Assembly: GCA_022180725.1 (NCBI GenBank)
Contig: BQMO01000023.1
Coordinates: 1 to 64,000 of the forward strand
Direction of reading: 5' to 3'
Length of the DNA: 64,000 nt
DNA from: Phycisphaerae bacterium
Lineage (GTDB): Bacteria > Planctomycetota > Phycisphaerae > Phycisphaerales > UBA1924
Positions 1 to 64,000 of the stretch are shown here, one piece after another (position 1 is the first letter of the stretch; each line of letters begins with the position of its first letter). Made by a program: the position numbers and the translations under genes. The notes under the pieces are model-generated. The model was not told the origin of the DNA. It searched no databases and was given only the letters and a program-made list of their open reading frames with translations.

Positions 1-757
1 CCCCCTTGGCGCCGGCAGCCGGTGCGGCCCCCTTGGCGCCGGCGGCGGGCGCGGCACCCTTCGCACCGGCGGCCGGGGTTGCGCCCTTGGCGCCGGCGGC
101 GGCTTCCTCGCCCTCGGCGGGTTTCTTGGCGGTGAGCACTTCCGGCTCGGCGGCGCCCGCGGCGACGGCGGTCTCTTCGGCGACCTTGATCTCCTGCTGG
201 ATGACGATCTGGGCGACGATGGCGTGCGGGTCGGTGACCATCTTCATGTCGGCCGCGGGGAGTTTGATGTCCTTGGCCGTGATGGCGTGACCGACGTCGA
301 GTTCGTCGATGCGCACCTCGACGTAGTCGGGGAGGTCGGCGACGCGGCACTCAACCTCGATCTCGGAGGTGGGGTGCATGAGGATGGCGCCGACCTGCTT
401 GAGGCCGACGGCGTCGCCGATGAGGTGGACCGGGGCCTTGGCGCGGACGCGCTCGTTGAGGTCCACGCGGGCGAAATCGGCGTGGACGACGGTGGTGCCG
501 AGGTAATCGAACTGGAGGTCCTTGAGGAGGACGATCTGCTCCTTGAACCCGCCTTCGAGGTTCATGCGGAAGACCTTCTCCCCCGCATTGATCTTGCGGA
601 CGGTGTCGCGGGACTCGGGAACGAAGACGGGGACCGGAGCCTCGCCGTGCCCGTAAACGATGGCGGGCAGCCCGCCGGCCTTGCGGATGCGGTCGCAGTA
701 CCGCGTGCCGAGGCGGTCGCGCTTCTTGACGTTGACGATGAAAGCCTTCTCGTGCAT
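1..757 (-). CDS. rplY: 50S ribosomal protein L25 (TL5/CTC family), 3' end beyond window
   Basis: The product begins MHEKAFIVNVKKRDRLGTRY and continues with an L25-type RNA-binding domain followed by the C-terminal beta domain of the longer CTC/TL5 form, the 5S rRNA-binding protein of the large subunit. An AAAGGA ribosome site lies seven bases before the ATG at 757. After about residue 215 the protein becomes an Ala/Pro/Gly/Lys tail built from a nine-residue repeat (GAKGAAPAA, at least three copies) that runs off the left edge, so the stop is not seen. It is the last visible gene of a minus-strand group with prs and a nucleotidyltransferase. Family assignment is firm; the tail is an addition of unknown role. 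Confidence 0.9.
   Translation of the reverse strand, partial: MHEKAFIVNVKKRDRLGTRYCDRIRKAGGLPAIVYGHGEAPVPVFVPESRDTVRKINAGEKVFRMNLEGGFKEQIVLLKDLQFDYLGTTVVHADFARVDLNERVRAKAPVHLIGDAVGLKQVGAILMHPTSEIEVECRVADLPDYVEVRIDELDVGHAITAKDIKLPAADMKMVTDPHAIVAQIVIQQEIKVAEETAVAAGAAEPEVLTAKKPAEGEEAAAGAKGATPAAGAKGAAPAAGAKGAAPAAGAKG
2..92 (-). repeat. 27-bp tandem repeat encoding the GAKGAAPAA tail of L25
   Basis: Three to four imperfect 27-base units encode repeated Gly-Ala-Lys-Gly-Ala-Ala-Pro-Ala-Ala at the C terminus of L25. One copy has Thr in place of Ala. The array continues past the window edge. Confidence 0.75.
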
Positions 758-810
758 GACTCGGTCCTTTCTACGTTCGGGCCGATCGTCGGCCCCTGGG
801 GATGCGTGGA

Positions 811-1797
811 TTACCTCTTCGGCCCGGCGGTGTTCTTGAACAACGCACTGACCGACTCGTTGTGGTGGATGCGGTGGATGGCCTGGCCCAGCAGCGGGCC
901 GATGGAGAGTTCGACGAGCTTGGGACGGAGCGGATCGACCCTCGGGGGGAGGGGGATGGTGTTGCAGACCACCACGCGGGAGATCGGGCTGGCCTGGAGC
1001 CGTTCGACCGCGGGGCCGACGAGCACGGGATGCGTGGCGGCGGCGATGACCTCGCGAGCGCCTCGCTCCATCACGACCTTGGCGGCTTCGCAGATGGTGC
1101 CGGCGGTGGAGATCATGTCGTCGAACATGAGCACCGTCTTGCCCTCGACACTCCCGATGAGTTGCCCGGTCTCCACGGTCGAGCCCGAGATGCGGCGCTT
1201 GTAGATGATGGCGAGGCTGCCGTTGAGCCGCTTGGCCAGGCCCTCGGCGACCTTGACGTTGCCCACGTCGGGGCTGACCAGGCACAGGTCCGGGAGGTCG
1301 CCCTTGGCCTGGAGTTCGCGGAAGTAATCGACGAACACGGGGGTCGCCGAGAGGTGATCGACCGGGATGTCGAAGAAACCCTGGATTTGGGCGGCGTGGA
1401 GGTCGAGGGCCAGGACCCGCTCGGCCCCGGCGGTCGCGATGAGGTTGGCGACGAGTTTCGCCGTGATGGGGACGCGGCCTTCGTCCTTGCGGTCCTGCCG
1501 GGCGTAGCCGAAGTACGGGATCACGACGGTGATGCGTCCGGCGCTGGCGCGGCGGAGGCAGTCGAGATAGATGAGCAGTTCGGCGAGGTTGTCGTTCACC
1601 GGCTCGCAGGTGGAACAGATGAGGTAAACATCGCGCCCGCGGACATCTTCGTCGATCTTGACGATGATCTCCCCGTCGGGAAAGGTCGTGATGCGGGCGG
1701 CGCCCATGTCGGAATCGAGGATGCGGCAGACCTCGCCGGTGAGTTTCGCCGTGGACCGGCCGCTGAAGACGCGCAGGTCGCCGTTGGAGGTTCTCAT
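811..1797 (-). CDS. prs: Ribose-phosphate pyrophosphokinase (PRPP synthetase)
   Basis: It transfers pyrophosphate from ATP to ribose-5-phosphate to make PRPP for purine, pyrimidine, His, Trp and NAD synthesis. The 328 residues match the usual length. Visible hallmarks are FPDGEI near residue 40, the flexible-loop region YFGYARQDRK near 95, the metal-binding stretch LDLHAAQIQGFFD near 131, and the PRPP loop VLMFDDMISTAGT near 220. Many relatives have DDMIDTAGT, so the third acidic residue is Ser here. A GGGGGTGG run precedes the ATG. Its first bases overlap the stop of the upstream nucleotidyltransferase by four bases, so the two are probably co-translated. Confidence 0.96.
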   Translation of the reverse strand: MRTSNGDLRVFSGRSTAKLTGEVCRILDSDMGAARITTFPDGEIIVKIDEDVRGRDVYLICSTCEPVNDNLAELLIYLDCLRRASAGRITVVIPYFGYARQDRKDEGRVPITAKLVANLIATAGAERVLALDLHAAQIQGFFDIPVDHLSATPVFVDYFRELQAKGDLPDLCLVSPDVGNVKVAEGLAKRLNGSLAIIYKRRISGSTVETGQLIGSVEGKTVLMFDDMISTAGTICEAAKVVMERGAREVIAAATHPVLVGPAVERLQASPISRVVVCNTIPLPPRVDPLRPKLVELSIGPLLGQAIHRIHHNESVSALFKNTAGPKR

Positions 1798-2573
1798 GCC
1801 GCCACCCCCTTTCCGGGCGTGCCGCCGGACCGGGCTCGGAAGATCGCATCGACCCGGGCCAGGTCGTCGGGCGTGTTGATCGAGAGGACATCCTCGGGCG
1901 GGACGGCGGGCACGACCTCGACGCGCTGGCCGCCTTCGCGGAACATGCCCAGCACGTCGGTCACGTAGTACTCGCCGGTGAGGGGATTGCGCTGCACGCG
2001 GGCGAGGGCCTCGAAGAGGGCCGCCGCGTCGAAGCAGTAGTACGACGGGTTGACCTCGCGGATGGCGCGCTGCTCGGGAGTGGCGTTCTTGTGCTCGACG
2101 ATGGACTGGAATCGCCCGGACTGATCACGGACGATGCGCCCGTAGCCGGCGGGGTCGTCGATCACGGCGGTGGCGAGGGTGGCGACCGCGGCGGCTTCGC
2201 GATGGCGCTGCACGAGCGTGCGGATGGTTTCGGGGCGGATGAGCGGGCCGTCGCCGCAGAGCACGAGCACGTCGCCGGTCGGTGGCGTGAAGGCGCCCTG
2301 TGCCGCGCGGACGGCATGCCCGGTGCCGAGTTGCTCGCCCTGCACGGCGAACTCCACGTCGTGCCCGGCGAGGGCCTCGCGGACCTTGTCCTGCATGTAC
2401 CCCACCACGACGACGAGGCGATCCACCCCGGCGGCCCGGCAGGCGTCGACCACGGCGCAGACCATGGCCCGACCGCCGACGGGAAAGACGACCTTGGGAA
2501 GGTCGGCGTTCATGCGCGTGCCCTTGCCGGCGGCGAGGATGATCGCGGCGGGGTTGGATCGGGTCTGGGACAT
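1794..2573 (-). CDS. GlmU-type sugar nucleotidyltransferase domain, single-domain protein
   Basis: The N terminus carries the nucleotidyltransferase signature LAAGKGTRMNADLPK (about residues 13-27), followed by GEQLGTGHAVRAA and the metal-binding LCGDGPLI. This matches the uridylyltransferase half of GlmU, which makes UDP-GlcNAc from UTP and GlcNAc-1-phosphate. At 259 residues it lacks the left-handed beta-helix acetyltransferase domain of bifunctional GlmU, so acetylation of glucosamine-1-phosphate must be done elsewhere, or this enzyme uses another sugar phosphate. The order tRNA-Gln, this gene, prs, L25 suggests one transcription unit; glmU-prs-rplY clustering is common in bacteria and supports a GlmU-like role. 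Confidence 0.85.
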   Translation of the reverse strand: MSQTRSNPAAIILAAGKGTRMNADLPKVVFPVGGRAMVCAVVDACRAAGVDRLVVVVGYMQDKVREALAGHDVEFAVQGEQLGTGHAVRAAQGAFTPPTGDVLVLCGDGPLIRPETIRTLVQRHREAAAVATLATAVIDDPAGYGRIVRDQSGRFQSIVEHKNATPEQRAIREVNPSYYCFDAAALFEALARVQRNPLTGEYYVTDVLGMFREGGQRVEVVPAVPPEDVLSINTPDDLARVDAIFRARSGGTPGKGVAA

Positions 2574-2621
2574 CCGTCATGTCGTCGGGAACGCACCGGC
2601 ACGCGGCGGCCGCGGGAGAAA

Positions 2622-2692
2622 CTGGCCGACCTGGATTCGAACCAGGACAAGCAGAACCAAAATCTGCTGTGCTACCGTTACACCATCGGCCA
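2622..2692 (-). tRNA. tRNA-Gln (anticodon TTG)
   Basis: Read on the minus strand it folds into a full cloverleaf. The acceptor stem TGGCCGA pairs with TCGGCCA, the anticodon loop TTTTGGT sits between GCAGA and TCTGC, and the T arm is CCTGG-TTCGAAT-CCAGG. The anticodon TTG reads CAA/CAG. The CCA end is not encoded. It lies 48 bases before the nucleotidyltransferase start on the same strand, so it may head that operon. Confidence 0.95.
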
Positions 2693-2998
2693 CTGAAGCG
2701 GCGGCCAACTTTGCGTGCGATGCCTCGACGTTGCCTCCAAATAGGCCCGTATGAAGCGGGCCAAGGGCCAAAGGAAGGGACCAATCGCGGTCCCCTCTGA
2801 CGCCGGTTTCGCGTCGTGGAGGCCGCGGCGTTGTGTGCCGAAGGCACGTGCCTTCAGCCGGGGCGAGACCTTCCATCAGCCGCGATGGGAAAGCCTCTAT
2901 CCACGCCTCGCACCGCCGGGAGGCGGTTCTCCGTCGTGGACGGCCCCAAGGGGACGAATGGTAGAACGCGGGGCGGATGAGTCAACCGGCCGTTCCGT
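2693..2998. other. Intergenic region, no gene seen
   Basis: This stretch lies between tRNA-Gln and the SWIM-protein stop, both on the minus strand. I see no coding frame with family resemblance and no convincing terminator. It must hold the tRNA-Gln promoter, but no clear -35/-10 pair stands out. Confidence 0.5.
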
Positions 2999-4012
2999 TC
3001 ACCCCTCGGCGGCTTCATCGAGGCGGCGGGGTTCCGGGTCGGTCGCTGGCCGGTCCGGGCTCCAGGAATCCGGGGTTGTCCCGGGTGGCGTGGAAATGGC
3101 CGCCTCGCCGATGGCGTCGTAACAGGAGGCGAGAAGCCCGACGATCGGGAATGCGCCGGCGAGAGGGCTGGGGCCGAGCCGACGCAGGAGCGGGTGGGCG
3201 ACCTCGGGCCTGCCGAGGGGAATGTCGATCTCGTCGAGCGTCGGGCCGGTGTCCCAGAAATGTGCGAGCGAGGCTTCGAGCGGCGCCGACCCGAGTTCAA
3301 CCAGGCCGTGGATGTGCTGTTGATAGACGGGGACGCGTTCGCCCGACGCGCCCGCGGCGAGGGAACGCTTCTCGCGAAGCCGCTCGATGAGTTCCGACCC
3401 GTCGAGGCCCCGGAGCGCGAACATGAGGAACGGCTCATTGGCGAGACGCTGGGCGAGCAGGTAGGCGAGGCAGGTGGCATGCTTGCACCACGGCGAGCCA
3501 CCGGATGATTCGTCGCATACCGCACGACTCTCGGGACAGGTGCACGCCGGGCGAAGTTCGTCGGCCTCCGCGGGGAACAGCCGGAGGTTGAGCGGGCCGA
3601 AGAGATCCTCGATGCTGGCGGGAAGTTCCCCGGCGAGGAGCTTGGCGGCGTAGATGGCGCCGTCGGCCATCGCGGCGATGACCCGCGCCCAATCGTCCTC
3701 GGCGAGACGCGTGAGGGTGATCGACGTGACGTAGGGGCGATCCGCACGGCCCTGGACCAATCCATCGATGGCGCCGGGTTGAACATTGAACTTCTTGGTC
3801 TGCCCTTCGCGCGCATAGGTCAGCCCGTCAACCATGCAGGTCCCCGGCGCGGCGAGTTCGACCACGCGGAGCCAGCGCTGCGCGGCCCAGAGCACCGGGC
3901 CCTGCACTTCGCCGCCCGCGAGCTTGACCCCGCCGCGTACGCGTCGGGGGGTCGTGCGCGGTTCCTTCGGCGGGGCCGGACGGCGTTCGGGATTGGGGGG
4001 GACGCGACTCAC
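2999..4012 (-). CDS. SWIM zinc-finger domain protein
   Basis: The centre of the protein contains CTCPESRAVCDESSGGSPWC followed by KH, a CxC...CxH arrangement that defines the SWIM zinc finger. Such domains occur in bacterial proteins often linked to SNF2-type helicases and are thought to bind DNA or protein. No helicase is adjacent here. The N-terminal third is basic and Pro-rich, and the C terminus is acidic and probably disordered. The start is uncertain: I chose GTG at 4012, but an in-frame TTG at 4045 would add eleven residues and neither has a good ribosome site. Precise function is unknown. Confidence 0.7.
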   Translation of the reverse strand: MSRVPPNPERRPAPPKEPRTTPRRVRGGVKLAGGEVQGPVLWAAQRWLRVVELAAPGTCMVDGLTYAREGQTKKFNVQPGAIDGLVQGRADRPYVTSITLTRLAEDDWARVIAAMADGAIYAAKLLAGELPASIEDLFGPLNLRLFPAEADELRPACTCPESRAVCDESSGGSPWCKHATCLAYLLAQRLANEPFLMFALRGLDGSELIERLREKRSLAAGASGERVPVYQQHIHGLVELGSAPLEASLAHFWDTGPTLDEIDIPLGRPEVAHPLLRRLGPSPLAGAFPIVGLLASCYDAIGEAAISTPPGTTPDSWSPDRPATDPEPRRLDEAAEG

Positions 4013-4091
4013 AGAAGGGAAGCGTTGGCGCGTGCTCGGGCACAATCCAGTCGCACCGCGGCGGCCTGCGGCCGGACGGCTACACGCGGGA

Positions 4092-4580
4092 TCAGAAGAG
4101 TTTCTGCTGATCCTTGACGTCCTTCACGCGGTCGTCGAGCAGCCGCAACTGCTGCCTGAGTTCCTCGACGCTCTTGAACTGGTAGTACTCGCTGGCGAAG
4201 CGGACCCATGCGACCTCGTCGATCTCCCGAAGCCGGGCCATGACGCGTTCGCCGATAGCACTGGACGTGACTTCGCGGTCGTGCGCCCGATGGATGTCCT
4301 CTTCGACGGCATCCACCAGCCGTTCCTTGACCTCCTCGGGGATGGGCCGCTTGCCGCACGCGGATTGGATGCCGCGGAGGATGTTCTCGCGCGTGAAGGG
4401 CTGGCGCGAGCCGTCGCGCTTGACGACCATGAGCCGGTGGGTGACCTCGACGCGCTCGTACGTCGTGAATCGCTTGTGGCAGGCGAGACACTCGCGGCGG
4501 CGGCGGATGACCTTGCCGGCGTCGGCGGCGCGGCTGTCGATCACCCTGTCGTTGTCCACGCCGCAGAACGGACAATGCAC
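4092..4580 (-). CDS. nrdR: Transcriptional repressor NrdR
   Basis: NrdR represses ribonucleotide reductase genes in response to the ATP/dATP ratio. The zinc ribbon opens at the N terminus (CPFCG, then CLACHKRFTTYERVE), and an ATP-cone domain follows from about residue 45 (VVKRDGSRQPFTRENILRGI). Length is 162 residues from GTG 4580, which gives the canonical M-H-C-P-F-C start; the frame stays open to 4718 but that extension has no family resemblance. It is divergent from the MenG/UbiE gene. A stand-alone reductase C-terminal domain gene lies about 11 kb away at 15409; no catalytic reductase subunit is in the window. Confidence 0.95.
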   Translation of the reverse strand: MHCPFCGVDNDRVIDSRAADAGKVIRRRRECLACHKRFTTYERVEVTHRLMVVKRDGSRQPFTRENILRGIQSACGKRPIPEEVKERLVDAVEEDIHRAHDREVTSSAIGERVMARLREIDEVAWVRFASEYYQFKSVEELRQQLRLLDDRVKDVKDQQKLF

Positions 4581-4618
4581 GAGCAGCCCCCGGTCGAGCG
4601 CGAAGAAACCGGGACCGT

Positions 4619-4632
4619 CCCGAACGTTCGGG
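4619..4632. promoter_or_regulatory. Perfect 14-bp palindrome upstream of nrdR (candidate operator)
   Basis: CCCGAACGTTCGGG is a perfect inverted repeat about 40 bases before the likely nrdR start, in the nrdR-menG divergent region. It does not match the AT-rich NrdR box. It shares half-site bases with Gram-positive LexA sites (CGAAC/GTTCG) but lacks their four-base spacer. The bound protein, if any, is unknown. Confidence 0.4.
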
Positions 4633-4790
4633 AGGCCCCGGCGCATCGTACGAGTTGCTGCGCCAGGAATCCCACGGCGCGTCGAGGGGGCCGGCCTGAC
4701 GTATCGCGGATCGTCCACTCATTCAGGCCACGCATCGCCTTACGGGCGGATGACGATGCCCCGCGCCAGCGCACTCTACTACGATGAGCC

Positions 4791-5573
4791 ATGACGACGC
4801 CCGGAAAGTGCGCCGCCCCCACCACCCCCGCGTGGGACGGGGCCGAGTTGGCGAATCCGCACGCGCACGCGGAGAAGCCCAGCAAGGTGCGCCGGATGTT
4901 TGCGGCAATTGCGCCGTCGTACGACCTGAACAATCGACTTCATTCGCTTGGGATTGATCGGTATTGGCGCCGCGTGGCGGTACGGCGGGCGGGGGTGCGG
5001 GCGGGCGAGCACGTGCTGGACGTGGCCTGCGGCACGGGGGACCTCACGCAGGGCTTCGCGGCGTCGCCCGCGGCACGGGTGGTCGGGCTGGACTTCACGC
5101 GCGAGATGCTGGACATCGCCGAGCGCAAGCGCGCCCGGCTGCCCGCCGGCTCTGCGGCGAAGGTCACGTACATCGAAGGCGACGCCACGGCACTGCCATT
5201 CGACACGGGATCGTTCGACGTGGTGTCGATCGCGTTCGGCATCCGGAACGTTTCGGACGTACCCAAGGCGCTCGGCGAGTTCCATCGTGTGCTGCGTCCG
5301 GGAGGGCGGCTGATAGTCCTGGAGTTCGATACGCCGCGGAACCGGATCGTGCGCTGGCTGAACACGCTGTACTGTGCCCGGATCATGCCGAGGACAGCGA
5401 CGTGGATCAGCGGGGATCGCTCGGGCGCGTATGCGTATCTGCCCGCGTCGGTGAACACGTTCATGTCGCGCGAGGCGCTGAAGGACTTCATGCATGACGC
5501 AGGATTTGCGCGGATGGACGATGAATCCCTGACGCTGGGCCTCTGCGCGTGCTATCGGGCGTGGAAGGGGTAA
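4791..5573 (+). CDS. menG: Demethylmenaquinone/ubiquinone C-methyltransferase (MenG/UbiE family)
   Basis: The enzyme adds a methyl group from SAM to the quinone ring, the last step of menaquinone synthesis. Seen are VRRMFAAIAPSYDLNNRLHS (residues about 33-52, the UbiE signature), SAM motif I LDVACGTGDLT near 80, the acidic loop VVGLDFTREML, and FGIRNVSD...VLRPGGRLIVLEF. The 260 residues include a non-conserved N-terminal extension of about 25. TACGAT ends five bases before the ATG with no Shine-Dalgarno, suggesting a leaderless message. Whether the substrate is mena- or ubiquinone cannot be told from sequence; menaquinone is expected in planctomycetes. Confidence 0.93.
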   Translation: MTTPGKCAAPTTPAWDGAELANPHAHAEKPSKVRRMFAAIAPSYDLNNRLHSLGIDRYWRRVAVRRAGVRAGEHVLDVACGTGDLTQGFAASPAARVVGLDFTREMLDIAERKRARLPAGSAAKVTYIEGDATALPFDTGSFDVVSIAFGIRNVSDVPKALGEFHRVLRPGGRLIVLEFDTPRNRIVRWLNTLYCARIMPRTATWISGDRSGAYAYLPASVNTFMSREALKDFMHDAGFARMDDESLTLGLCACYRAWKG

Positions 5574-5841
5574 AAAGACTGTTATACGCCTGTTATCCGG
5601 ACGTCGTGCGTCATTATCGAGACTTGGCGCCGGGGCGCGCGTTATCGGTCGAGGGACGAGGAAGCCTTGTCAGGGGCTGCGGAATCAGGCTGCGCGGACG
5701 GTGTGCACCGATGAGGGAGGGGTTGATCGTGAGCGGCGTGTGCCGCCCACGGCTCTGGGGCACGAGGCCGCAGGGGACCTTCATCTTGCTTCCGTGGTCG
5801 GGCGGAGACCCGGCGGGCAGCCCGAGACTGGAGCCGGATTC

Positions 5842-6555
5842 ATGCCGCAGGACATGCTTGTTGAACGACTGTTCGAAACCCTGGTGAACGGGGACCGCCC
5901 GGGCGCACGCACGATTGTGCAAGACGGGTTGGCGCGGGGCACGCCCGCGGCGGTGATGCTCACGGACCTCTTCTGGCCGGTGCACGAGTACATCGAGAAG
6001 TTGAACCGTGCGGACCAGATGACCGGGGTGTCGTACCACCTGTCGACGCGGCTGCTGCGGATGCTGGTGGACCAGGCGGCGGCACGGCTGGAGATCGCCA
6101 CGCCGCGCGGGGAATCGGTGTTCTGCGCGTGCGGCCCGAGCCAGGGCGAGGAACTCGCCGCCCAGATGGCGTGTGATCTGCTTGAATCATCGGGATTCGA
6201 GGTGGCCTTCAGCGGGGGCGGAGTGCCGGCGGATGAAATCCTGGCGCAGGTGCAGGAGCGTCAACCGACGTATCTCGTGCTGTTCGCGTCGGCCGCGAGC
6301 GATCTGCCGGACATTCGGCACGTGATCGACACGATGCGTGAGATCGGGGCATGCGCCGGCACCAAGGTGATCGTGGGCGGCGGGGTCTTCAACCGGGCCG
6401 AGGGGCTGGCGCAGGAGATCGGCGCCCACGACTGGGCCTACAGCCCGGCGGACCTGGTGGACCTGCTGACGCTGGAGCCTGAGGTCGAGGCGACGCCGGT
6501 GCGTCAGACGGCGCCGCCGAAGCCGGCCGCGATACGCAAGCGAGCGGCGGCGTAG
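5842..6555 (+). CDS. B12-binding-domain-like protein lacking the cobalt-ligating histidine
   Basis: The N-terminal helical part (about residues 1-85) resembles the B12-binding-2 cap of MetH, MtbC and CarH/LitR proteins. The C-terminal part has a Rossmann-like B12 fold ending in KVIVGGGVFNRAEGLAQEIGAHDWAY. At the place of the usual DxHxxG the sequence reads CGPSQGEEL, so the His that ligates cobalt base-off is absent. It may bind cobalamin base-on, another ligand, or nothing. The ATG at 5842 has GGAG ten bases upstream; the frame is open further 5' but unlike the family. The next gene is an ECF sigma factor after a terminator, so a regulatory link is possible but unproven. Confidence 0.75.
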   Translation: MPQDMLVERLFETLVNGDRPGARTIVQDGLARGTPAAVMLTDLFWPVHEYIEKLNRADQMTGVSYHLSTRLLRMLVDQAAARLEIATPRGESVFCACGPSQGEELAAQMACDLLESSGFEVAFSGGGVPADEILAQVQERQPTYLVLFASAASDLPDIRHVIDTMREIGACAGTKVIVGGGVFNRAEGLAQEIGAHDWAYSPADLVDLLTLEPEVEATPVRQTAPPKPAAIRKRAAA

Positions 6556-6591
6556 ATCGGGCCGTCTGTTCGGCGTACATTCGTCATGAAA

Positions 6592-6629
6592 GGGGCGATG
6601 GGCCACCACCCATCGCCCCCCATGTTTTT
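6592..6629 (+). terminator. Rho-independent terminator after the B12-binding-like gene
   Basis: An 11-bp perfect stem (GGGGCGATGGG pairing with CCCATCGCCCC) with a six-base loop is followed after five bases by TTTTT. It separates the B12-like gene from the ECF sigma operon. Confidence 0.8.
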
Positions 6630-6701
6630 GCACGCGCTGCAACCCGACGGGCCGGTATGCGGTACACTCCTTGGAACCTCGGGGACCGTCGGAGACGATG
6701 C

Positions 6702-7316
6702 ATGGCGAGCATGACCCGGGCACGAGAGCAGCAGTTGGTCGCGGCGGCGGCGGCGGGCGATCGGGACGCCAGCGAGACGTTGATCCGCCAGCATCAACAG
6801 AGCGTGTACGCGTATATCCACCGGCTGAGCGGAAAGCCCGACCTGGCCGAGGACGTCGTGCAGGAGGCCTTTATCCGCGCGCTGACGAACCTCGACCGGT
6901 TTGATGCCCAGTACCGGTTCTCGACATGGCTGTTCACGATCGCGCGGCGCGTGTTTTTCAACATCATCGAGCGACGCCGTCCCACGCTCGACAACGAACG
7001 GGTCGGGGTGGCTTCCGGAAGGCAGGACCCGATCGGCACGAGCGCGGAGGACGAGGAAACCCGGGCGGCGTCCCGCGACACGGTGCAGCGGGCGCTCCTG
7101 TGCGTCTCGATCGAGCAGCGCGAAGTCCTGGTGCTGTTCCACCAGCACGAGTGGCCGATCTGGCTGATCGCCACGCACCTGGGCAAACCCGAGGGGACGA
7201 TCAAGAGCCACCTTCACCGCGGGCGGATCCGTCTGCGTGAGGCCTTGGAGCGTGACGCACGTCCCCGTGGCGAGGTCGAGGTTCGCGCGATGTCGCGGAA
7301 GGAGGGTTCGCGATGA
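6702..7316 (+). CDS. ECF-family RNA polymerase sigma factor
   Basis: The 204-residue protein has sigma region 2 (SVYAYIHRLSGKPDLAEDVV, then QEAFIRAL, FSTWLFTIARRVFFN) and region 4 (REVLVLFHQHEWPIWLIATH then KPEGTIKSHLHRGRIRLREA), the two-domain layout of extracytoplasmic-function sigma factors. GGAG at 6691 lies seven bases before ATG 6702, which decides this start over an in-frame ATG at 6657. TACACT at 6663-6668 is a plausible -10. The stop overlaps the next start (ATGA), and that gene encodes a membrane protein likely to be its anti-sigma factor. Confidence 0.92.
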   Translation: MASMTRAREQQLVAAAAAGDRDASETLIRQHQQSVYAYIHRLSGKPDLAEDVVQEAFIRALTNLDRFDAQYRFSTWLFTIARRVFFNIIERRRPTLDNERVGVASGRQDPIGTSAEDEETRAASRDTVQRALLCVSIEQREVLVLFHQHEWPIWLIATHLGKPEGTIKSHLHRGRIRLREALERDARPRGEVEVRAMSRKEGSR

Positions 7317-8137
7317 GCGACTCGCCCCACACGCCACGGCGCGACACCGCCGCGATGTCCCGGCGCAAGGCCGACGCCCTGCTGAACCGCGTGCTCGACC
7401 TGGAGGCGGAGGGTGCGCAGCACGAGGCCCGGCGCCTCGCAAAGCTCGCCGCCGCGGCGCATGATGAGTTTCCCACCCACGCCGAGGCGCTGCGCCGGGC
7501 GCTCGGCGCGATGAGTGAGATGCCCCGCGGCCGTGACCTGAGCGACACGATCCTGGCGCAGGTGGAGAATCACCGGCCATATCTGCCGAGTCGCTCGCGG
7601 CGGCGCGTTTCTTCGCTCCGCATGGCGGGTGCGTGCGGCGCGCTGGCGGCGCTCACGGGGTACGTGCTGGTGCAACGAATGGCCCCACCAACCCCGACGG
7701 AACCGATGGGGGCGCCGGTCTCGTCCCTGATCGCGGCGGGGCAGGCGGACATGAAGGCAACCGCTTCGGGCGTCACCGATGCATTCCGATCGCTCAGCGC
7801 CGGCCTGTTCGAGCCGGTTTCGGACCTCGCGCGCCACGGCGCGGCGTGGCGCGAACCGTCCCTCTCGCTGGGAGGGACCGCGGAGTACGAGGTGTCCACG
7901 GCCCGGGCGACGGAAATCGCGGTGAGCGGGTCATCCGTGCTGACGATCGTCGATGTCACCCCGTACGGATACGCCGTAAAGCGATACTCGCCGAACTTTC
8001 GACCGGTCCTGGTCGGCGAGTTCGCGGAGTTGGACGAGGCATGGCGGACGTGGGTCCCCGCGTCCCGGCTGACGCCGGCGAGGCCGAACCATCCGGTCGC
8101 GGAGGTCTACCGCGAGGGAACGCCGCCGAATCGGTGA
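7313..8137 (+). CDS. Probable membrane-anchored anti-sigma factor
   Basis: Translation is coupled to the ECF sigma gene by a four-base overlap. The first 100 residues are cytoplasmic and helical, rich in Ala/Glu/Arg, like an anti-sigma N-terminal helix bundle, though I see no HxxxCxxC zinc motif. One membrane segment follows (MAGACGALAALTGYVLV, about residues 104-120), then an extracytoplasmic part of about 150 residues with no recognised domain. The anti-sigma call rests on position and topology, not on a sequence family match; it could instead be a target or co-sensor of the sigma factor. Confidence 0.6.
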   Translation: MSDSPHTPRRDTAAMSRRKADALLNRVLDLEAEGAQHEARRLAKLAAAAHDEFPTHAEALRRALGAMSEMPRGRDLSDTILAQVENHRPYLPSRSRRRVSSLRMAGACGALAALTGYVLVQRMAPPTPTEPMGAPVSSLIAAGQADMKATASGVTDAFRSLSAGLFEPVSDLARHGAAWREPSLSLGGTAEYEVSTARATEIAVSGSSVLTIVDVTPYGYAVKRYSPNFRPVLVGEFAELDEAWRTWVPASRLTPARPNHPVAEVYREGTPPNR

Positions 8138-8151
8138 TCGTGGGATGAACC

Positions 8152-9762
8152 ATGCGGGTCGTAGGCACGTGGGTGATGATCGGTGGGATGATGGGCGCCG
8201 CGGCGACGGCGCAGGTGGCCTCGCCTGATCTCGGGCTGGTCGGCTCGTTGCCGGACTCGTGCGATCTGGTCGTCGCCACCGGCCCGCTGGAGCACCTCCG
8301 CGCGTCGCCGGCGTGGTGGTGCACGAAGGCGTTTACGAACGAGATCACCGGATGGACGCGGACACTCGAGGCGTGGTCGCTCGTGGCCGATTCGCTGGGG
8401 ATGACCCCCGACCAGGCGTCGGAAGAACTGCTGCGCGGGGGGATCGTGGTCGCGGTGTCGGGCCTGAGCGATCCTGCCCGCCAATCGGCCGCGCGCCGAG
8501 CGCTCCTGTGCGAAGTGCGCCCGGAACTGGAGGCCCGGCTTCGGGAACGGCTACGCCCGGCGCCACGGGCGCTCGAGGGCGCCTCGCCGATCCTGTCGCT
8601 CGAGCATGGGGCGTTCGATATCGCGACCTTTGTACGTCCCGGTCATGTCGGGGCGAGCATGATGATCGCGCCGCGCGGGGGCGACTCGCTCTTCGATGAA
8701 CTCCTGCCCGTGATGCGCGGCACAAGCCCGACCAAGCCCATGCGAGACGCCCCGCAATGGACGCACGTGCGATCGCTTCCGCTGGGCGCGGTCGTGGTGC
8801 TGTACCGCGACTTGCACCCGCCCGCGCCTCCCGCGCGGGGCGGACCGGTGATCATGCCCGGGGAGCGGTTTATCGCGGCCTCGATTGCCCCTCGGGAAGA
8901 GGAAGTCCGCGCGGATGTCGTGGCGACGCGCGACCTGCTGCTGCCGCAGCCAAGGGCAACGTTCGGGCAGGGCCTGATCGAACCGTCCACCGCATCCTGG
9001 CCGGCCGCGGCGGTGGACTGGGCCTTCAACGGCGCGGTGCTCGCGGTCGCGGGGAACCCGCGCGAGGTACCCCCGGACGTGGCCCTGGGCGTGCTCGGCG
9101 ACGGGAGGCCGATGCTCTTCACCCTGCTGGAGAGCCTGGGGCTTCCCGGGCAGGTGCGTGACATGATGGACGGCGTCGCGATCGTGACGGTGCATGAAAC
9201 CCCGGACATGCCGGGCCGGATGATCACCGCGGCTATTCCGTCGCGCGATGTTGTGCGGATGGTGAAGCCGGTCGATGGATGGGCCACCACGTTCGCCGGG
9301 CAGCGCGCCACCGTGGACCCCGGCACACCGTTGGCGTCGATCCGCGTTCTCTCGATCGACCCCGCGGAAGACGATCGCTCGGGAATGCTGCGTGGCGGGG
9401 GCACGCTCGCGTGGTGTTACGTGCACCCGGCCGGCGGTGGCGAGGGGTGGTGGGTGGTCTGTGTTCAAACCGGGAGGCGAGATGAAGCCGCCGCGGCGCG
9501 TCGCGTTCGGGACTTCGCCGAACGGCTCGACATGGCGCCTTCTATGCCCAGCCCGACGCTCTATCAGCTCGAAATAAGGCCCTCCCGGCTCATCAAAGTA
9601 CAATCCGGCGGTCTTTCGGTTGGGGCGGCCGAGGCCTTCCGCTGGATCGATCGATTGCGGACCCGCCTGGACAGTGCGCCCAACGGGCTGGTGCGAGGGA
9701 CGTTTGTCGCCACGTTCGACACCACGCTGCTCGAGTCGCCGCAGGGTCCGCCGCCGCCATGA
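8152..9762 (+). CDS. Exported protein of unknown function
   Basis: It follows the putative anti-sigma gene by 14 bases and is probably in the same operon. The N terminus is a short signal peptide with likely cleavage after TAQVA near residue 24. The mature 510 residues are an acidic alpha/beta protein without transmembrane segments and without a motif I recognise. The pattern of a long soluble domain that begins LGLVGSLPDSCDLVVATGPL recalls large extracytoplasmic DUF3352-like proteins, but this is a weak impression. A role downstream of the envelope sigma factor is plausible from context only. Confidence 0.65.
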   Translation: MRVVGTWVMIGGMMGAAATAQVASPDLGLVGSLPDSCDLVVATGPLEHLRASPAWWCTKAFTNEITGWTRTLEAWSLVADSLGMTPDQASEELLRGGIVVAVSGLSDPARQSAARRALLCEVRPELEARLRERLRPAPRALEGASPILSLEHGAFDIATFVRPGHVGASMMIAPRGGDSLFDELLPVMRGTSPTKPMRDAPQWTHVRSLPLGAVVVLYRDLHPPAPPARGGPVIMPGERFIAASIAPREEEVRADVVATRDLLLPQPRATFGQGLIEPSTASWPAAAVDWAFNGAVLAVAGNPREVPPDVALGVLGDGRPMLFTLLESLGLPGQVRDMMDGVAIVTVHETPDMPGRMITAAIPSRDVVRMVKPVDGWATTFAGQRATVDPGTPLASIRVLSIDPAEDDRSGMLRGGGTLAWCYVHPAGGGEGWWVVCVQTGRRDEAAAARRVRDFAERLDMAPSMPSPTLYQLEIRPSRLIKVQSGGLSVGAAEAFRWIDRLRTRLDSAPNGLVRGTFVATFDTTLLESPQGPPPP

Positions 9763-9807
9763 TGAACCCTCTTTGACGGATGACCCCGCGTGCGGTCACG
9801 CGACCAC

Positions 9808-9813
9808 TACACT
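9808..9813 (+). promoter_or_regulatory. -10-like TACACT directly before prmC (leaderless pattern)
   Basis: TACACT ends six bases before GTG 9820 and there is no Shine-Dalgarno sequence. The spacing puts the transcription start at the start codon. Confidence 0.5.
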
Positions 9814-9819
9814 CCGCGC

Positions 9820-10743
9820 GTGACTCACCGCTCCGCCGCATCCGAAACCTGGACGACGCGTCGGCTGCTGACGTGGATGGGACAGACCTTTGCCGCCAAG
9901 GGGCTGGAATCGCCCCGGTTGATGGCGGAGATGCTGATGGCGCATGTGCTGGGGTGCGAGCGGCTGCGGTTGTACATGGACGTGGATCGACCGGCCTCGC
10001 CGCTGGAGCGCGAGGCCCTCCGCGACCTCGTCGCGCGCGCCCTCAAGCACGAGCCGGTGCAATACCTCGTCGGCGAGGCGTGGTTTTACGGCCTGCCGTT
10101 CCATGTCGATCCGCGGGTGCTGATCCCCAGGCCGTCGACCGAATCGATGGTGCAGGAGGTGCTCCAGCATCACCGGGCGCGGCATGGGGCGGCCGGACAG
10201 GACGGCCGGGGCGTGATGATCGCCGATGTCTGCACGGGGTCGGGGTGCATCGCCGTCGCGCTGCTAAAGAACCTGCCAGAGGCGCGCGCCGTGGCGACGG
10301 ACCTGAGCACCGAGGCGCTGGAGGTGGCGCGTCGAAACGCGGCCCGGCATGGCGTGAGTGAGCGCGTGGAGTTCCTGGCGGGCGACCTTCTGACGCCGGT
10401 CTTGGCGCACGCGGCGGCGGGAAAGGCGGGGGCACTGGACTTTCTTGTGAGCAACCCACCATACATACCCGACGACGAATGGCCGCACCAGGTCGGGCGG
10501 AACGTGCTCGATCACGAACCCCACCTGGCGCTGCGGGGTGGCGCGGACGGGCTGGACCATGTCCGACGGCTCCTGAACGATGGCCCGGCGCTGGTGAAGC
10601 CTGGCGGGCTGGTGCTCGTCGAAGTGGCGACCTCACGGGCGCGAGCGGCCGCATCCCTGGCCTCGGGCGCGGGCTTGGGGCATGTGCGCGTGGTCCGCGA
10701 TCACGAGGGGTTGGACCGCGTGATCGTCGGGGAGCGTGCGTAG
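9820..10743 (+). CDS. prmC: Peptide chain release factor N5-glutamine methyltransferase (HemK/PrmC family)
   Basis: PrmC methylates the Gln of the GGQ motif in release factors RF1/RF2, speeding termination. The N-terminal helical domain (TWMGQTFAAKGLESPRLMAE) is followed by PVQYLVGEAWFYGLPFHVDP, VLIPRPSTE, the SAM motif IADVCTGSGCIAVALLK and the catalytic SNPPYIPDDEW. Release-factor versus L3-protein (PrmB) specificity cannot be fully separated by eye, but the N-terminal region is PrmC-like. GTG 9820 was chosen because TACACT sits six bases upstream; GTG 9790 is an alternative. It converges on secA with a 13-base gap. Confidence 0.9.
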   Translation: MTHRSAASETWTTRRLLTWMGQTFAAKGLESPRLMAEMLMAHVLGCERLRLYMDVDRPASPLEREALRDLVARALKHEPVQYLVGEAWFYGLPFHVDPRVLIPRPSTESMVQEVLQHHRARHGAAGQDGRGVMIADVCTGSGCIAVALLKNLPEARAVATDLSTEALEVARRNAARHGVSERVEFLAGDLLTPVLAHAAAGKAGALDFLVSNPPYIPDDEWPHQVGRNVLDHEPHLALRGGADGLDHVRRLLNDGPALVKPGGLVLVEVATSRARAAASLASGAGLGHVRVVRDHEGLDRVIVGERA

Positions 10744-10756
10744 TCGCGCCGGGTCG

Positions 10757-13700
10757 CTACATGGGTAACCCCGGTCCGACAATGCCCGAGCCGACGACGG
10801 ACGGCCCGCGCGGGATCGGGGCCGGACGCGGTTGGGGCTGGGGCGGGGGCGGAGCGGCCTGGGGCTCGAGTCGGGCCTTGAAGACGTACTCGGTGATGCG
10901 TGCCCGGATGTTCTCGAGCATGCCCTGGAAGAGGTGCGAGCCTTCCTTCTTGAACTCGATGCGAGGGTCCTGCTGCGACACGGCCCGGAAGTTGATCGTG
11001 TCGCGGAGCTGGTCCATCGAGTGCAGGTGATCCTTCCAGTGCTCGTCGAGGGTCTGGAGAAGAATGGCCCGCTCGAACTGGAGCAGTTCCGCCCGCAGGA
11101 TGTTCTCGACGCGCGCCCGGATGGCGTTGTCGCGCTCCACGCCGTGCAGGTAGCGCATGGATTCGGGCAGCGGCAGGTCGTAGGTTTGCCTGAAGTGCTG
11201 TTCGAGCGCGTCGTCGGTGGCGCAGGCGAGCGCGGCGTTGATGGCGGCGTCGAGTTTCCCCTGGGCCACGAACTGCTCGGAGTGCGCCATGAGCTGCTCG
11301 CGGAACTTCGCCGGCGGCGTCTTGCGGACTTCCTCGGGCGTGTAGGCCGTGCCGAAGCGGCGGTTGGCCCAGGCGACAAGGTGGTTGAGGGCGGCGGCGG
11401 GGTCCTGACGCATGTAGAGCGCGGTCATCTTCATGGCGTAGTCAACCGGGTACTCGATCTCGCGGGCGCGGTAGCGTTCCGCGACGCGCTTCATGAGCAT
11501 GTCGGTCACGCTCACGCCCGTGTCCTTCTCGGTTCTGTGCGCCGCGACAATGTCTTCGGCGGCGACGTCGAAGTCGAGTTTGTCCTTCACCCACACGGCC
11601 AGTTGCGCGGCGCCGAAGTTGGGCACGAGGAACTGCGCCAGCCCGGAGAGATCGGCGGACTGGATGGCCCGCTCGGCGGCGTCGGCGAGACGATCCTCGA
11701 CGGCGCGCCGGTCTTCGTCGGAGCCGGCCCGGAGCGACTCGGGATCGATCTCGACCCCGAAGCGGTTGCGCGCCCAGCGCGCAAGACCGGCGGCGTCGAA
11801 GTCCACCTGGGCCTCCGACCCGACCTCGGGCATGTACTCACCCAGCGTGATGGCGATGGACTGGCGCGACTCGTAGAGCGCCTCTTCGACGATGGCCATT
11901 TCCATCGGCGCCAGTTCCTTGCCGCGCAGGCGTTCGGGGGGGATCGAGCACTCGAGTTTGTCCTTGGCAAACTCCGCGGCGCGGATGTACGGGTAGTCCG
12001 GGTCGAGGTACTCGTCGGCGGCGGCGTTGACGGTGGCCTGGATGTATTCGAAGATCAGGCCCTTGACGTCGCGGCCCTCGATGACGCGCTGGCGCGAGCC
12101 GTAGAAGTACTGCCGCTGGTGCTCCATGACCTCGTCGTATTCGAGCACCGTCTTACGGTAGTGGAAGTTGCGCTCCTCGACCTTCTTCTGGGCGTTGGCG
12201 ACGCTCTTGGAGAGCATGGGGTGCTCGATGGCGTCGCCTTCCTTCATCCCCAGGCGGGCGAGGATCTTCATCGTCGTCTCCCCCGCGAACATCTTCATGA
12301 GGTCGTCCTCGAGGGACACATAGAAGCGGCTGGAGCCGCGGTCGCCCTGGCGTCCCGAGCGGCCTCGCAACTGGTTGTCGATGCGCCGGGCCTCGTGCCG
12401 CTCCGTCCCGATGACGTGCAGCCCGCCCATGTCCTCGATGGTGCTGAACCAGCGGATCCGGTGGAGCAGGAATCGCCCGTGCTCGTCGAGCGCCGTGAGG
12501 ATCTCGTCGCGCGTGGCCGAGGCGATCTGCTTATCGCTCAGCCAGGTGTACTTCGCCGCCCAGTGGCGGAGCAGGGCGAGTTCGAGTTCGGCGAACGGCA
12601 TGGACTCGACGTCGCGCTTCTGCACGTCGAGTTCCTTGCTGGCGATCTTGCGGTAGACCCCCTCGCGGAGCTGCTCGTCGGTGGAGTCCACCGTGACGGT
12701 GCGCGGGCAGATGCCCCGGCGCAGGTAGTGGTCGAGCAGCCGCTCGCGGGTGAGCGCGCCGAGCTTGATGTCGGTCCCGCGGCCGGCCATGTTCGTGGCG
12801 ATCATCACCGCCCCGAGCTGCCCGGCGTTCTCGACGATCGACGCCTCGCGATCGTGCTGCTTGGCGTTGAGCACCTCGTGATGAATCGCGTGCTTCTGGG
12901 CGAGGAGTTTCGCCAGCATCTCGCTCTTCTCGACGCTCGTCGTGCCCACGAGGATGGGCCGCCCGCAGTCGTGGAAATACTTGATCTCTTCCACGATGGC
13001 GTTCCACTTGTCCTTGGCGGTCAGGTACACCAGGTCGTCGAAGTCGCGGCGGACGACCGGCTTGTTCGTGGGGATGGCCACCACGTCAAGTTTGTAGATA
13101 TCGTGGAACTCCTGCGCTTCGGTGTCGGCGGTGCCGGTCATGCCCGCCAGTCGCTTGTACATCTTGAAGAAGTTCTGGATCGTGATCGTGGCGACCGTCT
13201 GCGTCTCCTGCTTGATCGGCACCTTCTCCTTGCACTCCACGGCCTGGTGCAGCCCGTCGGACCACTGCCGCCCGATCATCGGGCGCCCCGTGTTCTGGTC
13301 CACGATCACCACGCTGGGCACGGTCCGTCCGGTGTGCGGGTCCTGCGCGGGCATGATGACGTAATCGTCCTCGAGCGCGTACACCGTGTGCGCGCGGATG
13401 GCCTGATCGAGCAGGTGCGGCAGATCGAGGTTCTCATCCACGTAGAACGAGCCGATGCCCGCCACGCGCTGGGCCTCGGACACGCCCTCGTGCGTCAGGT
13501 GCGCCTGCTTGCGATCCTTCTTCACCTCGTAATACTGCACGTGACGCGCACGATCCTTCTCGAGTTGCGGGAGATCGGCCTTGGCCTGGGCGAGTTGCTG
13601 CTGGAGCCCGGGGATCGACGCCTTGTCGCGCGCCTGGCGGATATCCCCCTCCAGCCCCTTGATGCGCATCAGGCACTTCTGCACCTGTTCGTCCGCCGCG

Positions 13701-14722
13701 GCCCAGGGCTTCTGCTTCTCCACCAGGTGCCGCGCCAACCGATCCGCCAGGTCGTACCGCGGCTGCTCGTCGTGCGCCTGCCCCGAGATGATCAGCGGCG
13801 TGCGGGCCTCGTCGATCAGGATGCTGTCCACCTCGTCCACGATGGCGAACTCGCGCGTCCGCTGCACCTGCTGGTCCGCCGAGCGCTTCATGTTGTCGCG
13901 GAGGTAGTCGAACCCGAACTCCGCCGTCGTCCCGTACACCACGTCGCACGAATACATCACCCGCTTCTGCGATTCGTCCTGCATGTGCTGCGGGTGAATG
14001 GCCCCCACCGTCAGCCCCAGCGCCCGGAAGAACGGGAACGTCCAGTCACGGTCGCGCTGCACGAGATAGTCGTTCACCGTCACGACGTGCACGCGCATCC
14101 GCTCGATGGCCGCCATGTAGCACGCCAACGGGCCGACGATCGTCTTGCCCTCGCCCGTCTTCATCTCCGCGATCTTGCCCTGGCACAGCACCATGCCGCC
14201 AATCAACTGCACGTCGAACGGCCTCGCCCGGAAGGGCGGGCGGCTTTCGGGGTACAACGCCCGCACCGCCTCGTAGATCACGTTGGGGATATCCACCTGC
14301 ATCCACCCGGGCACCGGCTCGGCACAGCCGCGCCACACACCCGTCGGCTCGGCGGGGGGCGTCGCGTCCATCTGGGCCTTCACCGCCGCGTACACGCCCC
14401 GCACCGCCTCCGGGAGCGTCGCCGGATCGAAGTTGAACTTGGGGTTGAAGATGTTGCGGATGCCCACGGCGCGATCCATCGCCTCGCGGGCCACCGCGAA
14501 CGCCTCGGCCATGATGGCGTCGGTTTTCTCGCCCTTGTCGTACCGTGCGCGGAAGCCGTCGATGGCCGCGCGGAGTTGCTCGTCGGACATCGCCCGGGCC
14601 TTGGCCTCCTGGGCGTTGATGTCGGTGACCTTCTGGGTGTACTTGCGCACGAACCGCTCGTTGCGCGTGCCGATGATCTTGTTCAGGATCGGACCGATAA
14701 GCGGAATGCCTTGCTCTGCCAT
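10757..14722 (-). CDS. secA: Preprotein translocase ATPase SecA, enlarged form
   Basis: SecA drives unfolded preproteins through SecYEG. Walker A MKTGEGKT is at residues 187-194, Walker B DEVDSILIDEARTP at 296-309, and NBD2 carries MAGRGTDIKLG and QLRGRSGRQGDRG. At 1321 residues it is about 400 longer than the E. coli protein. Visible additions are about 75 residues between AMDRAVGIRN and RPFDVQLIGG before Walker A, a coiled coil after the DEAD motif, about 110 residues in NBD2, and about 250 residues in the helical scaffold before LDEHWKDHL. The C-terminal zinc-binding CxCxSG motif is missing and replaced by a Pro-rich tail. ATG 14722 begins MAEQGIPLIG; a longer open frame upstream has no resemblance. 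Confidence 0.97.
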   Translation of the reverse strand: MAEQGIPLIGPILNKIIGTRNERFVRKYTQKVTDINAQEAKARAMSDEQLRAAIDGFRARYDKGEKTDAIMAEAFAVAREAMDRAVGIRNIFNPKFNFDPATLPEAVRGVYAAVKAQMDATPPAEPTGVWRGCAEPVPGWMQVDIPNVIYEAVRALYPESRPPFRARPFDVQLIGGMVLCQGKIAEMKTGEGKTIVGPLACYMAAIERMRVHVVTVNDYLVQRDRDWTFPFFRALGLTVGAIHPQHMQDESQKRVMYSCDVVYGTTAEFGFDYLRDNMKRSADQQVQRTREFAIVDEVDSILIDEARTPLIISGQAHDEQPRYDLADRLARHLVEKQKPWAAADEQVQKCLMRIKGLEGDIRQARDKASIPGLQQQLAQAKADLPQLEKDRARHVQYYEVKKDRKQAHLTHEGVSEAQRVAGIGSFYVDENLDLPHLLDQAIRAHTVYALEDDYVIMPAQDPHTGRTVPSVVIVDQNTGRPMIGRQWSDGLHQAVECKEKVPIKQETQTVATITIQNFFKMYKRLAGMTGTADTEAQEFHDIYKLDVVAIPTNKPVVRRDFDDLVYLTAKDKWNAIVEEIKYFHDCGRPILVGTTSVEKSEMLAKLLAQKHAIHHEVLNAKQHDREASIVENAGQLGAVMIATNMAGRGTDIKLGALTRERLLDHYLRRGICPRTVTVDSTDEQLREGVYRKIASKELDVQKRDVESMPFAELELALLRHWAAKYTWLSDKQIASATRDEILTALDEHGRFLLHRIRWFSTIEDMGGLHVIGTERHEARRIDNQLRGRSGRQGDRGSSRFYVSLEDDLMKMFAGETTMKILARLGMKEGDAIEHPMLSKSVANAQKKVEERNFHYRKTVLEYDEVMEHQRQYFYGSRQRVIEGRDVKGLIFEYIQATVNAAADEYLDPDYPYIRAAEFAKDKLECSIPPERLRGKELAPMEMAIVEEALYESRQSIAITLGEYMPEVGSEAQVDFDAAGLARWARNRFGVEIDPESLRAGSDEDRRAVEDRLADAAERAIQSADLSGLAQFLVPNFGAAQLAVWVKDKLDFDVAAEDIVAAHRTEKDTGVSVTDMLMKRVAERYRAREIEYPVDYAMKMTALYMRQDPAAALNHLVAWANRRFGTAYTPEEVRKTPPAKFREQLMAHSEQFVAQGKLDAAINAALACATDDALEQHFRQTYDLPLPESMRYLHGVERDNAIRARVENILRAELLQFERAILLQTLDEHWKDHLHSMDQLRDTINFRAVSQQDPRIEFKKEGSHLFQGMLENIRARITEYVFKARLEPQAAPPPPQPQPRPAPIPRGPSVVGSGIVGPGLPM

Positions 14723-14852
14723 GGGATGTACTCGCGTAGGGCCGGTGCCCCGTGGGTGGGTGTGCCGCTCGCGCGGGAGTTTCGCCCCGCGCACGCAGGG
14801 CACACGCCGATGGTTCAAGATGGACGATGGGAACGATGAACGCGCGGCTGCT

Positions 14853-15212
14853 TTACCCCGCGGCGGGCGGGGGCAGGTCCGCCTTCAGCACGGGCACCGC
14901 GAAGGCCGGCGCCGTGACCGGCGCGGGCGGGGTCACCACCGTCAGAACCCGTTGAACGCTCGGCAACTGACGCCGGGCTTCGATCGTCGCGGTCGGCACC
15001 TGACGCTGCGTCCGCGTCTGCCGGGCCGTCCGGGCGGCCTCGACGACAGCGACCGACCGGGCAACTTCCGTTCGGTACGCCGTACCACGCTTGATGTCGC
15101 GCAACCCGGCCGAGGCGTTCAGGGCGAAGGCCACCACCAGCAGCAATGTCACACCCCCGAGCGTGACGCTCGAGCGTTGGCGGGTGCTGGAGGATGCCTC
15201 GAGGATCGTCAT
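14853..15212 (-). CDS. Small single-pass membrane protein
   Basis: The 119-residue product has a short basic N terminus, one membrane helix (VTLGGVTLLLVVAFALNA, about residues 17-34), and an Arg/Thr-rich, Ala/Pro-rich exterior or periplasmic tail. GATAGT ends six bases before the ATG, a leaderless-like arrangement. It lies 130 bases upstream of secA on the same strand. I recognise no family; size and topology recall small divisome or secretion accessory proteins, but nothing specific supports that. Confidence 0.55.
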   Translation of the reverse strand: MTILEASSSTRQRSSVTLGGVTLLLVVAFALNASAGLRDIKRGTAYRTEVARSVAVVEAARTARQTRTQRQVPTATIEARRQLPSVQRVLTVVTPPAPVTAPAFAVPVLKADLPPPAAG

Positions 15213-15396
15213 GGACACACTATCGGCCAGGTACGGGGGTGGCCCTTTCCCGGTGGGGCAAGTATAGAGGGTGAATCGAGCATCACGCGGATGTTGCGGC
15301 GTGTCCCGCGGCATGGTCGATAGAGAAACTAGCCCGGCACGGGGCTTGCGACGGATTGCGGTCGGCGGTGCCGGATGGCGGTCGGCGGCGGGGGCC

Positions 15397-15402
15397 TACA
15401 TT
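15397..15402 (+). promoter_or_regulatory. -10-like TACATT directly before the NrdJ C-terminal gene
   Basis: TACATT ends exactly six bases before ATG 15409, with no ribosome site between, matching the leaderless arrangement at prmC and others. Confidence 0.5.
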
Positions 15403-15408
15403 GCCCCC

Positions 15409-15822
15409 ATGACGACCGGGCCGACCAGCGAGGGCACGCCGCACGAGGAGCACGCGCCGATGATCGCCAGCCGTCAGTCCTTGCCCGTCACGCGCGAATC
15501 GATCACGCACAAGTTCAGCGTCGAGCGCCACGAGGGGTACCTCACCATCGGGCTGTACCCCAACGGCAAACCGGGCGAGATCTTCATCAAAATGGCCAAG
15601 GAAGGCTCGACCATCTCGGGCATGTGCCAGGCCTTCTGCCGAGCGTTCAGCCTGGCCCTCCAATACGGCCTGACGGTCGAGGAGGCCGTCGCCCGCTTCA
15701 AGGGCATGCGCTTCGAGCCGATGGGCTTCACCAGCAACCCGGATATCCCCGAGTGCTCGTCGATCGTGGACTACGTGGCCCGGTACCTGGAGTTGAACTT
15801 CGGGTCCGGTCGGCGTTCGTAA
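15409..15822 (+). CDS. Stand-alone C-terminal domain of B12-dependent (class II) ribonucleotide reductase
   Basis: The 137 residues match the C-terminal region of NrdJ: ITHKFSVERHEGYLTIGLYP, then GEIFIKMAKEGSTISGMCQA, then FEPMGFTSNPDIPECSSIVD and YVARYLELNFG. In most class II reductases this domain is fused to the catalytic barrel. A split arrangement exists in Pseudomonas, where NrdJb is a separate small subunit needed with NrdJa. No catalytic subunit is in this window. With NrdR at 4092, this suggests a split or regulated class II enzyme encoded elsewhere. An alternative is a free regulatory relative (TSCPD-domain protein). Start chosen by the leaderless -10. Confidence 0.8.
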   Translation: MTTGPTSEGTPHEEHAPMIASRQSLPVTRESITHKFSVERHEGYLTIGLYPNGKPGEIFIKMAKEGSTISGMCQAFCRAFSLALQYGLTVEEAVARFKGMRFEPMGFTSNPDIPECSSIVDYVARYLELNFGSGRRS

Positions 15823-15876
15823 CAAAAAACTGCGTTCCCGGGTGGCATTCGGCCCCGCGTGTGGCATGGTAAGACC

Positions 15877-16674
15877 ATGAGACGGGTTGGCCTTGGCATG
15901 GGTGCGCGCGCGGGGTGGGTGGCGCTGTCGCTCGCGCTCGCAGGGGCCGCGACGCCCGCCATGGGCCACATCATCTACGCGACGAGTTTCGAACCGGGGC
16001 AGGGGTTCCCCGGGCCGCTGCCGGGTCAGGACCTCTGGCAGGGAACCACCGGCCCGGCGGCATGGCGGGTCACCAACGCCGACTCGTACTTCGGGTTCCA
16101 CAGCGTGGTCTTCAATGCCATCAACGGCCCGCAGGCCGAGGCGTACCGCCAGACGGCGTACATCCAACTCGACCCGATTCCCGGGTGGGTCGTCTTACGC
16201 CTCGAGGGGTACTTCAAACTCGAAGGGCTTCGCCCGGATTCCACGAGTTCCTTCCGCTTCTGGTCGGTGAACGAAGTGCCCGGCGGATTGCTCCAGGTCG
16301 GCATCGACAACGGGCGCGTGGTGGCGACCAGCGGGATGAACAACGCCCCGCTGCTGATCGGCCCGGCCGTGCCCCTGGGCGAGTGGAACTACCTCGTCGC
16401 CGAGATGGACATGTACACCGGCGCGGTGACGGGGATGCTCAACGACGTGCCCTTCGGCGGGTTCCAACTCAGCATCCCCGACATCGAGGCGCTCGAGAGT
16501 TCGACCGGCATGTCGTTCTCCGCGTCGGTCAGCGGCGGCACCGGCCCGGCCACCGAACGCCTCTACATGGATTCGCTGCGCATCTGGCACACGCCCGCGC
16601 CCGGCGTTGCGTCTGTCGCGGCCACGGCGCTCCTCTTCATTCACCGACGCCGTCGATTCGTTGCCCGGGCTTGA
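15877..16674 (+). CDS. Secreted protein with PEP-like C-terminal sorting tail
   Basis: A signal peptide (about residues 1-30, cut near ATPAMG) precedes a beta-rich domain of about 200 residues that resembles LamG-like or concanavalin-type secreted domains (IYATSFEPGQGFPG near the start). The C terminus TPAPGVASVAATALLFIHRR followed by more Arg is a Pro-motif, hydrophobic helix and basic cluster, the architecture of PEP-CTERM and related exosortase sorting signals. CATGGT ends six bases before ATG 15877. The binding target and enzyme activity, if any, are unknown. Confidence 0.65.
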   Translation: MRRVGLGMGARAGWVALSLALAGAATPAMGHIIYATSFEPGQGFPGPLPGQDLWQGTTGPAAWRVTNADSYFGFHSVVFNAINGPQAEAYRQTAYIQLDPIPGWVVLRLEGYFKLEGLRPDSTSSFRFWSVNEVPGGLLQVGIDNGRVVATSGMNNAPLLIGPAVPLGEWNYLVAEMDMYTGAVTGMLNDVPFGGFQLSIPDIEALESSTGMSFSASVSGGTGPATERLYMDSLRIWHTPAPGVASVAATALLFIHRRRRFVARA

Positions 16675-16804
16675 TCGTGCGGGCGAACCACGGACGCGCT
16701 GCCGCAACCTCTGAGGGGCCTCCCGCCCAAGGGGGTGCGCTGCCCCGGCCGATTTGGCCAACTCGGCCGAACGACCCTGCACAATACCGGACCTTGCCCG
16801 GGGC

Positions 16805-16832
16805 TTGTGCCCATGCAACGGCGCGGTATGCT
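16805..16832 (+). promoter_or_regulatory. Promoter for the subtilase gene
   Basis: TTGTGC (16805-16810) and TATGCT (16827-16832) are separated by 16 bases. A short leader with GGAG at 16841 follows. Confidence 0.5.
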
Positions 16833-16852
16833 CCATGCACGGAGTATCCTGC

Positions 16853-18496
16853 ATGAACTCGGCCTTTGTGTGTTGTCTTACCGCCGCGCTGGCGTGCACG
16901 TCCGCCTCGGCCCAGCCGTCACCCGCCCCCGTGCACCCCGCGATTTCCGCCCGGTTCGCCGCCGGCGCGGATCGCCTCCCCGTCTGGGTCTTCCTCGCCG
17001 ACAAGGGCGTGGCCCCGGCCGCCCTCCCCGCGGCGCTCGCCAATGCGCAGGCCGCGATGAACCCGCGCACGCTCCAGCGTCGCCTGGCCCGCCGTACCGA
17101 CCCCGGGCTGGTCGACGAGCGCGACCTGCCCGTCCACTCGCCCTATCGCGACGCCATCGCCGCCACGGGCGCGACGATTCGCCAGGCCTCGCGCTGGGCC
17201 AACGCCATCAGCGTGCTCGTCACGCCCGACCAGGCCGCCGCCATCGCCGCCCTCCCCTGCGTCGCGCGCCTCGAACCCGTCCGCACCGGCCCGCGCACCC
17301 AGCCCATCGACTTCACTCCGACCCCCGCCGGCGGATACGCCAACCGCGACTTCTACGGCCCCGCCAGCCCCCAACTCGCCCAGATCAATCTGCAAGCCCT
17401 GCACACGCAGGGCTTCACCGGCGCGGGCGTCATCATCGGCATCCTCGACACCGGCTTTCATCGCGCCCACGACTCTTTCAATACGCCGGGCCACGCCGTT
17501 ACCGTCATCGCCGAGCACGACTTCATCAACAATGACAACAACGCCGGCATCGACCCCGGCGACCCCGGGGGGCAGCACTCCCACGGCACGCTCATCCTCG
17601 GGTGCATCGGCGCCTACCAGCCCAACGTGCTTGTCGGCGGAGCCTACAACGCCTCGTTCATTCTCTGCAAGACCGAGGACATCACCAGCGAAACGCCCAT
17701 CGAGGAAGACAACTACGTCGCGGGCCTGGAGTTCATCGAGGCTCACGGCGGGGACGTCGCCACCTCCTCGCTGGGCTACATCGACTGGTACACCCAGGCC
17801 GACCTCGACGGCCTGACCGCCGTCACCACCCTCGCCGTCAACGTCGCCACCGCCAACGGGCTGCACTGCTGCACCGCCGCCGGCAACGAGGGCCACGACG
17901 ACAACCCCGCCACCAGCAGCCTCATCGCCCCCGCCGACGCCCTCCGCGTCATCACCTGCGGCGCGGGCCGCATCGACGGCTCCACCTCCTCCTTCACCTC
18001 CTCCGGCCCCACCGCCGACGGGCGCGTGAAGCCCGAAGTCCTCGCGCGCGGCTCGGGCACGTACACCGTCCACCCCGACGACCTCGGCGCGCTCGTCCAG
18101 GCGAGCGGCACCTCGCTCTCCACGCCCCTCGTCGCCGCCGCGGTCGCCTGCATCGTTCAGGCCCACCCCACGTGGACGGTTGATCAACTCCGCGCCGCCC
18201 TTTTCGCCACCGCCTCCGACATGGTCGCCAACGGCCAGCCCGACCCGCTCTACATCCGCGGCTACGGGTTCGTCAACGCCGCCGACGCCGCCGCCTTTCA
18301 GCCGCCCTCGTGCGACCCCGACGTGAACTGCGACGGGGCCGCCAACGGCGTCGATGTCGAAGTCATGGAACTGGCCGTCGGGGGCGACCTCGCCGACTTC
18401 TGCCAGCCCGACGCCGACTTCAACGCCGACGGCGCGGTGAACGGCACCGACGTCGAAGCCGTTGAACTGGTCGTCGGCGGCCAGGCGTGCCCGTAA
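16853..18496 (+). CDS. Subtilisin-like S8 serine protease with C-terminal GC-type dockerin
   Basis: Signal peptide residues 1-21 (cut after TSASA) are followed by a prodomain-like region and the S8 catalytic domain. Catalytic residues are Asp199 (GILDTGF), His244 (HSHGT) and Ser421 (GTSLSTP); the oxyanion Asn lies in TAAGNEG. The last 60 residues hold two EF-hand-like loops, DVNCDGAANGVDVE and DADFNADGAVNGTDVE, with paired cysteines: a GC-type dockerin as seen on many Phycisphaerae exoproteins. It should act outside the cytoplasm, held by dockerin contacts. GGAG eight bases before ATG 16853 decides the start. The tail is almost identical to that of the protein at 20002. Confidence 0.92.
   Translation: MNSAFVCCLTAALACTSASAQPSPAPVHPAISARFAAGADRLPVWVFLADKGVAPAALPAALANAQAAMNPRTLQRRLARRTDPGLVDERDLPVHSPYRDAIAATGATIRQASRWANAISVLVTPDQAAAIAALPCVARLEPVRTGPRTQPIDFTPTPAGGYANRDFYGPASPQLAQINLQALHTQGFTGAGVIIGILDTGFHRAHDSFNTPGHAVTVIAEHDFINNDNNAGIDPGDPGGQHSHGTLILGCIGAYQPNVLVGGAYNASFILCKTEDITSETPIEEDNYVAGLEFIEAHGGDVATSSLGYIDWYTQADLDGLTAVTTLAVNVATANGLHCCTAAGNEGHDDNPATSSLIAPADALRVITCGAGRIDGSTSSFTSSGPTADGRVKPEVLARGSGTYTVHPDDLGALVQASGTSLSTPLVAAAVACIVQAHPTWTVDQLRAALFATASDMVANGQPDPLYIRGYGFVNAADAAAFQPPSCDPDVNCDGAANGVDVEVMELAVGGDLADFCQPDADFNADGAVNGTDVEAVELVVGGQACP
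18307..18496 (+). repeat. Dockerin-coding repeat, copy 1
   Basis: About 190 bases encoding the GC-type dockerin are nearly the same as 21573-21762. Most differences are synonymous, and only four residues differ over about 60. Confidence 0.85.
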
Positions 18497-18583
18497 CGCC
18501 CACCTCACAATATATGGGCAGGTGGTCGGCCACCACACGCACAATTCGTCAGCCTCGCCGGCCCCTTCCGTCGCTTTGTATGT

Positions 18584-18868
18584 GTGTTCGTGTCGTATCT
18601 CCTTGCCATCGTCGCCTCCATCGTCGGGTTGTTGAGTTCGCTCACCACCCTGGTGATGCTCATGGCCGGCATGGCCAACGCCAAGCCCGCCCACCTCCAG
18701 CAGGGCAAGATGATGATGTGGGGCATCGTGCTGATGCAGGCCATCGCGATCGCCGGCGCCGTCTGGCTCATGGTGAAGCACAAGCCCTGGTACGCGGCGG
18801 CCACGGGCATCTTCCCGCTCGCGGCGGTCGTCGTGCTGGTCATCGTTCTCGTGTGGATCGAGTGGTGA
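18584..18868 (+). CDS. Small three-helix membrane protein
   Basis: The 94-residue product has three hydrophobic segments: SYLLAIVASIVGLLSSLTTL with the following residues, MWGIVLMQAIAIAGAVWLMV, and AAVVVLVIVLVWIEW. I recognise no family. A GTG at 18590 is an equally good start. It lies 19 bases before the next gene and may be co-transcribed with it. Confidence 0.6.
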   Translation: MFVSYLLAIVASIVGLLSSLTTLVMLMAGMANAKPAHLQQGKMMMWGIVLMQAIAIAGAVWLMVKHKPWYAAATGIFPLAAVVVLVIVLVWIEW

Positions 18869-18887
18869 ACCCCCCGAAAGGACCCGC

Positions 18888-19823
18888 ATGGAGACCCGCC
18901 GCGCGACATTCCGAAACCGGCTCGCCGACCTCGACTTCACCATGAAGGTGCCGACGGGGTTTGTGGAAGCGGAACTCCCGCCCGAGGAGCACGATTTCGA
19001 CACGCCGCACGTGTGCGCCCCGCTGGCGTTGCTGTCGTCGCCCGTCGCGCTCGCCGTCATCACCGTCGCCGCGCGCCCGGGATACGCCGACGGCACCGTC
19101 CGCGACTGGCTCACGTACCTGTGTGCGCACCATGGCATCCGGCTGCTCAGCATCGGGCCGGCCTACGTCGGCGGGCAGCACAAGAACCACCCCGCCATCA
19201 TCGCCACCGCCCTGCAGGAGCAGAACGGCACCGAACTCGTCATGAGCCTGGTCGCCCTCGAGGACGGCGGGCGGCTGGTGACCGCGCACGCCATGTGCCC
19301 GCGCGAACTCGAACCCAGTTTCATGCGCGTCATGGAAACATGCCTGCACTCGCTCGAACTGCTCCGGCACAAGGGACCGACCGTCAACCCGGAGGACAAC
19401 GGCGGGAAGTACGACATCGAGTTCATCGCGCCCGAACCGCCCCCGACGCCGGAGAACGAGGCCGAGGTTGTTGCGCGGAAACGCGCCGCGGCCCGCGACG
19501 CGGCGCTCGCGCAGGCCGCGCCGCTCATCGCGCAGGACCGGTTCGACGACGCCGCGCGTCTGGTGTTCGCCGCCGACGACAGCGCCCAGGCCCGGGTCGC
19601 CCTCTCGGAGTTGTTCCTGGCGGCGCTGCGTGAGCAGGTGAAGCGCGACGGCAAGCGAAACCCGGCCTCGCCCCGGGCGCTCGAACTCTACCGGCGAACG
19701 CTGGCTTACCGCCTGAGCACGTACCCCGATCCGCACACGCAGGACGAGGCCGACCGTTACGAGAAGGGCATGGACGACGACCGCGCCGAGATCGCCGCGG
19801 TCCTGGGGTACACGCCGTCGTGA
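18888..19823 (+). CDS. Cytoplasmic protein of unknown function
   Basis: A strong ribosome site (GAAAGGA) lies five bases before the ATG. The first 160 residues look like one alpha/beta domain (PTGFVEAELPPEEHDFDTPH, then LLSSPVALAVITVAARPGY) with no signal peptide. The remainder is helical and may be a TPR-like or capping helix pair (AAPLIAQDRFDDAARLVFAA). The fold of the first part recalls proteins that handle secretion-system substrates, such as PsbP/DUF1795-like domains, but this is only an impression. Function unknown. Confidence 0.65.
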   Translation: METRRATFRNRLADLDFTMKVPTGFVEAELPPEEHDFDTPHVCAPLALLSSPVALAVITVAARPGYADGTVRDWLTYLCAHHGIRLLSIGPAYVGGQHKNHPAIIATALQEQNGTELVMSLVALEDGGRLVTAHAMCPRELEPSFMRVMETCLHSLELLRHKGPTVNPEDNGGKYDIEFIAPEPPPTPENEAEVVARKRAAARDAALAQAAPLIAQDRFDDAARLVFAADDSAQARVALSELFLAALREQVKRDGKRNPASPRALELYRRTLAYRLSTYPDPHTQDEADRYEKGMDDDRAEIAAVLGYTPS

Positions 19824-19965
19824 CGAGACGGCGGACCGTCGTTAATCTCGACCGCATCGCGGAACGACCTGGACTCCGAGGCCGTGGGAATCGCGGTCGG
19901 CGGATTCCAGTGCCTATAACGCTGTCATTTTACTGAATTTTCACTCGCCGACCCCCTCGCGATGT

Positions 19966-19973
19966 GGTATGGT
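19966..19973 (+). promoter_or_regulatory. Extended -10 (GGTATGGT) before the PPC/dockerin gene
   Basis: TGGTATGGT has the TG extension one base before the -10 hexamer TATGGT (19968-19973). A similar TGGCATGGT lies before the secreted protein at 15877. Confidence 0.45.
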
Positions 19974-20001
19974 GATGGATCCTCATTTCATGGAGAACTC
20001 G

Positions 20002-21762
20002 ATGCGGACCTCATGCTCGCGCCTGGTTGCCTTGGCCGTCGGTCTTGCCATTCCTGCCGCCGCGTTCGCTCAGCAGAACGTGTGTGCGAACGCCACGCTG
20101 ATCACGCCTGGCACGTACGCCGGAACGACCGTTGGCTCGACCAACGACGGCCAGTCCGGCTGCGGCTCGTCCAACACCAGCCCCGACGTCTGGTACAAGA
20201 TCATCCCCCCCACCGATCGTCGCCTCGTCATCACCACCTGCGGCGGGGCCGGGTGGGACACCGTCCTCGCGATCCACTCCGGGTGCCCGGGCACGACGTC
20301 CAACGTTCTGGCCTGCAACGACGACTCGTGCGGCCTGCAATCCTCCACCGCCGCGAACGTCACCGGCGGGCAGACCTACCTCATCCGCGTCGCCGGGTAT
20401 AACGGCGCGACCGGGGCCTTTACCCTCACCGTGACGCTCGAAGACCCGCCGCCCCCGCCCACCAATGGGCCGGACGTCACCGTCCACAACCTCATCGACA
20501 TGGCCTACTACGGCAACCTGGGCGGCATCAACGCCTACGCCATCGGCACCGACGCCTGCAACGTGGGCGACGCGCCCGTCGCCTGGTACAACGGCACCCC
20601 CTTCCACCCCGTCATCGCCCAGAACATGTACCGCCTCAAGAACGGCCGCTTCGAGCAGATCGGCCTCTCCTTCCTCAAGCACGGCTTCTCCTCCACGAAC
20701 TCGCCCGGGTGCGGCACCTGCATCTCACCCCCCGACGGCGGGCAGCAGCTCGGCATCGCCTGCACCGACGCCTACGGCTCGGGCCTCAACGGCTCGCAGG
20801 GCAACCTCGGCCCGCGCTCCGAAGTCAACGCCACCAACGGCGTCTATCAGTGGCCTTTCGGCGGGGCGGCCTACTCGGGCGCCATCGCCCGCCGCCTCCA
20901 GGTTCTTCAGGACGACGTCAACCCCGCCCTCAACGCCGGCGCCCTCTACTTCGCCGAGTGCCAGTACGTCACGCAGGACGACGCCCAGTGGAACAACGGC
21001 CTGAACAACAACACCTGGCGACGCATCACCATCGCCAGCACCACGGCCACGCCGGCCTTCGCGGGCGCCTCGGTCGTCCAGCAGGCCGCCATCAACGCCT
21101 GGGCCGCCAACGACGCGTCCGTGACGCTCGTGAACGCCGACTACCTCGACAACAACATTGTGTCGCGGTTCATCGTCGGGTCGAAGGTCACCAGCAACGG
21201 CAACGGGACGTGGACCTACGAGTACGCCATCCAGAACATCAACGCCCACCGTTCCGCCGGCTCGGTCGCCGTCTCCGTGCCCCAGGCCGTCAGCGTGTCC
21301 GACGTCGGCTTCCACGACGTCTTTTACCACTCGGGCGAGCCGTACGCCGGCACCGACTGGCCCTGGACCAAGTCCGGCAACACGCTGACCTGGGCCACGC
21401 AAACCTTTGCCCAGAACCAGAACGCCAACGCGCTGCGCTGGAGCACGCTTTATAACTACCGCTTCACCGCCAATCAGCCGCCCGTCGCCGGCACGATGAC
21501 CATCGGCCTGTTCCGCCCCGGTACGCCCGATTCCGTCACCGTCGCCGTGCCCACGCCCGCCACGCCCCCGCCCTCGTGCGACCCGGACGTGAACTGCGAC
21601 GGCGCCGCCAACGGCGTGGATGTCGAAGTCATGGAACTCGCCGTCGGGGGCGACCTCAGCGACTTCTGCCAGCCCGACGCGGACTTCAACGGCGACGGCG
21701 CGGTCAACGGGACCGACGTCGAGGCTGTCGAACTCGTCGTCGGTGGCGAGCCTTGCCCGTAA
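20002..21762 (+). CDS. Secreted protein with PPC-like domain and C-terminal GC-type dockerin
   Basis: Signal peptide residues 1-23 (AIPAAAFA) lead into a PPC-like beta domain of about 120 residues (SPDVWYKIIPP and FTLTVTLED), a Pro linker, and a central region of about 370 residues rich in Asn, Tyr, Trp and Gly with no motif I recognise. The final 60 residues are a two-loop dockerin, DVNCDGAANGVDVE and DADFNGDGAVNGTDVE. The protein is probably an extracellular or surface product retained by the same partner as the subtilase at 16853. ATG 20002 has GGAG six bases upstream; in-frame ATGs at 19969 and 19990 are less likely. A good terminator follows. Confidence 0.85.
   Translation: MRTSCSRLVALAVGLAIPAAAFAQQNVCANATLITPGTYAGTTVGSTNDGQSGCGSSNTSPDVWYKIIPPTDRRLVITTCGGAGWDTVLAIHSGCPGTTSNVLACNDDSCGLQSSTAANVTGGQTYLIRVAGYNGATGAFTLTVTLEDPPPPPTNGPDVTVHNLIDMAYYGNLGGINAYAIGTDACNVGDAPVAWYNGTPFHPVIAQNMYRLKNGRFEQIGLSFLKHGFSSTNSPGCGTCISPPDGGQQLGIACTDAYGSGLNGSQGNLGPRSEVNATNGVYQWPFGGAAYSGAIARRLQVLQDDVNPALNAGALYFAECQYVTQDDAQWNNGLNNNTWRRITIASTTATPAFAGASVVQQAAINAWAANDASVTLVNADYLDNNIVSRFIVGSKVTSNGNGTWTYEYAIQNINAHRSAGSVAVSVPQAVSVSDVGFHDVFYHSGEPYAGTDWPWTKSGNTLTWATQTFAQNQNANALRWSTLYNYRFTANQPPVAGTMTIGLFRPGTPDSVTVAVPTPATPPPSCDPDVNCDGAANGVDVEVMELAVGGDLSDFCQPDADFNGDGAVNGTDVEAVELVVGGEPCP
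21573..21762 (+). repeat. Dockerin-coding repeat, copy 2
   Basis: This is the second copy of the dockerin-coding segment at 18307-18496, in direct orientation and 3.3 kb downstream. Confidence 0.85.
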
Positions 21763-21799
21763 CGGCGTCGCGCGCGGGCTCGCAGGTCTGAATCACACA

Positions 21800-21831
21800 C
21801 CCTCGGTGGCCTTGGCTCCCGAGGGTTTTTT
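21800..21831 (+). terminator. Rho-independent terminator
   Basis: CCCTCGG pairs with CCGAGGG over a 12-base loop and is followed by TTTTTT, 38 bases after the dockerin-protein stop. Confidence 0.85.
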
Positions 21832-21980
21832 GCGCGCAGATGGATCATTCAGCCGCCGCGCAGCTTGGCAACCGCTCTCCGGCGATGCATCCGCACGCCT
21901 TGTCCATCGACAGTGTGTTCACGAAGCCGGCGCGAATCCGTCGCGTTTGCACGCGTACAGTGGCAATTCACCCGGCCAAG

Positions 21981-22053
<73 letters not shown>

Positions 22054-22232
22054 GTGGGCCACACGTTAGACCGCTCATCGCGGCCCGTCCACCGGTGGCC
22101 CCGTCGGTTCATCGAGCCCGCGGTCGCGAGGTGACGCCCTGCTCGCCCACACACCCGCGTTGGGCTTCGCATGCCCGCTCGCCCTTGAATGGGATCGGTT
22201 CGCGATCGCGAGATACACGGCGAAGTGCTCGG

Positions 22233-22261
22233 TTGCCGCACGAGGACCCTCGGCCTAAAGT
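22233..22261 (+). promoter_or_regulatory. Promoter for rpmF-plsX-fabH
   Basis: TTGCCG (22233-22238) and TAAAGT (22256-22261) are 17 bases apart, about 80 bases before the rpmF ribosome site. The rest of the 22054-22348 gap shows nothing else. Confidence 0.6.
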
Positions 22262-22348
22262 CTCGGCCCAGGGTCCCGAGCCTGTTCGGGATGTTGCCGG
22301 GGTCAGCGTCGCATTCAGGCGGGCCTGCCCGCAAGCCGGAGCAGAATC

Positions 22349-22549
22349 ATGCTTCCTCCACAACGAGTCAGTTACGGCCGGTCCCGTCGTCGTCGTTCGC
22401 ACCACGCGCTCGAACCGATCAATCTGTGCACCTGTCCCCTCACCGGCCTGCCCAAGAAGTCGCACCGGGCCTGCAAGGAATCCGGGTACGTCCGCGCCGG
22501 GCTGCAGATCAAGGTTCCCAAACTCGGCATTGGCGTTCCCAAAGCCTGA
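22349..22549 (+). CDS. rpmF: 50S ribosomal protein L32
   Basis: The 66 residues contain the L32 core RRRRSHHALEPINLCTCPLT and PKKSHRACKESGYV, matching the family's RRxH-A-L...C..C....HR.C...GY pattern. The zinc site is incomplete: of the four cysteines of the usual CPxC...CxxCGYY form, the second is displaced and the fourth is Ser, so zinc binding is doubtful. GGAG lies seven bases before ATG. The order rpmF-plsX-fabH is a classic ribosome/lipid operon. A Lys/Ile/Val-rich tail of about 15 residues follows the core. Confidence 0.88.
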   Translation: MLPPQRVSYGRSRRRRSHHALEPINLCTCPLTGLPKKSHRACKESGYVRAGLQIKVPKLGIGVPKA

Positions 22550-22689
22550 GTTCATCGGCGGCCTGACGGCTCGATCAACCGACACCACGCCGTCCGCAGG
22601 GTTTGTACCATACACCCCAAGAATCTCCGCGCCAGCAGGGAGGTCCAACCGGGGGTGCGCGGCCGGGCAGCATGAGGCGGTGTTGAAGC

Positions 22690-23811
22690 ATGGGTTTGGA
22701 TGACGTCAAGTCGGCGCCTTCCACCACCGGACCCGTCCGGGTCGGCGTGGACATCATGGGGGGCGACCACGCCCCGGACGCGATTCTCAAGGGCTGTGTC
22801 ATGGCTCTTGACGACCTTCCGCCGGGCGATCAACTCGTCCTGGTCGGCAAGGGACGCGTCATCCGCGACTACCTCGATGAACGCGGCGTGCGCTTCGATG
22901 ACCCCCGACTGGAGATCGTCGACGCGGAGCAGGTGATCGACATGGGCGAGTCGGCCTCGCTGGGCGTTCGACGAAAGACCGACTCGTCGATCGTGAAGAT
23001 GCACCAGATGGGAGCCAAGGACCACCCCCGTCGGTGCGACGTGGTGCTCAGCGCGGGGAACACGGGCGCGTGCGTGGCCGCGGCGACGCTGTTCATGCGT
23101 CGGCTGCCCAATGTCATGCGTCCGGGCATCGCCGTCACGGTCCCGGCGTTCCACGGACCGGTCGTGCTGACCGATGCCGGGGCGAACCCCGAACCCAAGC
23201 CCGAGCATCTCTGGCAGTATGGGCTGATGGCCGACGTGCTCGCACGCCGGGTGCTGAACAACCCGAATCCGCGCGTGGCGCTCATGAACATCGGGAGTGA
23301 AGAGGCCAAGGGCACGGGCCTCATCAAGCAGACCCGCGATCTGCTCAAGGCCACGCCCGGGCTGAACTACATCGGGTACATCGAGGGCCGCGACTTCTTC
23401 GACGGCGCGGCCGACGTGGTGGTAACCGACGGGCTGGTGGGCAACACGCTGCTGAAGGCCGCCGAGGGCATGGCCAAGAGCCTGTTCAAGGCCATCGCCG
23501 CCGAACTCCTCGAGTTCGACCCCACGCTCGTGCCCAAGTTCGAGCCGGTCGTGAAGCGGATCTACGCGAAGAACGATTATCACGAGCACGGCGGGGCGCC
23601 GCTGCTGGGCATCAACGGGGCGTGCTTCATCGCGCACGGCTCGAGCGAGGCCCGCACGATCCGCGCGGCGATCCGCAACTGCCGGACGTTCGTCCGCGCG
23701 GGCGTCAACGAGGCCATTATCAAGCGCATCGCCGAGGTCGAGGCCCACAACGTGCCCGAACTGGTCCGCCAGGCCAACGGCGAGGCCGCCGACGAGGGCG
23801 TGCGCGTATGA
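22690..23811 (+). CDS. plsX: Phosphate acyltransferase PlsX
   Basis: PlsX converts acyl-ACP to acyl-phosphate, the donor for the first acylation of glycerol-3-phosphate. The protein begins with VRVGVDIMGGDHAPDAILKG and shows VIDMGESAS, VVLSAGNTGACVAAA, LMNIGSEEAKGTGL, VVTDGLVGNTLLKAAEG and YHEHGGAPLLGINGACFIAHG, all PlsX hallmarks. Length 373 is slightly longer than usual at the N terminus. A GAGGCGG site precedes the ATG. Its stop overlaps the fabH start (ATGA). Confidence 0.97.
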   Translation: MGLDDVKSAPSTTGPVRVGVDIMGGDHAPDAILKGCVMALDDLPPGDQLVLVGKGRVIRDYLDERGVRFDDPRLEIVDAEQVIDMGESASLGVRRKTDSSIVKMHQMGAKDHPRRCDVVLSAGNTGACVAAATLFMRRLPNVMRPGIAVTVPAFHGPVVLTDAGANPEPKPEHLWQYGLMADVLARRVLNNPNPRVALMNIGSEEAKGTGLIKQTRDLLKATPGLNYIGYIEGRDFFDGAADVVVTDGLVGNTLLKAAEGMAKSLFKAIAAELLEFDPTLVPKFEPVVKRIYAKNDYHEHGGAPLLGINGACFIAHGSSEARTIRAAIRNCRTFVRAGVNEAIIKRIAEVEAHNVPELVRQANGEAADEGVRV

Positions 23812-24824
23812 CCGCGCCGGGCCGGGCCTCCCGCGGGGTGCGCATCGCCGGCACCGGGTCGTATCTGCCCGAGCAGCGGCTGACCAACGCCGATCTCGTC
23901 GCGATGATGGACACCACCGATGAGTGGATCGTCCAGCGTACGGGCATCCGCGAGCGGCGCCGCGCCCGGATCGATCAAGGGGAGTCCGTGTCGGTCCTCG
24001 CGGCCCATGCCCTGCGCCAGGCCCTCGACGCCGCGCATCTTCGGCCCGACGATCTCGATCTCATCATCGGCGCCACGATGACGCCGGAGATGGAGTGTCC
24101 GACCTGCGCCTGCCTGGTCGCCGAGGCCGTCGGCGCTTCGCGGGCCGGCGCGTTCGACCTGAACGCCGCGTGCTCCGGGTTCGTGTTCGGGCTCAATGTC
24201 GCGCACGACCTGATTCGCGGCGGGGCGTACAACACCATCGCGCTGCTCGGCGCCGACACCCTGACGCGGCACATGAACTACTCCACCGCCGGCCGCGGCA
24301 CCGCCATCATCTTCGGCGACGGCGCCGGCGCCGCCATTCTCCGCGCCACCGACGACCCCGCGCTGGGCATTCTCGCGCAGTCCATTCACGCCAGCGGCCC
24401 GGGCTGGAAGGACATCTACATCCCCCACCGCCCGACCGACTTCCCTTCGGGCACACCCCCCGACGCCAATGCCTGCGGGTACGTCTCCATGAACGGGTCG
24501 AGCGTCTTCAAGTTCGCGGTCGGCACCTTTCCCAAACTCATCGAGGAAACGCTCCACAAGGCCAACCTCGGCCCCGCCGACATTGACCTTTATATCTGCC
24601 ATCAATCCAACGCCCGCATCCTCACCGCCGCCCGCGAGAAGTTCGGCCTTCCGGAATCCAAGTTGCACATCAATATCGATCGCGTCGGGAACACCGTCGG
24701 CGCTTCGGTGCCGATCTGCCTCGATGAACTTGTCCGCGACGGACGCGTACACCCGGGCATGAAGGTCATGTTCCTGGCTTTCGGCGGCGGACTCACCTGG
24801 GGCAGCAGCCTTTGGCAACTTTGA
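23808..24824 (+). CDS. fabH: Beta-ketoacyl-ACP synthase III
   Basis: FabH condenses acetyl-CoA with malonyl-ACP to start fatty-acid chains. The catalytic triad is visible: Cys122 in DLNAACSGF, His265 in CHQSNARI and Asn295 in RVGNTVGASVP. The N terminus VRIAGTGSYLPEQRLTNADL and DEWIVQRTGIRERR are typical. At 338 residues it is close to the standard length. Start at ATG 23808 overlaps the plsX stop by four bases, so the two are coupled. The downstream fatty-acid enzymes acpP and fabF are in a separate unit at 43.3 kb. Confidence 0.97.
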   Translation: MTAPGRASRGVRIAGTGSYLPEQRLTNADLVAMMDTTDEWIVQRTGIRERRRARIDQGESVSVLAAHALRQALDAAHLRPDDLDLIIGATMTPEMECPTCACLVAEAVGASRAGAFDLNAACSGFVFGLNVAHDLIRGGAYNTIALLGADTLTRHMNYSTAGRGTAIIFGDGAGAAILRATDDPALGILAQSIHASGPGWKDIYIPHRPTDFPSGTPPDANACGYVSMNGSSVFKFAVGTFPKLIEETLHKANLGPADIDLYICHQSNARILTAAREKFGLPESKLHINIDRVGNTVGASVPICLDELVRDGRVHPGMKVMFLAFGGGLTWGSSLWQL

Positions 24825-24840
24825 CCAGCCGCTGGTTCAT

Positions 24841-24870
24841 TTGACATATTCATTCTGGTTCTGGTAGGAT
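24841..24870 (+). promoter_or_regulatory. Sigma-70-type promoter for the HTH gene
   Basis: TTGACA (24841-24846) and TAGGAT (24865-24870) are 18 bases apart, the best consensus promoter in the window. Confidence 0.7.
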
Positions 24871-24928
24871 TCCGTATACGTTTCGGACGGTCATCGCACG
24901 TTCATACGGGAATCGTTCGGAGAACGCC

Positions 24929-25393
24929 ATGGAAGAGTCGATGCTTCACCAGCGGTTGCGAGGCGCGGTTGGCCGGCGGAGTTACCGCGAACTCGCCGAC
25001 ATGACGCACACGCACCCCGAAACTGTTCGACGCTACCTCCTCGGACACACGCCCAGCGTGGAGTTTCTGACCCATCTGAGCCATGGACTGAACCTCAACG
25101 GCGAATGGCTCCTCACCGGGCGCGGGCCGATGAACGCCTCCGACGTGCGGCCGCAGGCCTTGCGTGAGGCCAATCCGTCCGAACTGCTCAACGCTGTCGC
25201 CGCCACGCTCGAGCGATTGATCCAGCGGGTCGAGCGTCTTGAACTCTTCGTCCAGACGATGGAGGTTCGCCTGCGAGCCCGCGAGGGCGGGCTACCCTCC
25301 TCGGATGGGCCGTCCGCCGCTGCACAAGCCCCCGCGAAAGTCGCCCGTATTGCCGATGCCATCCCAAGGCGATCATCTCCGGATGCTCGTTGA
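24929..25393 (+). CDS. XRE-like helix-turn-helix DNA-binding protein
   Basis: Residues 5-65 form a compact helical domain with a helix-turn-helix (YRELADMTHTHPETVRRYLL) and the phage-repressor-like end FLTHLSHGLNLNGEWLLTGR. The remaining 90 residues include a short coiled coil (ATLERLIQRVERLELFVQTM), likely for dimerisation, and a disordered tail. GGAGAACGCC precedes the ATG. The promoter upstream is strong. Its 3' end overlaps the next gene by 89 bases in another frame. Target genes are unknown; autoregulation is plausible. Confidence 0.8.
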   Translation: MEESMLHQRLRGAVGRRSYRELADMTHTHPETVRRYLLGHTPSVEFLTHLSHGLNLNGEWLLTGRGPMNASDVRPQALREANPSELLNAVAATLERLIQRVERLELFVQTMEVRLRAREGGLPSSDGPSAAAQAPAKVARIADAIPRRSSPDAR

Positions 25394-25667
25394 GTTGCTC
25401 GAACCGGCGGGGCCTGAACTCGCCCGGCGCTGGCTCGCGGCCCTGCTCACGGTCGATCGCGCAGCCCGCGCGTCATTGGTCGCGGAGATCGAGCGCCGCG
25501 TGGCGGAGGCGTACCCGCCGCCCGAGGGTCTGCCCGCGGAGGTCACCGTTCACCACCCACCCGTCCAACGCGATGGCTATATCGAAGAAGTCACGACGAC
25601 GTACGTCGTGGGGGAACGAAAGCCGGCGAAGCGCTCGACACGACCGCGCAAATCCAAGGGCGCCTGA
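25305..25667 (+). CDS. Small protein of unknown function overlapping the HTH gene
   Basis: The 120 residues have a basic N terminus, a central helical part (LVELLEPAGPELARRWLAAL, then VAEIERRVAEAY) and a Lys/Arg-rich C terminus. TACCCT ends six bases before ATG 25305, the same leaderless spacing as at prmC, which supports this start even though it lies inside the preceding gene. Initiation at ATG 25356 or ATG 25383, next to the HTH stop, is the alternative. No family recognised. Confidence 0.55.
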   Translation: MGRPPLHKPPRKSPVLPMPSQGDHLRMLVELLEPAGPELARRWLAALLTVDRAARASLVAEIERRVAEAYPPPEGLPAEVTVHHPPVQRDGYIEEVTTTYVVGERKPAKRSTRPRKSKGA

Positions 25668-25687
25668 TCGGCGTAGAGTGGCCGAGG

Positions 25688-27505
25688 ATGCCCCTCAACG
25701 AATCCCTCGCGAACGGTCTCGAATCCATGGCCCGGCTGATGGACCTGCTGGGCGAAGACTCTTTCAAGTCCGCGGCCCACGCCCGCGCGGCCCGCGTCAT
25801 CGCCGACCTTCCCGGCGACGTCGCCGCCCTCGCCTCGGATCGGCCGTCGCTGCTGGCCCTCCCCGGCATCGGCCCGAAAATGGCCGACAAGATCATCGAG
25901 TTCGTCACCACCGGCCGCATCGCCGAGCATGAGGCGCTGCTGTCGCAGGTTCCCCCCGGGCTTCTCGCGCTGCTCGAGGTGCCCGGGCTTGGCCCGAAGA
26001 CCGTGCGCACGCTCTGGCAACAGGGCGGGGTCACGAACCTTACCTCCCTCGAGCGCATCATCGCCGATGGGTCGATCCTCGCCCTCCCGCGCATGGGCGC
26101 CAAGGCCGTCGAGAAGATCAAGGCCAACCTCACGTTCGCCAAGAGCGCACCGACGCGGCTGTGGCTCGGGCGCGCATGGACCTTGGCGGAAACATTTCTC
26201 GCGCGCGTCCGCGACCTGCCCGGCGTGGCGCAGGCCCAGGCCGCCGGTTCGCTCCGCCGTGGTCGCGATACGGTCGGCGACATCGACCTGCTCGTTGCGC
26301 TGCGCCCGGGGTATGAATCCTCGGCCCATGCTGTAGGCGAGGCGTTCCGCGGCGCGCCGGACGTCGCCGAGGTGCTCGCCGCGGGTGATACGAAGTCCTC
26401 GGTGCGAGTCGCACTGAATCATGATGCCGGACGCTGGAAGCACGCTGACGGCGCCAAGGCCCCGGACCACACAGTTCAGGTCGATCTCCGCGTGGTGCCC
26501 GTCGCCGCATGGGGGGCCGCCCTGCTGTACTTCACCGGGAGCAAGGCGCACAACATCCGCCTGCGCGAACGCGCCCTCTCCAAGGGCCTCACGCTGAGCG
26601 AGTGGGGCCTGTTCCCGCATGACGGTGACGCAACTCCCCCGCACACGCGGGGCATCACGCCTGTCGCGGCCGACACCGAGGCGCACGTTTACGCCGCGCT
26701 GGGTCTGCCGTGGATTCCGCCCGAGGCGCGCGAGGACCACGGCGAAACTGACATGCCCGGCCCGTGGGCCCTGGTCGACCTCGCCGACATCAAGGCCGAA
26801 CTGCACGCCCACACCACCGCGTCGGACGGCCTGCTCACCATCCGCGAACTCGCGGAAGAGGCGAAACGCCGCGGGTTCCACACCATCGCCGTCACCGACC
26901 ACTCGCAATCGTCGTCGATCGCCAACGGGCTGAAACCCGACCGGCTGCGTCGGCACCTCGACGCGGTGCGGAAAGCCAACGACGAGATCGACGGCATCAC
27001 GATCCTCGCGGGCAGCGAGGTGGACATCCTCGCGGACGGCTCGCTCGACTACGACGATGAACTTCTGGCCCGGCTCGATATCGTGGTCGCCAGCCCGCAC
27101 GCCGCGTTATCGCAGGATTCCACCGCCTGCACCGAGCGTCTGCTCCGGGCCGTGCGGCACCCGCTGGTGCACATCCTCGGGCACCCCACCGGGCGGCTGA
27201 TCAACCGGCGCAAAGGGCTGGAGCCGGACATGGCCGCCCTCATCGCCGCGGCGAAGGAACACGACACGGCCCTGGAGATCAACGCCCACTGGATGCGTCT
27301 GGACCTGCGCGACACGCACGTGCGCCAGGCGATGAACGCCGGGTGCCTGATCGCCGTCAATACCGACGCCCACGCGCGGGAGGATTTCGACAACCTCCGC
27401 TTCGGCGTGATGACCGCCCGGCGCGGATGGGTCACGCCCGACCGCTGCCTCAACACGTGGCCCGCGACGAAACTCCACGCGTGGCTGAAGCGCAAGGGAC
27501 GTTGA
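25688..27505 (+). CDS. polX: DNA polymerase/3'-5' exonuclease PolX with PHP domain
   Basis: Family-X repair polymerase. N-terminal helix-hairpin-helix motifs (LPGIGPKMADKIIEF, VPGLGPKTVRTLW) lead to the polymerase palm with GSLRRGRDTVGDIDLLVAL, the catalytic Asp pair, and VQVDLRVVP. NIRLRERALSKGLTLSEWGL is typical of PolX. From about residue 370 the PHP nuclease domain shows ELHAHTTASDGLLTIREL, VTDHSQSS, AGSEVDIL, LGHPTGRL and NTDAHAR, with metal-binding His and Asp residues intact. At 605 residues it is a normal bacterial PolX. TAGAGT ends eight bases before the ATG. It converges with the DoxX-like gene after 12 bases. Confidence 0.95.
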   Translation: MPLNESLANGLESMARLMDLLGEDSFKSAAHARAARVIADLPGDVAALASDRPSLLALPGIGPKMADKIIEFVTTGRIAEHEALLSQVPPGLLALLEVPGLGPKTVRTLWQQGGVTNLTSLERIIADGSILALPRMGAKAVEKIKANLTFAKSAPTRLWLGRAWTLAETFLARVRDLPGVAQAQAAGSLRRGRDTVGDIDLLVALRPGYESSAHAVGEAFRGAPDVAEVLAAGDTKSSVRVALNHDAGRWKHADGAKAPDHTVQVDLRVVPVAAWGAALLYFTGSKAHNIRLRERALSKGLTLSEWGLFPHDGDATPPHTRGITPVAADTEAHVYAALGLPWIPPEAREDHGETDMPGPWALVDLADIKAELHAHTTASDGLLTIRELAEEAKRRGFHTIAVTDHSQSSSIANGLKPDRLRRHLDAVRKANDEIDGITILAGSEVDILADGSLDYDDELLARLDIVVASPHAALSQDSTACTERLLRAVRHPLVHILGHPTGRLINRRKGLEPDMAALIAAAKEHDTALEINAHWMRLDLRDTHVRQAMNAGCLIAVNTDAHAREDFDNLRFGVMTARRGWVTPDRCLNTWPATKLHAWLKRKGR

Positions 27506-27517
27506 GCGCCCGACACG

Positions 27518-28801
27518 TCAATCTCGGATCCAGTGGAAACCGCCCGATTTCAGCGGGAAGGTCTTGTCGTCCACCCGGCGAAGGCGCGCCCGGATGGCGT
27601 GCCCGTTCTCCTCGCCCTCGAACACGAAAACGCCCTCGCCGGGACGCGTGTACCGCAAGGCCCGCGGAGATCCGCCCCCGAAATCCGTCAGCATCACCGT
27701 CGAGGCGGCCTCGTCGAGCGTCATCCGATACCAATACAACGTCCCCGGCATGTGCTGGATCGTCATCATGCCGTGCCGGTTGAATATCACTCGTCGCCAC
27801 CGGGTGTGATCGGTCGTCAGCGGCGGGACCTCGACTCCATCGCGCGCAAACGATTCCACCGCGTACACGCCGTAATGCGGAGGCGAAGGCGCCGCCTCGC
27901 CGTAGGTCTTCCAGACCTCGTACCCGCCCAGACCCTGCGCGATGGTGAAGTATCCGCCCGCGATCGTCGTGCAAGCGAGCGCGACCCACCGCCACAGGCC
28001 GCGGTTCCACGGGCACTCGGACGGCGGCCCGGGCACGACCCGGCGAAGCGTCACACACGCCGCCAACCGAGGTACGTGCGGCGCCAGCAGGAACAGCGTC
28101 ATCAGAAAGAGGTGCGTGGAGTAGAGTTTGACCGGCACGTCGTAGAAGAAGTTGAGCAGCATGACATTGCCCATCACGCCCATGAGCAGCAACGCGCCGA
28201 GCACCGCCGTCCGCCGCCAGAAGAGCAGCACGCCCCCCACCACCTCGCACGCCCCGGCGAACACGGTGTACGGCGTGGAGTACCCCATGAAGTTCCAGAG
28301 CAGGCCCATGGGCGAAGTCTGCCCGAACTCGCTGATCAGCGACTCGTACCCGGGGAAGGGAAACTGGCTCTTGAATACTTTGGCGTACCCGTACCCCAGC
28401 ATCGCCGTTGCCAGCACGTAGCGCACGTAGACCGTGAGCGCCTCGTGCAGCACGGGATACGCCCGCCGACGACGATCGAGCACCGACCACACGAGGCACG
28501 CCGCCAGGGCGAGCGCGAGCGTGACCAGCGCCTGGATGTAGTGGAACGTCGTGTCCCCGCTGCCATTCGGTACGAACGCGACCTTCCGGCCGAGTATCCA
28601 CTCGCCCGCATGCGACGCCAGCGAATCCCACGCTTTTTTGTACCAGTACGCGGCGTACACGCCGTACGGCACGCTGCCCAGCGGGCCGGGGAGGTTGTAC
28701 AGCAGCAGGTAGGCGAAGATGAATCGGAACAGGACGCGCGTGGGCCATCGCCACGCCGCGGGCGAGGCCGTCGCCACCACGGAGGAATCCCATCGTTCCA
28801 T
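27518..28801 (-). CDS. DoxX-like integral membrane protein
   Basis: The first 260 residues have about six to seven hydrophobic helices (for example VLFRFIFAYLLLYNLPGPLG, YVLATAMLGYGYAKVFKSQF and VVGGVLLFWRRTAVLGALLL), with the G-x-x-KVF and EVVGG patterns seen in DoxX/DoxD-like quinone-associated membrane proteins. The last 150 residues are soluble and beta-rich, ending near the C-terminal Trp. Substrate is unknown. The start was set at ATG 28801 because TATGCT ends six bases upstream with a TTGCGG box 18 bases further. Confidence 0.75.
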   Translation of the reverse strand: MERWDSSVVATASPAAWRWPTRVLFRFIFAYLLLYNLPGPLGSVPYGVYAAYWYKKAWDSLASHAGEWILGRKVAFVPNGSGDTTFHYIQALVTLALALAACLVWSVLDRRRRAYPVLHEALTVYVRYVLATAMLGYGYAKVFKSQFPFPGYESLISEFGQTSPMGLLWNFMGYSTPYTVFAGACEVVGGVLLFWRRTAVLGALLLMGVMGNVMLLNFFYDVPVKLYSTHLFLMTLFLLAPHVPRLAACVTLRRVVPGPPSECPWNRGLWRWVALACTTIAGGYFTIAQGLGGYEVWKTYGEAAPSPPHYGVYAVESFARDGVEVPPLTTDHTRWRRVIFNRHGMMTIQHMPGTLYWYRMTLDEAASTVMLTDFGGGSPRALRYTRPGEGVFVFEGEENGHAIRARLRRVDDKTFPLKSGGFHWIRD

Positions 28802-28807
28802 CCCGCG

Positions 28808-28837
28808 AGCATACCCGCCGCCGGCACTCCCCCGCAA
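28808..28837 (-). promoter_or_regulatory. Promoter of the DoxX-like gene (leaderless pattern)
   Basis: On the minus strand TTGCGG (28832-28837) and TATGCT (28808-28813) are 18 bases apart, and the -10 ends six bases before the ATG. Confidence 0.55.
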
Positions 28838-28917
28838 TCCCTACGCTTGTCCCTGGCTGCGGTCACAGCCCTGCCGTGTGTTCGGCGCGGATACCCGCGC
28901 GCAGGCAGGATTTCACC

Positions 28918-30456
28918 GTGATCGAGAAACTCAGCGACACGTTCAGCACGCTCTTCCGCCGGATGTCGGGCAACGCCTCGATCACCGAGGCGAACGTCGC
29001 CGAGGCGATGCAGGCCGTGCGGACCAGCCTCCTCGAGGCCGACGTCAACAAGGCCGTTGTGGACGACTTCTGCGACCGCGTGGTCAAGGACGCCGTCGGG
29101 CAGGAGGTCTTGAAGAGCCTCCGCCCGGGCGAGGCGATGATCGGCATTGTCTACGAGCGCCTGGTGGAACTGCTCGGCGGGAGCAAGCCGCAGGCGCCCA
29201 CCCCGGGCCCCGACGGCAAGACCATGGTCCTGCCCCCGCCGGTAGCGCCGATCACCCGCGTAACCGGCGGGCCGACCGTGGTCATGATGTGCGGCCTGCA
29301 AGGGTCCGGCAAGACCACGACCTGCGGAAAGATCGCGGCCTACTGCCGGAAGAAGAACTGGTCCGTCATGCTCGCGGCGTGCGACCTCCAGCGCCCCGCC
29401 GCCGTCGAGCAGTTGCACACCCTCGCCGACCAGGTCCGCGATCAGGCGCCCGGCCATGGGCGTGTGCTCTTCCATGGCGAGCCGGACAAGTGCGCCGAGT
29501 ACGGCAAGGCCGTGGGCGTGGCGGTCCAGGTCGCCCAGCGCGCGTACGAAGAGGCCCGACGCGGGCAGGTGGACGTCCTGATCCTCGACACCGCCGGACG
29601 CCTGCACGTCAACGACGAACTCATGGGCGAACTGGCGCGCGTGAAGAACACCGTGCCGCCCCACCACATCTTCCTGGTCGTCGACGCCATGACCGGGCAG
29701 GACGCCGTCAACTCCGCCAAGGCCTTCCACCAGCGCCTTGAAGTGGACGGGGTCATACTCACCAAGTTCGACAGCGACACGCGCGGCGGGGCGGCCCTTT
29801 CGGTGCGGCAGGTCACCGGCGCGCCCATCAAGTTTGTCGGCGTCGGGGAGAAGATCGACGCCCTCGAGGAGTTCCACGCCGAGCGCTTCGCCGGGCGCAT
29901 CCTCGGCATGGGCGACGTGCTCAGCCTGGTCGAGAAGGCCCAGGAACAGGTCAGCGTCGAAGAGGCCGAGGCCCTTCAGGACAAGATCGCCAAGGGCCAG
30001 ATGGGGATGGACGACTTCCTGCGGCAACTGCGCACGCTCCGCCGCATGGGCCCGATGAAGCAACTGCTGGGCATGCTCCCCGGCGTGGGCGGCATGCTCA
30101 AGGACGTGCACATCGAGGACAAGCAGCTCGACCGGATCGAAGCCATCGTCGGCTCGATGACGAAGAAGGAGCGCGCCAACCCCGCCCTGATCGACATCCC
30201 CCGCCGTCGCCGCATCGCCAAGGGGTCGGGCGTCACCCCCGACGAGGTCGCCGCCCTCACCAAGCAGTTCGACATGGTGAACAAGATGACGCGGCAGATG
30301 GCGTCGCTCTCGACGCGTGACCGCATGAAGGCCGTCAAGGACATGGGCGCCGCCCGCGGCGCGGGCGCCCTGGGCGCGGGGCCCATGCCAGGGTTCGGCC
30401 CCAAAAAGAGTTCCTTCACCCCGAGCATCAAGAGCAAGTTCAAGAAGCGGAAATAA
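28918..30456 (+). CDS. ffh: Signal recognition particle GTPase Ffh
   Basis: Ffh binds signal sequences and SRP RNA and delivers ribosomes to FtsY. The N domain includes AMQAVRTSLLEADVNKAVVD. The G domain has CGLQGSGKTTTCGKIA (G1), DLQRPAAVEQL (G2), LDTAGRLHVNDELM (G3), TKFDSDTRGGAAL (G4) and FVGVGEKIDALEEF (G5). The M domain has GMDDFLRQLRTLRRMGPMKQ and the RNA-binding PRRRRIAKGSGV. A 20-residue insertion rich in Pro/Gly lies before G1. GTG 28918 follows an AGGA site at seven bases. At 512 residues it is slightly long. The SRP RNA is not in this window. Confidence 0.97.
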   Translation: MIEKLSDTFSTLFRRMSGNASITEANVAEAMQAVRTSLLEADVNKAVVDDFCDRVVKDAVGQEVLKSLRPGEAMIGIVYERLVELLGGSKPQAPTPGPDGKTMVLPPPVAPITRVTGGPTVVMMCGLQGSGKTTTCGKIAAYCRKKNWSVMLAACDLQRPAAVEQLHTLADQVRDQAPGHGRVLFHGEPDKCAEYGKAVGVAVQVAQRAYEEARRGQVDVLILDTAGRLHVNDELMGELARVKNTVPPHHIFLVVDAMTGQDAVNSAKAFHQRLEVDGVILTKFDSDTRGGAALSVRQVTGAPIKFVGVGEKIDALEEFHAERFAGRILGMGDVLSLVEKAQEQVSVEEAEALQDKIAKGQMGMDDFLRQLRTLRRMGPMKQLLGMLPGVGGMLKDVHIEDKQLDRIEAIVGSMTKKERANPALIDIPRRRRIAKGSGVTPDEVAALTKQFDMVNKMTRQMASLSTRDRMKAVKDMGAARGAGALGAGPMPGFGPKKSSFTPSIKSKFKKRK

Positions 30457-30459
30457 GAC

Positions 30460-30483
30460 CGGCCCGGCGGCGAGGCCGGGCCG
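30460..30483. terminator. Bidirectional-type hairpin between ffh and the convergent gene
   Basis: CGGCCCGGC pairs perfectly with GCCGGGCCG over a six-base loop, three bases after the ffh stop. There is no T tract, so termination may need Rho or the hairpin may stabilise 3' ends. Confidence 0.55.
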
Positions 30484-30509
30484 TGGGTCGTATCACGATT
30501 CCGCCGGGT

Positions 30510-32375
30510 TTACCTCGCGATTTTCACGTCGTCGAGCACCATGACGCCGCTGGGCGCGTCGGGGTCGTTCAGCGTGACCTCGACGATCCGCCCGCTGGCC
30601 ACGATGATCGCGCCTTCCTTCAGGCCCGACGGCGTGCCATCCATCATCAGGGCCACGATGGGGCTGGGGCGGTCGCTCGCGCCCCGGGCCGAGCACACCA
30701 GCATGGTGCGATCACCGCTGGGCTGCACACGCTCAACAATCAGTTCCCATGCGCCCGCCACCGTGCGCCCGAGGTAGCGCCCCGCCAGTTCGCCACGCAT
30801 GGACTCCGGCGCGTCCTGCAACGCCCCGACGATCCGCGTCGGGGTGTCGGCCCAGTCCAGCACGCCCGCCTTCTCGTTCGCCCGGTACGTCACCGCCACC
30901 GACGCCGACCGCGACGCCGACGGCGGGATGGCGATCGACGCCGGCGCCGCCACGGCCACGGGCGTGACCCCGGCGTACCCGTCGTTCACGAACGTCTGCA
31001 CACTCCCCACCGTGCCGTAGCCCGCGACGCTCGTCGTGAAGTACACCGGCACGTACGTCGTCACCAGCGTTTTGTGGCACCAGGCCGAGTGGAACGAACT
31101 GTGGCAACTCTCCCAGCAGCACACGCTCGCGAGCGGCCTGTGCCATGAGGTCCGCACGACCACGGGCGAGCACCAGTCCCAGCGGTAATCGCACGCGTCG
31201 TAGACATACCGCCGCGGACGCCAGTCGTGCCAGCGGACATACGTCGGCCCGCAATCACGGGCCAGGCCCCAGCCGTACGACGCGCTCAGGCCCCACCCGC
31301 CCGAGCCGATGGATAGCCCGAACGACCACCCGCTCCGCCAGCCGTCATCGTCGCAATCCCGATCCCAACTATCCCAACGGCCACGGTCACGTCGATTCCA
31401 TCCGTAGCGATCGTGCCGATCATCCCGGTCACGCTGGTTCCAGTCATTCCCGCCGCGATGATCGCCGTCGCGGTCGCGTGAACTCCCCGACCACCCATCG
31501 CGCTCCTGCGCGTTCCGCTCGACGCCCGTGAAGGGCGCGGGCGGAACGGATCCCGTTCCCACGCGCTCGTCGCGCAGTTGTCGCGCCCGATCCACCATCG
31601 TCTGGTGCGGCAGCGTGCCCGAGTCGCCCCGGCCCGATGGCGTCGGACGGAGCGGCTCGAGCAGCGATCGATCCGCCCCTGTGCTCGGGGGTGCGGGCGT
31701 CGCCTTGGCCTTGTTCTGCTCCGTGATGGCCCGCGCAATCGCGGTGCGCGATGCCTCGCGCGATGCGCTCGACCCTGTGTTCGGAGGCGAGGGCCGACGC
31801 ACGCCCGCCATGACCGCCTCCCGCGTGCTCCCTCCGGTCGCGCCCGTGTTCGGTGCGGGAGGTACGGCCGCGCGTTCGCGGTCCGCGAGGATCAGCGATG
31901 TTGATGGCCGCGGCGCAGGCCGGGGTGTTTCCTGAACACTCGGCGTGCCCGAGCCGCGTCGAGAGACGGCGTCGATCAGCCGCTGCCGACTCGCCGCCAC
32001 ATCGTTCGAGCCGTTGCTCTGGCTCGGCCTGACCGTGCTCGGCGCGGGCTGTGCTAGGGCCGGGCGCGACGGTTCATCACCACGGGCGGGCGTCGCGCTC
32101 TGCCGTATCCGCTCCACCATCGCCGATCGCCCGCTCGGCGCGGTCGGCGCGGGAGGCGTCGAACGCGACGGCGATGCGGACTCGCGCGATGACGACGAGG
32201 CTCTCGGCGCGGGTGTGCTCGCCGGCGCGGCCTGGCGTCTGGAATCTTCCTGCTGGCGAATCCGCTCGACCATGGCGCCGCGCCGGTTCGCGCTCTGCCC
32301 CAGCGCCACGGGCGCGCCCGCCGCCATCAGCACACACGCCGCCAGCGTCCCGCACATCACGCCACGGTTCTTCAT
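30510..32375 (-). CDS. Secreted low-complexity protein with repeated MVERIRQ motif
   Basis: An AGGAGG site precedes ATG 32375. Signal peptide residues 1-26 (cut after VALG) are followed by about 270 residues of Ser/Pro/Arg-rich sequence carrying a spaced helical motif: GAMVERIRQQ, SAMVERIRQS, QRLIDAVSRR, EAVMAGVRR, TAIARAITEQ and TMVDRARQL. A Trp/Asp/Arg/Gly-rich stretch and a Cys/Trp-rich region follow, then a more ordered C-terminal domain of about 120 residues (LDWADTPTRIVGALQDAPES to the end). No family is recognised. The layout suggests an envelope structural protein, but this is inference. Confidence 0.7.
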   Translation of the reverse strand: MKNRGVMCGTLAACVLMAAGAPVALGQSANRRGAMVERIRQQEDSRRQAAPASTPAPRASSSSRESASPSRSTPPAPTAPSGRSAMVERIRQSATPARGDEPSRPALAQPAPSTVRPSQSNGSNDVAASRQRLIDAVSRRGSGTPSVQETPRPAPRPSTSLILADRERAAVPPAPNTGATGGSTREAVMAGVRRPSPPNTGSSASREASRTAIARAITEQNKAKATPAPPSTGADRSLLEPLRPTPSGRGDSGTLPHQTMVDRARQLRDERVGTGSVPPAPFTGVERNAQERDGWSGSSRDRDGDHRGGNDWNQRDRDDRHDRYGWNRRDRGRWDSWDRDCDDDGWRSGWSFGLSIGSGGWGLSASYGWGLARDCGPTYVRWHDWRPRRYVYDACDYRWDWCSPVVVRTSWHRPLASVCCWESCHSSFHSAWCHKTLVTTYVPVYFTTSVAGYGTVGSVQTFVNDGYAGVTPVAVAAPASIAIPPSASRSASVAVTYRANEKAGVLDWADTPTRIVGALQDAPESMRGELAGRYLGRTVAGAWELIVERVQPSGDRTMLVCSARGASDRPSPIVALMMDGTPSGLKEGAIIVASGRIVEVTLNDPDAPSGVMVLDDVKIAR

Positions 32376-32529
32376 GGTGGCCTCCTACCACTATCTGATC
32401 CGCAGTTCTCAATACGGTTCCATCATCCCACCCACGTACTCTACCACGGTCCCGGAAACCCCCAATGGTCATGTGACTTTTGCTTGCGTTTGCCATCCGT
32501 TCGTATCGGCCAGACCAGAAGGAGCATCG

Positions 32530-32886
32530 ATGCCCGAAGCCACGAAACACACACTTGCCGATCTCCCCGCGGATGCTCCCCTGACAGGTCTTTCCCGTCG
32601 ACGGGTGATCGGCGAGTTGTTCATGCTCTCCGAGGTGCGCCTTCAGGCCGGATTCGTGCTCGAGCCGCACGCGCACCACAACGAGCAGATGTCGATCGTC
32701 CTCGAAGGTCGATGCGTCTTTCAACTTCCCCAGCCCGACGGATCGGTGCGCGAACTCGATCTTGGCCCGGGCGACGTGCTGCACATCCCGCCGCACGTTC
32801 CGCACGGCGTGCGCGTCCTCGAACCCATGCGCATTCTCGACCTCTTCGCGCCGCCCAGTCAGAAGACCGGCATCGATCGGGCGTGA
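32530..32886 (+). CDS. Small cupin-domain protein
   Basis: A single cupin fold of 118 residues. Motif 1 reads EPHAHHNEQMSIVLEGRC and motif 2 PGDVLHIPPHVPHGVRV, giving the metal-binding His/His/Glu/His set (one of the HAHH histidines, E of NEQ, H of VPHG). Such small cupins include mannose-6-phosphate isomerase-like and dioxygenase-like proteins; the substrate cannot be told. GGAG lies five bases before ATG 32530. It is monocistronic with its own terminator and divergent from the gene at 32375. Confidence 0.85.
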   Translation: MPEATKHTLADLPADAPLTGLSRRRVIGELFMLSEVRLQAGFVLEPHAHHNEQMSIVLEGRCVFQLPQPDGSVRELDLGPGDVLHIPPHVPHGVRVLEPMRILDLFAPPSQKTGIDRA

Positions 32887-32915
32887 ACGTCAGCATGGCG
32901 TTGCCCGGCTTGGGT

Positions 32916-32941
32916 AGCCCGGCACTCCGTGCCGGGCTTTC
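32916..32941 (+). terminator. Rho-independent terminator after the cupin gene
   Basis: A 10-bp perfect stem, AGCCCGGCAC with GTGCCGGGCT, closes a three-base loop and is followed by TTT. Confidence 0.75.
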
Positions 32942-33065
32942 GAAACCCCACCGAGCCCGAAGGCAACGCCATGGTTCAACGCGTGAGGCACGGTTGGGTG
33001 CAGAATAATGGCACCATTACCTTTCCGGCTTCATGGCACGCACACTGACGCCGGGTCGAATCGAA

Positions 33066-33710
33066 TCACCCATCCAACGCCCACGCCTTCACCAGCCACC
33101 GCTCCACGAACGCATCAACCTGACTGGGTGACGTGAGTTCGATCCGGTGCGTGACGCGATCCTTCTTCGCGAACCCACCGGTATCCACCAGCCGCGCGGG
33201 GAGTTTCTTCCCCGCCTTCACCATCGGCCCCAGCGCCAGCCCGAAGTCCACGCGCGTGTTCGTGCTCGGCTTGATCTGCGCGATCACGTGCGTCCGGTAC
33301 AACGGCACGATCGTCTCGCACGGGCACACGCGCACGTCCTTGAGTTTCTTCCGCGCCAGCAACACCAGCGCCTCGTAGATCGGCCTGAGGGCTTCCTTCT
33401 TTCCCGCGTACTGGCCCGCCGCATACTTCGGCGCCAGCGCCAGGTACCGCTCCGGGCTGTCGTCGCGCAGGGACAGGTCATTCCCGTGCGCCCGCTCGGC
33501 GAGCCACCACGCCGTATTCGTCCCCAGGTTGTGTTCGTCCTTCAACCAGGCGCGTGTCGCCTTCTCGTCCTTGGGCCCGTGGGCACGGATGTGCTTCATC
33601 CAGCCGTCGAGCGGCTTGCCCGTCTTGTCCTCCAATGTCTCGATCCATTGCTGGACCATGGCGACGCCGGGGTGGACATCAAAAGTGGTCCAGGGGGAGG
33701 GCTTGGGCAT
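33066..33710 (-). CDS. DUF4287/DUF5655 domain protein
   Basis: The N-terminal part (VQQWIETLEDKTGKPLDGWM, then AWLKDEHNLGTNTAWWLAER) matches DUF4287, and the C-terminal part (YEALVLLARKKLKDVRVCP, then KKDRVTHRIELTSPSQVDAF) matches DUF5655. The pair is common in soluble bacterial proteins of unknown activity. The length of 214 residues fits. TACGCT ends five bases before the ATG within the 18-base gap after the helicase gene, suggesting its own leaderless promoter. Confidence 0.82.
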   Translation of the reverse strand: MPKPSPWTTFDVHPGVAMVQQWIETLEDKTGKPLDGWMKHIRAHGPKDEKATRAWLKDEHNLGTNTAWWLAERAHGNDLSLRDDSPERYLALAPKYAAGQYAGKKEALRPIYEALVLLARKKLKDVRVCPCETIVPLYRTHVIAQIKPSTNTRVDFGLALGPMVKAGKKLPARLVDTGGFAKKDRVTHRIELTSPSQVDAFVERWLVKAWALDG

Positions 33711-33715
33711 GGAGA

Positions 33716-33721
33716 AGCGTA
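33716..33721 (-). promoter_or_regulatory. -10-like TACGCT before the DUF4287/DUF5655 gene
   Basis: On the minus strand TACGCT ends five bases before ATG 33710; no Shine-Dalgarno sequence is present. Confidence 0.45.
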
Positions 33722-33728
33722 CCGCCTC

Positions 33729-35864
33729 TCACTCATCCTCGACCGTGATCTTCGCCCCCTCCGGCAGCGCGGCGAGGAACAACCGACCGTAGCGCGCGGT
33801 ACGGACACGCTCATCGAGAATCACCACGCGCCCCGTGTCCGTCTTGCCGCGGATGAGCCGTCCGACGCCCTGCTTGAACTTGATGACGGCCCGCGGGAGC
33901 GAGTCCTCCATGAACGGGTTGCCGCCGCGGGATTCGATCAGCTCGGACCTCGCCTGCGTGAGAGGCCGATCGGGCGGATCGAACGGGAGTTTCGTGATGA
34001 TGACGTTGCGCAGCGCCTCGCCCCGCACGTCGACCCCCTGCCAGAACGACGCCGCCCCGAAGAGCACGCTCTTTCCGCTCTCACGGAAGCGCTGGAGGAT
34101 GGCCGAGCGAGACCCGTCGCGGCCCTGCGCGAGAAGGGGGTACCCCAACTCGGCGAGCGGGCCGGCGAGTTCCGAGGCGCACCGGTTCAACGCCGCGAAC
34201 GACGTGAAGAGCACGAACGCCCCGCCCCGCGTCGCGTCGACGTGACGGAGAACCACCCGTGCCAGCGGCGAGAGCCCGTCGCGCCGCTCGCCCGCGTCAT
34301 CCGCGTCCGAAAGCGTCCGGGGCGCGCCGCCCCGGCGGGATTGGGCCTCGCTGCCACCGCCGCGCTCCAGGTACACGGTCATCTGGCGGGCAAAGTCGAA
34401 CGGGCTGCCCAGTTGCAGGGCCTTGGCCCCCTCGCAGCCCAGGCGCGCGATGACGTGCGCGAAGGCCGTCTCGGCGGATTCACCCGGCTCGTCGTCGCGC
34501 ACGCTCCGCGTCGCCAGCGTGGCGCTGGTCAGGGTCACCGAGCACTTCTGCCGGAAAAGCCGCTCCCGCAGGATCGGCCCGACCTCGACCGGCGCGCACG
34601 CCAACGTCACCCGCGCCCCGCCCGCGTGGTCGTCCCGATCCGCCAACGTCTCCACCCAGTACGCGCACCCCGCGAGGGTCTGACTCACGAGCGTCTCGGC
34701 GGCCTGGGCGATCATCTCCGCCCGGATCGCGTACGCGTTGAGTTCGTACCGATCCTCGTCGCCGACCACGCCCTCCCGCAGCGCCTTCAGCCGAAGCGCC
34801 AGATCGCGCATGGCCGGGGTCAGCACGTTGGTGACGGCCCCCGGTTCGCGCACCCGCACCGAGCGGGCCTCGTCTCCGGCGTGCGTCCAAGGCGTGTCGC
34901 CGCTCCCGCCGCGGGTCAGCGCCCGCAGGTCGTCGTAGAACGCCCGTGTCGCGTGCATCGCCTGGTCCACGCACCGCACCGCCGCCGCCAGCCCGTCGCC
35001 CTCCGCCCGCAAGGCCAGATGGGGCAAGTAGCCCTTCCCGGTTCGCGGATGGGCGAGCGACGTGAGCAGGTGGGCCACACGCCCTTCGGGCAGCGTCAGC
35101 CCGAAGTGGTCGCTGGCCACCTCTTCCACCGCGTGCGCTTCGTCGAGGATCACGTGGTCATAGTCCGGCAGAATCCCCGCGTCCTGCGCCCGCAGGTTCA
35201 GGTCCGCGAAGAACAGGGCGTGGTTCGTGATGAACAGATTGGCCCCGTCGAGTGCACCCCGCGCCGCCTGGTAGAAGCACTGCGCATACGTCGGGCACTT
35301 GCGCCCCATGCAGTTGCCCGAGTCGGACTGCACCTTGTCCCACACGCCCGCGCGCTCCAATGGCGGCAGCGTCGAGGTCGTCCCGTCGCGCGTCGTCATC
35401 GCCCAATCTTCGATCACGTGCAGCGACCGCCTCGCCGCGGCGTCGGCGAAGAGCCGGTCCTGCCGCTGCGAGGCCAGTTTCAGCCGGCGCAGGCTCACGT
35501 AGTTCCCCCGCCCCTTCACGAGCACCGGGCGCAGCCGCCGGACACCCTCGGCCCCGACGGGCGCCAGCAGCGCCTCGAGCAGCGGCACGTCCTTCTCGAT
35601 GAGTTGCTCCTGGAGGGCGATGGTGTTGGTCGCCACGACGACCTTCTCGCCCCGCTCGATGCACCGCATCACCGCGGGCACGAGGTACGCGAACGATTTG
35701 CCCACGCCCGTGCCCGCCTCGACGAGCAGGTGCGAGCGCGTCTCCATGGCCCGCGCTACGGCCGACGCCATCGCCCCCTGCTCGGGACGCGCCTCGAACG
35801 CCGCGCCGAGATGGGCCGCGATCGGGCCTGTCTCGCTCAGAATGTCCGCCACGCCAGTTGGCAC
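33729..35864 (-). CDS. dinG: DinG-type ATP-dependent DNA helicase (XPD/Rad3-like)
   Basis: Superfamily-2 helicase. Walker A VEAGTGVGKSFAYLVPA is near residue 50, DEAH is in VILDEAHAVEEVA, and the iron-sulfur cluster cysteines cluster in NCMGRKCPTYAQCFYQAA between them, as in DinG and XPD. C-terminal motifs include LFTSFAALNRC, FGAASFWQGVDVRG and the closing KQGVGRLIRGKTDTGRV. Likely role is unwinding of damaged or R-loop DNA. I place the start at GTG 35864: TACCAT ends five bases upstream and this begins just after the rsmG stop, whereas the longer ATG 35900 form overlaps rsmG by 20 bases. Confidence 0.9.
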   Translation of the reverse strand: MPTGVADILSETGPIAAHLGAAFEARPEQGAMASAVARAMETRSHLLVEAGTGVGKSFAYLVPAVMRCIERGEKVVVATNTIALQEQLIEKDVPLLEALLAPVGAEGVRRLRPVLVKGRGNYVSLRRLKLASQRQDRLFADAAARRSLHVIEDWAMTTRDGTTSTLPPLERAGVWDKVQSDSGNCMGRKCPTYAQCFYQAARGALDGANLFITNHALFFADLNLRAQDAGILPDYDHVILDEAHAVEEVASDHFGLTLPEGRVAHLLTSLAHPRTGKGYLPHLALRAEGDGLAAAVRCVDQAMHATRAFYDDLRALTRGGSGDTPWTHAGDEARSVRVREPGAVTNVLTPAMRDLALRLKALREGVVGDEDRYELNAYAIRAEMIAQAAETLVSQTLAGCAYWVETLADRDDHAGGARVTLACAPVEVGPILRERLFRQKCSVTLTSATLATRSVRDDEPGESAETAFAHVIARLGCEGAKALQLGSPFDFARQMTVYLERGGGSEAQSRRGGAPRTLSDADDAGERRDGLSPLARVVLRHVDATRGGAFVLFTSFAALNRCASELAGPLAELGYPLLAQGRDGSRSAILQRFRESGKSVLFGAASFWQGVDVRGEALRNVIITKLPFDPPDRPLTQARSELIESRGGNPFMEDSLPRAVIKFKQGVGRLIRGKTDTGRVVILDERVRTARYGRLFLAALPEGAKITVEDE

Positions 35865-35869
35865 GCGCG

Positions 35870-35875
35870 ATGGTA
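35870..35875 (-). promoter_or_regulatory. -10-like TACCAT before the helicase gene
   Basis: On the minus strand TACCAT ends five bases before GTG 35864, overlapping the junction with the rsmG stop. Confidence 0.45.
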
Positions 35876-35880
35876 GCCGA

Positions 35881-36747
35881 TCATGCCTCCGGCTCGGCAT
35901 CGCCGCCCCGGCGCAACGCTCCGCCCAGGGGTGAGCGTTTCGGCTCGCCGTCCGCCCGCGGGTAGGTCCTCGGCGTCGGGGCGTCCTTGGTCAGCACGAC
36001 GATCCGACCCGTTGGGGTGTCCAGCGTCGCCTCGTGCCGGGCGCGTACCTGCCGCAGCGCTTCCGCCGCCGACACCACCTCGTCCGCCGCCTTCTGCCCC
36101 TTGATGAGCGCAATCACCCCCGACGGACGATCCGCCGCCGGCGCCTTGGCCAGCGGCACGGTCAGTTCCGCCAGCACGTTCAGCGGTCCCACCGCCCGCG
36201 CGATCACCGCGTCGTACCGCTCCCGGTGCCCGCCCTCGCGACCCTGACCGCCACGCTCGCCCCGGTCCTGCCCCAGGCGCTCGGCCCGGCCCTGCACCAC
36301 CTCGACGTTCCCCAGCCCTAGCATCGCCGCCGCCTGCCGAAGAAACTCCACCTTTTTCCCGGTCGCCTCCAGCAGCGTGAACGACAAGTGCGGCATCACA
36401 ATCGCCAGCGGCACGCCCGGCACCCCGCCGCCCGTGCCCACGTCGATCACCCGCGCGCCCGCCGGCAACTCCGCCAGCACGGCCAGCAGTGTCAGCGAAT
36501 CCAGAATGTGCTTCGTCCACGCCTCGCCCGCGTCGGTGATGCTCGTCAGGTTGGCCTTCTCGTTGGCGGCCAGGAGCATGCCCAGGTATCGCCCCAGCCG
36601 ATCCACATCGCCGGGTTCGAACTCCACCCCCAACGCCGCGGCGGCGGCCAGAAAATCCGGCGAAGGCTCCAGCGCGCGGGCCGTGCCCAGGCCAAAATCA
36701 AGGACCTCGCGCGGATCATGGTTCGGTTGGACGGCGGGCTTTTTCAT
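35881..36747 (-). CDS. rsmG: 16S rRNA (guanine-527-N7)-methyltransferase RsmG
   Basis: RsmG (GidB) methylates G527 of 16S rRNA; loss gives low-level streptomycin resistance. The core is present: LAANEKANLTSITDAGEAWT, KHILDSL, the SAM loop VIDVGTGGGVPGVPLAIV, LLEATGKKVEFLRQAAAMLG, and YDAVIARAVGPLNVL. A Gly/Arg-rich insertion (about residues 165-180, DRGERGGQGREGGHRER) sits between the beta strands before the catalytic region and is unusual. ATG 36747 (MKKPAVQ) is preceded by GGTGGG; GTG 36750 and 36759 are alternatives. The gene lies between rodA and dinG on the same strand. Confidence 0.93.
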   Translation of the reverse strand: MKKPAVQPNHDPREVLDFGLGTARALEPSPDFLAAAAALGVEFEPGDVDRLGRYLGMLLAANEKANLTSITDAGEAWTKHILDSLTLLAVLAELPAGARVIDVGTGGGVPGVPLAIVMPHLSFTLLEATGKKVEFLRQAAAMLGLGNVEVVQGRAERLGQDRGERGGQGREGGHRERYDAVIARAVGPLNVLAELTVPLAKAPAADRPSGVIALIKGQKAADEVVSAAEALRQVRARHEATLDTPTGRIVVLTKDAPTPRTYPRADGEPKRSPLGGALRRGGDAEPEA

Positions 36748-36780
36748 CACGCCCACCACGGTACGCCCGCCGCGCCGTGG

Positions 36781-38013
36781 TCACCCCGACGCCTCGTCGT
36801 CCCACTCGAAACTCCTTCGCATCGTCACCTTCGGCCGGCGCAGGGCGATTCCCCACACCAGCCCGGTCATGATCCACGACGCCAGCATCGACGAGCCCCC
36901 GTGGCTGACGAACGGCAGCGTGATCCCGATGATCGGCAGCAGCCCCACGTTCATCCCAATGTTGATCACCGCCTGCGAGAGAATAAACCCTGTCAGCCCG
37001 ACGGGCACGAGCCGCCCGAACGGCTCGCGGCACAGCGCCGCCGTCCACACCGCCCCAACCGCCCACAGCAGGTACAACCCCAGCACCGCAACCCCACCGA
37101 CAAACCCGAATCGATTGCACACCACGGCGAAGATCATGTCGTTGTGCCGCTCGGGCAGCGCGTTGAACCTCACCAGTGTCCGCGACCGGGCCTGATCCAG
37201 CCCCCACGCGCCGCCCGCGCCCGCCAGGCGCTGGGCGGTCACGCTCTGCATGTTGATGTCCAGGTCGCCGCGCCGGTCCCCGCTGAACTGCTGGAACAGC
37301 CCCACGATCCGCGCCTTCTGGTGCGGCATCAGCAGGGGGTACGCCGCCGGCGCCGCCAGCGCCGCCAGCACCACCACCACCACCAGGTGCTTGAGTTTCG
37401 CCCCCGCCGCCACCAGCACCGCGAAGAGCGATGGGATGAAGAGCAACGCCGTGCCCATGTCGGGCTGGAGCAGGATCAGCCCGACCGGAATCCCGGTGAT
37501 GATCGCCGGCGGGAGCAGCCCGCGGAACGTGCGGTGGTTCTCCTTGTACCGCAGGTACCACGCCAGCGCCATCACCCACGCGATCTTCGCCAGTTCCGAC
37601 GGCTGAAGGTCCACCGCACCAAGATCAATCCACGACCGCGCCCCGTTCCGAGGCCTGACAATGAAGGACGGCACCCCGGGCACGAGCAAAAACACCAGCA
37701 TCGCCAGCGCCACGCCGAACAGCACCCACGACGCGTACCCCAGCACGCGATAGTGCGGCAGGCACACCGCACCCGCCGCCAGCACGCCCGCCGCGATGAA
37801 GATCAGTTGCCGGGTCGCCAGCGGCCCCAGCACGGTCACCGCGTGCGGCGTCACGCTCGCCCCGATGTCGATCGCGTGGACGCCGATCAGCGACAGCGCC
37901 AGCGACGCCGACACCGTCAGCCATGCCGGGCCGACCCGCACGAGCGACCCCGCGACCGCCCGCGCCAGCCGCGCGATTCCCGCGTTGCTCTCGCTGGCCG
38001 TCACGAGCGCCAC
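36781..38013 (-). CDS. rodA: Peptidoglycan glycosyltransferase RodA (SEDS family)
   Basis: A ten-helix SEDS protein that polymerises lipid II during side-wall growth. The signature RNGARSWIDLGAVDLQPSEL (about residues 121-140) is intact, followed by LQPDMGTALLF and the C-terminal GMNVGLLPIIGITLPFVSHG. At 410 residues it is normal. Its GTG start overlaps the last base of the stop of the PBP2 gene upstream, so the two are translationally coupled, the usual mrdA-rodA order. This implies that the organism makes peptidoglycan. Confidence 0.95.
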   Translation of the reverse strand: MALVTASESNAGIARLARAVAGSLVRVGPAWLTVSASLALSLIGVHAIDIGASVTPHAVTVLGPLATRQLIFIAAGVLAAGAVCLPHYRVLGYASWVLFGVALAMLVFLLVPGVPSFIVRPRNGARSWIDLGAVDLQPSELAKIAWVMALAWYLRYKENHRTFRGLLPPAIITGIPVGLILLQPDMGTALLFIPSLFAVLVAAGAKLKHLVVVVVLAALAAPAAYPLLMPHQKARIVGLFQQFSGDRRGDLDINMQSVTAQRLAGAGGAWGLDQARSRTLVRFNALPERHNDMIFAVVCNRFGFVGGVAVLGLYLLWAVGAVWTAALCREPFGRLVPVGLTGFILSQAVINIGMNVGLLPIIGITLPFVSHGGSSMLASWIMTGLVWGIALRRPKVTMRRSFEWDDEASG

Positions 38014-40409
38014 TACAGGTACCCCTCGGCGATCAACGCGTGCACGATCTGGTTCGCGATCGGGCCCGACACCTTCCCCCCGCTCCCGCCGAAATCAATC
38101 ACCACCGCGATGACATACCGAGGCCGGTCGCGCCCCACCATGATCACGAACCATGAGTGATCTCCCTCTTCCAGAACCTCACGCGGCTCCGGGCCGGGGC
38201 CGTCGGGGTCCGCGCCGAGCACCCTGGGCGCGTCCGCCGTCCCCGTCTTGCCCCACACCTTCACGCCCTCGGCGTTGAAGATCGGTTCCTCGCGTCCATC
38301 GATCGTCAGGTGGTGCCCCGTACCCAGACGGTTGTTCACGCTCCCGTCCAAGCCCGCCATCGCCGCCGCCACCGCCGTGCTCTCCAGCCCAAGGTCCAGC
38401 GGCTCCCCGCGTGGCTCGCCCGCGATGACCCGCGGCGGGAGCGTGATGCCCCCGCGCGCCAGCGTCGCGTACGCGTTCGCCGCGTGCATCGGCGTCCACG
38501 TCACCGGCCCTTGCCCGATCCCCGTCTGGGTCGCGTCGAACACGCTCATCCCGCGGTCGGGCGCGCTGCGGCGGAACCCCACCGCGCCGGCGGCCTCGCC
38601 CCCCACGCCCAGCGCGAACGTCCGCCCCACGCCGAACGACTCGAACGCCTCGATCACGCCCGCCGCCCCCAGCCGCTGCCCCAGCGTGTAGAAGAAGATG
38701 TTGCAGGAGCACATCGTCGCCTCGTCCGCCGCCAGGTCGTGCCCAAGCAGGGCCGAGTGCGTGGTGCCGAACTGCTTGTAGATCCAGCACCGGAACGCGT
38801 TGGGCTGTTTCGGGAATAGATGGCCCGTACAGGCGATGTGCTCGGTCAGGTGGTACTTCCCGTGCCTGACCGCCTCGACCAGCACCAACGGTTTCACGAT
38901 CGACCCCGGCGTGTAGTACTTCCCCACCGCCCGGTTCACCAGCGGCGTCGTGAGCGTGTCCTGCGCCAGGAGCGACCACTGCGTCCTCGCCTCGTCCCGC
39001 GTGTACGTCGGCGTGCTCACCATCGCCAGCACGTCGCCCGTGTCGATCTCCAGCACCACCGCCGCCCCGTACAGCGGGTCGCCCAGGCGCTGCGTCGGGC
39101 TGTGCTGCCGATGCCACGCCTGCACCCGCGCCAGCCCCGCCTCGGGGGCCATCAGCGCCTGCACCTTCGCCTGGAGCACCGCGTCGATGGTGAGGTGCAC
39201 GTCCCGCCCGGGCCGCGGCGGCGTCACCTGCTGTTCGCGCGTATCGAGCCGGCTTCGCTGGATGCCCCGCAGCCCGCGCAGCACGTGCTCTCGTGAATAC
39301 TCGATCCCCGACGCGCCGATCCGATCCCCGTCGCGGTACGAACCCCGGTCGACCCCAAGCCCGACGAACGCCTCGGCACGTGCTTCGGGGTTTGCGTCCA
39401 GGTACGCCGCACGGCGGTCCGCGTCCCCCACCGTCGCCGCGACGCCCCGCGCGGCGTCGCCCGGTGCCGACTGATACACCGTATCACGCGTCGCCCCCAG
39501 CACGTGCGTCAACACCCCCGTGACGTCCACCACGATCGGCTCGTCCGAGCGCAGCGGCGACGGGAATGTCCCGCGTAGCACTTCCACCCGCGCGGCTTCC
39601 ATCGGGTACTCACGCTCCCCACTGTCACGAACCTCCAGCCCGGGCACCGCCGCGACCAGGTCCGTCGGCACGCGCCGTGATTCGCTCAGTCGATCGTCGG
39701 CCTGGGGCAGTTCGACCTCCACTTCGTCCGCCGACAGCGCCATGCACGCGAACGCCACATCATCGGCCACGCGACGCACCAGCACGTGCGCCTGCTCCCG
39801 CTCGGCGATCGCCGCCTCGGCCCGACGCGTCATCGCCCGCAGTTCCTTTTCCGGCACGTCCTTCCCCGCGTACGGCGCCAACTCCTCGGCCAGCCGCGCT
39901 TTCGTCACCGCCTCCTGCCGTGCCGCCACCCGGCGCATCACCTCGTCCCGCGCCGCGTCCAACGCCGACCGCTCCACACCCGCCGCCCGCGCCAACCGAT
40001 CCCACGCCGCGTCCACGTGCACCTTGAAGACCGGGAGAAACCTCGCCACAACGGCCTCTCGCTCGTCGCGGCTGAGGCTGCCCCACTCCGACCCCACGCT
40101 CCGCGTCGCCGCCCGACGCGCCTGGGCCTGCGCCCACGTCCCGTCGAGCACCCGGAAGTCCACCGCGAGGTCGAAACTCGGGCGGTCCTGCGCCAGCACC
40201 CGCCCTTTGCGGTCGAGAATGCTCCCGCGGACCGTCGGTGTCTGTCGGCTGCGCACCAGCCGCGCCTCCGCCGCCTCCAGGTGTTCCCCCGCCCGCGCCA
40301 GCGACAGCCGCCCCAACTGCCATGCCAGCGGCACGCCCCCCACGCCCGCCACCGCCAGCAGCAGCAGCAGCCTCCGATGGAACATGCTGGGGATGAGCGT
40401 GCGCAGCAC
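38013..40409 (-). CDS. mrdA: Penicillin-binding protein 2 (elongasome transpeptidase)
   Basis: A class B PBP with one N-terminal membrane helix (RLLLLLAVAGVGGVPLAW) and a dimerisation domain (TPTVRGSILDRKGRVLAQD). The transpeptidase active site shows the SxxK motif in TPGSIVKPLVLVEA, SxN as CSCNIFF and KTG as WGKTGTAD. At 798 residues it is longer than E. coli PBP2, with an extra helical, Arg/Glu/Ala-rich segment of about 150 residues between the N-terminal domain parts. GTG 40409 was chosen because TACGTT ends six bases upstream; GTG 40412 and ATG 40385 are alternatives. Coupled to rodA downstream. Confidence 0.93.
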   Translation of the reverse strand: MLRTLIPSMFHRRLLLLLAVAGVGGVPLAWQLGRLSLARAGEHLEAAEARLVRSRQTPTVRGSILDRKGRVLAQDRPSFDLAVDFRVLDGTWAQAQARRAATRSVGSEWGSLSRDEREAVVARFLPVFKVHVDAAWDRLARAAGVERSALDAARDEVMRRVAARQEAVTKARLAEELAPYAGKDVPEKELRAMTRRAEAAIAEREQAHVLVRRVADDVAFACMALSADEVEVELPQADDRLSESRRVPTDLVAAVPGLEVRDSGEREYPMEAARVEVLRGTFPSPLRSDEPIVVDVTGVLTHVLGATRDTVYQSAPGDAARGVAATVGDADRRAAYLDANPEARAEAFVGLGVDRGSYRDGDRIGASGIEYSREHVLRGLRGIQRSRLDTREQQVTPPRPGRDVHLTIDAVLQAKVQALMAPEAGLARVQAWHRQHSPTQRLGDPLYGAAVVLEIDTGDVLAMVSTPTYTRDEARTQWSLLAQDTLTTPLVNRAVGKYYTPGSIVKPLVLVEAVRHGKYHLTEHIACTGHLFPKQPNAFRCWIYKQFGTTHSALLGHDLAADEATMCSCNIFFYTLGQRLGAAGVIEAFESFGVGRTFALGVGGEAAGAVGFRRSAPDRGMSVFDATQTGIGQGPVTWTPMHAANAYATLARGGITLPPRVIAGEPRGEPLDLGLESTAVAAAMAGLDGSVNNRLGTGHHLTIDGREEPIFNAEGVKVWGKTGTADAPRVLGADPDGPGPEPREVLEEGDHSWFVIMVGRDRPRYVIAVVIDFGGSGGKVSGPIANQIVHALIAEGYL

Positions 40410-40415
40410 CACGGG

Positions 40416-40421
40416 AACGTA
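40416..40421 (-). promoter_or_regulatory. -10-like TACGTT before mrdA
   Basis: On the minus strand TACGTT ends six bases before GTG 40409 with no Shine-Dalgarno sequence. Confidence 0.45.
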
Positions 40422-40505
40422 GCATCGGGATTCCCCGTGCGACCGCACGATCCTTTCCCCACGCCCCTCGCCCAAACCTACGCTACCGCCCCTCGGAGGT
40501 TCCCC

Positions 40506-42143
40506 ATGTCCACGCACGTCACGCTCCCCCCGGATTCCAACCAGGCGCTCGGCCTCGCCGAGTACGCCCTCGACTTCATCGCCACGGGACAGCCCGCCCC
40601 GGCCGTCCTCGAACGCACCAACCTCTTCTTCACCGACGCCTGCCTCTGCGGCATTTCCGCCATCGCCCTGGGCACCAACGCCCCGGTCCTACTCCGCGAC
40701 GAGGCCCGGTATTACCCCGCCGCCACCTCGATTGCCTGGGCAAAAAACTGTGTCCGCCAGGGCGTGCCAACGTTCGGCTCGCGCGACGACGTGCAGGTCG
40801 AGAAGGCCATCGTCGCCAACGGCGCCGCCGTCCGCGAATGGGACAGCAACGGCACCAACTTCGGGTACAACCCCGCCCTCGGGCACACCGCCGGGGAGTT
40901 CGGGCACAACGACTTCTACGCCGTGCCCCTCGCCGCCGCCCAACTCCGCGGGCTCGACGGCGCCGCGGCCCTCCGCGGCATGGTGCTCGTCGACGAAATC
41001 CGAGGCCGCCTCGCCGAGGTCTTCTCCCTCAAGTCCTACAAGATCGACCACGTGCTGCACGGGGCCATCGCCTCCGCGGCGACCTTCGGCGCGATGATGG
41101 GCGCTACCGCCGCCCAGATCGAGTCGGCCATCGGCATGGTCGTGGCCCACTCCATCCCGTTCCGCGCCATCCGCGCCGGCAAGCAACTTTCCGACAGCAA
41201 GGGCGCCAGCGCCGCCCTGAGCACCGAAGCCGCCATCATGGCGGTCCGCCGCTCCATGATGGGCTTCCTCGGCCCGCGCGACATCTTCCGGAACCCCGAG
41301 GCCGTTTTCCGCCTCTTCGAGGGTCCCGGGCAACTCTTCCGCAAGGTCGAGAGCGCCGGCACGGGGATTCCCGCGGCCAAAGCCGGCAAGGACTACGCCT
41401 CTCCGTTCTCCCTCGTCCTCGGGCACTCCGGCGACGACTTCGCCGTCATGGGCATGCACTTCAAACTCGGCCTCTACGAGCACCAGTCCGCCGGCGCCCT
41501 CCAAGGACTCATCAACCTCCTCGCACGCCACCCACACTTGCTCGACGACCAATCCGGTGATTGCATCGCCAAGATCGTCATCCGGGCGTACGAGCCGGCC
41601 TTCGGCATCATCGGCGACCCCGCCAAGCGCGACCCCAAGACGCGCCAGTCTGCCGATCACTCCATGCTCTACCTTGTTTGCACCATGCTCCGCAAGGCCC
41701 TCGAACTTCGCGCCGCCAAGAAGTCCGTCCCCCTCGGGTGGAAGGAACTCATGCTCCTCCCCCATGATTTCGGCCCTTCCGCGCTCCACGACCCCCTCAC
41801 CCGCGCCCTGATGGCCAAGGTGTCGTTCGAGCACGGCGGGCCCGACTACGACGCCAAGTACCCCGACGGCATCCCCACCTCCATGGTCATCACCGACGAC
41901 CAGGGCGCCGCCTTCGATTCCGGGCTGGTCATGTACCCCGGCGGGCACGCGCGCAACCACCTCGGGCCCGACAAGGCCGACCGCGACGCCATCCTTGCGC
42001 ACAAGTTTCAGAAGCTCGGCGAGCTCGCCTCGCCCAACCCCGAGCCGATCATCCACCGCTTCCGCAACCTTGCCGCCAAGTCCGCCAACGAGATCGCCTC
42101 GATCATGGATTTCCCGCTCGCGGTGCAAGGCCGATTCGACTGA
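40506..42143 (+). CDS. MmgE/PrpD family protein (2-methylcitrate dehydratase-like)
   Basis: The 545 residues match MmgE/PrpD: LAEYALDFIATGQPAPAVLE, FTDACLCGISAIALGTNAPV, the cluster REWDSNGTNFGYNPALGHTA, and AHSIPFRAIRAGKQLSDSKG. Members dehydrate 2-methylcitrate or related tricarboxylates, or act as cis-aconitate decarboxylase or iminodisuccinate-type enzymes. The other methylcitrate-cycle genes (prpB, prpC) are not nearby, so the substrate is open. GGAGG lies seven bases before the ATG. It is divergent from mrdA and converges with the YtpQ-like gene. Confidence 0.88.
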   Translation: MSTHVTLPPDSNQALGLAEYALDFIATGQPAPAVLERTNLFFTDACLCGISAIALGTNAPVLLRDEARYYPAATSIAWAKNCVRQGVPTFGSRDDVQVEKAIVANGAAVREWDSNGTNFGYNPALGHTAGEFGHNDFYAVPLAAAQLRGLDGAAALRGMVLVDEIRGRLAEVFSLKSYKIDHVLHGAIASAATFGAMMGATAAQIESAIGMVVAHSIPFRAIRAGKQLSDSKGASAALSTEAAIMAVRRSMMGFLGPRDIFRNPEAVFRLFEGPGQLFRKVESAGTGIPAAKAGKDYASPFSLVLGHSGDDFAVMGMHFKLGLYEHQSAGALQGLINLLARHPHLLDDQSGDCIAKIVIRAYEPAFGIIGDPAKRDPKTRQSADHSMLYLVCTMLRKALELRAAKKSVPLGWKELMLLPHDFGPSALHDPLTRALMAKVSFEHGGPDYDAKYPDGIPTSMVITDDQGAAFDSGLVMYPGGHARNHLGPDKADRDAILAHKFQKLGELASPNPEPIIHRFRNLAAKSANEIASIMDFPLAVQGRFD

Positions 42144-42152
42144 GCCGTTGCG

Positions 42153-42968
42153 TCAGGCCGCTTCACCCTGCGTCGAGCGCTCCTCCTTCGTCCCGCACAC
42201 GCCGTCGCGCGTCACGAGGAAGAAGTCCGGGCAGATGGGGTACGGCAGGCGTCGATAGTCGTGCAGCACGCGGTCGCGCAGGCGCCGGATGAACGCGCCC
42301 GGCCCCGCCGAGAAGCCCACGAACATGTCCCGCGCGGGCGTCGCCACGTAGAAGTTCCCGCCCAGTTGCGGCGCCAGCCGGTCGTACAGCCCGTCGAGCA
42401 GCAATCGGGCCGCGTCGTACCCGTCGTGCTGACTCAGGATCGCCGCCTTCCCGCCCTCCTTGCTCTCGATCAACTGCATCTCCAGGTCCGGCGCGTACTC
42501 GTTCAGATTCTTCCGCGCGATCGCCTCCGCGTCGTCCACGCTGATGCCCCACCGCACCAGTTGCTCCGTCGTGATGCTCACCGTCATGTGCGGCAGGTCC
42601 GTCACGAACACGATCACCGTGTCGTTCACGTACGGCACGTGCGCCACCTGGTCGCGCGAGAGGTGCTGGAAGATCCCCTCCGGCTGGATCCGCGGCATGA
42701 TCCGCGGGCGGGCAAAGTCCAGCGACATCGACATCAACTGCAACGCGTCCCCCGCGAACAGCTGCTCCAGGTAGTGCTCCACGATCTCCGTCCCGCGGGT
42801 CGGCTCGTGGTTCACCATGCGGAACAGATTCTCCAGGTCCAGCCGCCGACCATTGACGACCAGTTCGCGCGGCCCGAGAAAGTCCACCGAATACTCCGGT
42901 TGGAGCCGCTTGAGCATCTGCGCGACTGTTTCCGCGAAGGCTTCCGGCTCACGTGGCATGGCGCCCAT
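42153..42968 (-). CDS. YtpQ/DUF1444-like protein
   Basis: The 271 residues are soluble and acidic. The pattern LVVNGRRLDLENLFRMVN near residue 35, then PYVNDTVIVFVTDLPHMTVS, then LNEYAPDLEMQLIESKEGGK, and ILSQHDGYDAARLLLDGLYD resembles DUF1444 (YtpQ) proteins, whose function is unknown. A GGAGGGG site five bases before ATG 42968 decides the start over a longer open frame. The assignment to DUF1444 is by eye and moderately confident. Confidence 0.65.
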   Translation of the reverse strand: MGAMPREPEAFAETVAQMLKRLQPEYSVDFLGPRELVVNGRRLDLENLFRMVNHEPTRGTEIVEHYLEQLFAGDALQLMSMSLDFARPRIMPRIQPEGIFQHLSRDQVAHVPYVNDTVIVFVTDLPHMTVSITTEQLVRWGISVDDAEAIARKNLNEYAPDLEMQLIESKEGGKAAILSQHDGYDAARLLLDGLYDRLAPQLGGNFYVATPARDMFVGFSAGPGAFIRRLRDRVLHDYRRLPYPICPDFFLVTRDGVCGTKEERSTQGEAA

Positions 42969-43347
42969 AAGAACCCCTCCGTTCCGTCGGGCTGACTGAC
43001 CCCGGCATCCGATCGATGCCGTCGCCGCCTCCCGATGGCCCGGGCGAATGCCCGGTGGTGAATCCCGGGAGGCTCCATCGACAGAGGATTCGCGTGGGTT
43101 GTGCGGCGGTTCTGACAATCCGGGCAGGAAGGCCTGTATCGCCCCGGAAGTTCACCCGCCCGCGCAGTTTTCGCCCGCCCGCGTCGCCGTTTCCGTGCCG
43201 ACAGCATCTCCGACGGTCACTCCCGCCAGCGAACCCAAGGGCGTATAATCGGCCCCGCCGTGGATGACCACGGTTCGGCGCTCGTGGAGGGCGTCGGGGC
43301 AAGGGGTATGGTTCCACCCGCGAAAGCGCCTAGACCGGAGACCGAAC
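42969..43347. other. Divergent intergenic region between the YtpQ-like gene and acpP
   Basis: This 379-base gap has no coding frame I can support. Its one clear element is the acpP -10 box at 43244. The rest shows no repeat or stable hairpin that I can defend. Confidence 0.5.
43244..43249 (+). promoter_or_regulatory. Consensus -10 box (TATAAT) for acpP
   Basis: A perfect TATAAT about 90 bases before the acpP ribosome site, with no good -35 box at 16-18 bases. Confidence 0.6.
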
Positions 43348-43593
43348 GTGACCGAGCAGGAAATCGAAGCGAAAGTGATCGAGATCGTGGCCCAGCAGAT
43401 GGGGCATGACAAGTCCAAGATCACCCGCACCTCGTCGTTCGTCGAGGATCTCAACGCCGACAGCCTCGATCAGGTCGAACTGGTCATGGAACTCGAAGAG
43501 GCCTTCGAGACCGACATCCCCGACGAACAGGCCGAAAAGATCAAGACCGTCGGCGACGCCGTCGACTTCATCAAGCAGCACCACAGCGCGTGA
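43348..43593 (+). CDS. acpP: Acyl carrier protein
   Basis: An 81-residue acidic four-helix protein with the phosphopantetheine site [10 protein letters not shown], attachment Ser39. It carries acyl chains through fatty-acid synthesis. The helix II and III sequences [20 protein letters not shown] and DFIKQHHSA are typical. GTG 43348 is preceded by GGAG at seven bases; the open frame extends to 43264 without resemblance. fabF follows 94 bases downstream, the classic acpP-fabF order. Confidence 0.97.
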
Positions 43594-43687
43594 TGCCACG
43601 GGCCGCCTTCCCGGTCCGTCCCCGCATCACCCCAGGCCGTCGCCGCCCTGATCCGGCCCATCGCGGCCCGGCCAAGGAGTCCCCCGC

Positions 43688-44971
43688 ATGAAGACCACAT
43701 CCGGCGTTCACCGCGTGGTCGTCACCGGCGCGGGGGCCATCACCAACCTCGGCCTGAACGAATCCGCCACCTGGGCCGCCATGCGCGAAGGCCGCAGCGG
43801 CATCAGCCTTATCGAGGGCGAGGACTTCAAGGTCTACGGCGACAACTGGGACGTCCGCATCGGCGGGCAGGTCAAGCATTGGAGCGTGGATTCGGTCCTC
43901 GACTTCAAGGAGGCCAAGCGCCTCGACCGCTTCAGCCACCTGGGCATCGCCGCCGCCGTCGAGGCCGTCCGCCACTCCGGCATCGACTTCGCCAAGGAAG
44001 ACGGGGATCGCTGCGGCGTGGTCGTCGGCGCGGGCATCGGGGGCATCAAGACCATCGAGGACGGCGTCCTCACGATGAAGGCCAAGGGACCCGACCGCAT
44101 CAACCCCTTCACCGTCCCGCGTCTCATGGCCAACGCCGCCACCGGCAACATCTCCATCAAGTTCGGCCTCCGCGGGCCGGCCTCCTGCCACGCCACCGCC
44201 TGCGCCAGTTCGGGCCACGCCATTGGCGACGCCATGAACTACCTCCGCCGTGGCCTCGCCGATGTCATGGTCGCCGGCGGCGCCGAGGCCGCCTGCACGC
44301 CCCTGTGCATCGGCGCGTTCATGGTCATGAAGGCGCTCTCCACCCGAAACGATGACCCCGCCAAGGCCAGCCGACCGTTCGACAAGGACCGCGACGGGTT
44401 CGTCCTCGCCGAGGGCGCCGCCATGTTCGTCCTCGAAACCGAAGAGCACGCCAGGAAGCGTGGCGCCACCATCTACGGGGAACTCCTCGGGTACGGCAAC
44501 TCCGGCGACGCCGGGCACATCACGGCCCCCGATGCCGAGGGCGCCGGCGCCGCCCGTTCCATGAAGATGGCCCTCCTCGACGCCGGCCTCAACCCCGCCG
44601 ACATCGACTACGTCAATGCCCACGGCACCAGCACCCCCTTGGGCGACAAGGCCGAGGTCGCCGCCGCCCTCCGCGTCTTCGGCGACCACGCCCGAATGTC
44701 CGCCGGCGGCAAGTTGCTCATGTCCTCCACCAAATCCATGCACGGGCACTGCCTGGGCGCCAGCGGCGCCGTCGAGATGATCGCCTGCCTCCACGCCGTC
44801 CGCGACGGAGTCGTGGCGCCGACCATCAACCTCAACAAGCCCGACGACGGCTTCGACATCGACCTCGTCCCCCACCACGCCCGCGAACGCCGCGTCCGCT
44901 ACGCCATGAACAACACCTTCGGCTTCGGCGGGCACAACGTCACCCTGATTGTCGGGCGATACGAGGGCTGA
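43688..44971 (+). CDS. fabF: Beta-ketoacyl-ACP synthase II
   Basis: FabF elongates acyl-ACP with malonyl-ACP. Catalytic residues are Cys172 (TACASSGHAIGD), His312 (NAHGTSTPLGD) and the His of SMHGHCLGASG near 354; the C-terminal gatekeeper region is NNTFGFGGHNVTL. At 427 residues it has a slightly longer start than E. coli FabF. AAGGAG lies nine bases before the ATG. A GC-rich hairpin follows the stop immediately. Confidence 0.97.
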   Translation: MKTTSGVHRVVVTGAGAITNLGLNESATWAAMREGRSGISLIEGEDFKVYGDNWDVRIGGQVKHWSVDSVLDFKEAKRLDRFSHLGIAAAVEAVRHSGIDFAKEDGDRCGVVVGAGIGGIKTIEDGVLTMKAKGPDRINPFTVPRLMANAATGNISIKFGLRGPASCHATACASSGHAIGDAMNYLRRGLADVMVAGGAEAACTPLCIGAFMVMKALSTRNDDPAKASRPFDKDRDGFVLAEGAAMFVLETEEHARKRGATIYGELLGYGNSGDAGHITAPDAEGAGAARSMKMALLDAGLNPADIDYVNAHGTSTPLGDKAEVAAALRVFGDHARMSAGGKLLMSSTKSMHGHCLGASGAVEMIACLHAVRDGVVAPTINLNKPDDGFDIDLVPHHARERRVRYAMNNTFGFGGHNVTLIVGRYEG

Positions 44972-44972
44972 C

Positions 44973-44995
44973 GCCCCCTCCATGAGGGAGGGGGC
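44973..44995 (+). terminator. GC-rich hairpin after fabF
   Basis: GCCCCCTCC pairs with GGAGGGGGC over a five-base loop, two bases after the fabF stop. No T tract, so it may act with Rho. Confidence 0.5.
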
Positions 44996-45073
44996 CGGGG
45001 GGTGGGCTTGCGGGTCAAAGAGACCGCTGGTCACGAGACCTTCGCTCGACCTTCAACCTACAGTGCCGCTCCC

Positions 45074-45145
45074 GCGGGCGTAACTCAGTGGTAGAGTGAC
45101 AGCCTTCCAAGCTGTACGTCGAGGGTTCGAATCCCTTCGCCCGCT
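45074..45145 (+). tRNA. tRNA-Gly (anticodon TCC)
   Basis: Cloverleaf with acceptor GCGGGCG/CGCCCGC, anticodon loop CTTCCAA between ACAGC and GCTGT, T arm GAGGG-TTCGAAT-CCCTT, discriminator T. CCA is not encoded. Confidence 0.95.
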
Positions 45146-45154
45146 TTCGACGAT

Positions 45155-46864
45155 CTACTTCTTCGCGGCGTCGCCGGTCAGCGCCTTGCGCACGTCGTCG
45201 AGCAGCCGCTCCACCTGGAAGGGCTTGAAGAGCACCGTCTGCAATCCTTCCTGCGAGGCGCGGACGATCGAGTGGTGCGGGTCGTAGCCGAACCCGGTCA
45301 TGAGGATGACCGGGGCGCTCGGCGAGTTCTTCTTCGCCGCCGCGAAGACCTCGTACCCGTTGCGGTCGGGCATGCGGATGTCGGAGATGACCAGGTCGAA
45401 CGCGTCCGCTCCGGCGCGCTCGAGCGCCACAATCGCCTTCGCGCCATCTTCGCAGATGGTCGTGACCCCGCCGCGCGCCGTCAGCACGTCGCCGATGGTC
45501 TTGCGGATGCGCGGCTCGTCGTCGGCGATCAGGATGCGCTTCCCGGCGATGACCGGGTCCGGCCCCTTGTGGGCCATGGCCTGCTCGACGCCCAGCAGGC
45601 TCGCCGGCCCCGCGGCGCATTCCTGAAGTCGCTCCCGGATGGCCGCCAGGTCGTCGGTGATGCGCTTCAGGTGGGCCGCCGCGTGCGCGTCGCCCGGCGG
45701 GAGTTCCGCCCGGAGCACCTCGACCTCGTGCGCGATGTCCTCGATGGGGTCTTTCAGTTGCGTGGCCACGCGCCCGGTGATCGACTGGTTCGTCGCGCTG
45801 CGCTCCACCACGAGCAGATCGAGCGTGTGGAGCGCCATGGCGATGGCGCGGGCGAAGATCTCGCCCAGTTGCCGATCTTCCTCCGTGAACGCCGCGGGCT
45901 TCTCGCTCTCGACGTTCATGATCCCGATGACCTTGTCTTGCAGCCTCAGCGGCACCGTGAGCGACGAGTGCGCCCCGACGACGCCGGGCAGATACAACGC
46001 GTCGCTGGCGATGTCGTCGCACAGGTACGACCGGCCCGACGCCGCGACATACCCGCTGATGCCGTGCCCTTCCAGCGCCGGGCGGATCACGAACGAGTCG
46101 AAATCCGGCGGAAGATTGTGCCCGATGACGAGTTCCAGCCGACCGGTGCGCTCGTCAAGCAGGCGGATCGCCAGGTGATCGAAGTGCAGAAGATTCTGCG
46201 CGATCCGCACGATCTTTGATTCGAGAAGTTTCAGACGCTCGTGCGCGTTGTTCTTGCGGATGACCTCGGCGTCGAGGCGGAGCAGCTCGTTGCCGGCCTG
46301 GCCGATGGCGTTGATCTTCTGCTGAAGCCGCTTCGCCGCCGTCACGTCCCGCAGCACGAGCACCAGGTGGCCCAAACGGGCCTCATCCAGGCCCGAGGCT
46401 TCCGTGACCGGCGTAATTGTCAGTTCATACCAGCGGTCCGTGTCACCCAGTGCAACTTCGGCCCGCACCGGCAACATCACCCCGGCCGCTCCCGGGGGGG
46501 GTTGTGGGTGATCGCGGTCGAACTGGCGACACTGGCCCGACAGCCGCTCCATCATCCCCGGGGAAAGCCGCCGGATCAGTTCATTCGCCGACAACATCGC
46601 GCCGGCACGTGTCGCCAAGGCCACGCCCTCGCCGATCAAATCGAGCAGGTGGGAGGCCAAGTGGGGTGCCGGGGCACGAACAACGGGGGGCGGAGGCTCA
46701 GCCCCCGCCAAGCCCCCGCCCATCCCCGGTGTTGCGTCCTGATGAGATACCATATCGTGCGACGAGTCCTGTTGCTCGGCCTCGGAATGCCCGTCCCCAG
46801 CCGGATCGCGCGAGGTTCGCCCGGTTTGAGCACTCTGGAGTCTTTCCCGACAGGTGCCTGCCAT
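45155..46864 (-). CDS. PAS-GAF-receiver hybrid signalling protein
   Basis: From about residue 60 a PAS-like domain (LLDLIGEGVALATRAGAMLS to LVLVLRDVTAAKRLQQKIN) leads through a helix to a GAF domain (about 215-370, LLHFDHLAIRLLDERTGRLE, SSLTVPLRLQDKVIGIMNVE). A helical linker precedes a C-terminal receiver domain with ILIADDEPRIRKTIGDVL, phospho-acceptor Asp in VISDIRMPDRNGYE, and Lys in VLFKPFQVE. There is no histidine kinase core or DNA-binding output, so it likely relays signals to a partner. Start is uncertain: ATG 46864 (MAGTCRERLQ) was used, but ATG 46753 or an upstream ATG are possible. It is divergent from the ABC cassette. Confidence 0.82.
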   Translation of the reverse strand: MAGTCRERLQSAQTGRTSRDPAGDGHSEAEQQDSSHDMVSHQDATPGMGGGLAGAEPPPPVVRAPAPHLASHLLDLIGEGVALATRAGAMLSANELIRRLSPGMMERLSGQCRQFDRDHPQPPPGAAGVMLPVRAEVALGDTDRWYELTITPVTEASGLDEARLGHLVLVLRDVTAAKRLQQKINAIGQAGNELLRLDAEVIRKNNAHERLKLLESKIVRIAQNLLHFDHLAIRLLDERTGRLELVIGHNLPPDFDSFVIRPALEGHGISGYVAASGRSYLCDDIASDALYLPGVVGAHSSLTVPLRLQDKVIGIMNVESEKPAAFTEEDRQLGEIFARAIAMALHTLDLLVVERSATNQSITGRVATQLKDPIEDIAHEVEVLRAELPPGDAHAAAHLKRITDDLAAIRERLQECAAGPASLLGVEQAMAHKGPDPVIAGKRILIADDEPRIRKTIGDVLTARGGVTTICEDGAKAIVALERAGADAFDLVISDIRMPDRNGYEVFAAAKKNSPSAPVILMTGFGYDPHHSIVRASQEGLQTVLFKPFQVERLLDDVRKALTGDAAKK

Positions 46865-47051
46865 GACTCGACGGTGACCGCCTCCTGATTCACGAAACTC
46901 TAGGATGAAACCGCATCCCATAGTTCTTATACGCAAGAACTGCCGGGTCGATGAAGGACCATCCGCCCAAATGCCGAAAGTATTATCGGCTACATTGGGG
47001 ATGTGCCTGTGGCTCGGCTGAGCCGTCATTCCCGTAAGGTAACGGCATCTC

Positions 47052-48089
47052 ATGGTTCATGTCGTTGATGTTCATAAATCGTTCGGGTCACTCCACGCGG
47101 TACGAGGCGTCACGTTCGAACTCCGCGCCGGGCAGGTGGCCGGGCTGCTCGGACCGAATGGTGCGGGCAAAACGACGACTATTCGAATGATCACCGGCTC
47201 GCTCAACCCCGATGCGGGGAGCGTTCTGATCGGCGGCCATGACACGATCGACAGTCCGACCGCGGCACGACGTCGCGTGGGCTATCTGCCGGAGACAACG
47301 CCGCTCTACCAGGAAATGAAGGTACGGGAGTTTCTTGCGTACCGCCTACGGCTCTACGGGATCGCCCGGACCTTTCGCCGCAAGGCCGTCGAGTACGCCA
47401 TGGATCGCTGCCGCGTGCGGGAGGTGGCGGAACGGAAGATCGGCGTGCTGAGCAAGGGCTACCGCCAGCGCGTGGGCCTCGCGGCGGCGTTGGCGCACAA
47501 CCCCCCGGTCCTGATTCTCGACGAGCCGACCAACGGCCTCGACCCGACGCAGATCCGCGAAACGCGCGAACTGATTCGCGAACTCGCGAAAGACCGCACC
47601 ATGCTCATCTGTTCCCACATTCTTCCCGAGGTGGAGCGTCTCTGCGACCGCATCATCATCCTGGCCGGCGGGCGCGTCCGAGCCGACGGAACCACCACCG
47701 AGCTGACGCGGCTCAAGGGCGCCACGTATCTCGTCCAGGCGCGCGAGCCGCGAACGGGAGATTCGGAACGCCTGCTGAAGATGTGGCAGAGCCTCCCCCA
47801 CGTGACCGACGTGATCGGTCGGCGGCCGACGGGGAGCACCCCCACGAGCGCCGCCGGTTGGACCGAGTGGGTCATCACGACCAAGGCCGGGTCTGCGGAC
47901 ATCCGTGAACACATCTGGACCGCGGCGACGGAGGCGGGGTTGCAAGTTCGGGAGATGCGTTCCGAGACTCCGACGTTGGAGAATGTGTTCATGCAGGTGC
48001 TGGAGGAATCCGAGCGTGAGGCTCATCCCCCGGCGACGGGAACCCAGACACCCACGCAGACGCCTGCCGTACGTGGAGAAGCGGCATGA
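47052..48089 (+). CDS. ABC transporter ATP-binding protein, Gld-type
   Basis: Walker A GPNGAGKTTTIRM, Q-loop region YLPETTPLYQEM, ABC signature LSKGYRQRVGLAAAL, Walker B VLILDEPTNGLD and switch His in ICSHILPEVE are all intact. The 35 C-terminal residues after the ATPase core are Pro/Thr-rich. It resembles GldA-like exporters of ABC-2 type. Its stop overlaps the permease start (ATGA), and a GldG-like gene follows, the same three-part layout as gliding-motility ABC systems of Bacteroidetes and of many non-gliding bacteria. Confidence 0.92.
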   Translation: MVHVVDVHKSFGSLHAVRGVTFELRAGQVAGLLGPNGAGKTTTIRMITGSLNPDAGSVLIGGHDTIDSPTAARRRVGYLPETTPLYQEMKVREFLAYRLRLYGIARTFRRKAVEYAMDRCRVREVAERKIGVLSKGYRQRVGLAAALAHNPPVLILDEPTNGLDPTQIRETRELIRELAKDRTMLICSHILPEVERLCDRIIILAGGRVRADGTTTELTRLKGATYLVQAREPRTGDSERLLKMWQSLPHVTDVIGRRPTGSTPTSAAGWTEWVITTKAGSADIREHIWTAATEAGLQVREMRSETPTLENVFMQVLEESEREAHPPATGTQTPTQTPAVRGEAA

Positions 48090-48805
48090 GCGCCGTCCTC
48101 ACCATCGCGCGTCGCGAGTTGTCGTCCTACTTTCGTTCTCCCTCGGGATGGATCATCATCGCCCTCTTCCTGTTTCTCACGGGCATGGTGTTCGGTCGGT
48201 TCGTGCTCGTCCCGGGACGGGCCGCCAGTCTGCGCGATTTCTTCGCCGTATCCGGGTGGCTGCTCCTCCCCGTCGTGCCCGCGATCTCGATGCGTCTCCT
48301 CGCGGACGAGATACGCTCCGGGTCGCTCGAATCGCTGCTCACCGCGCCGGTCGGCGGCGCCGGGATCGTGCTCGGCAAGTACCTCGGGGCGATGCTCTTC
48401 TTCATCGCGATGCTCGCGCCCACGGGCGTCTACATCATCATCCTTGAACGCACCTCGACAATACCCATTGATCTCGGCCCCGTGATCGCCGGCTACCTGT
48501 GTCTGGTGCTCACCGGGGGGCTGTACCTGGCCATCGGCACCCTGGCCTCCAGTCTCACCGGCAACGCCACGCTCGCGTTCCTCGTGACCCTCTTCATCGT
48601 GCTCGGCCTCATGCTCGCGTCCGCCGCCGCGGAGTTTGTTCCGCCCTGGGCTCGGCAGGCCTTCCATGCCGTTTCGCTCCCTGATCGAACGAGTGATTTC
48701 GCCAAGGGCGTCATCGACAGCGCCCATGTCGTGTTCTTTGTCACGGTGTCGGGGTGGTCCCTGATCGTGGCCGCGGGTGTAACGGAGTGGCGCCGATGGC
48801 GGTAA
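48086..48805 (+). CDS. ABC-2 type permease (GldF-like)
   Basis: A 239-residue polytopic protein with about six hydrophobic helices (GWIIIALFLFLTGMVFGRFV, WLLLPVVPAISMRLLADEIR, YLGAMLFFIAMLAPTGVYII, YLCLVLTGGLYLAIGTLASS). RSGSLESLLTAPV is the short amphipathic loop typical of ABC-2 and GldF permeases. It is translationally coupled to the ATPase gene before it. The exported substrate is unknown. Confidence 0.88.
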   Translation: MSAVLTIARRELSSYFRSPSGWIIIALFLFLTGMVFGRFVLVPGRAASLRDFFAVSGWLLLPVVPAISMRLLADEIRSGSLESLLTAPVGGAGIVLGKYLGAMLFFIAMLAPTGVYIIILERTSTIPIDLGPVIAGYLCLVLTGGLYLAIGTLASSLTGNATLAFLVTLFIVLGLMLASAAAEFVPPWARQAFHAVSLPDRTSDFAKGVIDSAHVVFFVTVSGWSLIVAAGVTEWRRWR

Positions 48806-48809
48806 TCGC

Positions 48810-51053
48810 ATGACAACCTGGACAGCCCAACCCACGCCCGCGGCTACACTCGCCGCCCCGAAGCCCAGGCCACGCGGCGCGGCGCGCCGCCGGTCATCCT
48901 TCCTGTGGGGCATCCTGGTCGTCGCCACGACCCTGGTCGCGATCTTCGCGAACGTGCTCGGCGATGAGTTTCGGTACAGGCCGGACGTCACGCGCCTGCG
49001 CGAACAGACACTCGCCCCGGGCACCCAACGCCTCCTCGCACGCTTGGATCACGAGCATCGCATCGTGATCGCCGCGGACATGAAGTCCATCGATCCGCGT
49101 GCCCGCCAGACGGCGCGCGATGTGCTGGAGTCCATGGCCAGCACTACGGACCAGTTCACGTTCACGTTCATCGATACCGGATCGACCGCGGGGCTCTCGC
49201 AATACCGCGACCTGGTCCGCACGCTGATCGAACGCGAACGCGACACGCTCACCAAGCAGACCGCCTCGATCGAACTCGGGAACGCCGGCTGTATTTCACT
49301 CGCGTCGTATCTCGGCGACACTCTTTCCGCCGCCCTGCTCGGCGTGCAGGACAAACTCCCCGCCGGCACCCCGGAGGCCACCGCCCTGCGGCGCACGTTT
49401 GAACAAGCCGCGGCCTCCGCGCGGGTTGCATCCCGAGACCTCGGCGACGCCGCCCAACGATCCGGCGAGGCGTTGAAATCCAGACTCGGGGGTATGCCTC
49501 TCCCGGCTACCGATCTCGCCGCCTCGACAATCTCCCAAGCCCTCGCCCGGGCGGTCGACGTCATGACCGCCGCCGCCCAGGAAACCCGGGCCTTGGCGGA
49601 GCGCTCGAACGGACCCGCCGCCGAAGCCGCCGGCACGCTCGCGCCCGAGATCGAGCGTCGGCGAGACCAGGCCTTGATCGTGCTCGAGGCCATGCGACGC
49701 ATCGACCGGGTCGATCTGCTCCGCGTGACCCGAGTGCTGGAAACCGGCCAAGCCGCCCTGGTGATCGGCCCTCCCGAAGCCGGTCTCGCCGCGATCGACC
49801 TGGACGCCCTTTTTCCCCCGGGAAGTCTGCTCGATGCGAAGGGGTCGACCCGGATGGACCTGCGACGCCGCGCCGAGGAGCTCTTCGCCGCCGGCCTCGG
49901 CTCACTCGTCGCGACGCGACGCCCCATTGTCCTGCTGGTCCACGCCGAGGTCTCGCCTCTGCTCACACAGGACCGACTCTTCAACAAGTTGACGGAACGA
50001 TTGCGACTCCGCGGCATCGACCTGGTCGAGTGGCCAGTCGTCCTTCAGCAGGATCCGCCCTCGTTGCTCGGGGTTGACCCGGATGCTCGGAACCCCGAAA
50101 AGGCCAGGCCCATCGTGCCCGTCATTCTGGCGCCGGATTCCTCCGCCGCGCCGGGGCGAGGTGGAACACCCGGCGGCCCGCAGCGTGCCGAGCGGCTCGG
50201 GGAGGTGGCCCGCCAGATCGCTGAACGGGGTGACAATCTTTTGGTATGTGCGAATCCGTCCGTGTTGCCCGGCCAAGGGACCGCTGATCCCATGGTCGCC
50301 TGTCTTGCGAGGTTCGGGCTGACCGCGGACACGGGCCGCCCGCTGCTTCGCGATTCCGTCTCTCCGCGAGGGCGCGCCGTCGACACGGTGCTGTTCCTCC
50401 AGTCGATTGAAGAGTCCACCTCGGGGTCCGCGCCGATCAACGGCGCCGTGCGAGGCCTCCCCACCGCGTTCTCATGGCCTATCGCACTCTTCGAACGTCC
50501 AATCAGCGACAAGTCCAGAATTACCATCCAGCCCCTCTATACCATTGATGCGGGCCCGTCGCACTGGGCGGAGTCTGAATGGCTTCGCCTCTGGCAGACC
50601 CCCCCGGAATCACGGGCGCTCATCGCCCAGGACGACCTCCCGAAGATGGACCCGTCGCGCGACAGCGTCTGGCCCGAAGGCCGCCCGACCGACACACCCC
50701 AGCGATGGCTTCTCGCGGCGGCGGTCCAGCGGTCCGAACTCGGGCGCAAACCCCAGCGGGCCGTGATCGTCGGCTCGAACAGTTGGTTTATCGACAACGT
50801 CACGCAGAACGCGGTTGTCGTCGATGGCCGCCCGACGTACCGCAACCCCGGCAATATCGAACTCTTCGAGGCGTCGGTGTACTGGCTCGCCGAGCAGGAT
50901 TCGCTTATTGCGCAAAGCCCTTCGGCCTTGGCCGTGCCGATGGTCGCATCGCTTTCCGATGAGACCGTTGCTCGGCTTCGACTCGCGATGATCCTCGGCA
51001 TGCCGCTGGGTGTGCTCATGCTGGGCATGCTCTACCGCCTAGTCCGCGGGTAG
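48810..51053 (+). CDS. GldG-like membrane-anchored ABC accessory protein
   Basis: A basic N terminus and one membrane helix (FLWGILVVATTLVAIFANVL, about residues 31-50) are followed by a large extracytoplasmic region and a final helix (MILGMPLGVLMLGMLYRLV). The first part (RLREQTLAPGTQRLLARLD through FTFTFIDTG) matches the GldG-type domain that follows GldA/GldF genes. A helical, Ala/Arg-rich segment of about 150 residues is inserted after it. It begins four bases after the permease stop. It is probably the large accessory subunit of the same exporter. Confidence 0.8.
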   Translation: MTTWTAQPTPAATLAAPKPRPRGAARRRSSFLWGILVVATTLVAIFANVLGDEFRYRPDVTRLREQTLAPGTQRLLARLDHEHRIVIAADMKSIDPRARQTARDVLESMASTTDQFTFTFIDTGSTAGLSQYRDLVRTLIERERDTLTKQTASIELGNAGCISLASYLGDTLSAALLGVQDKLPAGTPEATALRRTFEQAAASARVASRDLGDAAQRSGEALKSRLGGMPLPATDLAASTISQALARAVDVMTAAAQETRALAERSNGPAAEAAGTLAPEIERRRDQALIVLEAMRRIDRVDLLRVTRVLETGQAALVIGPPEAGLAAIDLDALFPPGSLLDAKGSTRMDLRRRAEELFAAGLGSLVATRRPIVLLVHAEVSPLLTQDRLFNKLTERLRLRGIDLVEWPVVLQQDPPSLLGVDPDARNPEKARPIVPVILAPDSSAAPGRGGTPGGPQRAERLGEVARQIAERGDNLLVCANPSVLPGQGTADPMVACLARFGLTADTGRPLLRDSVSPRGRAVDTVLFLQSIEESTSGSAPINGAVRGLPTAFSWPIALFERPISDKSRITIQPLYTIDAGPSHWAESEWLRLWQTPPESRALIAQDDLPKMDPSRDSVWPEGRPTDTPQRWLLAAAVQRSELGRKPQRAVIVGSNSWFIDNVTQNAVVVDGRPTYRNPGNIELFEASVYWLAEQDSLIAQSPSALAVPMVASLSDETVARLRLAMILGMPLGVLMLGMLYRLVRG

Positions 51054-51060
51054 CACGCCA

Positions 51061-51528
51061 CTACGCCGCCGCGGGCACCACGCGGGGCGGCGTGTCCCAG
51101 GAGGGAGCCGGTGTGGCGTTCACCGCCGTAATCGTCTCCGGCGTGGGCATCACCTTGGCCGCACATGGCAACCCACATTCCGGGCACGTCGGGTTGGACG
51201 ACTCCAGCCCGAGCAGTTCATACCCGCAGGCTCGGCATGGCACTTCGATCCGCTCCCGTCGTACGGTCCACAGATACCCCCCGAGCGGGAACAGCAACGC
51301 GGCCTCGACCACGAGCATCAGCCGGAACAGGACCCCGGGTGGCCTGCCGGTGAACCATACCCCGAGGCTGTAGTCCACCCATGCGAGCAACGCCAGGCCG
51401 AACAGACTCGCCGCCAAGACCGCCGCGCCGAGGAACCGTCGACGCAGTCGGTACACCGCGTACAGCACGATCGCGCCGTAGATGGGGAACAGGATCACGT
51501 ACGTCTCCACGTCGCCGGGACACCCCAC
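51061..51528 (-). CDS. Membrane protein with C-terminal zinc ribbon
   Basis: Two to three hydrophobic segments (VILFPIYGAIVLYAVYRL, FLGAAVLAASLFGLALLAWV, RLMLVVEAALLFPLGGYLW) are followed by a rubredoxin-like ribbon, CRACGYELLGL then CPECGLPC, two CxxC pairs. The tail is Ala/Pro/Thr-rich. Small proteins with this membrane-then-ribbon layout recur in planctomycetes; function is unknown. TACACT at 51538-51543 would put transcription start near GTG 51528; GTG 51537 is the alternative. Confidence 0.6.
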   Translation of the reverse strand: MGCPGDVETYVILFPIYGAIVLYAVYRLRRRFLGAAVLAASLFGLALLAWVDYSLGVWFTGRPPGVLFRLMLVVEAALLFPLGGYLWTVRRERIEVPCRACGYELLGLESSNPTCPECGLPCAAKVMPTPETITAVNATPAPSWDTPPRVVPAAA

Positions 51529-51567
51529 GATCGGCACAGTGTACCACGATTCCGGCGAGTCAACGTC

Positions 51568-52686
51568 TCAACGACCGGCCTTGAAAAACGTCCGCAGCGA
51601 ATCGAAGATGTCGTCCTTCGACCCCACCTTGCTGGTGATCAGCCGCGGCCCGTCGGCGTCCGGCTCGCCTGTCGGGAACGCCTCCTGAAGCACGTTCAGG
51701 TAGGAGCCGCTCCCGTACGCGCTGGCGACCTGGCAGTACCCGAACATGTTGCAGCGGGGCAACAGATGTTCCCGGAGTTCCCGCACGCACAGGCGATTGT
51801 CCGCGTCCGAGGAGTTGTCCCCGTCGGTGAACTGGAACACGTAGATATTCCACGACGCCGGGTCGTAGTGCTGATCGAGCACGCCCTTGGCGCACGCGTA
51901 CGCCGAGGAAATGCGCGTGCCCCCGTCCTCCCGCACCGAGAAGAACGTCTTCTTGTCCACCTCGGCGGCGCGGACGTCGTGCACGATGTAGCGACTCTCG
52001 ATCCCCTCGTAGTTTCGGCGCAGCCACGTGTCGATCCAGAACGCCTCGAGCCGCACGAGTTCCTTCTGCTCGTCGCCCATCGAGCCGGAGACGTCCATGA
52101 TGTACAGGATCGCCGCGTTCGATTGGGGTTTCTTCACCTCGTTCCACGCGCGATACCGAAGGTCGTCCTTGATCGGCACGACGATCGGATTGGCCGGGTC
52201 GTACTGCCCGAGCGCCAACTGCCGCTTCAGCGCCTCGCGGTACGACCGCTTGAACACCCGCAGCGACTGCGGGCCGACGGGACGTATCCCCGTGTACTTG
52301 TCGCGGATCGTGGTGATCCGGTGCTCGCCCCGAGGGCGGATCCGCGGCAGTTCGAGCTCTTCACCCAGGATGTCCGCGAGTTCCTCGAGGGTGACATCGA
52401 CCTCGAGCAGGTGCTGGCCCTCCTGCTCGCCGCCACGGCCGTTCTTTCCCTGCCCGGGTTGCCCGACCGCCTGCCCCTCGTCCCCCTCGCCCATCCCCAC
52501 CCCGCCCGAGTTGTCTCCGTACCGAAAAGTCGGGATGTCGATGTCATGCAGCGGCACCGACACCGCCCGTTGACCTTCGCGCGCGATGATCTCGCCTCGT
52601 GACAGGTACTTGCGAAGTTCCTTGCGGATCTTCCCCCGCACAATCCCGCGGAACCGCTGATGGTCTTGTTCGATCTTGCTGATCAT
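51568..52686 (-). CDS. DUF444 family protein (YeaH/YhbH-like)
   Basis: The 372 residues match DUF444: RFRGIVRGKIRKELRKYLSR near the start, HDIDIPTFRYGDN, LEELADILGEELELPRI, and a von Willebrand A-like domain with MIDAS motif MDVSGSMGDEQKEL and the companion FTDGDNSS. In other bacteria the gene sits between prkA and spoVR in a stress or sporulation-type operon; neither neighbour is here, and the partner kinase may lie elsewhere. ATG 52686 begins MISKIEQDHQ; the open frame extends to 52743 without resemblance. Confidence 0.92.
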   Translation of the reverse strand: MISKIEQDHQRFRGIVRGKIRKELRKYLSRGEIIAREGQRAVSVPLHDIDIPTFRYGDNSGGVGMGEGDEGQAVGQPGQGKNGRGGEQEGQHLLEVDVTLEELADILGEELELPRIRPRGEHRITTIRDKYTGIRPVGPQSLRVFKRSYREALKRQLALGQYDPANPIVVPIKDDLRYRAWNEVKKPQSNAAILYIMDVSGSMGDEQKELVRLEAFWIDTWLRRNYEGIESRYIVHDVRAAEVDKKTFFSVREDGGTRISSAYACAKGVLDQHYDPASWNIYVFQFTDGDNSSDADNRLCVRELREHLLPRCNMFGYCQVASAYGSGSYLNVLQEAFPTGEPDADGPRLITSKVGSKDDIFDSLRTFFKAGR

Positions 52687-52823
52687 GGCCGCGGCCCTGC
52701 GTCCGATCACCCCGCCGTGCCATCGGATTCCTTCCCGCGGCACGCCACGCGCTCACCCACTCATACGCCTTCGGCGGGTTGCGGATTCGCCTTCACCTTG
52801 ATAAGCGCCCGTGGACGTGATTG

Positions 52824-53789
52824 CTACGAACCGCCCGCGGCGTCGGATCGCGCGGCATGACCGGAACCCGCCGTACGGGTCCGGTTCGCAAGGTACGCGG
52901 CACACGCCAGCCCGATGGGAATCGCCACGACCACCTCCGCCGCTCGACCCACAAGGTCCAACGCGACGCCCGAGGCGATGGGCGACGGATGCGGCGTGGG
53001 CGACGCGAAGATGAACCACGTCGGCACGGCGGCGGCCACCAGCCCGACGAGCCACTCACGCACCCCCAGCCCGTTCCCGATGAACGGGACCAGCACCGCC
53101 GTCTGGGCGACCAGCGCTAACGCGACCGCGTGCGTCGGCTCGCCCTCATGGCCCAACAGAATCAGAAGCACCAGATACCGCAGCGCCCAGAGCGCGAAGT
53201 CGACCGACTTGAGCACAAACGCCAGGGCGTATGCCGAGGGAAGCCCGGCGGGTTGACGGCGGCTCATCGGGAACAAGGCGGTCAGAAGCGCGACCATCCA
53301 GGCGCCAGCCCAGATGAACCGTCCCCAACCGTGCGTGACCTCATGTGTCGCCATGAGCGCAAACAGGAACACCATCCACCCCGCCGCCAGTGATTCCAGC
53401 ACGATGCGGACGGACGTCCGCACGGGGAGATTCAGGGCGGCCTTCTGGTACGCCAGACGCCCGAAGAATCCGGGGCTGAGCGGGAAGAAGTTGAGCAGCC
53501 AGGCGGCGCCGACGATCGCCGTCATGTGTCCCGGTGACACAGCGACGCGTGGCCGCGTCAGCGCGTGAAAGAGGGCGCCGGTTAACAGCCAGTTGGAGAT
53601 CGGCAGCACCAGGAGCAACACCAAGACCCACGCCGGCGCACCGCCGAGCCCGGCGCGTAACCGCCCCATCGCCTCGACGCTGTTCGCCACACTCCAGACC
53701 GCGGCGGCCAGAAAGAGCACCGCAAGCCCGAACCCGAGAACGCGTCGCCATCGGGGCTTGACGGATTGTGCTGTATCGCGGATACCCAC
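52824..53789 (-). CDS. Flippase-like membrane protein (LPG synthase TM region family)
   Basis: About eight hydrophobic helices span 321 residues. The pattern LLNFFPLSPGFFGRLAYQKA near one third and the later IGNGLGVREWLVGLVAAAVP resemble the lysylphosphatidylglycerol synthase TM region and glycan-lipid flippase-like family, including the NxxPxxPG motif. Substrate is unknown. GTG 53789 starts seven bases after the stop of the preceding gene. The upstream part of the open frame overlaps that gene and was excluded. Confidence 0.78.
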   Translation of the reverse strand: MGIRDTAQSVKPRWRRVLGFGLAVLFLAAAVWSVANSVEAMGRLRAGLGGAPAWVLVLLLVLPISNWLLTGALFHALTRPRVAVSPGHMTAIVGAAWLLNFFPLSPGFFGRLAYQKAALNLPVRTSVRIVLESLAAGWMVFLFALMATHEVTHGWGRFIWAGAWMVALLTALFPMSRRQPAGLPSAYALAFVLKSVDFALWALRYLVLLILLGHEGEPTHAVALALVAQTAVLVPFIGNGLGVREWLVGLVAAAVPTWFIFASPTPHPSPIASGVALDLVGRAAEVVVAIPIGLACAAYLANRTRTAGSGHAARSDAAGGS

Positions 53790-53794
53790 AGGGC

Positions 53795-56275
53795 CTACTT
53801 CGGAAGCCGCACGGGCGCGCCACGGGCGCCCACGCGAGAATAGGTCTGGACGCCCGCCTCCAGCCGCTCGGCGTGCCGCTTCGCACACGACGCCAACGCG
53901 GGGTCGGCCCCGTCGATCGTCGCGCGGAGCACCGGGTCGCCCGGGTCGGCGACACGCGTCAATGCCGCGATCGTGCGGACGCGCGGGTCGTGGTCTTCGC
54001 GGAACAGCGGCTCAAGCGGCGCCACCGCCGCCACGACCGCCGGCGTTGGCAGCATCGCCGCGGTCAGAATCCGGGCCGTGACGCTCCACGTCGGGTACGC
54101 CTGCGTAAGCGCGGCCACGAGCGCGGAGGATGACGCGTCCGGGACGCCCCCCACCTCGCCCCCGAGCAGCCGCGTCCGTACGGCCACGAGCAGCGCCGGG
54201 ATTTCGTCGTCGTTCGCGCGCCCCAGCCGCTCGATCAGTCTCGCCGGCTCCAGCCTCGATTCGGGCAGGGCCTCGCGCGACACGGTCTTGGTCGTCAACT
54301 CCACGCACCCCGGGCCGGGATCGCGGCTTCCTGTGCTCGCGGTCTCGAACCCCTGGATCACGCGCCATCGCAGCCTGCTCGGCCGGTCCGAGCCGACCTC
54401 GCAGAGATATCCGATCATACCGATCTCGGGGTCCACCGGCACCACGATCTGCTCTCCCGGGAGCAGCCGCAGCCGACGATCGATCTCGATAACCTCGCCG
54501 GCGGTATGCTCGCCGCGTTGGCGCACGCCGATCTCGAGGTTCGGTCCGAAGTAATACCGCGAGTTGATGGCCCGTGCCGACCCGATACCCAATGGAACCG
54601 GCGCCATGCAGCGGATGCTGATGGTTGCAGGCTCAGATTGAAGTGCGGCTTTGGACGATGCGCCCACATCGACCCACACCGCCATCGACTGACGCGGGTA
54701 GGTGGGCAAGGCATCCACCCACGATGGGATGGAATCGGCGATGGCCTGGATCTCACGGGTTGCCGTCTCGGCCGAGGGCGATGGGGTGAGTTCACCCATG
54801 CGGAATCGCGCCCACGCGCCCGTGGGTGAGAGCGGCACCTCGCGGGCGATGTCCTCGAACACCCTCGCCGCTTGACCCGGCGCGCCCAACTTCGCCAGCG
54901 CCTCGCCCCGCGCGAGCCGCGCCCACATCGACGACGCGGATTCGGGGATCATCTCCGCCGCGTCCGCGTAGCGGCCTTCGACCACCGCCCGCCACCGGGC
55001 CGCGGCGATGGCGCGAGCCTCTCCCGCCGGCAACGCCGCCTCGATTTTCCCCAACTCCTCCAACTGCTCGGGGGTCTCGAACCCTGTCAGCATGCGGAGC
55101 AGGTGCAACTCCAGCAGAACGGCCCCCGCCGCGTCGATCGCCGCTTCTTCCGTCATGGTGGTCGGCCGCCGCAGCGGGTCCGCGAACGCCTGAATTTTGT
55201 TGTGAACCGTCTTCTCCAGTTCCACGACCGAATCGCGCAAACGGTCGCGGCTCGTCTCGCCGAGCGACGCAAGCGCCAGCGCCCGCACCTGCTCGAAGGG
55301 AAGATCCAGCCGGATATCTTCCGGGCGAAGGGCGTTGGGGCTTTCGCGGCGGGTCGGGTCGAGTTCGTCGGCGTGACGCACCTTGGCCCGCTGCGCCTCC
55401 ACCTGCGTGGTCAGCGCCTTGACGACTCCTTCGGCCCCCGTCACCATCCAGTCGAGCACGAAGCCCTCGGTTTCCGAGGACGTATCCATGGATTGCCCGG
55501 CCTTCATCAGGATTTGTCGCTCGAGCACGTGAAACCGCAGCGCCGCCTTCATCGCCCCACCGGTCGCGAACTCGTCGCGGAGCATGCGGATCGTCTTGGT
55601 GTCGAGCGGATCGGCGAGGAGCAGATTCGAGATGAGTTCGAGCCGCGCCCGGGTATCATCGGACCGCGACGTGTGCACGCTCAGGGCGAGCAACGCGGCG
55701 TCCTTGTTCGTCGAGTCCAGCCGAAGGGATTCCTTGAGACGCTCGATGAAGCCCCGCTCGTCACCTTGCTCGCGGGCAAGCAAGGCCGCGTCGAGGGCGA
55801 GCCGGCTGCGGACCGAGGGGTCGATCCCCGCGCCGCGCGGGCCGAGCAGCACGGCGTAGGCGTCGAGTCGCTCGCGCACCGTCTGCAATCGCCGCAGCCG
55901 CGACGTAATCAACCGCAACTGCGCCACCGTATCGCTCGGGTCCAGCCGCACGAGCGTCGCGGTCAGATCCATCAGGGAAGCATGATTCCCCGCGTTCCAC
56001 GCCGTCTCGATCCGCCGGCGAACGATCTCCGCGTCGTCGGGCGCCAGCCCCTGGGCGATGCCCAGCAGTTCGTGGGTTATGGCGAAGTCCGAGGGCAGCG
56101 GCGAGGGAATCGCCCGCAGGTCGAGCAGGGACAGGCGGGTGACCGCCCGGGCGGTGTACGACGTCAGGTCGGTCCGCGTGGCCGCCGCGATCTGCGCGAC
56201 GGCCTGGCCGGCGAGCAGCATCCCGCTCGCCATGACAAGCCCCGCGATGCCCTTCGTCCTGAAGGTCGTCAGCAC
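53795..56275 (-). CDS. Large exported helical-repeat protein
   Basis: GTG 56275 follows a GGAGGG site at five bases. A signal peptide ([16 protein letters not shown]) is present. The 826-residue protein is helical in its first 530 residues with TPR-like spacing ([60 protein letters not shown]), followed by a beta-rich part and a final helical repeat. I recognise no specific family. It lies between rho and the flippase-like gene on the same strand. It may be a periplasmic scaffold; this is inference. Confidence 0.7.
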
Positions 56276-56357
56276 GTCTGCCCTCCGAGAAACTGCCGCC
56301 AGATCCTGCCCGGTGGCCCGGCCGGTCCACCATACCACGAACAGGCACAACGTGCGA

Positions 56358-58238
56358 TCAGCCCAGCGACATGGTCATCAGGAACTCGGCGTTGGTCTTG
56401 ACCTTCTTCAGCCGCGTCCGCAGCAACTCCATCGCCTCGACGGTGTTCATGTCGCTGAGCACCTTGCGGAGGCGGTCGACGAGTTCCTTTTCCTTGGGGT
56501 CCAGGAGGAGTTCCTCGCGCCGTGTGCCCGAGGCCGATACGTCGATCGCCGGCCAGATGCGCTTCTCGACCAGTTTACGATCCAGGTGCAGTTCGGCGTT
56601 GCCGGTGCCCTTGAACTCCTCAAAGATGACCTCATCCATCTTGGAACCGGTGTCGACCAGCGCCGTGCCGATGATCGTGAGGCTCCCGCCATTCTCGATG
56701 GCGCGGGCCGCACCGAAGAACTTCTTGGGCCGCTGGAGCGCGTTGGAATCCAGGCCGCCGGTCATGATCTTGCCCGAGTGGGGCATCTCGGCGTTGTACG
56801 CCCGGGCCATGCGCGTGATCGAGTCCAGCAGGATGACCACGTCGTCCCCGAACTCGACCATCCGCTTGGCCTTCTCGATGACCATCTCGCAGACCTGCAC
56901 GTGCCGGTGGCTCTGCTCGTCGAACGTGCTCGCGACGACCTCGACGCGCTCGTTGGCGCAGTTGCGGCGGAAGTCGGTCACCTCCTCGGGCCGCTCGTCC
57001 ACGAGCAGCACGATGATGTACACGTTCTTGTAGTTGCGGTTGATCGCCTTGGTGATCTTCTGCATGAGCACCGTCTTGCCGGTGCGGGGCGGGGCCACGA
57101 TCAGCATGCGCTGGCCCATGCCGATGGGCGTGACGAGGTCCACCACGCGGCACTCGATCTCGTCGGGGGCCGATTCCAGCACGAACCGCTTCTCGGGATG
57201 GAGAGGCGTCAGGTCCTCGAAGTTTCGAAGGCTGTGCACCTTCTGCGGCTCGCGCCCGTTGACCGTCTGCACGCGCAGGAGCGCGAAGTACCGCTCGTTC
57301 TCCTTGGGCGGGCGGATCAGCCCGCGGATGATCATGCCTCGACGCAGCCCCCATCGGCGAACCTGCGTCGGTGAAACGTAGATGTCGTCGGGGCCGTGCA
57401 GGTACGACTGTTCCGGCGAACGCAGGAACCCGAACCCGTCGGGCATGATCTCCAGGCACCCGTCGCCGACCATGAGGCCCTGCCGGGCCGCGCGGCTCTT
57501 GAGAATCTTGAAGATCAGGTCCTGCTTGGGGATCTGCTGAACGTCGGGAAAGCCCTCCTTCGCCGCCACTTTCCAGAGATCGTCCAGCCCCATGCGTTGG
57601 AGTTCCCCGATGCTCGGGGCTTCCTTGAGCACGCTCGGGTCCGTCGACTTGACCACCCGCTCCAGTTCCGCGGCTTCGCGCTCGAGTTCCTCGTCACTGG
57701 GCAGGAACGAGTCGTACCGCGACGGTCCACCCTGGTGCATCGGCATCCCGCCGCCCATGGGCCCGCCGGGACCTCCCATGCCCCCCTTGCGACGCTTCTT
57801 CTTGCGCCGACCGAATCCCATCCCACCCGGGTAGTTCCCCTGGTTGGGGTACCCACCCCCGCCGTAGGGCTGCTGCTGTGGGTAAGGCCTCGGGCCGGGC
57901 TGCGGGCCGCCGTCGGTTCGCGACTCGCCTCCCTGGGCAGACGCCGGGGGCGGGCCGCCGACGCTGCCTGTCTGCACCGATACCGGGGAAGGTTGGGGCG
58001 GCCGTTGATCGCCCGTCGAGGCCTGCGGCGGCATGGGGCGAGGCGAGGCCGGTGGAGAGGGTGGCGCCTCCACGCGCGGCGGCTGGGGGGCCGGTCGGGG
58101 TGCCTCAGGGGCACGTGGCGCGGGCGCCTCCACCTTCGGGGGGGCCGATGCCTCCACGGGTGCTTCGCGCTTCGTCGTCTTACGGGGTGCGGCCTTGGAT
58201 GATTTTTCCTCGGCCACGGGTTGCGTTGTCTTTGCCAT
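56358..58238 (-). CDS. rho: Transcription termination factor Rho with long N-terminal tail
   Basis: The C-terminal 450 residues are standard Rho: N-terminal helical domain ([20 protein letters not shown]), RNA-binding domain ([25 protein letters not shown]), Walker [13 protein letters not shown] near residue 383, Q-loop ERPEEVTDF, Walker [16 protein letters not shown] and R-loop [19 protein letters not shown]. The first 175 residues are disordered, Pro/Ala-rich then Gly/Pro/Gln-rich, with a basic patch [10 protein letters not shown] at about 144-154. Similar extended Rho proteins occur in high-GC Gram-positives and Bacteroidetes. ATG 58238 follows GTGAG; GTG 58244 is possible. Confidence 0.97.
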
Positions 58239-58614
58239 GCTCACACTCTCAAAACTTCAGCCGCCGCAGCGAAATACCGCTCATGGGAGGCTTGCACGGG
58301 CCGGGGACTACACCCCGCAGGGACTTCCTGCCACGTCGGCCAGCGCTTGCTGCACCCACCCCGGGCAACAGCCCTGGCGGGAATCCTCGATGATGGGCGC
58401 GGGCCTGCTCGACTCGCGCGAGGGGACTGGTTCGTGTTCGTCTTCTGGGATCGCTACCGCCCCGCGTACCTTCCGCACCATGCGGCCCCGAATGCCATCG
58501 GCGCCTCTCGCAGGGGTTCAGATTCTCACTGGATTGGCCTGCCCGGGCGTGCGTCGAACGTGCCCCGCCGCCCGTGCCATCCCCAAAGTATACCCGTCAT
58601 ACCGCGGTCAAGTT
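58239..58614. other. Long rho upstream region
   Basis: The 376-base gap between the coaE stop and the rho start has no supported gene. A TATACT -10 on the minus strand at 58587-58592 would give a rho leader of about 340 bases, long enough for Rho autoregulation as in E. coli. Confidence 0.45.
58587..58592 (-). promoter_or_regulatory. -10-like TATACT upstream of rho
   Basis: TATACT on the minus strand, with TTGACC 13 bases upstream (too close for a standard spacer). It is about 350 bases before the rho start. Confidence 0.4.
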
Positions 58615-59727
58615 TCAAGGATTCGACAACTTCCCGCGGCGGGTGGGTTGGGTGTGTAGTCGGGCCAGGGCCTCGCGAACCTTGGCTTCCAGTGCTTCCG
58701 GCGGGCCGTCGTTGACCACAATCGTATCGGACCGCCGTCGCTTCTCCTCCAGAGGAATCTGGGACTTTTCCCGCCGCGCCAACTCACCCGCATCCCAGCC
58801 GCGTGTCGCCGCGACCCGCTTTGCTCTCGCCTCCGTCGGGGCCTCCACAAAGAGCACGAAATCGCAGGACGCATCCGTGCCGGCCTCGAAGAGGAGCGGT
58901 GCATCGAGCACGACCCCGGGCCGCCCTTGAGCCGACGCCTGCGCCACCAGGGCCTCCCGCCCCGCCTTCACGAGCGGGTGGACCAGCGACTCCAATCGCG
59001 CCCGCTCCTCCGGCTTGGCGAACACGATGTCCGCGATCGCCTTCCGATCCGCGCGGCCATCGGCCGTCACCACCGCCCTCCCCCACCACTGCGCCAACTG
59101 CCCAAGCACCTCGGGCCGATCGAGCACCGCCTTGGCATCCGCGTCCGAATCGATCACCAGGTAGTTCATGCCCGCCAGCACCCGTGCCACGGCGCTCTTC
59201 CCCGAGCCGATGCCGCCCGCCAATCCGATGACTACCGGCGGCCTCCCCATGGTCGTCGCCTCTTGGATCGCCGCCAGCCTTGCCTCGGGCCTGTTCACCG
59301 CGACCCACGCCAGGTCGATGGTCTGCGACCCCGCCGTGGTCACGCAGATCGTCCCCAGTCCGAAGCACCGCTCGGCGAAGGTCCGGTCAAGCACCGCCTG
59401 CCGCACGTGCGCCAACGGAACCTCCACCCGCGTCCGCCGGAACACGCCGTGTGTTGCGGTCAGAAGTCTCGCGTCCATCGTGTACACCCGCGAGAACCGG
59501 ACCACGACCTCCTTCACGACCTTGAACACCACGATAACCGATAGCACGAGCACCGGCGCCGCCCACCACGAGTCCCCCTCGAGCGGCGGGATGATCGGCC
59601 CGAGCACCCGCCGCACGCCCCACGCCCCGGCGCCGATGATGACACACCACAGGACGGTGCCCGCGCTGCGGGCCGCGATTGATCGCAGCGCCGGGTGAAA
59701 CCGCGACATGCCTGCCGTTTCCCCCAC
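58615..59727 (-). CDS. coaE: Bacterial PH domain fused to dephospho-CoA kinase
   Basis: Residues 1-159 carry two membrane helices (GTVLWCVIIGAGAWGVRRVL, APVLVLSVIVVFKVVKEV) and a bPH2-type domain (FRRTRVEVPLAHVRQAVLDR, FGLGTICVTTAGSQTIDLAW). From residue 160 a complete CoaE follows: P-loop GLAGGIGSGKSAVARVL, DSDADAKAVLD, LVHPLV and RVAATRGWDAGELARREKSQ. CoaE makes CoA from dephospho-CoA. AGGAGG lies seven bases before GTG 59727, supporting a full fusion. An internal ATG at 59250, with AGAGG eight bases upstream, could also yield free CoaE of 211 residues. The gene starts 11 bases after hpt. Confidence 0.85.
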   Translation of the reverse strand: MGETAGMSRFHPALRSIAARSAGTVLWCVIIGAGAWGVRRVLGPIIPPLEGDSWWAAPVLVLSVIVVFKVVKEVVVRFSRVYTMDARLLTATHGVFRRTRVEVPLAHVRQAVLDRTFAERCFGLGTICVTTAGSQTIDLAWVAVNRPEARLAAIQEATTMGRPPVVIGLAGGIGSGKSAVARVLAGMNYLVIDSDADAKAVLDRPEVLGQLAQWWGRAVVTADGRADRKAIADIVFAKPEERARLESLVHPLVKAGREALVAQASAQGRPGVVLDAPLLFEAGTDASCDFVLFVEAPTEARAKRVAATRGWDAGELARREKSQIPLEEKRRRSDTIVVNDGPPEALEAKVREALARLHTQPTRRGKLSNP

Positions 59728-59738
59728 GCGCGGACCTC

Positions 59739-60305
59739 CTACCGGGCCTCGGGCCTCAGCGTCGCGATTTCGGGCAGGTTGCGGTAGAACCCGTCGTAGT
59801 CCAGGCCGTAACCCACCACGAACTCGTCGGGGATGTCGAACCCCACGTAATCGGGCGCCACGGGAAGCGACGACTTGCCGGGCTTGCGCAGCAGCACGCA
59901 CGTCCGCAGGCTCGCCGGCCTCTGCTCGCGGATCAGCCGCGTCACCACGTCCAGCGTGTGCCCGCTGTCCAGGATGTCGTCGATCACCAGCACGTGCTTT
60001 CCGGCCAGCGTCCCCGGTAACTCATGCCGGATCGACACCCCCTTGCTTTCCATCGACTTGCCCGGATAGCTCGACACCCCGACCATCTCCAGACGCAACT
60101 TCAGCGGCAGGCGCCGCACCAGGTCGGCCACGAACATCACCGACCCCGTCAGGATCGGCACAATGACCAGTTCGCCGTGGTCCGCGTGCGTGCCGTCGCC
60201 CCCGATCTCGCGCTCGAGTTCCGCGGCGATGGTCTGCCCGAGATCGCGCACCCGGGCCTCGATCGCCGCGGCGGGAATCAGGATGCGTTCGAGGTCTCGG
60301 TGCAT
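59739..60305 (-). CDS. hpt: Hypoxanthine phosphoribosyltransferase
   Basis: It salvages hypoxanthine or guanine with PRPP. The 188 residues show VPILTGSVMFVADLVRRL near residue 50, VGVSSYPGKSMESKGVSIRH, the PRPP loop HVLVIDDILDSGHTLDVV and the base-binding YVGFDIPDEFVVGYGLDYDG. Start at ATG 60305 (MHRDLERILI) has AAGG about nine bases upstream; ATG 60311 is close. It is divergent from the lipoprotein phosphatase gene and heads the operon with the PH-CoaE fusion. Confidence 0.95.
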   Translation of the reverse strand: MHRDLERILIPAAAIEARVRDLGQTIAAELEREIGGDGTHADHGELVIVPILTGSVMFVADLVRRLPLKLRLEMVGVSSYPGKSMESKGVSIRHELPGTLAGKHVLVIDDILDSGHTLDVVTRLIREQRPASLRTCVLLRKPGKSSLPVAPDYVGFDIPDEFVVGYGLDYDGFYRNLPEIATLRPEAR

Positions 60306-60416
60306 GCCCATCCGCCCTTGCGTCATCCACGGCGCTCGCGGCGCCACGTGCCACAGGATACGCTTTCGTGCGTTCATCGGTGTTCGCCGCACGTCGGATT
60401 TCATTCGGGAGGTCCC

Positions 60417-60983
60417 ATGTCCGCATCCCCCACCGCTTTTCTTGCCCTGGTCTCGGTCCTGATGCTCGCGGGGTGCGCCGCGAACACCGCCGCGAAGAAG
60501 CCCGCGCCGCCTGCGCCCGCCGTGCTCGAGGCCACGCAGTGCGGCTCCATGCAGCGCGTGCACGCCCTGGGTGACTTCCTCTTCGCCAGCCAGCCCTCGC
60601 GCGAGGACTTTGCCCTCGCCAAGGACGCCGGCGTGCGGACCGTCCTCAACTTCCGCCACCGCGGCGAACTCCCCCCCGACTTCGACGAGAAGTCCATCGT
60701 CGAGGGCCTGGGTATGACCTACGTCTCGCTTCCCTGGAGCGGCGAGGATCAACTCACCGACGAGGTCTTTGACAAAGGCCGCGACGTGCTCACCACCGGC
60801 GAGCGCCCCATGCTCGTCCACTGCGCCAGCGCGAACCGCGTCGGGGCGATCGTGCTCGTCTGGCGCGTGCTCGACCATGGCGTGCCCTTCGATCAGGCGC
60901 TCGACGAGGCCCAGCGCATCGGGATGAAGACGCCCGGCTTCGAACGCCGCGCCAAGGCGTACATCGCCTCGCACACAAAGTAG
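60417..60983 (+). CDS. Lipoprotein of the cysteine-based phosphatase family (DUF442-like)
   Basis: The N terminus is a lipoprotein signal with lipobox LMLAGC near residue 19. The domain that follows shows LFASQPSREDFALAKDAGVR, TVLNFRHRGELPP and the phosphatase loop HCASANRVGAIVL, the HCxxxxxR signature of Cys-dependent phosphatases, as in the DUF442/beta-lactamase-hydrolase-like family. It is predicted to be a membrane-anchored phosphatase outside the cytoplasm. GGGAGG lies four bases before ATG 60417. Substrate is unknown. Confidence 0.82.
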   Translation: MSASPTAFLALVSVLMLAGCAANTAAKKPAPPAPAVLEATQCGSMQRVHALGDFLFASQPSREDFALAKDAGVRTVLNFRHRGELPPDFDEKSIVEGLGMTYVSLPWSGEDQLTDEVFDKGRDVLTTGERPMLVHCASANRVGAIVLVWRVLDHGVPFDQALDEAQRIGMKTPGFERRAKAYIASHTK

Positions 60984-60989
60984 TTCCAA

Positions 60990-61589
60990 TCACGCCGCGG
61001 CGACGTCGGCCAAGGGATCGGTCCCGGCCCGCTTGCGGCGCCGCACCCACCACCACCGCGCGATCACCGCGGCGACGGCGAGCACCACCGCCCCCGCCAC
61101 GATCGGCACCACCACCGCCAGCGCCGAGACGATCGCCGAGAGCGCCGACTGCACGGTGTTCAGGATCGGGTTGAGCACGCCCGCGGTCGCCGCGGTGCTC
61201 GCCCCGCGCGTGGTGACGGCGGCCGCCTGCGTCGTCCCCGCGGCCCCGCCCCCCGCCACCACGCCCAGCCCCCACGCCAGCGCCGGGTGCAGGTGGTCCA
61301 GTTGCGAGGTAACGAGGATCGTCCCCGCGATGATCGCCGCGGGCGTCGCGACGGCGTCGAGCGCGTGCTCGACCCAGGGCACGCTCGAGGCGGTCAACTC
61401 CACCACCGCCGCGGTCGCCAGGGCCAGCGTCGCCGCCCATGTTCCCAGGAACGCGAACGACTCGCCCAGCGGCACGACTCCGGCGTGGGCGCCCAAACTC
61501 ACCGCCAGCAGGGGCAGAAACACGCGCATGCCGCACGCCGCCGCCAGGGCAATACCCACACACAAACCAAGCAGCGTCTCGGCGATCAC
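60990..61589 (-). CDS. DUF4126 family membrane protein
   Basis: The 199 residues show the DUF4126 start ETLLGLCVGIALAAACGMRV then FLPLLAVS, followed by about six hydrophobic helices and glycine-rich turns (AWGLGVVAGGGAAGTTQAA). The C terminus is a basic RRRKRAGTD after VAAVIARWWWV. Function of the family is unknown. GTG 61589 was chosen from family resemblance; the open frame to 61700 runs through the tRNA-Pro gene and is not used. It converges with the phosphatase gene after six bases. Confidence 0.8.
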   Translation of the reverse strand: MIAETLLGLCVGIALAAACGMRVFLPLLAVSLGAHAGVVPLGESFAFLGTWAATLALATAAVVELTASSVPWVEHALDAVATPAAIIAGTILVTSQLDHLHPALAWGLGVVAGGGAAGTTQAAAVTTRGASTAATAGVLNPILNTVQSALSAIVSALAVVVPIVAGAVVLAVAAVIARWWWVRRRKRAGTDPLADVAAA

Positions 61590-61642
61590 GCTTGGTTGTT
61601 GGGAGCCGCCGTGAGCGGATTTCGGCAGGCAACCGCCCGGAA

Positions 61643-61716
61643 TCAGGGTGACAGGATTCGAACCTGCGACCTTGTGGACCCAAACCACACGCTCTACCAA
61701 GCTGAGCTACACCCTG
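61643..61716 (-). tRNA. tRNA-Pro (anticodon TGG)
   Basis: Minus-strand cloverleaf: acceptor CAGGGTG/CACCCTG, anticodon loop TTTGGGT between TGTGG and CCACA, T arm CAGG-TTCGAAT-CCTG, discriminator A. CCA is not encoded. Confidence 0.95.
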
Positions 61717-61753
61717 GACACGGAAGAATAGGCTGAAGAGCCGTCTCCCAAAC

Positions 61754-61791
61754 AAAAAACCCCCCGCCGGGTGACGCACCACAGCGGAGGG
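61754..61791 (-). terminator. Rho-independent terminator for the gene at the right edge
   Basis: On the minus strand CCCTCCGC pairs with GCGGGGGG (one G-U) over a 16-base loop and is followed by TTTTTT, about 50 bases after the stop of the large protein. Confidence 0.75.
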
Positions 61792-61840
61792 TGGGGGCTG
61801 ACACACATTGGCCGCACGGGGTCCCGCGCGGGGGACGCCG

Positions 61841-64000
61841 TTACGGCGACATCGGAACTTCCTTCATGTACAGGATCTCGGCCGAGTCGCCTCGCTTGGT
61901 GACCTTGCTCCGGTCCAGAATCATCAGGAACCGGCGCTGCACCGAGGGCACGATCGGTTCGGTCGCCTTCACGTTCTCGACATCCGACTTCTTGTAGCCC
62001 TGCACGACGAACCAGCAGGCGAAGACGTCGCTCCGCGTCGTGACCGAGCCGGCCACGCCGTTGAACACCGTCAGCAGTTCCTTGTACTCATTCGATAGAC
62101 GATCCGCCGACGGCGCGCCCGTGCCGTGGTCCGCCAGCACCGGCGACACCCCGATGCGCGAGTTGTTCCCGATCTGGTTCGCCGTCGTACCCTTGGCGTC
62201 GTAGCCCAGGTGGTCGATGTTGTTCGCGTAGGCCGGCGGGGCCGTCGCCCCGTTGCGGAACCGCGCCGCCAGCAACTCGCCCACCGTGCGGTAGCCGGGG
62301 AGTTCGCTGAGGCCCGGGATTTCCGACCATGTCGCCCGCCCGTTCAACTGGTCGATCGGGGAGTTCGGGGGCGTGCCCGCGGGCTGATCCGCGAAGGTGA
62401 TCTGATCCACCGGCGGCGTCGCGCCGAACGTGCTGCTCTGCGGCCTCGCGAACGTGTCCACCTTGTCGCGGTACGCGATCACCGTCGCCGCGATGTCCGA
62501 TGTCCCATCCACCCCGCGGATCGGCGAGGTCGTCGGCCACCACCACCATGGATCGGTGGCGTTGGGGTCCAGGTCGGGCGGTGGGCTGAGCATGGGCAGC
62601 GTGCGCGCCACGATCAGCGGCGTGGTGTTGATGTTGATCACCCCCTGCCGCCCGTAGTTCAGCCCTTGGCCCACCGGCCCCGCCGCCGTGAACGCGTCGA
62701 GCACCGCCATCGCCGGCGGAATCTCCAGCCCGCGGCGCAGATCGCCCGACGCCGGGTCAAACACGCCGTTCGCGTCCGCGTCGTAGAACGGCACGAACCG
62801 GTCCAACCAAAGATTCCCGCGATCGAGCGGGGAGAGGAAGAACCCGGGGTCGAGCGGGTCGGCCTGCGGGGTGAAGTTCGCCATCACCTCGCCCGCGGGC
62901 ATCCCCGCGTAGTTCTCGTAGCCCAGCGCCGTCGCCATCGCCTCGCCCAGCGTCGTCCACCGGGCGTAGGGGTTCGCTTCGACGGTACCCGCGATGGTCA
63001 GCGGCTTCTCGCACGGACCGATGCCCAGCGGCAGGAGCATGTCGCCCAGCCGCATCGGCCCGGCCAACGCGTTGGGGCCGCTGGTCTGCCCGTTGATCAG
63101 CACGACCTCCGCGTACCGCGAGGCGTAATCGTCCGTTCCGCGGATCAATGGATTGTTCCGCGGCGCATCGCCCACTTTCGGCCCGGTGGTGATGTTCTGC
63201 GGGGCATTCGGCGCCGTCAGATTGTCCAGGAGCGTGCTGCTGATCTCCAGCCGCCAGTTCCGCGGGCTTTGCGACGCCCCGGGCTGGTACGACGAACCCG
63301 TGAAGTCCCCCGCGTTGAGACTGTTCGGGTTCACCGTATCCGTGCTCAGGATGTTCCACCCCGACGCGTACTTCGGCTCCAGGCAGTACGCCGGGAACGC
63401 CCCCGCGGGGATGCTGGGCGTGAGGCCCGCGATGCCGCCGTCCCGCGGGCGACGCGCGTTCGCCCAGACGAGAATCGTCGCGACGTTGTCCCACTTCGAA
63501 TCGCCCGCGTCTGTCCCGTTGATTTGCTGGTTCGTAGGCGACAGCGTCCGGTTCAACCCCGCCGGCACGCGGAACCGGTCCACGAGCCGGTCGTTCGCGA
63601 CCTTGTTCGCCTCGGCGTACAACTCGTGCGTGGTCTGCTGCGCGGGCGTGACGCCGTCCCACAGCACGCCCGAGACGTTGACGTTGGCCTTGCGGCCTTC
63701 GCCGGGCTGGGCCACGTCGCCCAACCGCACCGCCCGGTAGAGATTCACCGTGCTGCCCGACGCCGGGTACGGATCGCGGATCGCCGTGGTCACCGGCAGG
63801 GTCATCAGCCCCGTCGCCGGGTTGAACTCCGGGATCCAATACGCCCCGGCGATGTCCGCGTCGGCGTCCAGGTTGTTCTCGATCGCGGCGCGGATCGTCG
63901 CCCGGAGGTTCTGCTGCGGGCTGCCCATCAGGTTCGAATCCACCTTCACCAGGCGGTCGCTCAGGATGTGCCGCGGCGTCTGGCTCAGCGCGTACAGCGT
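61841..64000 (-). CDS. Large protein with GspK-like motif, 5' end beyond window
   Basis: At least 719 residues are seen, and the frame is open to the right edge with no start. The sequence is rich in Asn, Pro, Thr and Asp with many turns. The motif GRQGVININTTPLIVARTLP near the middle resembles the xNINTA signature of type II secretion minor pseudopilin GspK and of Verru_Chthon cassette proteins. C-terminal segments include IPGLSELPGYRTVGELLAAR and YKELLTVFNGVAG. It ends just before a good terminator. A role in pseudopilus assembly is plausible but not shown. Confidence 0.65.
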   Translation of the reverse strand, partial: TLYALSQTPRHILSDRLVKVDSNLMGSPQQNLRATIRAAIENNLDADADIAGAYWIPEFNPATGLMTLPVTTAIRDPYPASGSTVNLYRAVRLGDVAQPGEGRKANVNVSGVLWDGVTPAQQTTHELYAEANKVANDRLVDRFRVPAGLNRTLSPTNQQINGTDAGDSKWDNVATILVWANARRPRDGGIAGLTPSIPAGAFPAYCLEPKYASGWNILSTDTVNPNSLNAGDFTGSSYQPGASQSPRNWRLEISSTLLDNLTAPNAPQNITTGPKVGDAPRNNPLIRGTDDYASRYAEVVLINGQTSGPNALAGPMRLGDMLLPLGIGPCEKPLTIAGTVEANPYARWTTLGEAMATALGYENYAGMPAGEVMANFTPQADPLDPGFFLSPLDRGNLWLDRFVPFYDADANGVFDPASGDLRRGLEIPPAMAVLDAFTAAGPVGQGLNYGRQGVININTTPLIVARTLPMLSPPPDLDPNATDPWWWWPTTSPIRGVDGTSDIAATVIAYRDKVDTFARPQSSTFGATPPVDQITFADQPAGTPPNSPIDQLNGRATWSEIPGLSELPGYRTVGELLAARFRNGATAPPAYANNIDHLGYDAKGTTANQIGNNSRIGVSPVLADHGTGAPSADRLSNEYKELLTVFNGVAGSVTTRSDVFACWFVVQGYKKSDVENVKATEPIVPSVQRRFLMILDRSKVTKRGDSAEILYMKEVPMSP

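Follow-up and report, generated by a model that had tools for sequence, protein, structure and literature searches.

A −10-like TAnnnT box immediately upstream of start codons suggests widespread leaderless transcription in a high-GC Phycisphaerae genome

The window considered here is the whole stretch of DNA that was analysed, bases 1-64000 (64,000 nucleotides) of contig 23 of a planctomycete genome (3.54 Mb, 30 contigs, 68% GC), and it carries genes on both strands whose start codons are closely preceded by a hexamer of the form TAnnnT. For example, prmC (9820-10743, plus strand), whose product has a PrmC_N Pfam match, shows TACACT at 9808-9813, a 6-base spacer and a GTG start at 9820, and its probability of being led by this box, P(TA-led), is 0.95 in the mixture model of gene starts described below. 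Four further sites score at least as high: menG/ubiE (4791-5573, plus strand; Ubie_methyltran), with TACGAT at 4780-4785, a 5-base spacer and ATG at 4791 (0.97); a stand-alone TSCPD gene (15409-15822, plus strand; TSCPD Pfam match), with TACATT at 15397-15402, a 6-base spacer and ATG at 15409 (0.97); a DUF4287/DUF5655 gene (33710-33066, minus strand; Pfam match), with TACGCT at 33721-33716, a 5-base spacer and ATG at 33710 (0.99); and a dinG-like helicase gene (35864-33729, minus strand; Helicase_C_2), with TACCAT at 35875-35870, a 5-base spacer and GTG at 35864 (0.96). Two more minus-strand genes score lower, namely a membrane gene (28801-27518; TATGCT at 28813-28808, a 6-base spacer, ATG at 28801; 0.76) and an mrdA-like transpeptidase gene (40409-38013; TACGTT at 40421-40416, a 6-base spacer, GTG at 40409; 0.70). 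A small open frame on the plus strand (25305-25667; TACCCT at 25293-25298, a 6-base spacer, ATG at 25305) is known from its sequence only and was rejected as a gene by the coding-potential caller, which makes it a weaker site.

These eight hexamers, five or six bases before their starts, had been listed in an initial annotation of this DNA, and all were found at that spacing when the letters were re-read. The accompanying claim that none of these starts has a Shine-Dalgarno (SD) sequence also held, in that seven of the eight scored 0.70-0.99 for P(TA-led) and no more than 0.02 for P(SD) in the mixture model, the eighth being the uncalled frame at 25305. Two non-consensus hexamers that had been placed in the same series are present in the letters at six bases, but their membership is doubtful: GATAGT (15224-15219, minus strand, ATG at 15212) reached a P(TA-led) of 0.51, and CATGGT (15865-15870, plus strand, ATG at 15877), which is without the first T of the box, is unsupported by the model, which favours a start at 15898 over 15877 for this secreted gene. 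Conversely, a good site absent from that list lies before a 155-aa gene on the minus strand (51528-51061), where TACACT is followed by a 9-base spacer and GTG at 51528 (box to start, 51526-51543; P(TA-led) 0.93). Two gene labels also changed on inspection. The membrane gene at 28801 had been called DoxX-like, and a DoxX match does exist, but at 23.2 bits it falls just under the Pfam cut-off of 23.6. The gene at 15409 had been taken for the C-terminal part of NrdJ; it is instead a small and conserved NrdJ-tail paralogue, the full-length frame (about 1165 aa, likewise with a TSCPD domain at its C terminus) lying on another contig (G000:C12), and a stand-alone TSCPD copy occurs in 37 of the 41 Phycisphaerales genomes searched.

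The genome as a whole is placed in class Phycisphaerae of the Planctomycetota, despite a high GC content and a TAnnnT motif that are reminiscent of actinobacteria. Within the named-genome collection, its PrmC protein is closest to those of metagenome-assembled genomes of Phycisphaerales, one of them with 68% identity, and the upstream DNA of that one matches a genome classed in the same genus (L063 and L073). A probable primary sigma factor gene was located as a 717-aa frame on contig C14, and the 3' end of the 16S rRNA carries a normal anti-SD sequence, as expected of a genome that mixes SD-led and leaderless genes.

The box is not peculiar to the window. Over some 1.2 Mb of this genome, genes were called by codon usage with a home-made caller and each start was chosen as that with the best coding score, ignoring the upstream letters, so that the starts of the resulting 944 genes were picked without reference to the motif. 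At these starts TAnnnT stood at a spacing of 5-9 bases in 119 of 944 genes, where about 20 are expected, with 30, 40, 19, 15 and 15 genes at distances of 5, 6, 7, 8 and 9 and about 4 per position elsewhere. Internal ATG and GTG codons gave a flat TAnnnT spacing profile with no peak. The initial annotation had proposed a comparison of all starts with shuffled controls as its check, and this was clearly positive, 118 genes against 19.6 ± 4.4 when the 40 upstream bases were shuffled. A de novo scan covered every gapped three-letter pattern at every distance; apart from SD and C-rich runs, the strongest was TANNNT at a spacing of six (40 vs 3.8). Across the whole genome, TACNCT-N6-ATG occurs 74 times against 17 for TACNCT-N15-ATG. 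Stop codons of the preceding gene (TAG or TAA) were considered as a source of the TA and rejected, as 16 of 21 hexamers at close gaps begin with TAC.

An expectation-maximisation (EM) mixture fitted over all candidate starts assigned 24.8% of genes to the TA-led class, 60.5% to the SD-led class and 14.7% to neither, and a mixture of SD-led and leaderless genes, proposed initially as a possible general trait of this genome, is thus seen genome-wide, although the figure of 25% rests on the home-made gene caller and the direct excess corresponds to about 10% of genes. The recovered box is T83 A95 C67 N C57 T92 (consensus TACNCT) at spacings of 5-9, with T1, A2 and T6 nearly invariant and the middle three positions loose; a run begun from TTNNNN converged on the same motif, which had the best likelihood among the starting motifs tried. 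The confident TA-led set comprises 180 of 777 genes and starts only with ATG (138) or GTG (42), and its commonest spacing is 6, with spacings of 7-10 making up about 40% of sites. No start had both TA and SD, against 21 expected; this exclusion is largely forced by geometry, since the two motifs would overlap, and for that reason it is not used as support here. When the model was trained without contig 23, 7 of the 47 genes of the window kept a P(TA-led) above 0.8.

We propose that TAnnnT is the −10 element of promoters at roughly one-fifth to one-quarter of genes, lying 5-9 bases before ATG or GTG and giving rise to leaderless mRNA, and we put the probability of this reading at about 0.9. Leaderless transcription is inferred here because the spacing from box to start is so short, and at TA-led genes transcription most likely begins at the start codon or no more than three bases from it. 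In the mechanism we envisage, TACNCT would be the −10 hexamer of the housekeeping promoter, the housekeeping sigma factor would read it through positions 1, 2 and 6, and RNA polymerase would begin on the purine of ATG or GTG, yielding an mRNA with neither leader nor SD. The ribosome would then load directly on the 5'-terminal AUG or GUG, as on known leaderless mRNAs. The remaining genes, including those inside operons, would use SD sequences, and leadered units would have the same −10 hexamer 20-80 bases upstream.

A −35 box was not detected by matrix, fixed consensus or de novo search. TTGACA, at four or more matches and a spacer of 15-19 bases, was found at 8 of 126 sites against 9-22 in control windows, so that the classical −35/−10 arrangement is not seen at these sites.

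How exactly the first transcribed base is placed bears on the most serious alternative, which is that the box is a true −10 but that many of the mRNAs carry a leader of 1-5 bases and use ordinary 30S initiation, with strictly leaderless messages in the minority. If initiation falls 6-7 bases after the box, spacings of 8-9 allow a leader of 1-3 bases and those of 7-10 up to 4, and about 40% of confident sites have that room; moreover, upstream purines in the spacers are avoided no more than in shuffled spacers. On the other hand, the commonest spacings, 5 and 6, give a leader no room, and a leader so short cannot contain an SD sequence. Such short leaders as the prevailing form are, in our view, rather unlikely, but they deserve the most weight of the alternatives. 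A role for pyrimidines ahead of the start codon in directing the first transcribed base onto it was unsupported, shuffled spacers being much the same.

It is also conceivable that TAnnnT acts in translation on leadered mRNAs, for example by binding ribosomal protein S1 or as another non-SD ribosome signal. The box takes the place of the SD sequence and excludes it, and S1 or leaderless biases have been proposed jointly for planctomycetes (PMC5397173). However, TAnnnT ends 5-22 bases upstream of 12 of 21 tRNA genes, against 1.9 in shuffles and 0.3 at random sites, and in the same forms as at TA-led genes (TACGCT, TACACT, TATACT, TACAAT). As tRNA genes are not translated, these copies argue for a promoter box rather than a translation signal. 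The same hexamer also stands in the sense direction 20-80 bases before SD-led genes, which together with the tRNA copies supports its original description as −10-like: among same-strand neighbours, TA[CT]N[CA]T was found 20-99 bases upstream of SD-led genes 23 times in sense against 2 in antisense, and among divergent neighbours 36 times against 17. At TA-led genes a second copy is nearly absent (3 sense, 12 antisense), and the sequences suggest that a gene tends to have one −10, which lies next to the start codon or farther upstream by the length of a leader. Finally, the box is depleted inside operons. The TA-led share is 8% at same-strand gaps of 10 bases or less and 35-38% where genes are divergent or the gap is 11-40. 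Starts that overlap the preceding gene on their strand were TA-led in just 3 cases and SD-led in 86; TA-led starts favour the first genes of transcription units and are rare inside operons. These patterns indicate that the box acts in transcription and not in translation, and we consider a translation element very improbable.

Individual tRNA genes of this genome, such as those at 45074 (plus strand) and 61643 (minus strand), illustrate the arrangement: TAnnnT lies 8-20 bases upstream, and in most cases no −35 can be recognised. The tRNA-Glu gene on contig C1 departs from this pattern in having TTGACC some 16 bases ahead of its TATCTT.

Orthologues provide a further view of single sites. Within the order, 27 of 38 prmC orthologues retain the box, compared with 0 and 2 in control windows, mostly as TACACT, TACAAT or TAGACT at 5-9 bases before the start and within diverged surrounding DNA, and outside the order TAnnnT was found in 1 of 18. 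Of 30 orthologues of the TSCPD gene, 14 retain its box, and most of these belong to the same family as the studied genome (controls 2 and 2). For mrdA, 6 of 25 orthologues have a box against 2 and 5 in controls, which is no evidence of conservation. The strength of the sites is thus uneven, prmC and the TSCPD gene having the backing of orthologues and mrdA being without it. Single sites such as CATGGT, GATAGT, mrdA and 25305, which have little beyond their letters, could be AT-containing hexamers that occur by chance in intergenic DNA rich in promoters, with starts picked in the initial annotation to fit, but for the class as a whole this explanation is contradicted by the sharp spacing peak at motif-blind starts, the shuffle controls, the held-out test and the retention of the box in prmC orthologues, and we give it almost no credence.

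In four relatives of genus g34 (L103 and L106-L108), prmC is without the box and its start appears to lie close behind or inside the preceding frame, suggesting a possible switch from leaderless to operon expression in that genus. The prmC orthologue set offers material for asking why a gene remains leaderless.

So far, leaderless promoters of this kind are known mainly from Actinobacteria, Deinococcota and archaea. In high-GC genomes of Actinobacteria, around 20% of genes are TA-led, with TAnnnT roughly 10 bp before the start (Zheng et al., 2011, PMC3160421; M. tuberculosis transcription start map, PMC3898074), and the planctomycete genome studied here resembles them in its GC content, in the TAnnnT before the start and in the share of genes involved (PMC3160421, PMC3898074). 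The difference lies in the host, Planctomycetes being unmentioned in the 2011 text (PMC3160421). A report on Deinococcus-Thermus describes TANNNT, mostly TACACT, which in nearly one-third of genes lies 6-7 bp ahead of the ORF, and an ORF-adjacent −10 motif in Deinococcus that works alone and is strengthened by an added −35, as shown by mutation and RpoD binding; that study also included a bacteria-wide scan (PMC12340547). The two systems share a TANNNT near the ORF, coexisting SD genes (GGAG there) and no requirement for a −35, and the missing −35 in our genome agrees with the Deinococcus motif acting on its own; ours differs in its phylum, its consensus TACNCT, its share of about one-quarter of genes and in being known from sequence analysis (PMC12340547). 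For one planctomycete, few SD genes and an AT-rich bias were previously ascribed to 'leaderless mRNA and/or RPS1' (PMC5397173); unlike in that single species, SD genes are the majority here, and our analysis adds a motif, a spacing and evidence for a promoter. A search of the open-access literature found no description of leaderless genes in Phycisphaerae, the lone co-mention concerning anti-SD classes. Thus, the mechanism and the favoured hexamer were already known, and it is the lineage that appears to be new. The Planctomycetota would then bring to three the high-GC bacterial phyla in which leaderless promoters leave a clear signature that can be counted, and the spread of that signature within the phylum can be mapped. 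The motif also offers practical guidance on where genes start in these genomes, most of them from uncultured organisms, in which gene finders that rely on SD sequences could misplace many of them.

The breadth of the signature was assessed by comparing TACNCT-N6-ATG with TACNCT-N15-ATG in 148 whole Planctomycetota genomes under a Bonferroni threshold. It was significant in 20 of the 148, the strongest families being f1 and f6 within the order and f33, f36, f42, f44, f49 and f59 elsewhere in the phylum. Families f40, f52, f34 and f70 had N6/N15 ratios near one; the TACNCT count is tuned to high-GC genomes, so that a low-GC genome without the signal tells little. For direct start profiles, relatives were profiled by candidate starts, 100-kb samples with codon-score starts being underpowered even in the studied genome itself; these profiles agreed in the order, as well as in f11 and f22, two further high-GC families belonging to the class, and gave no signal in three sampled genomes outside the class. 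Phycisphaerales and scattered families of Planctomycetota probably run about one-quarter of their genes from −35-less TACNCT leaderless promoters, the mode being absent or undetectable in other families and so gained or lost repeatedly. The strongest signature of all was observed in the genome of an order-level relative (L101, genome G104), with 59 TACNCT-N6-ATG against 3 controls.
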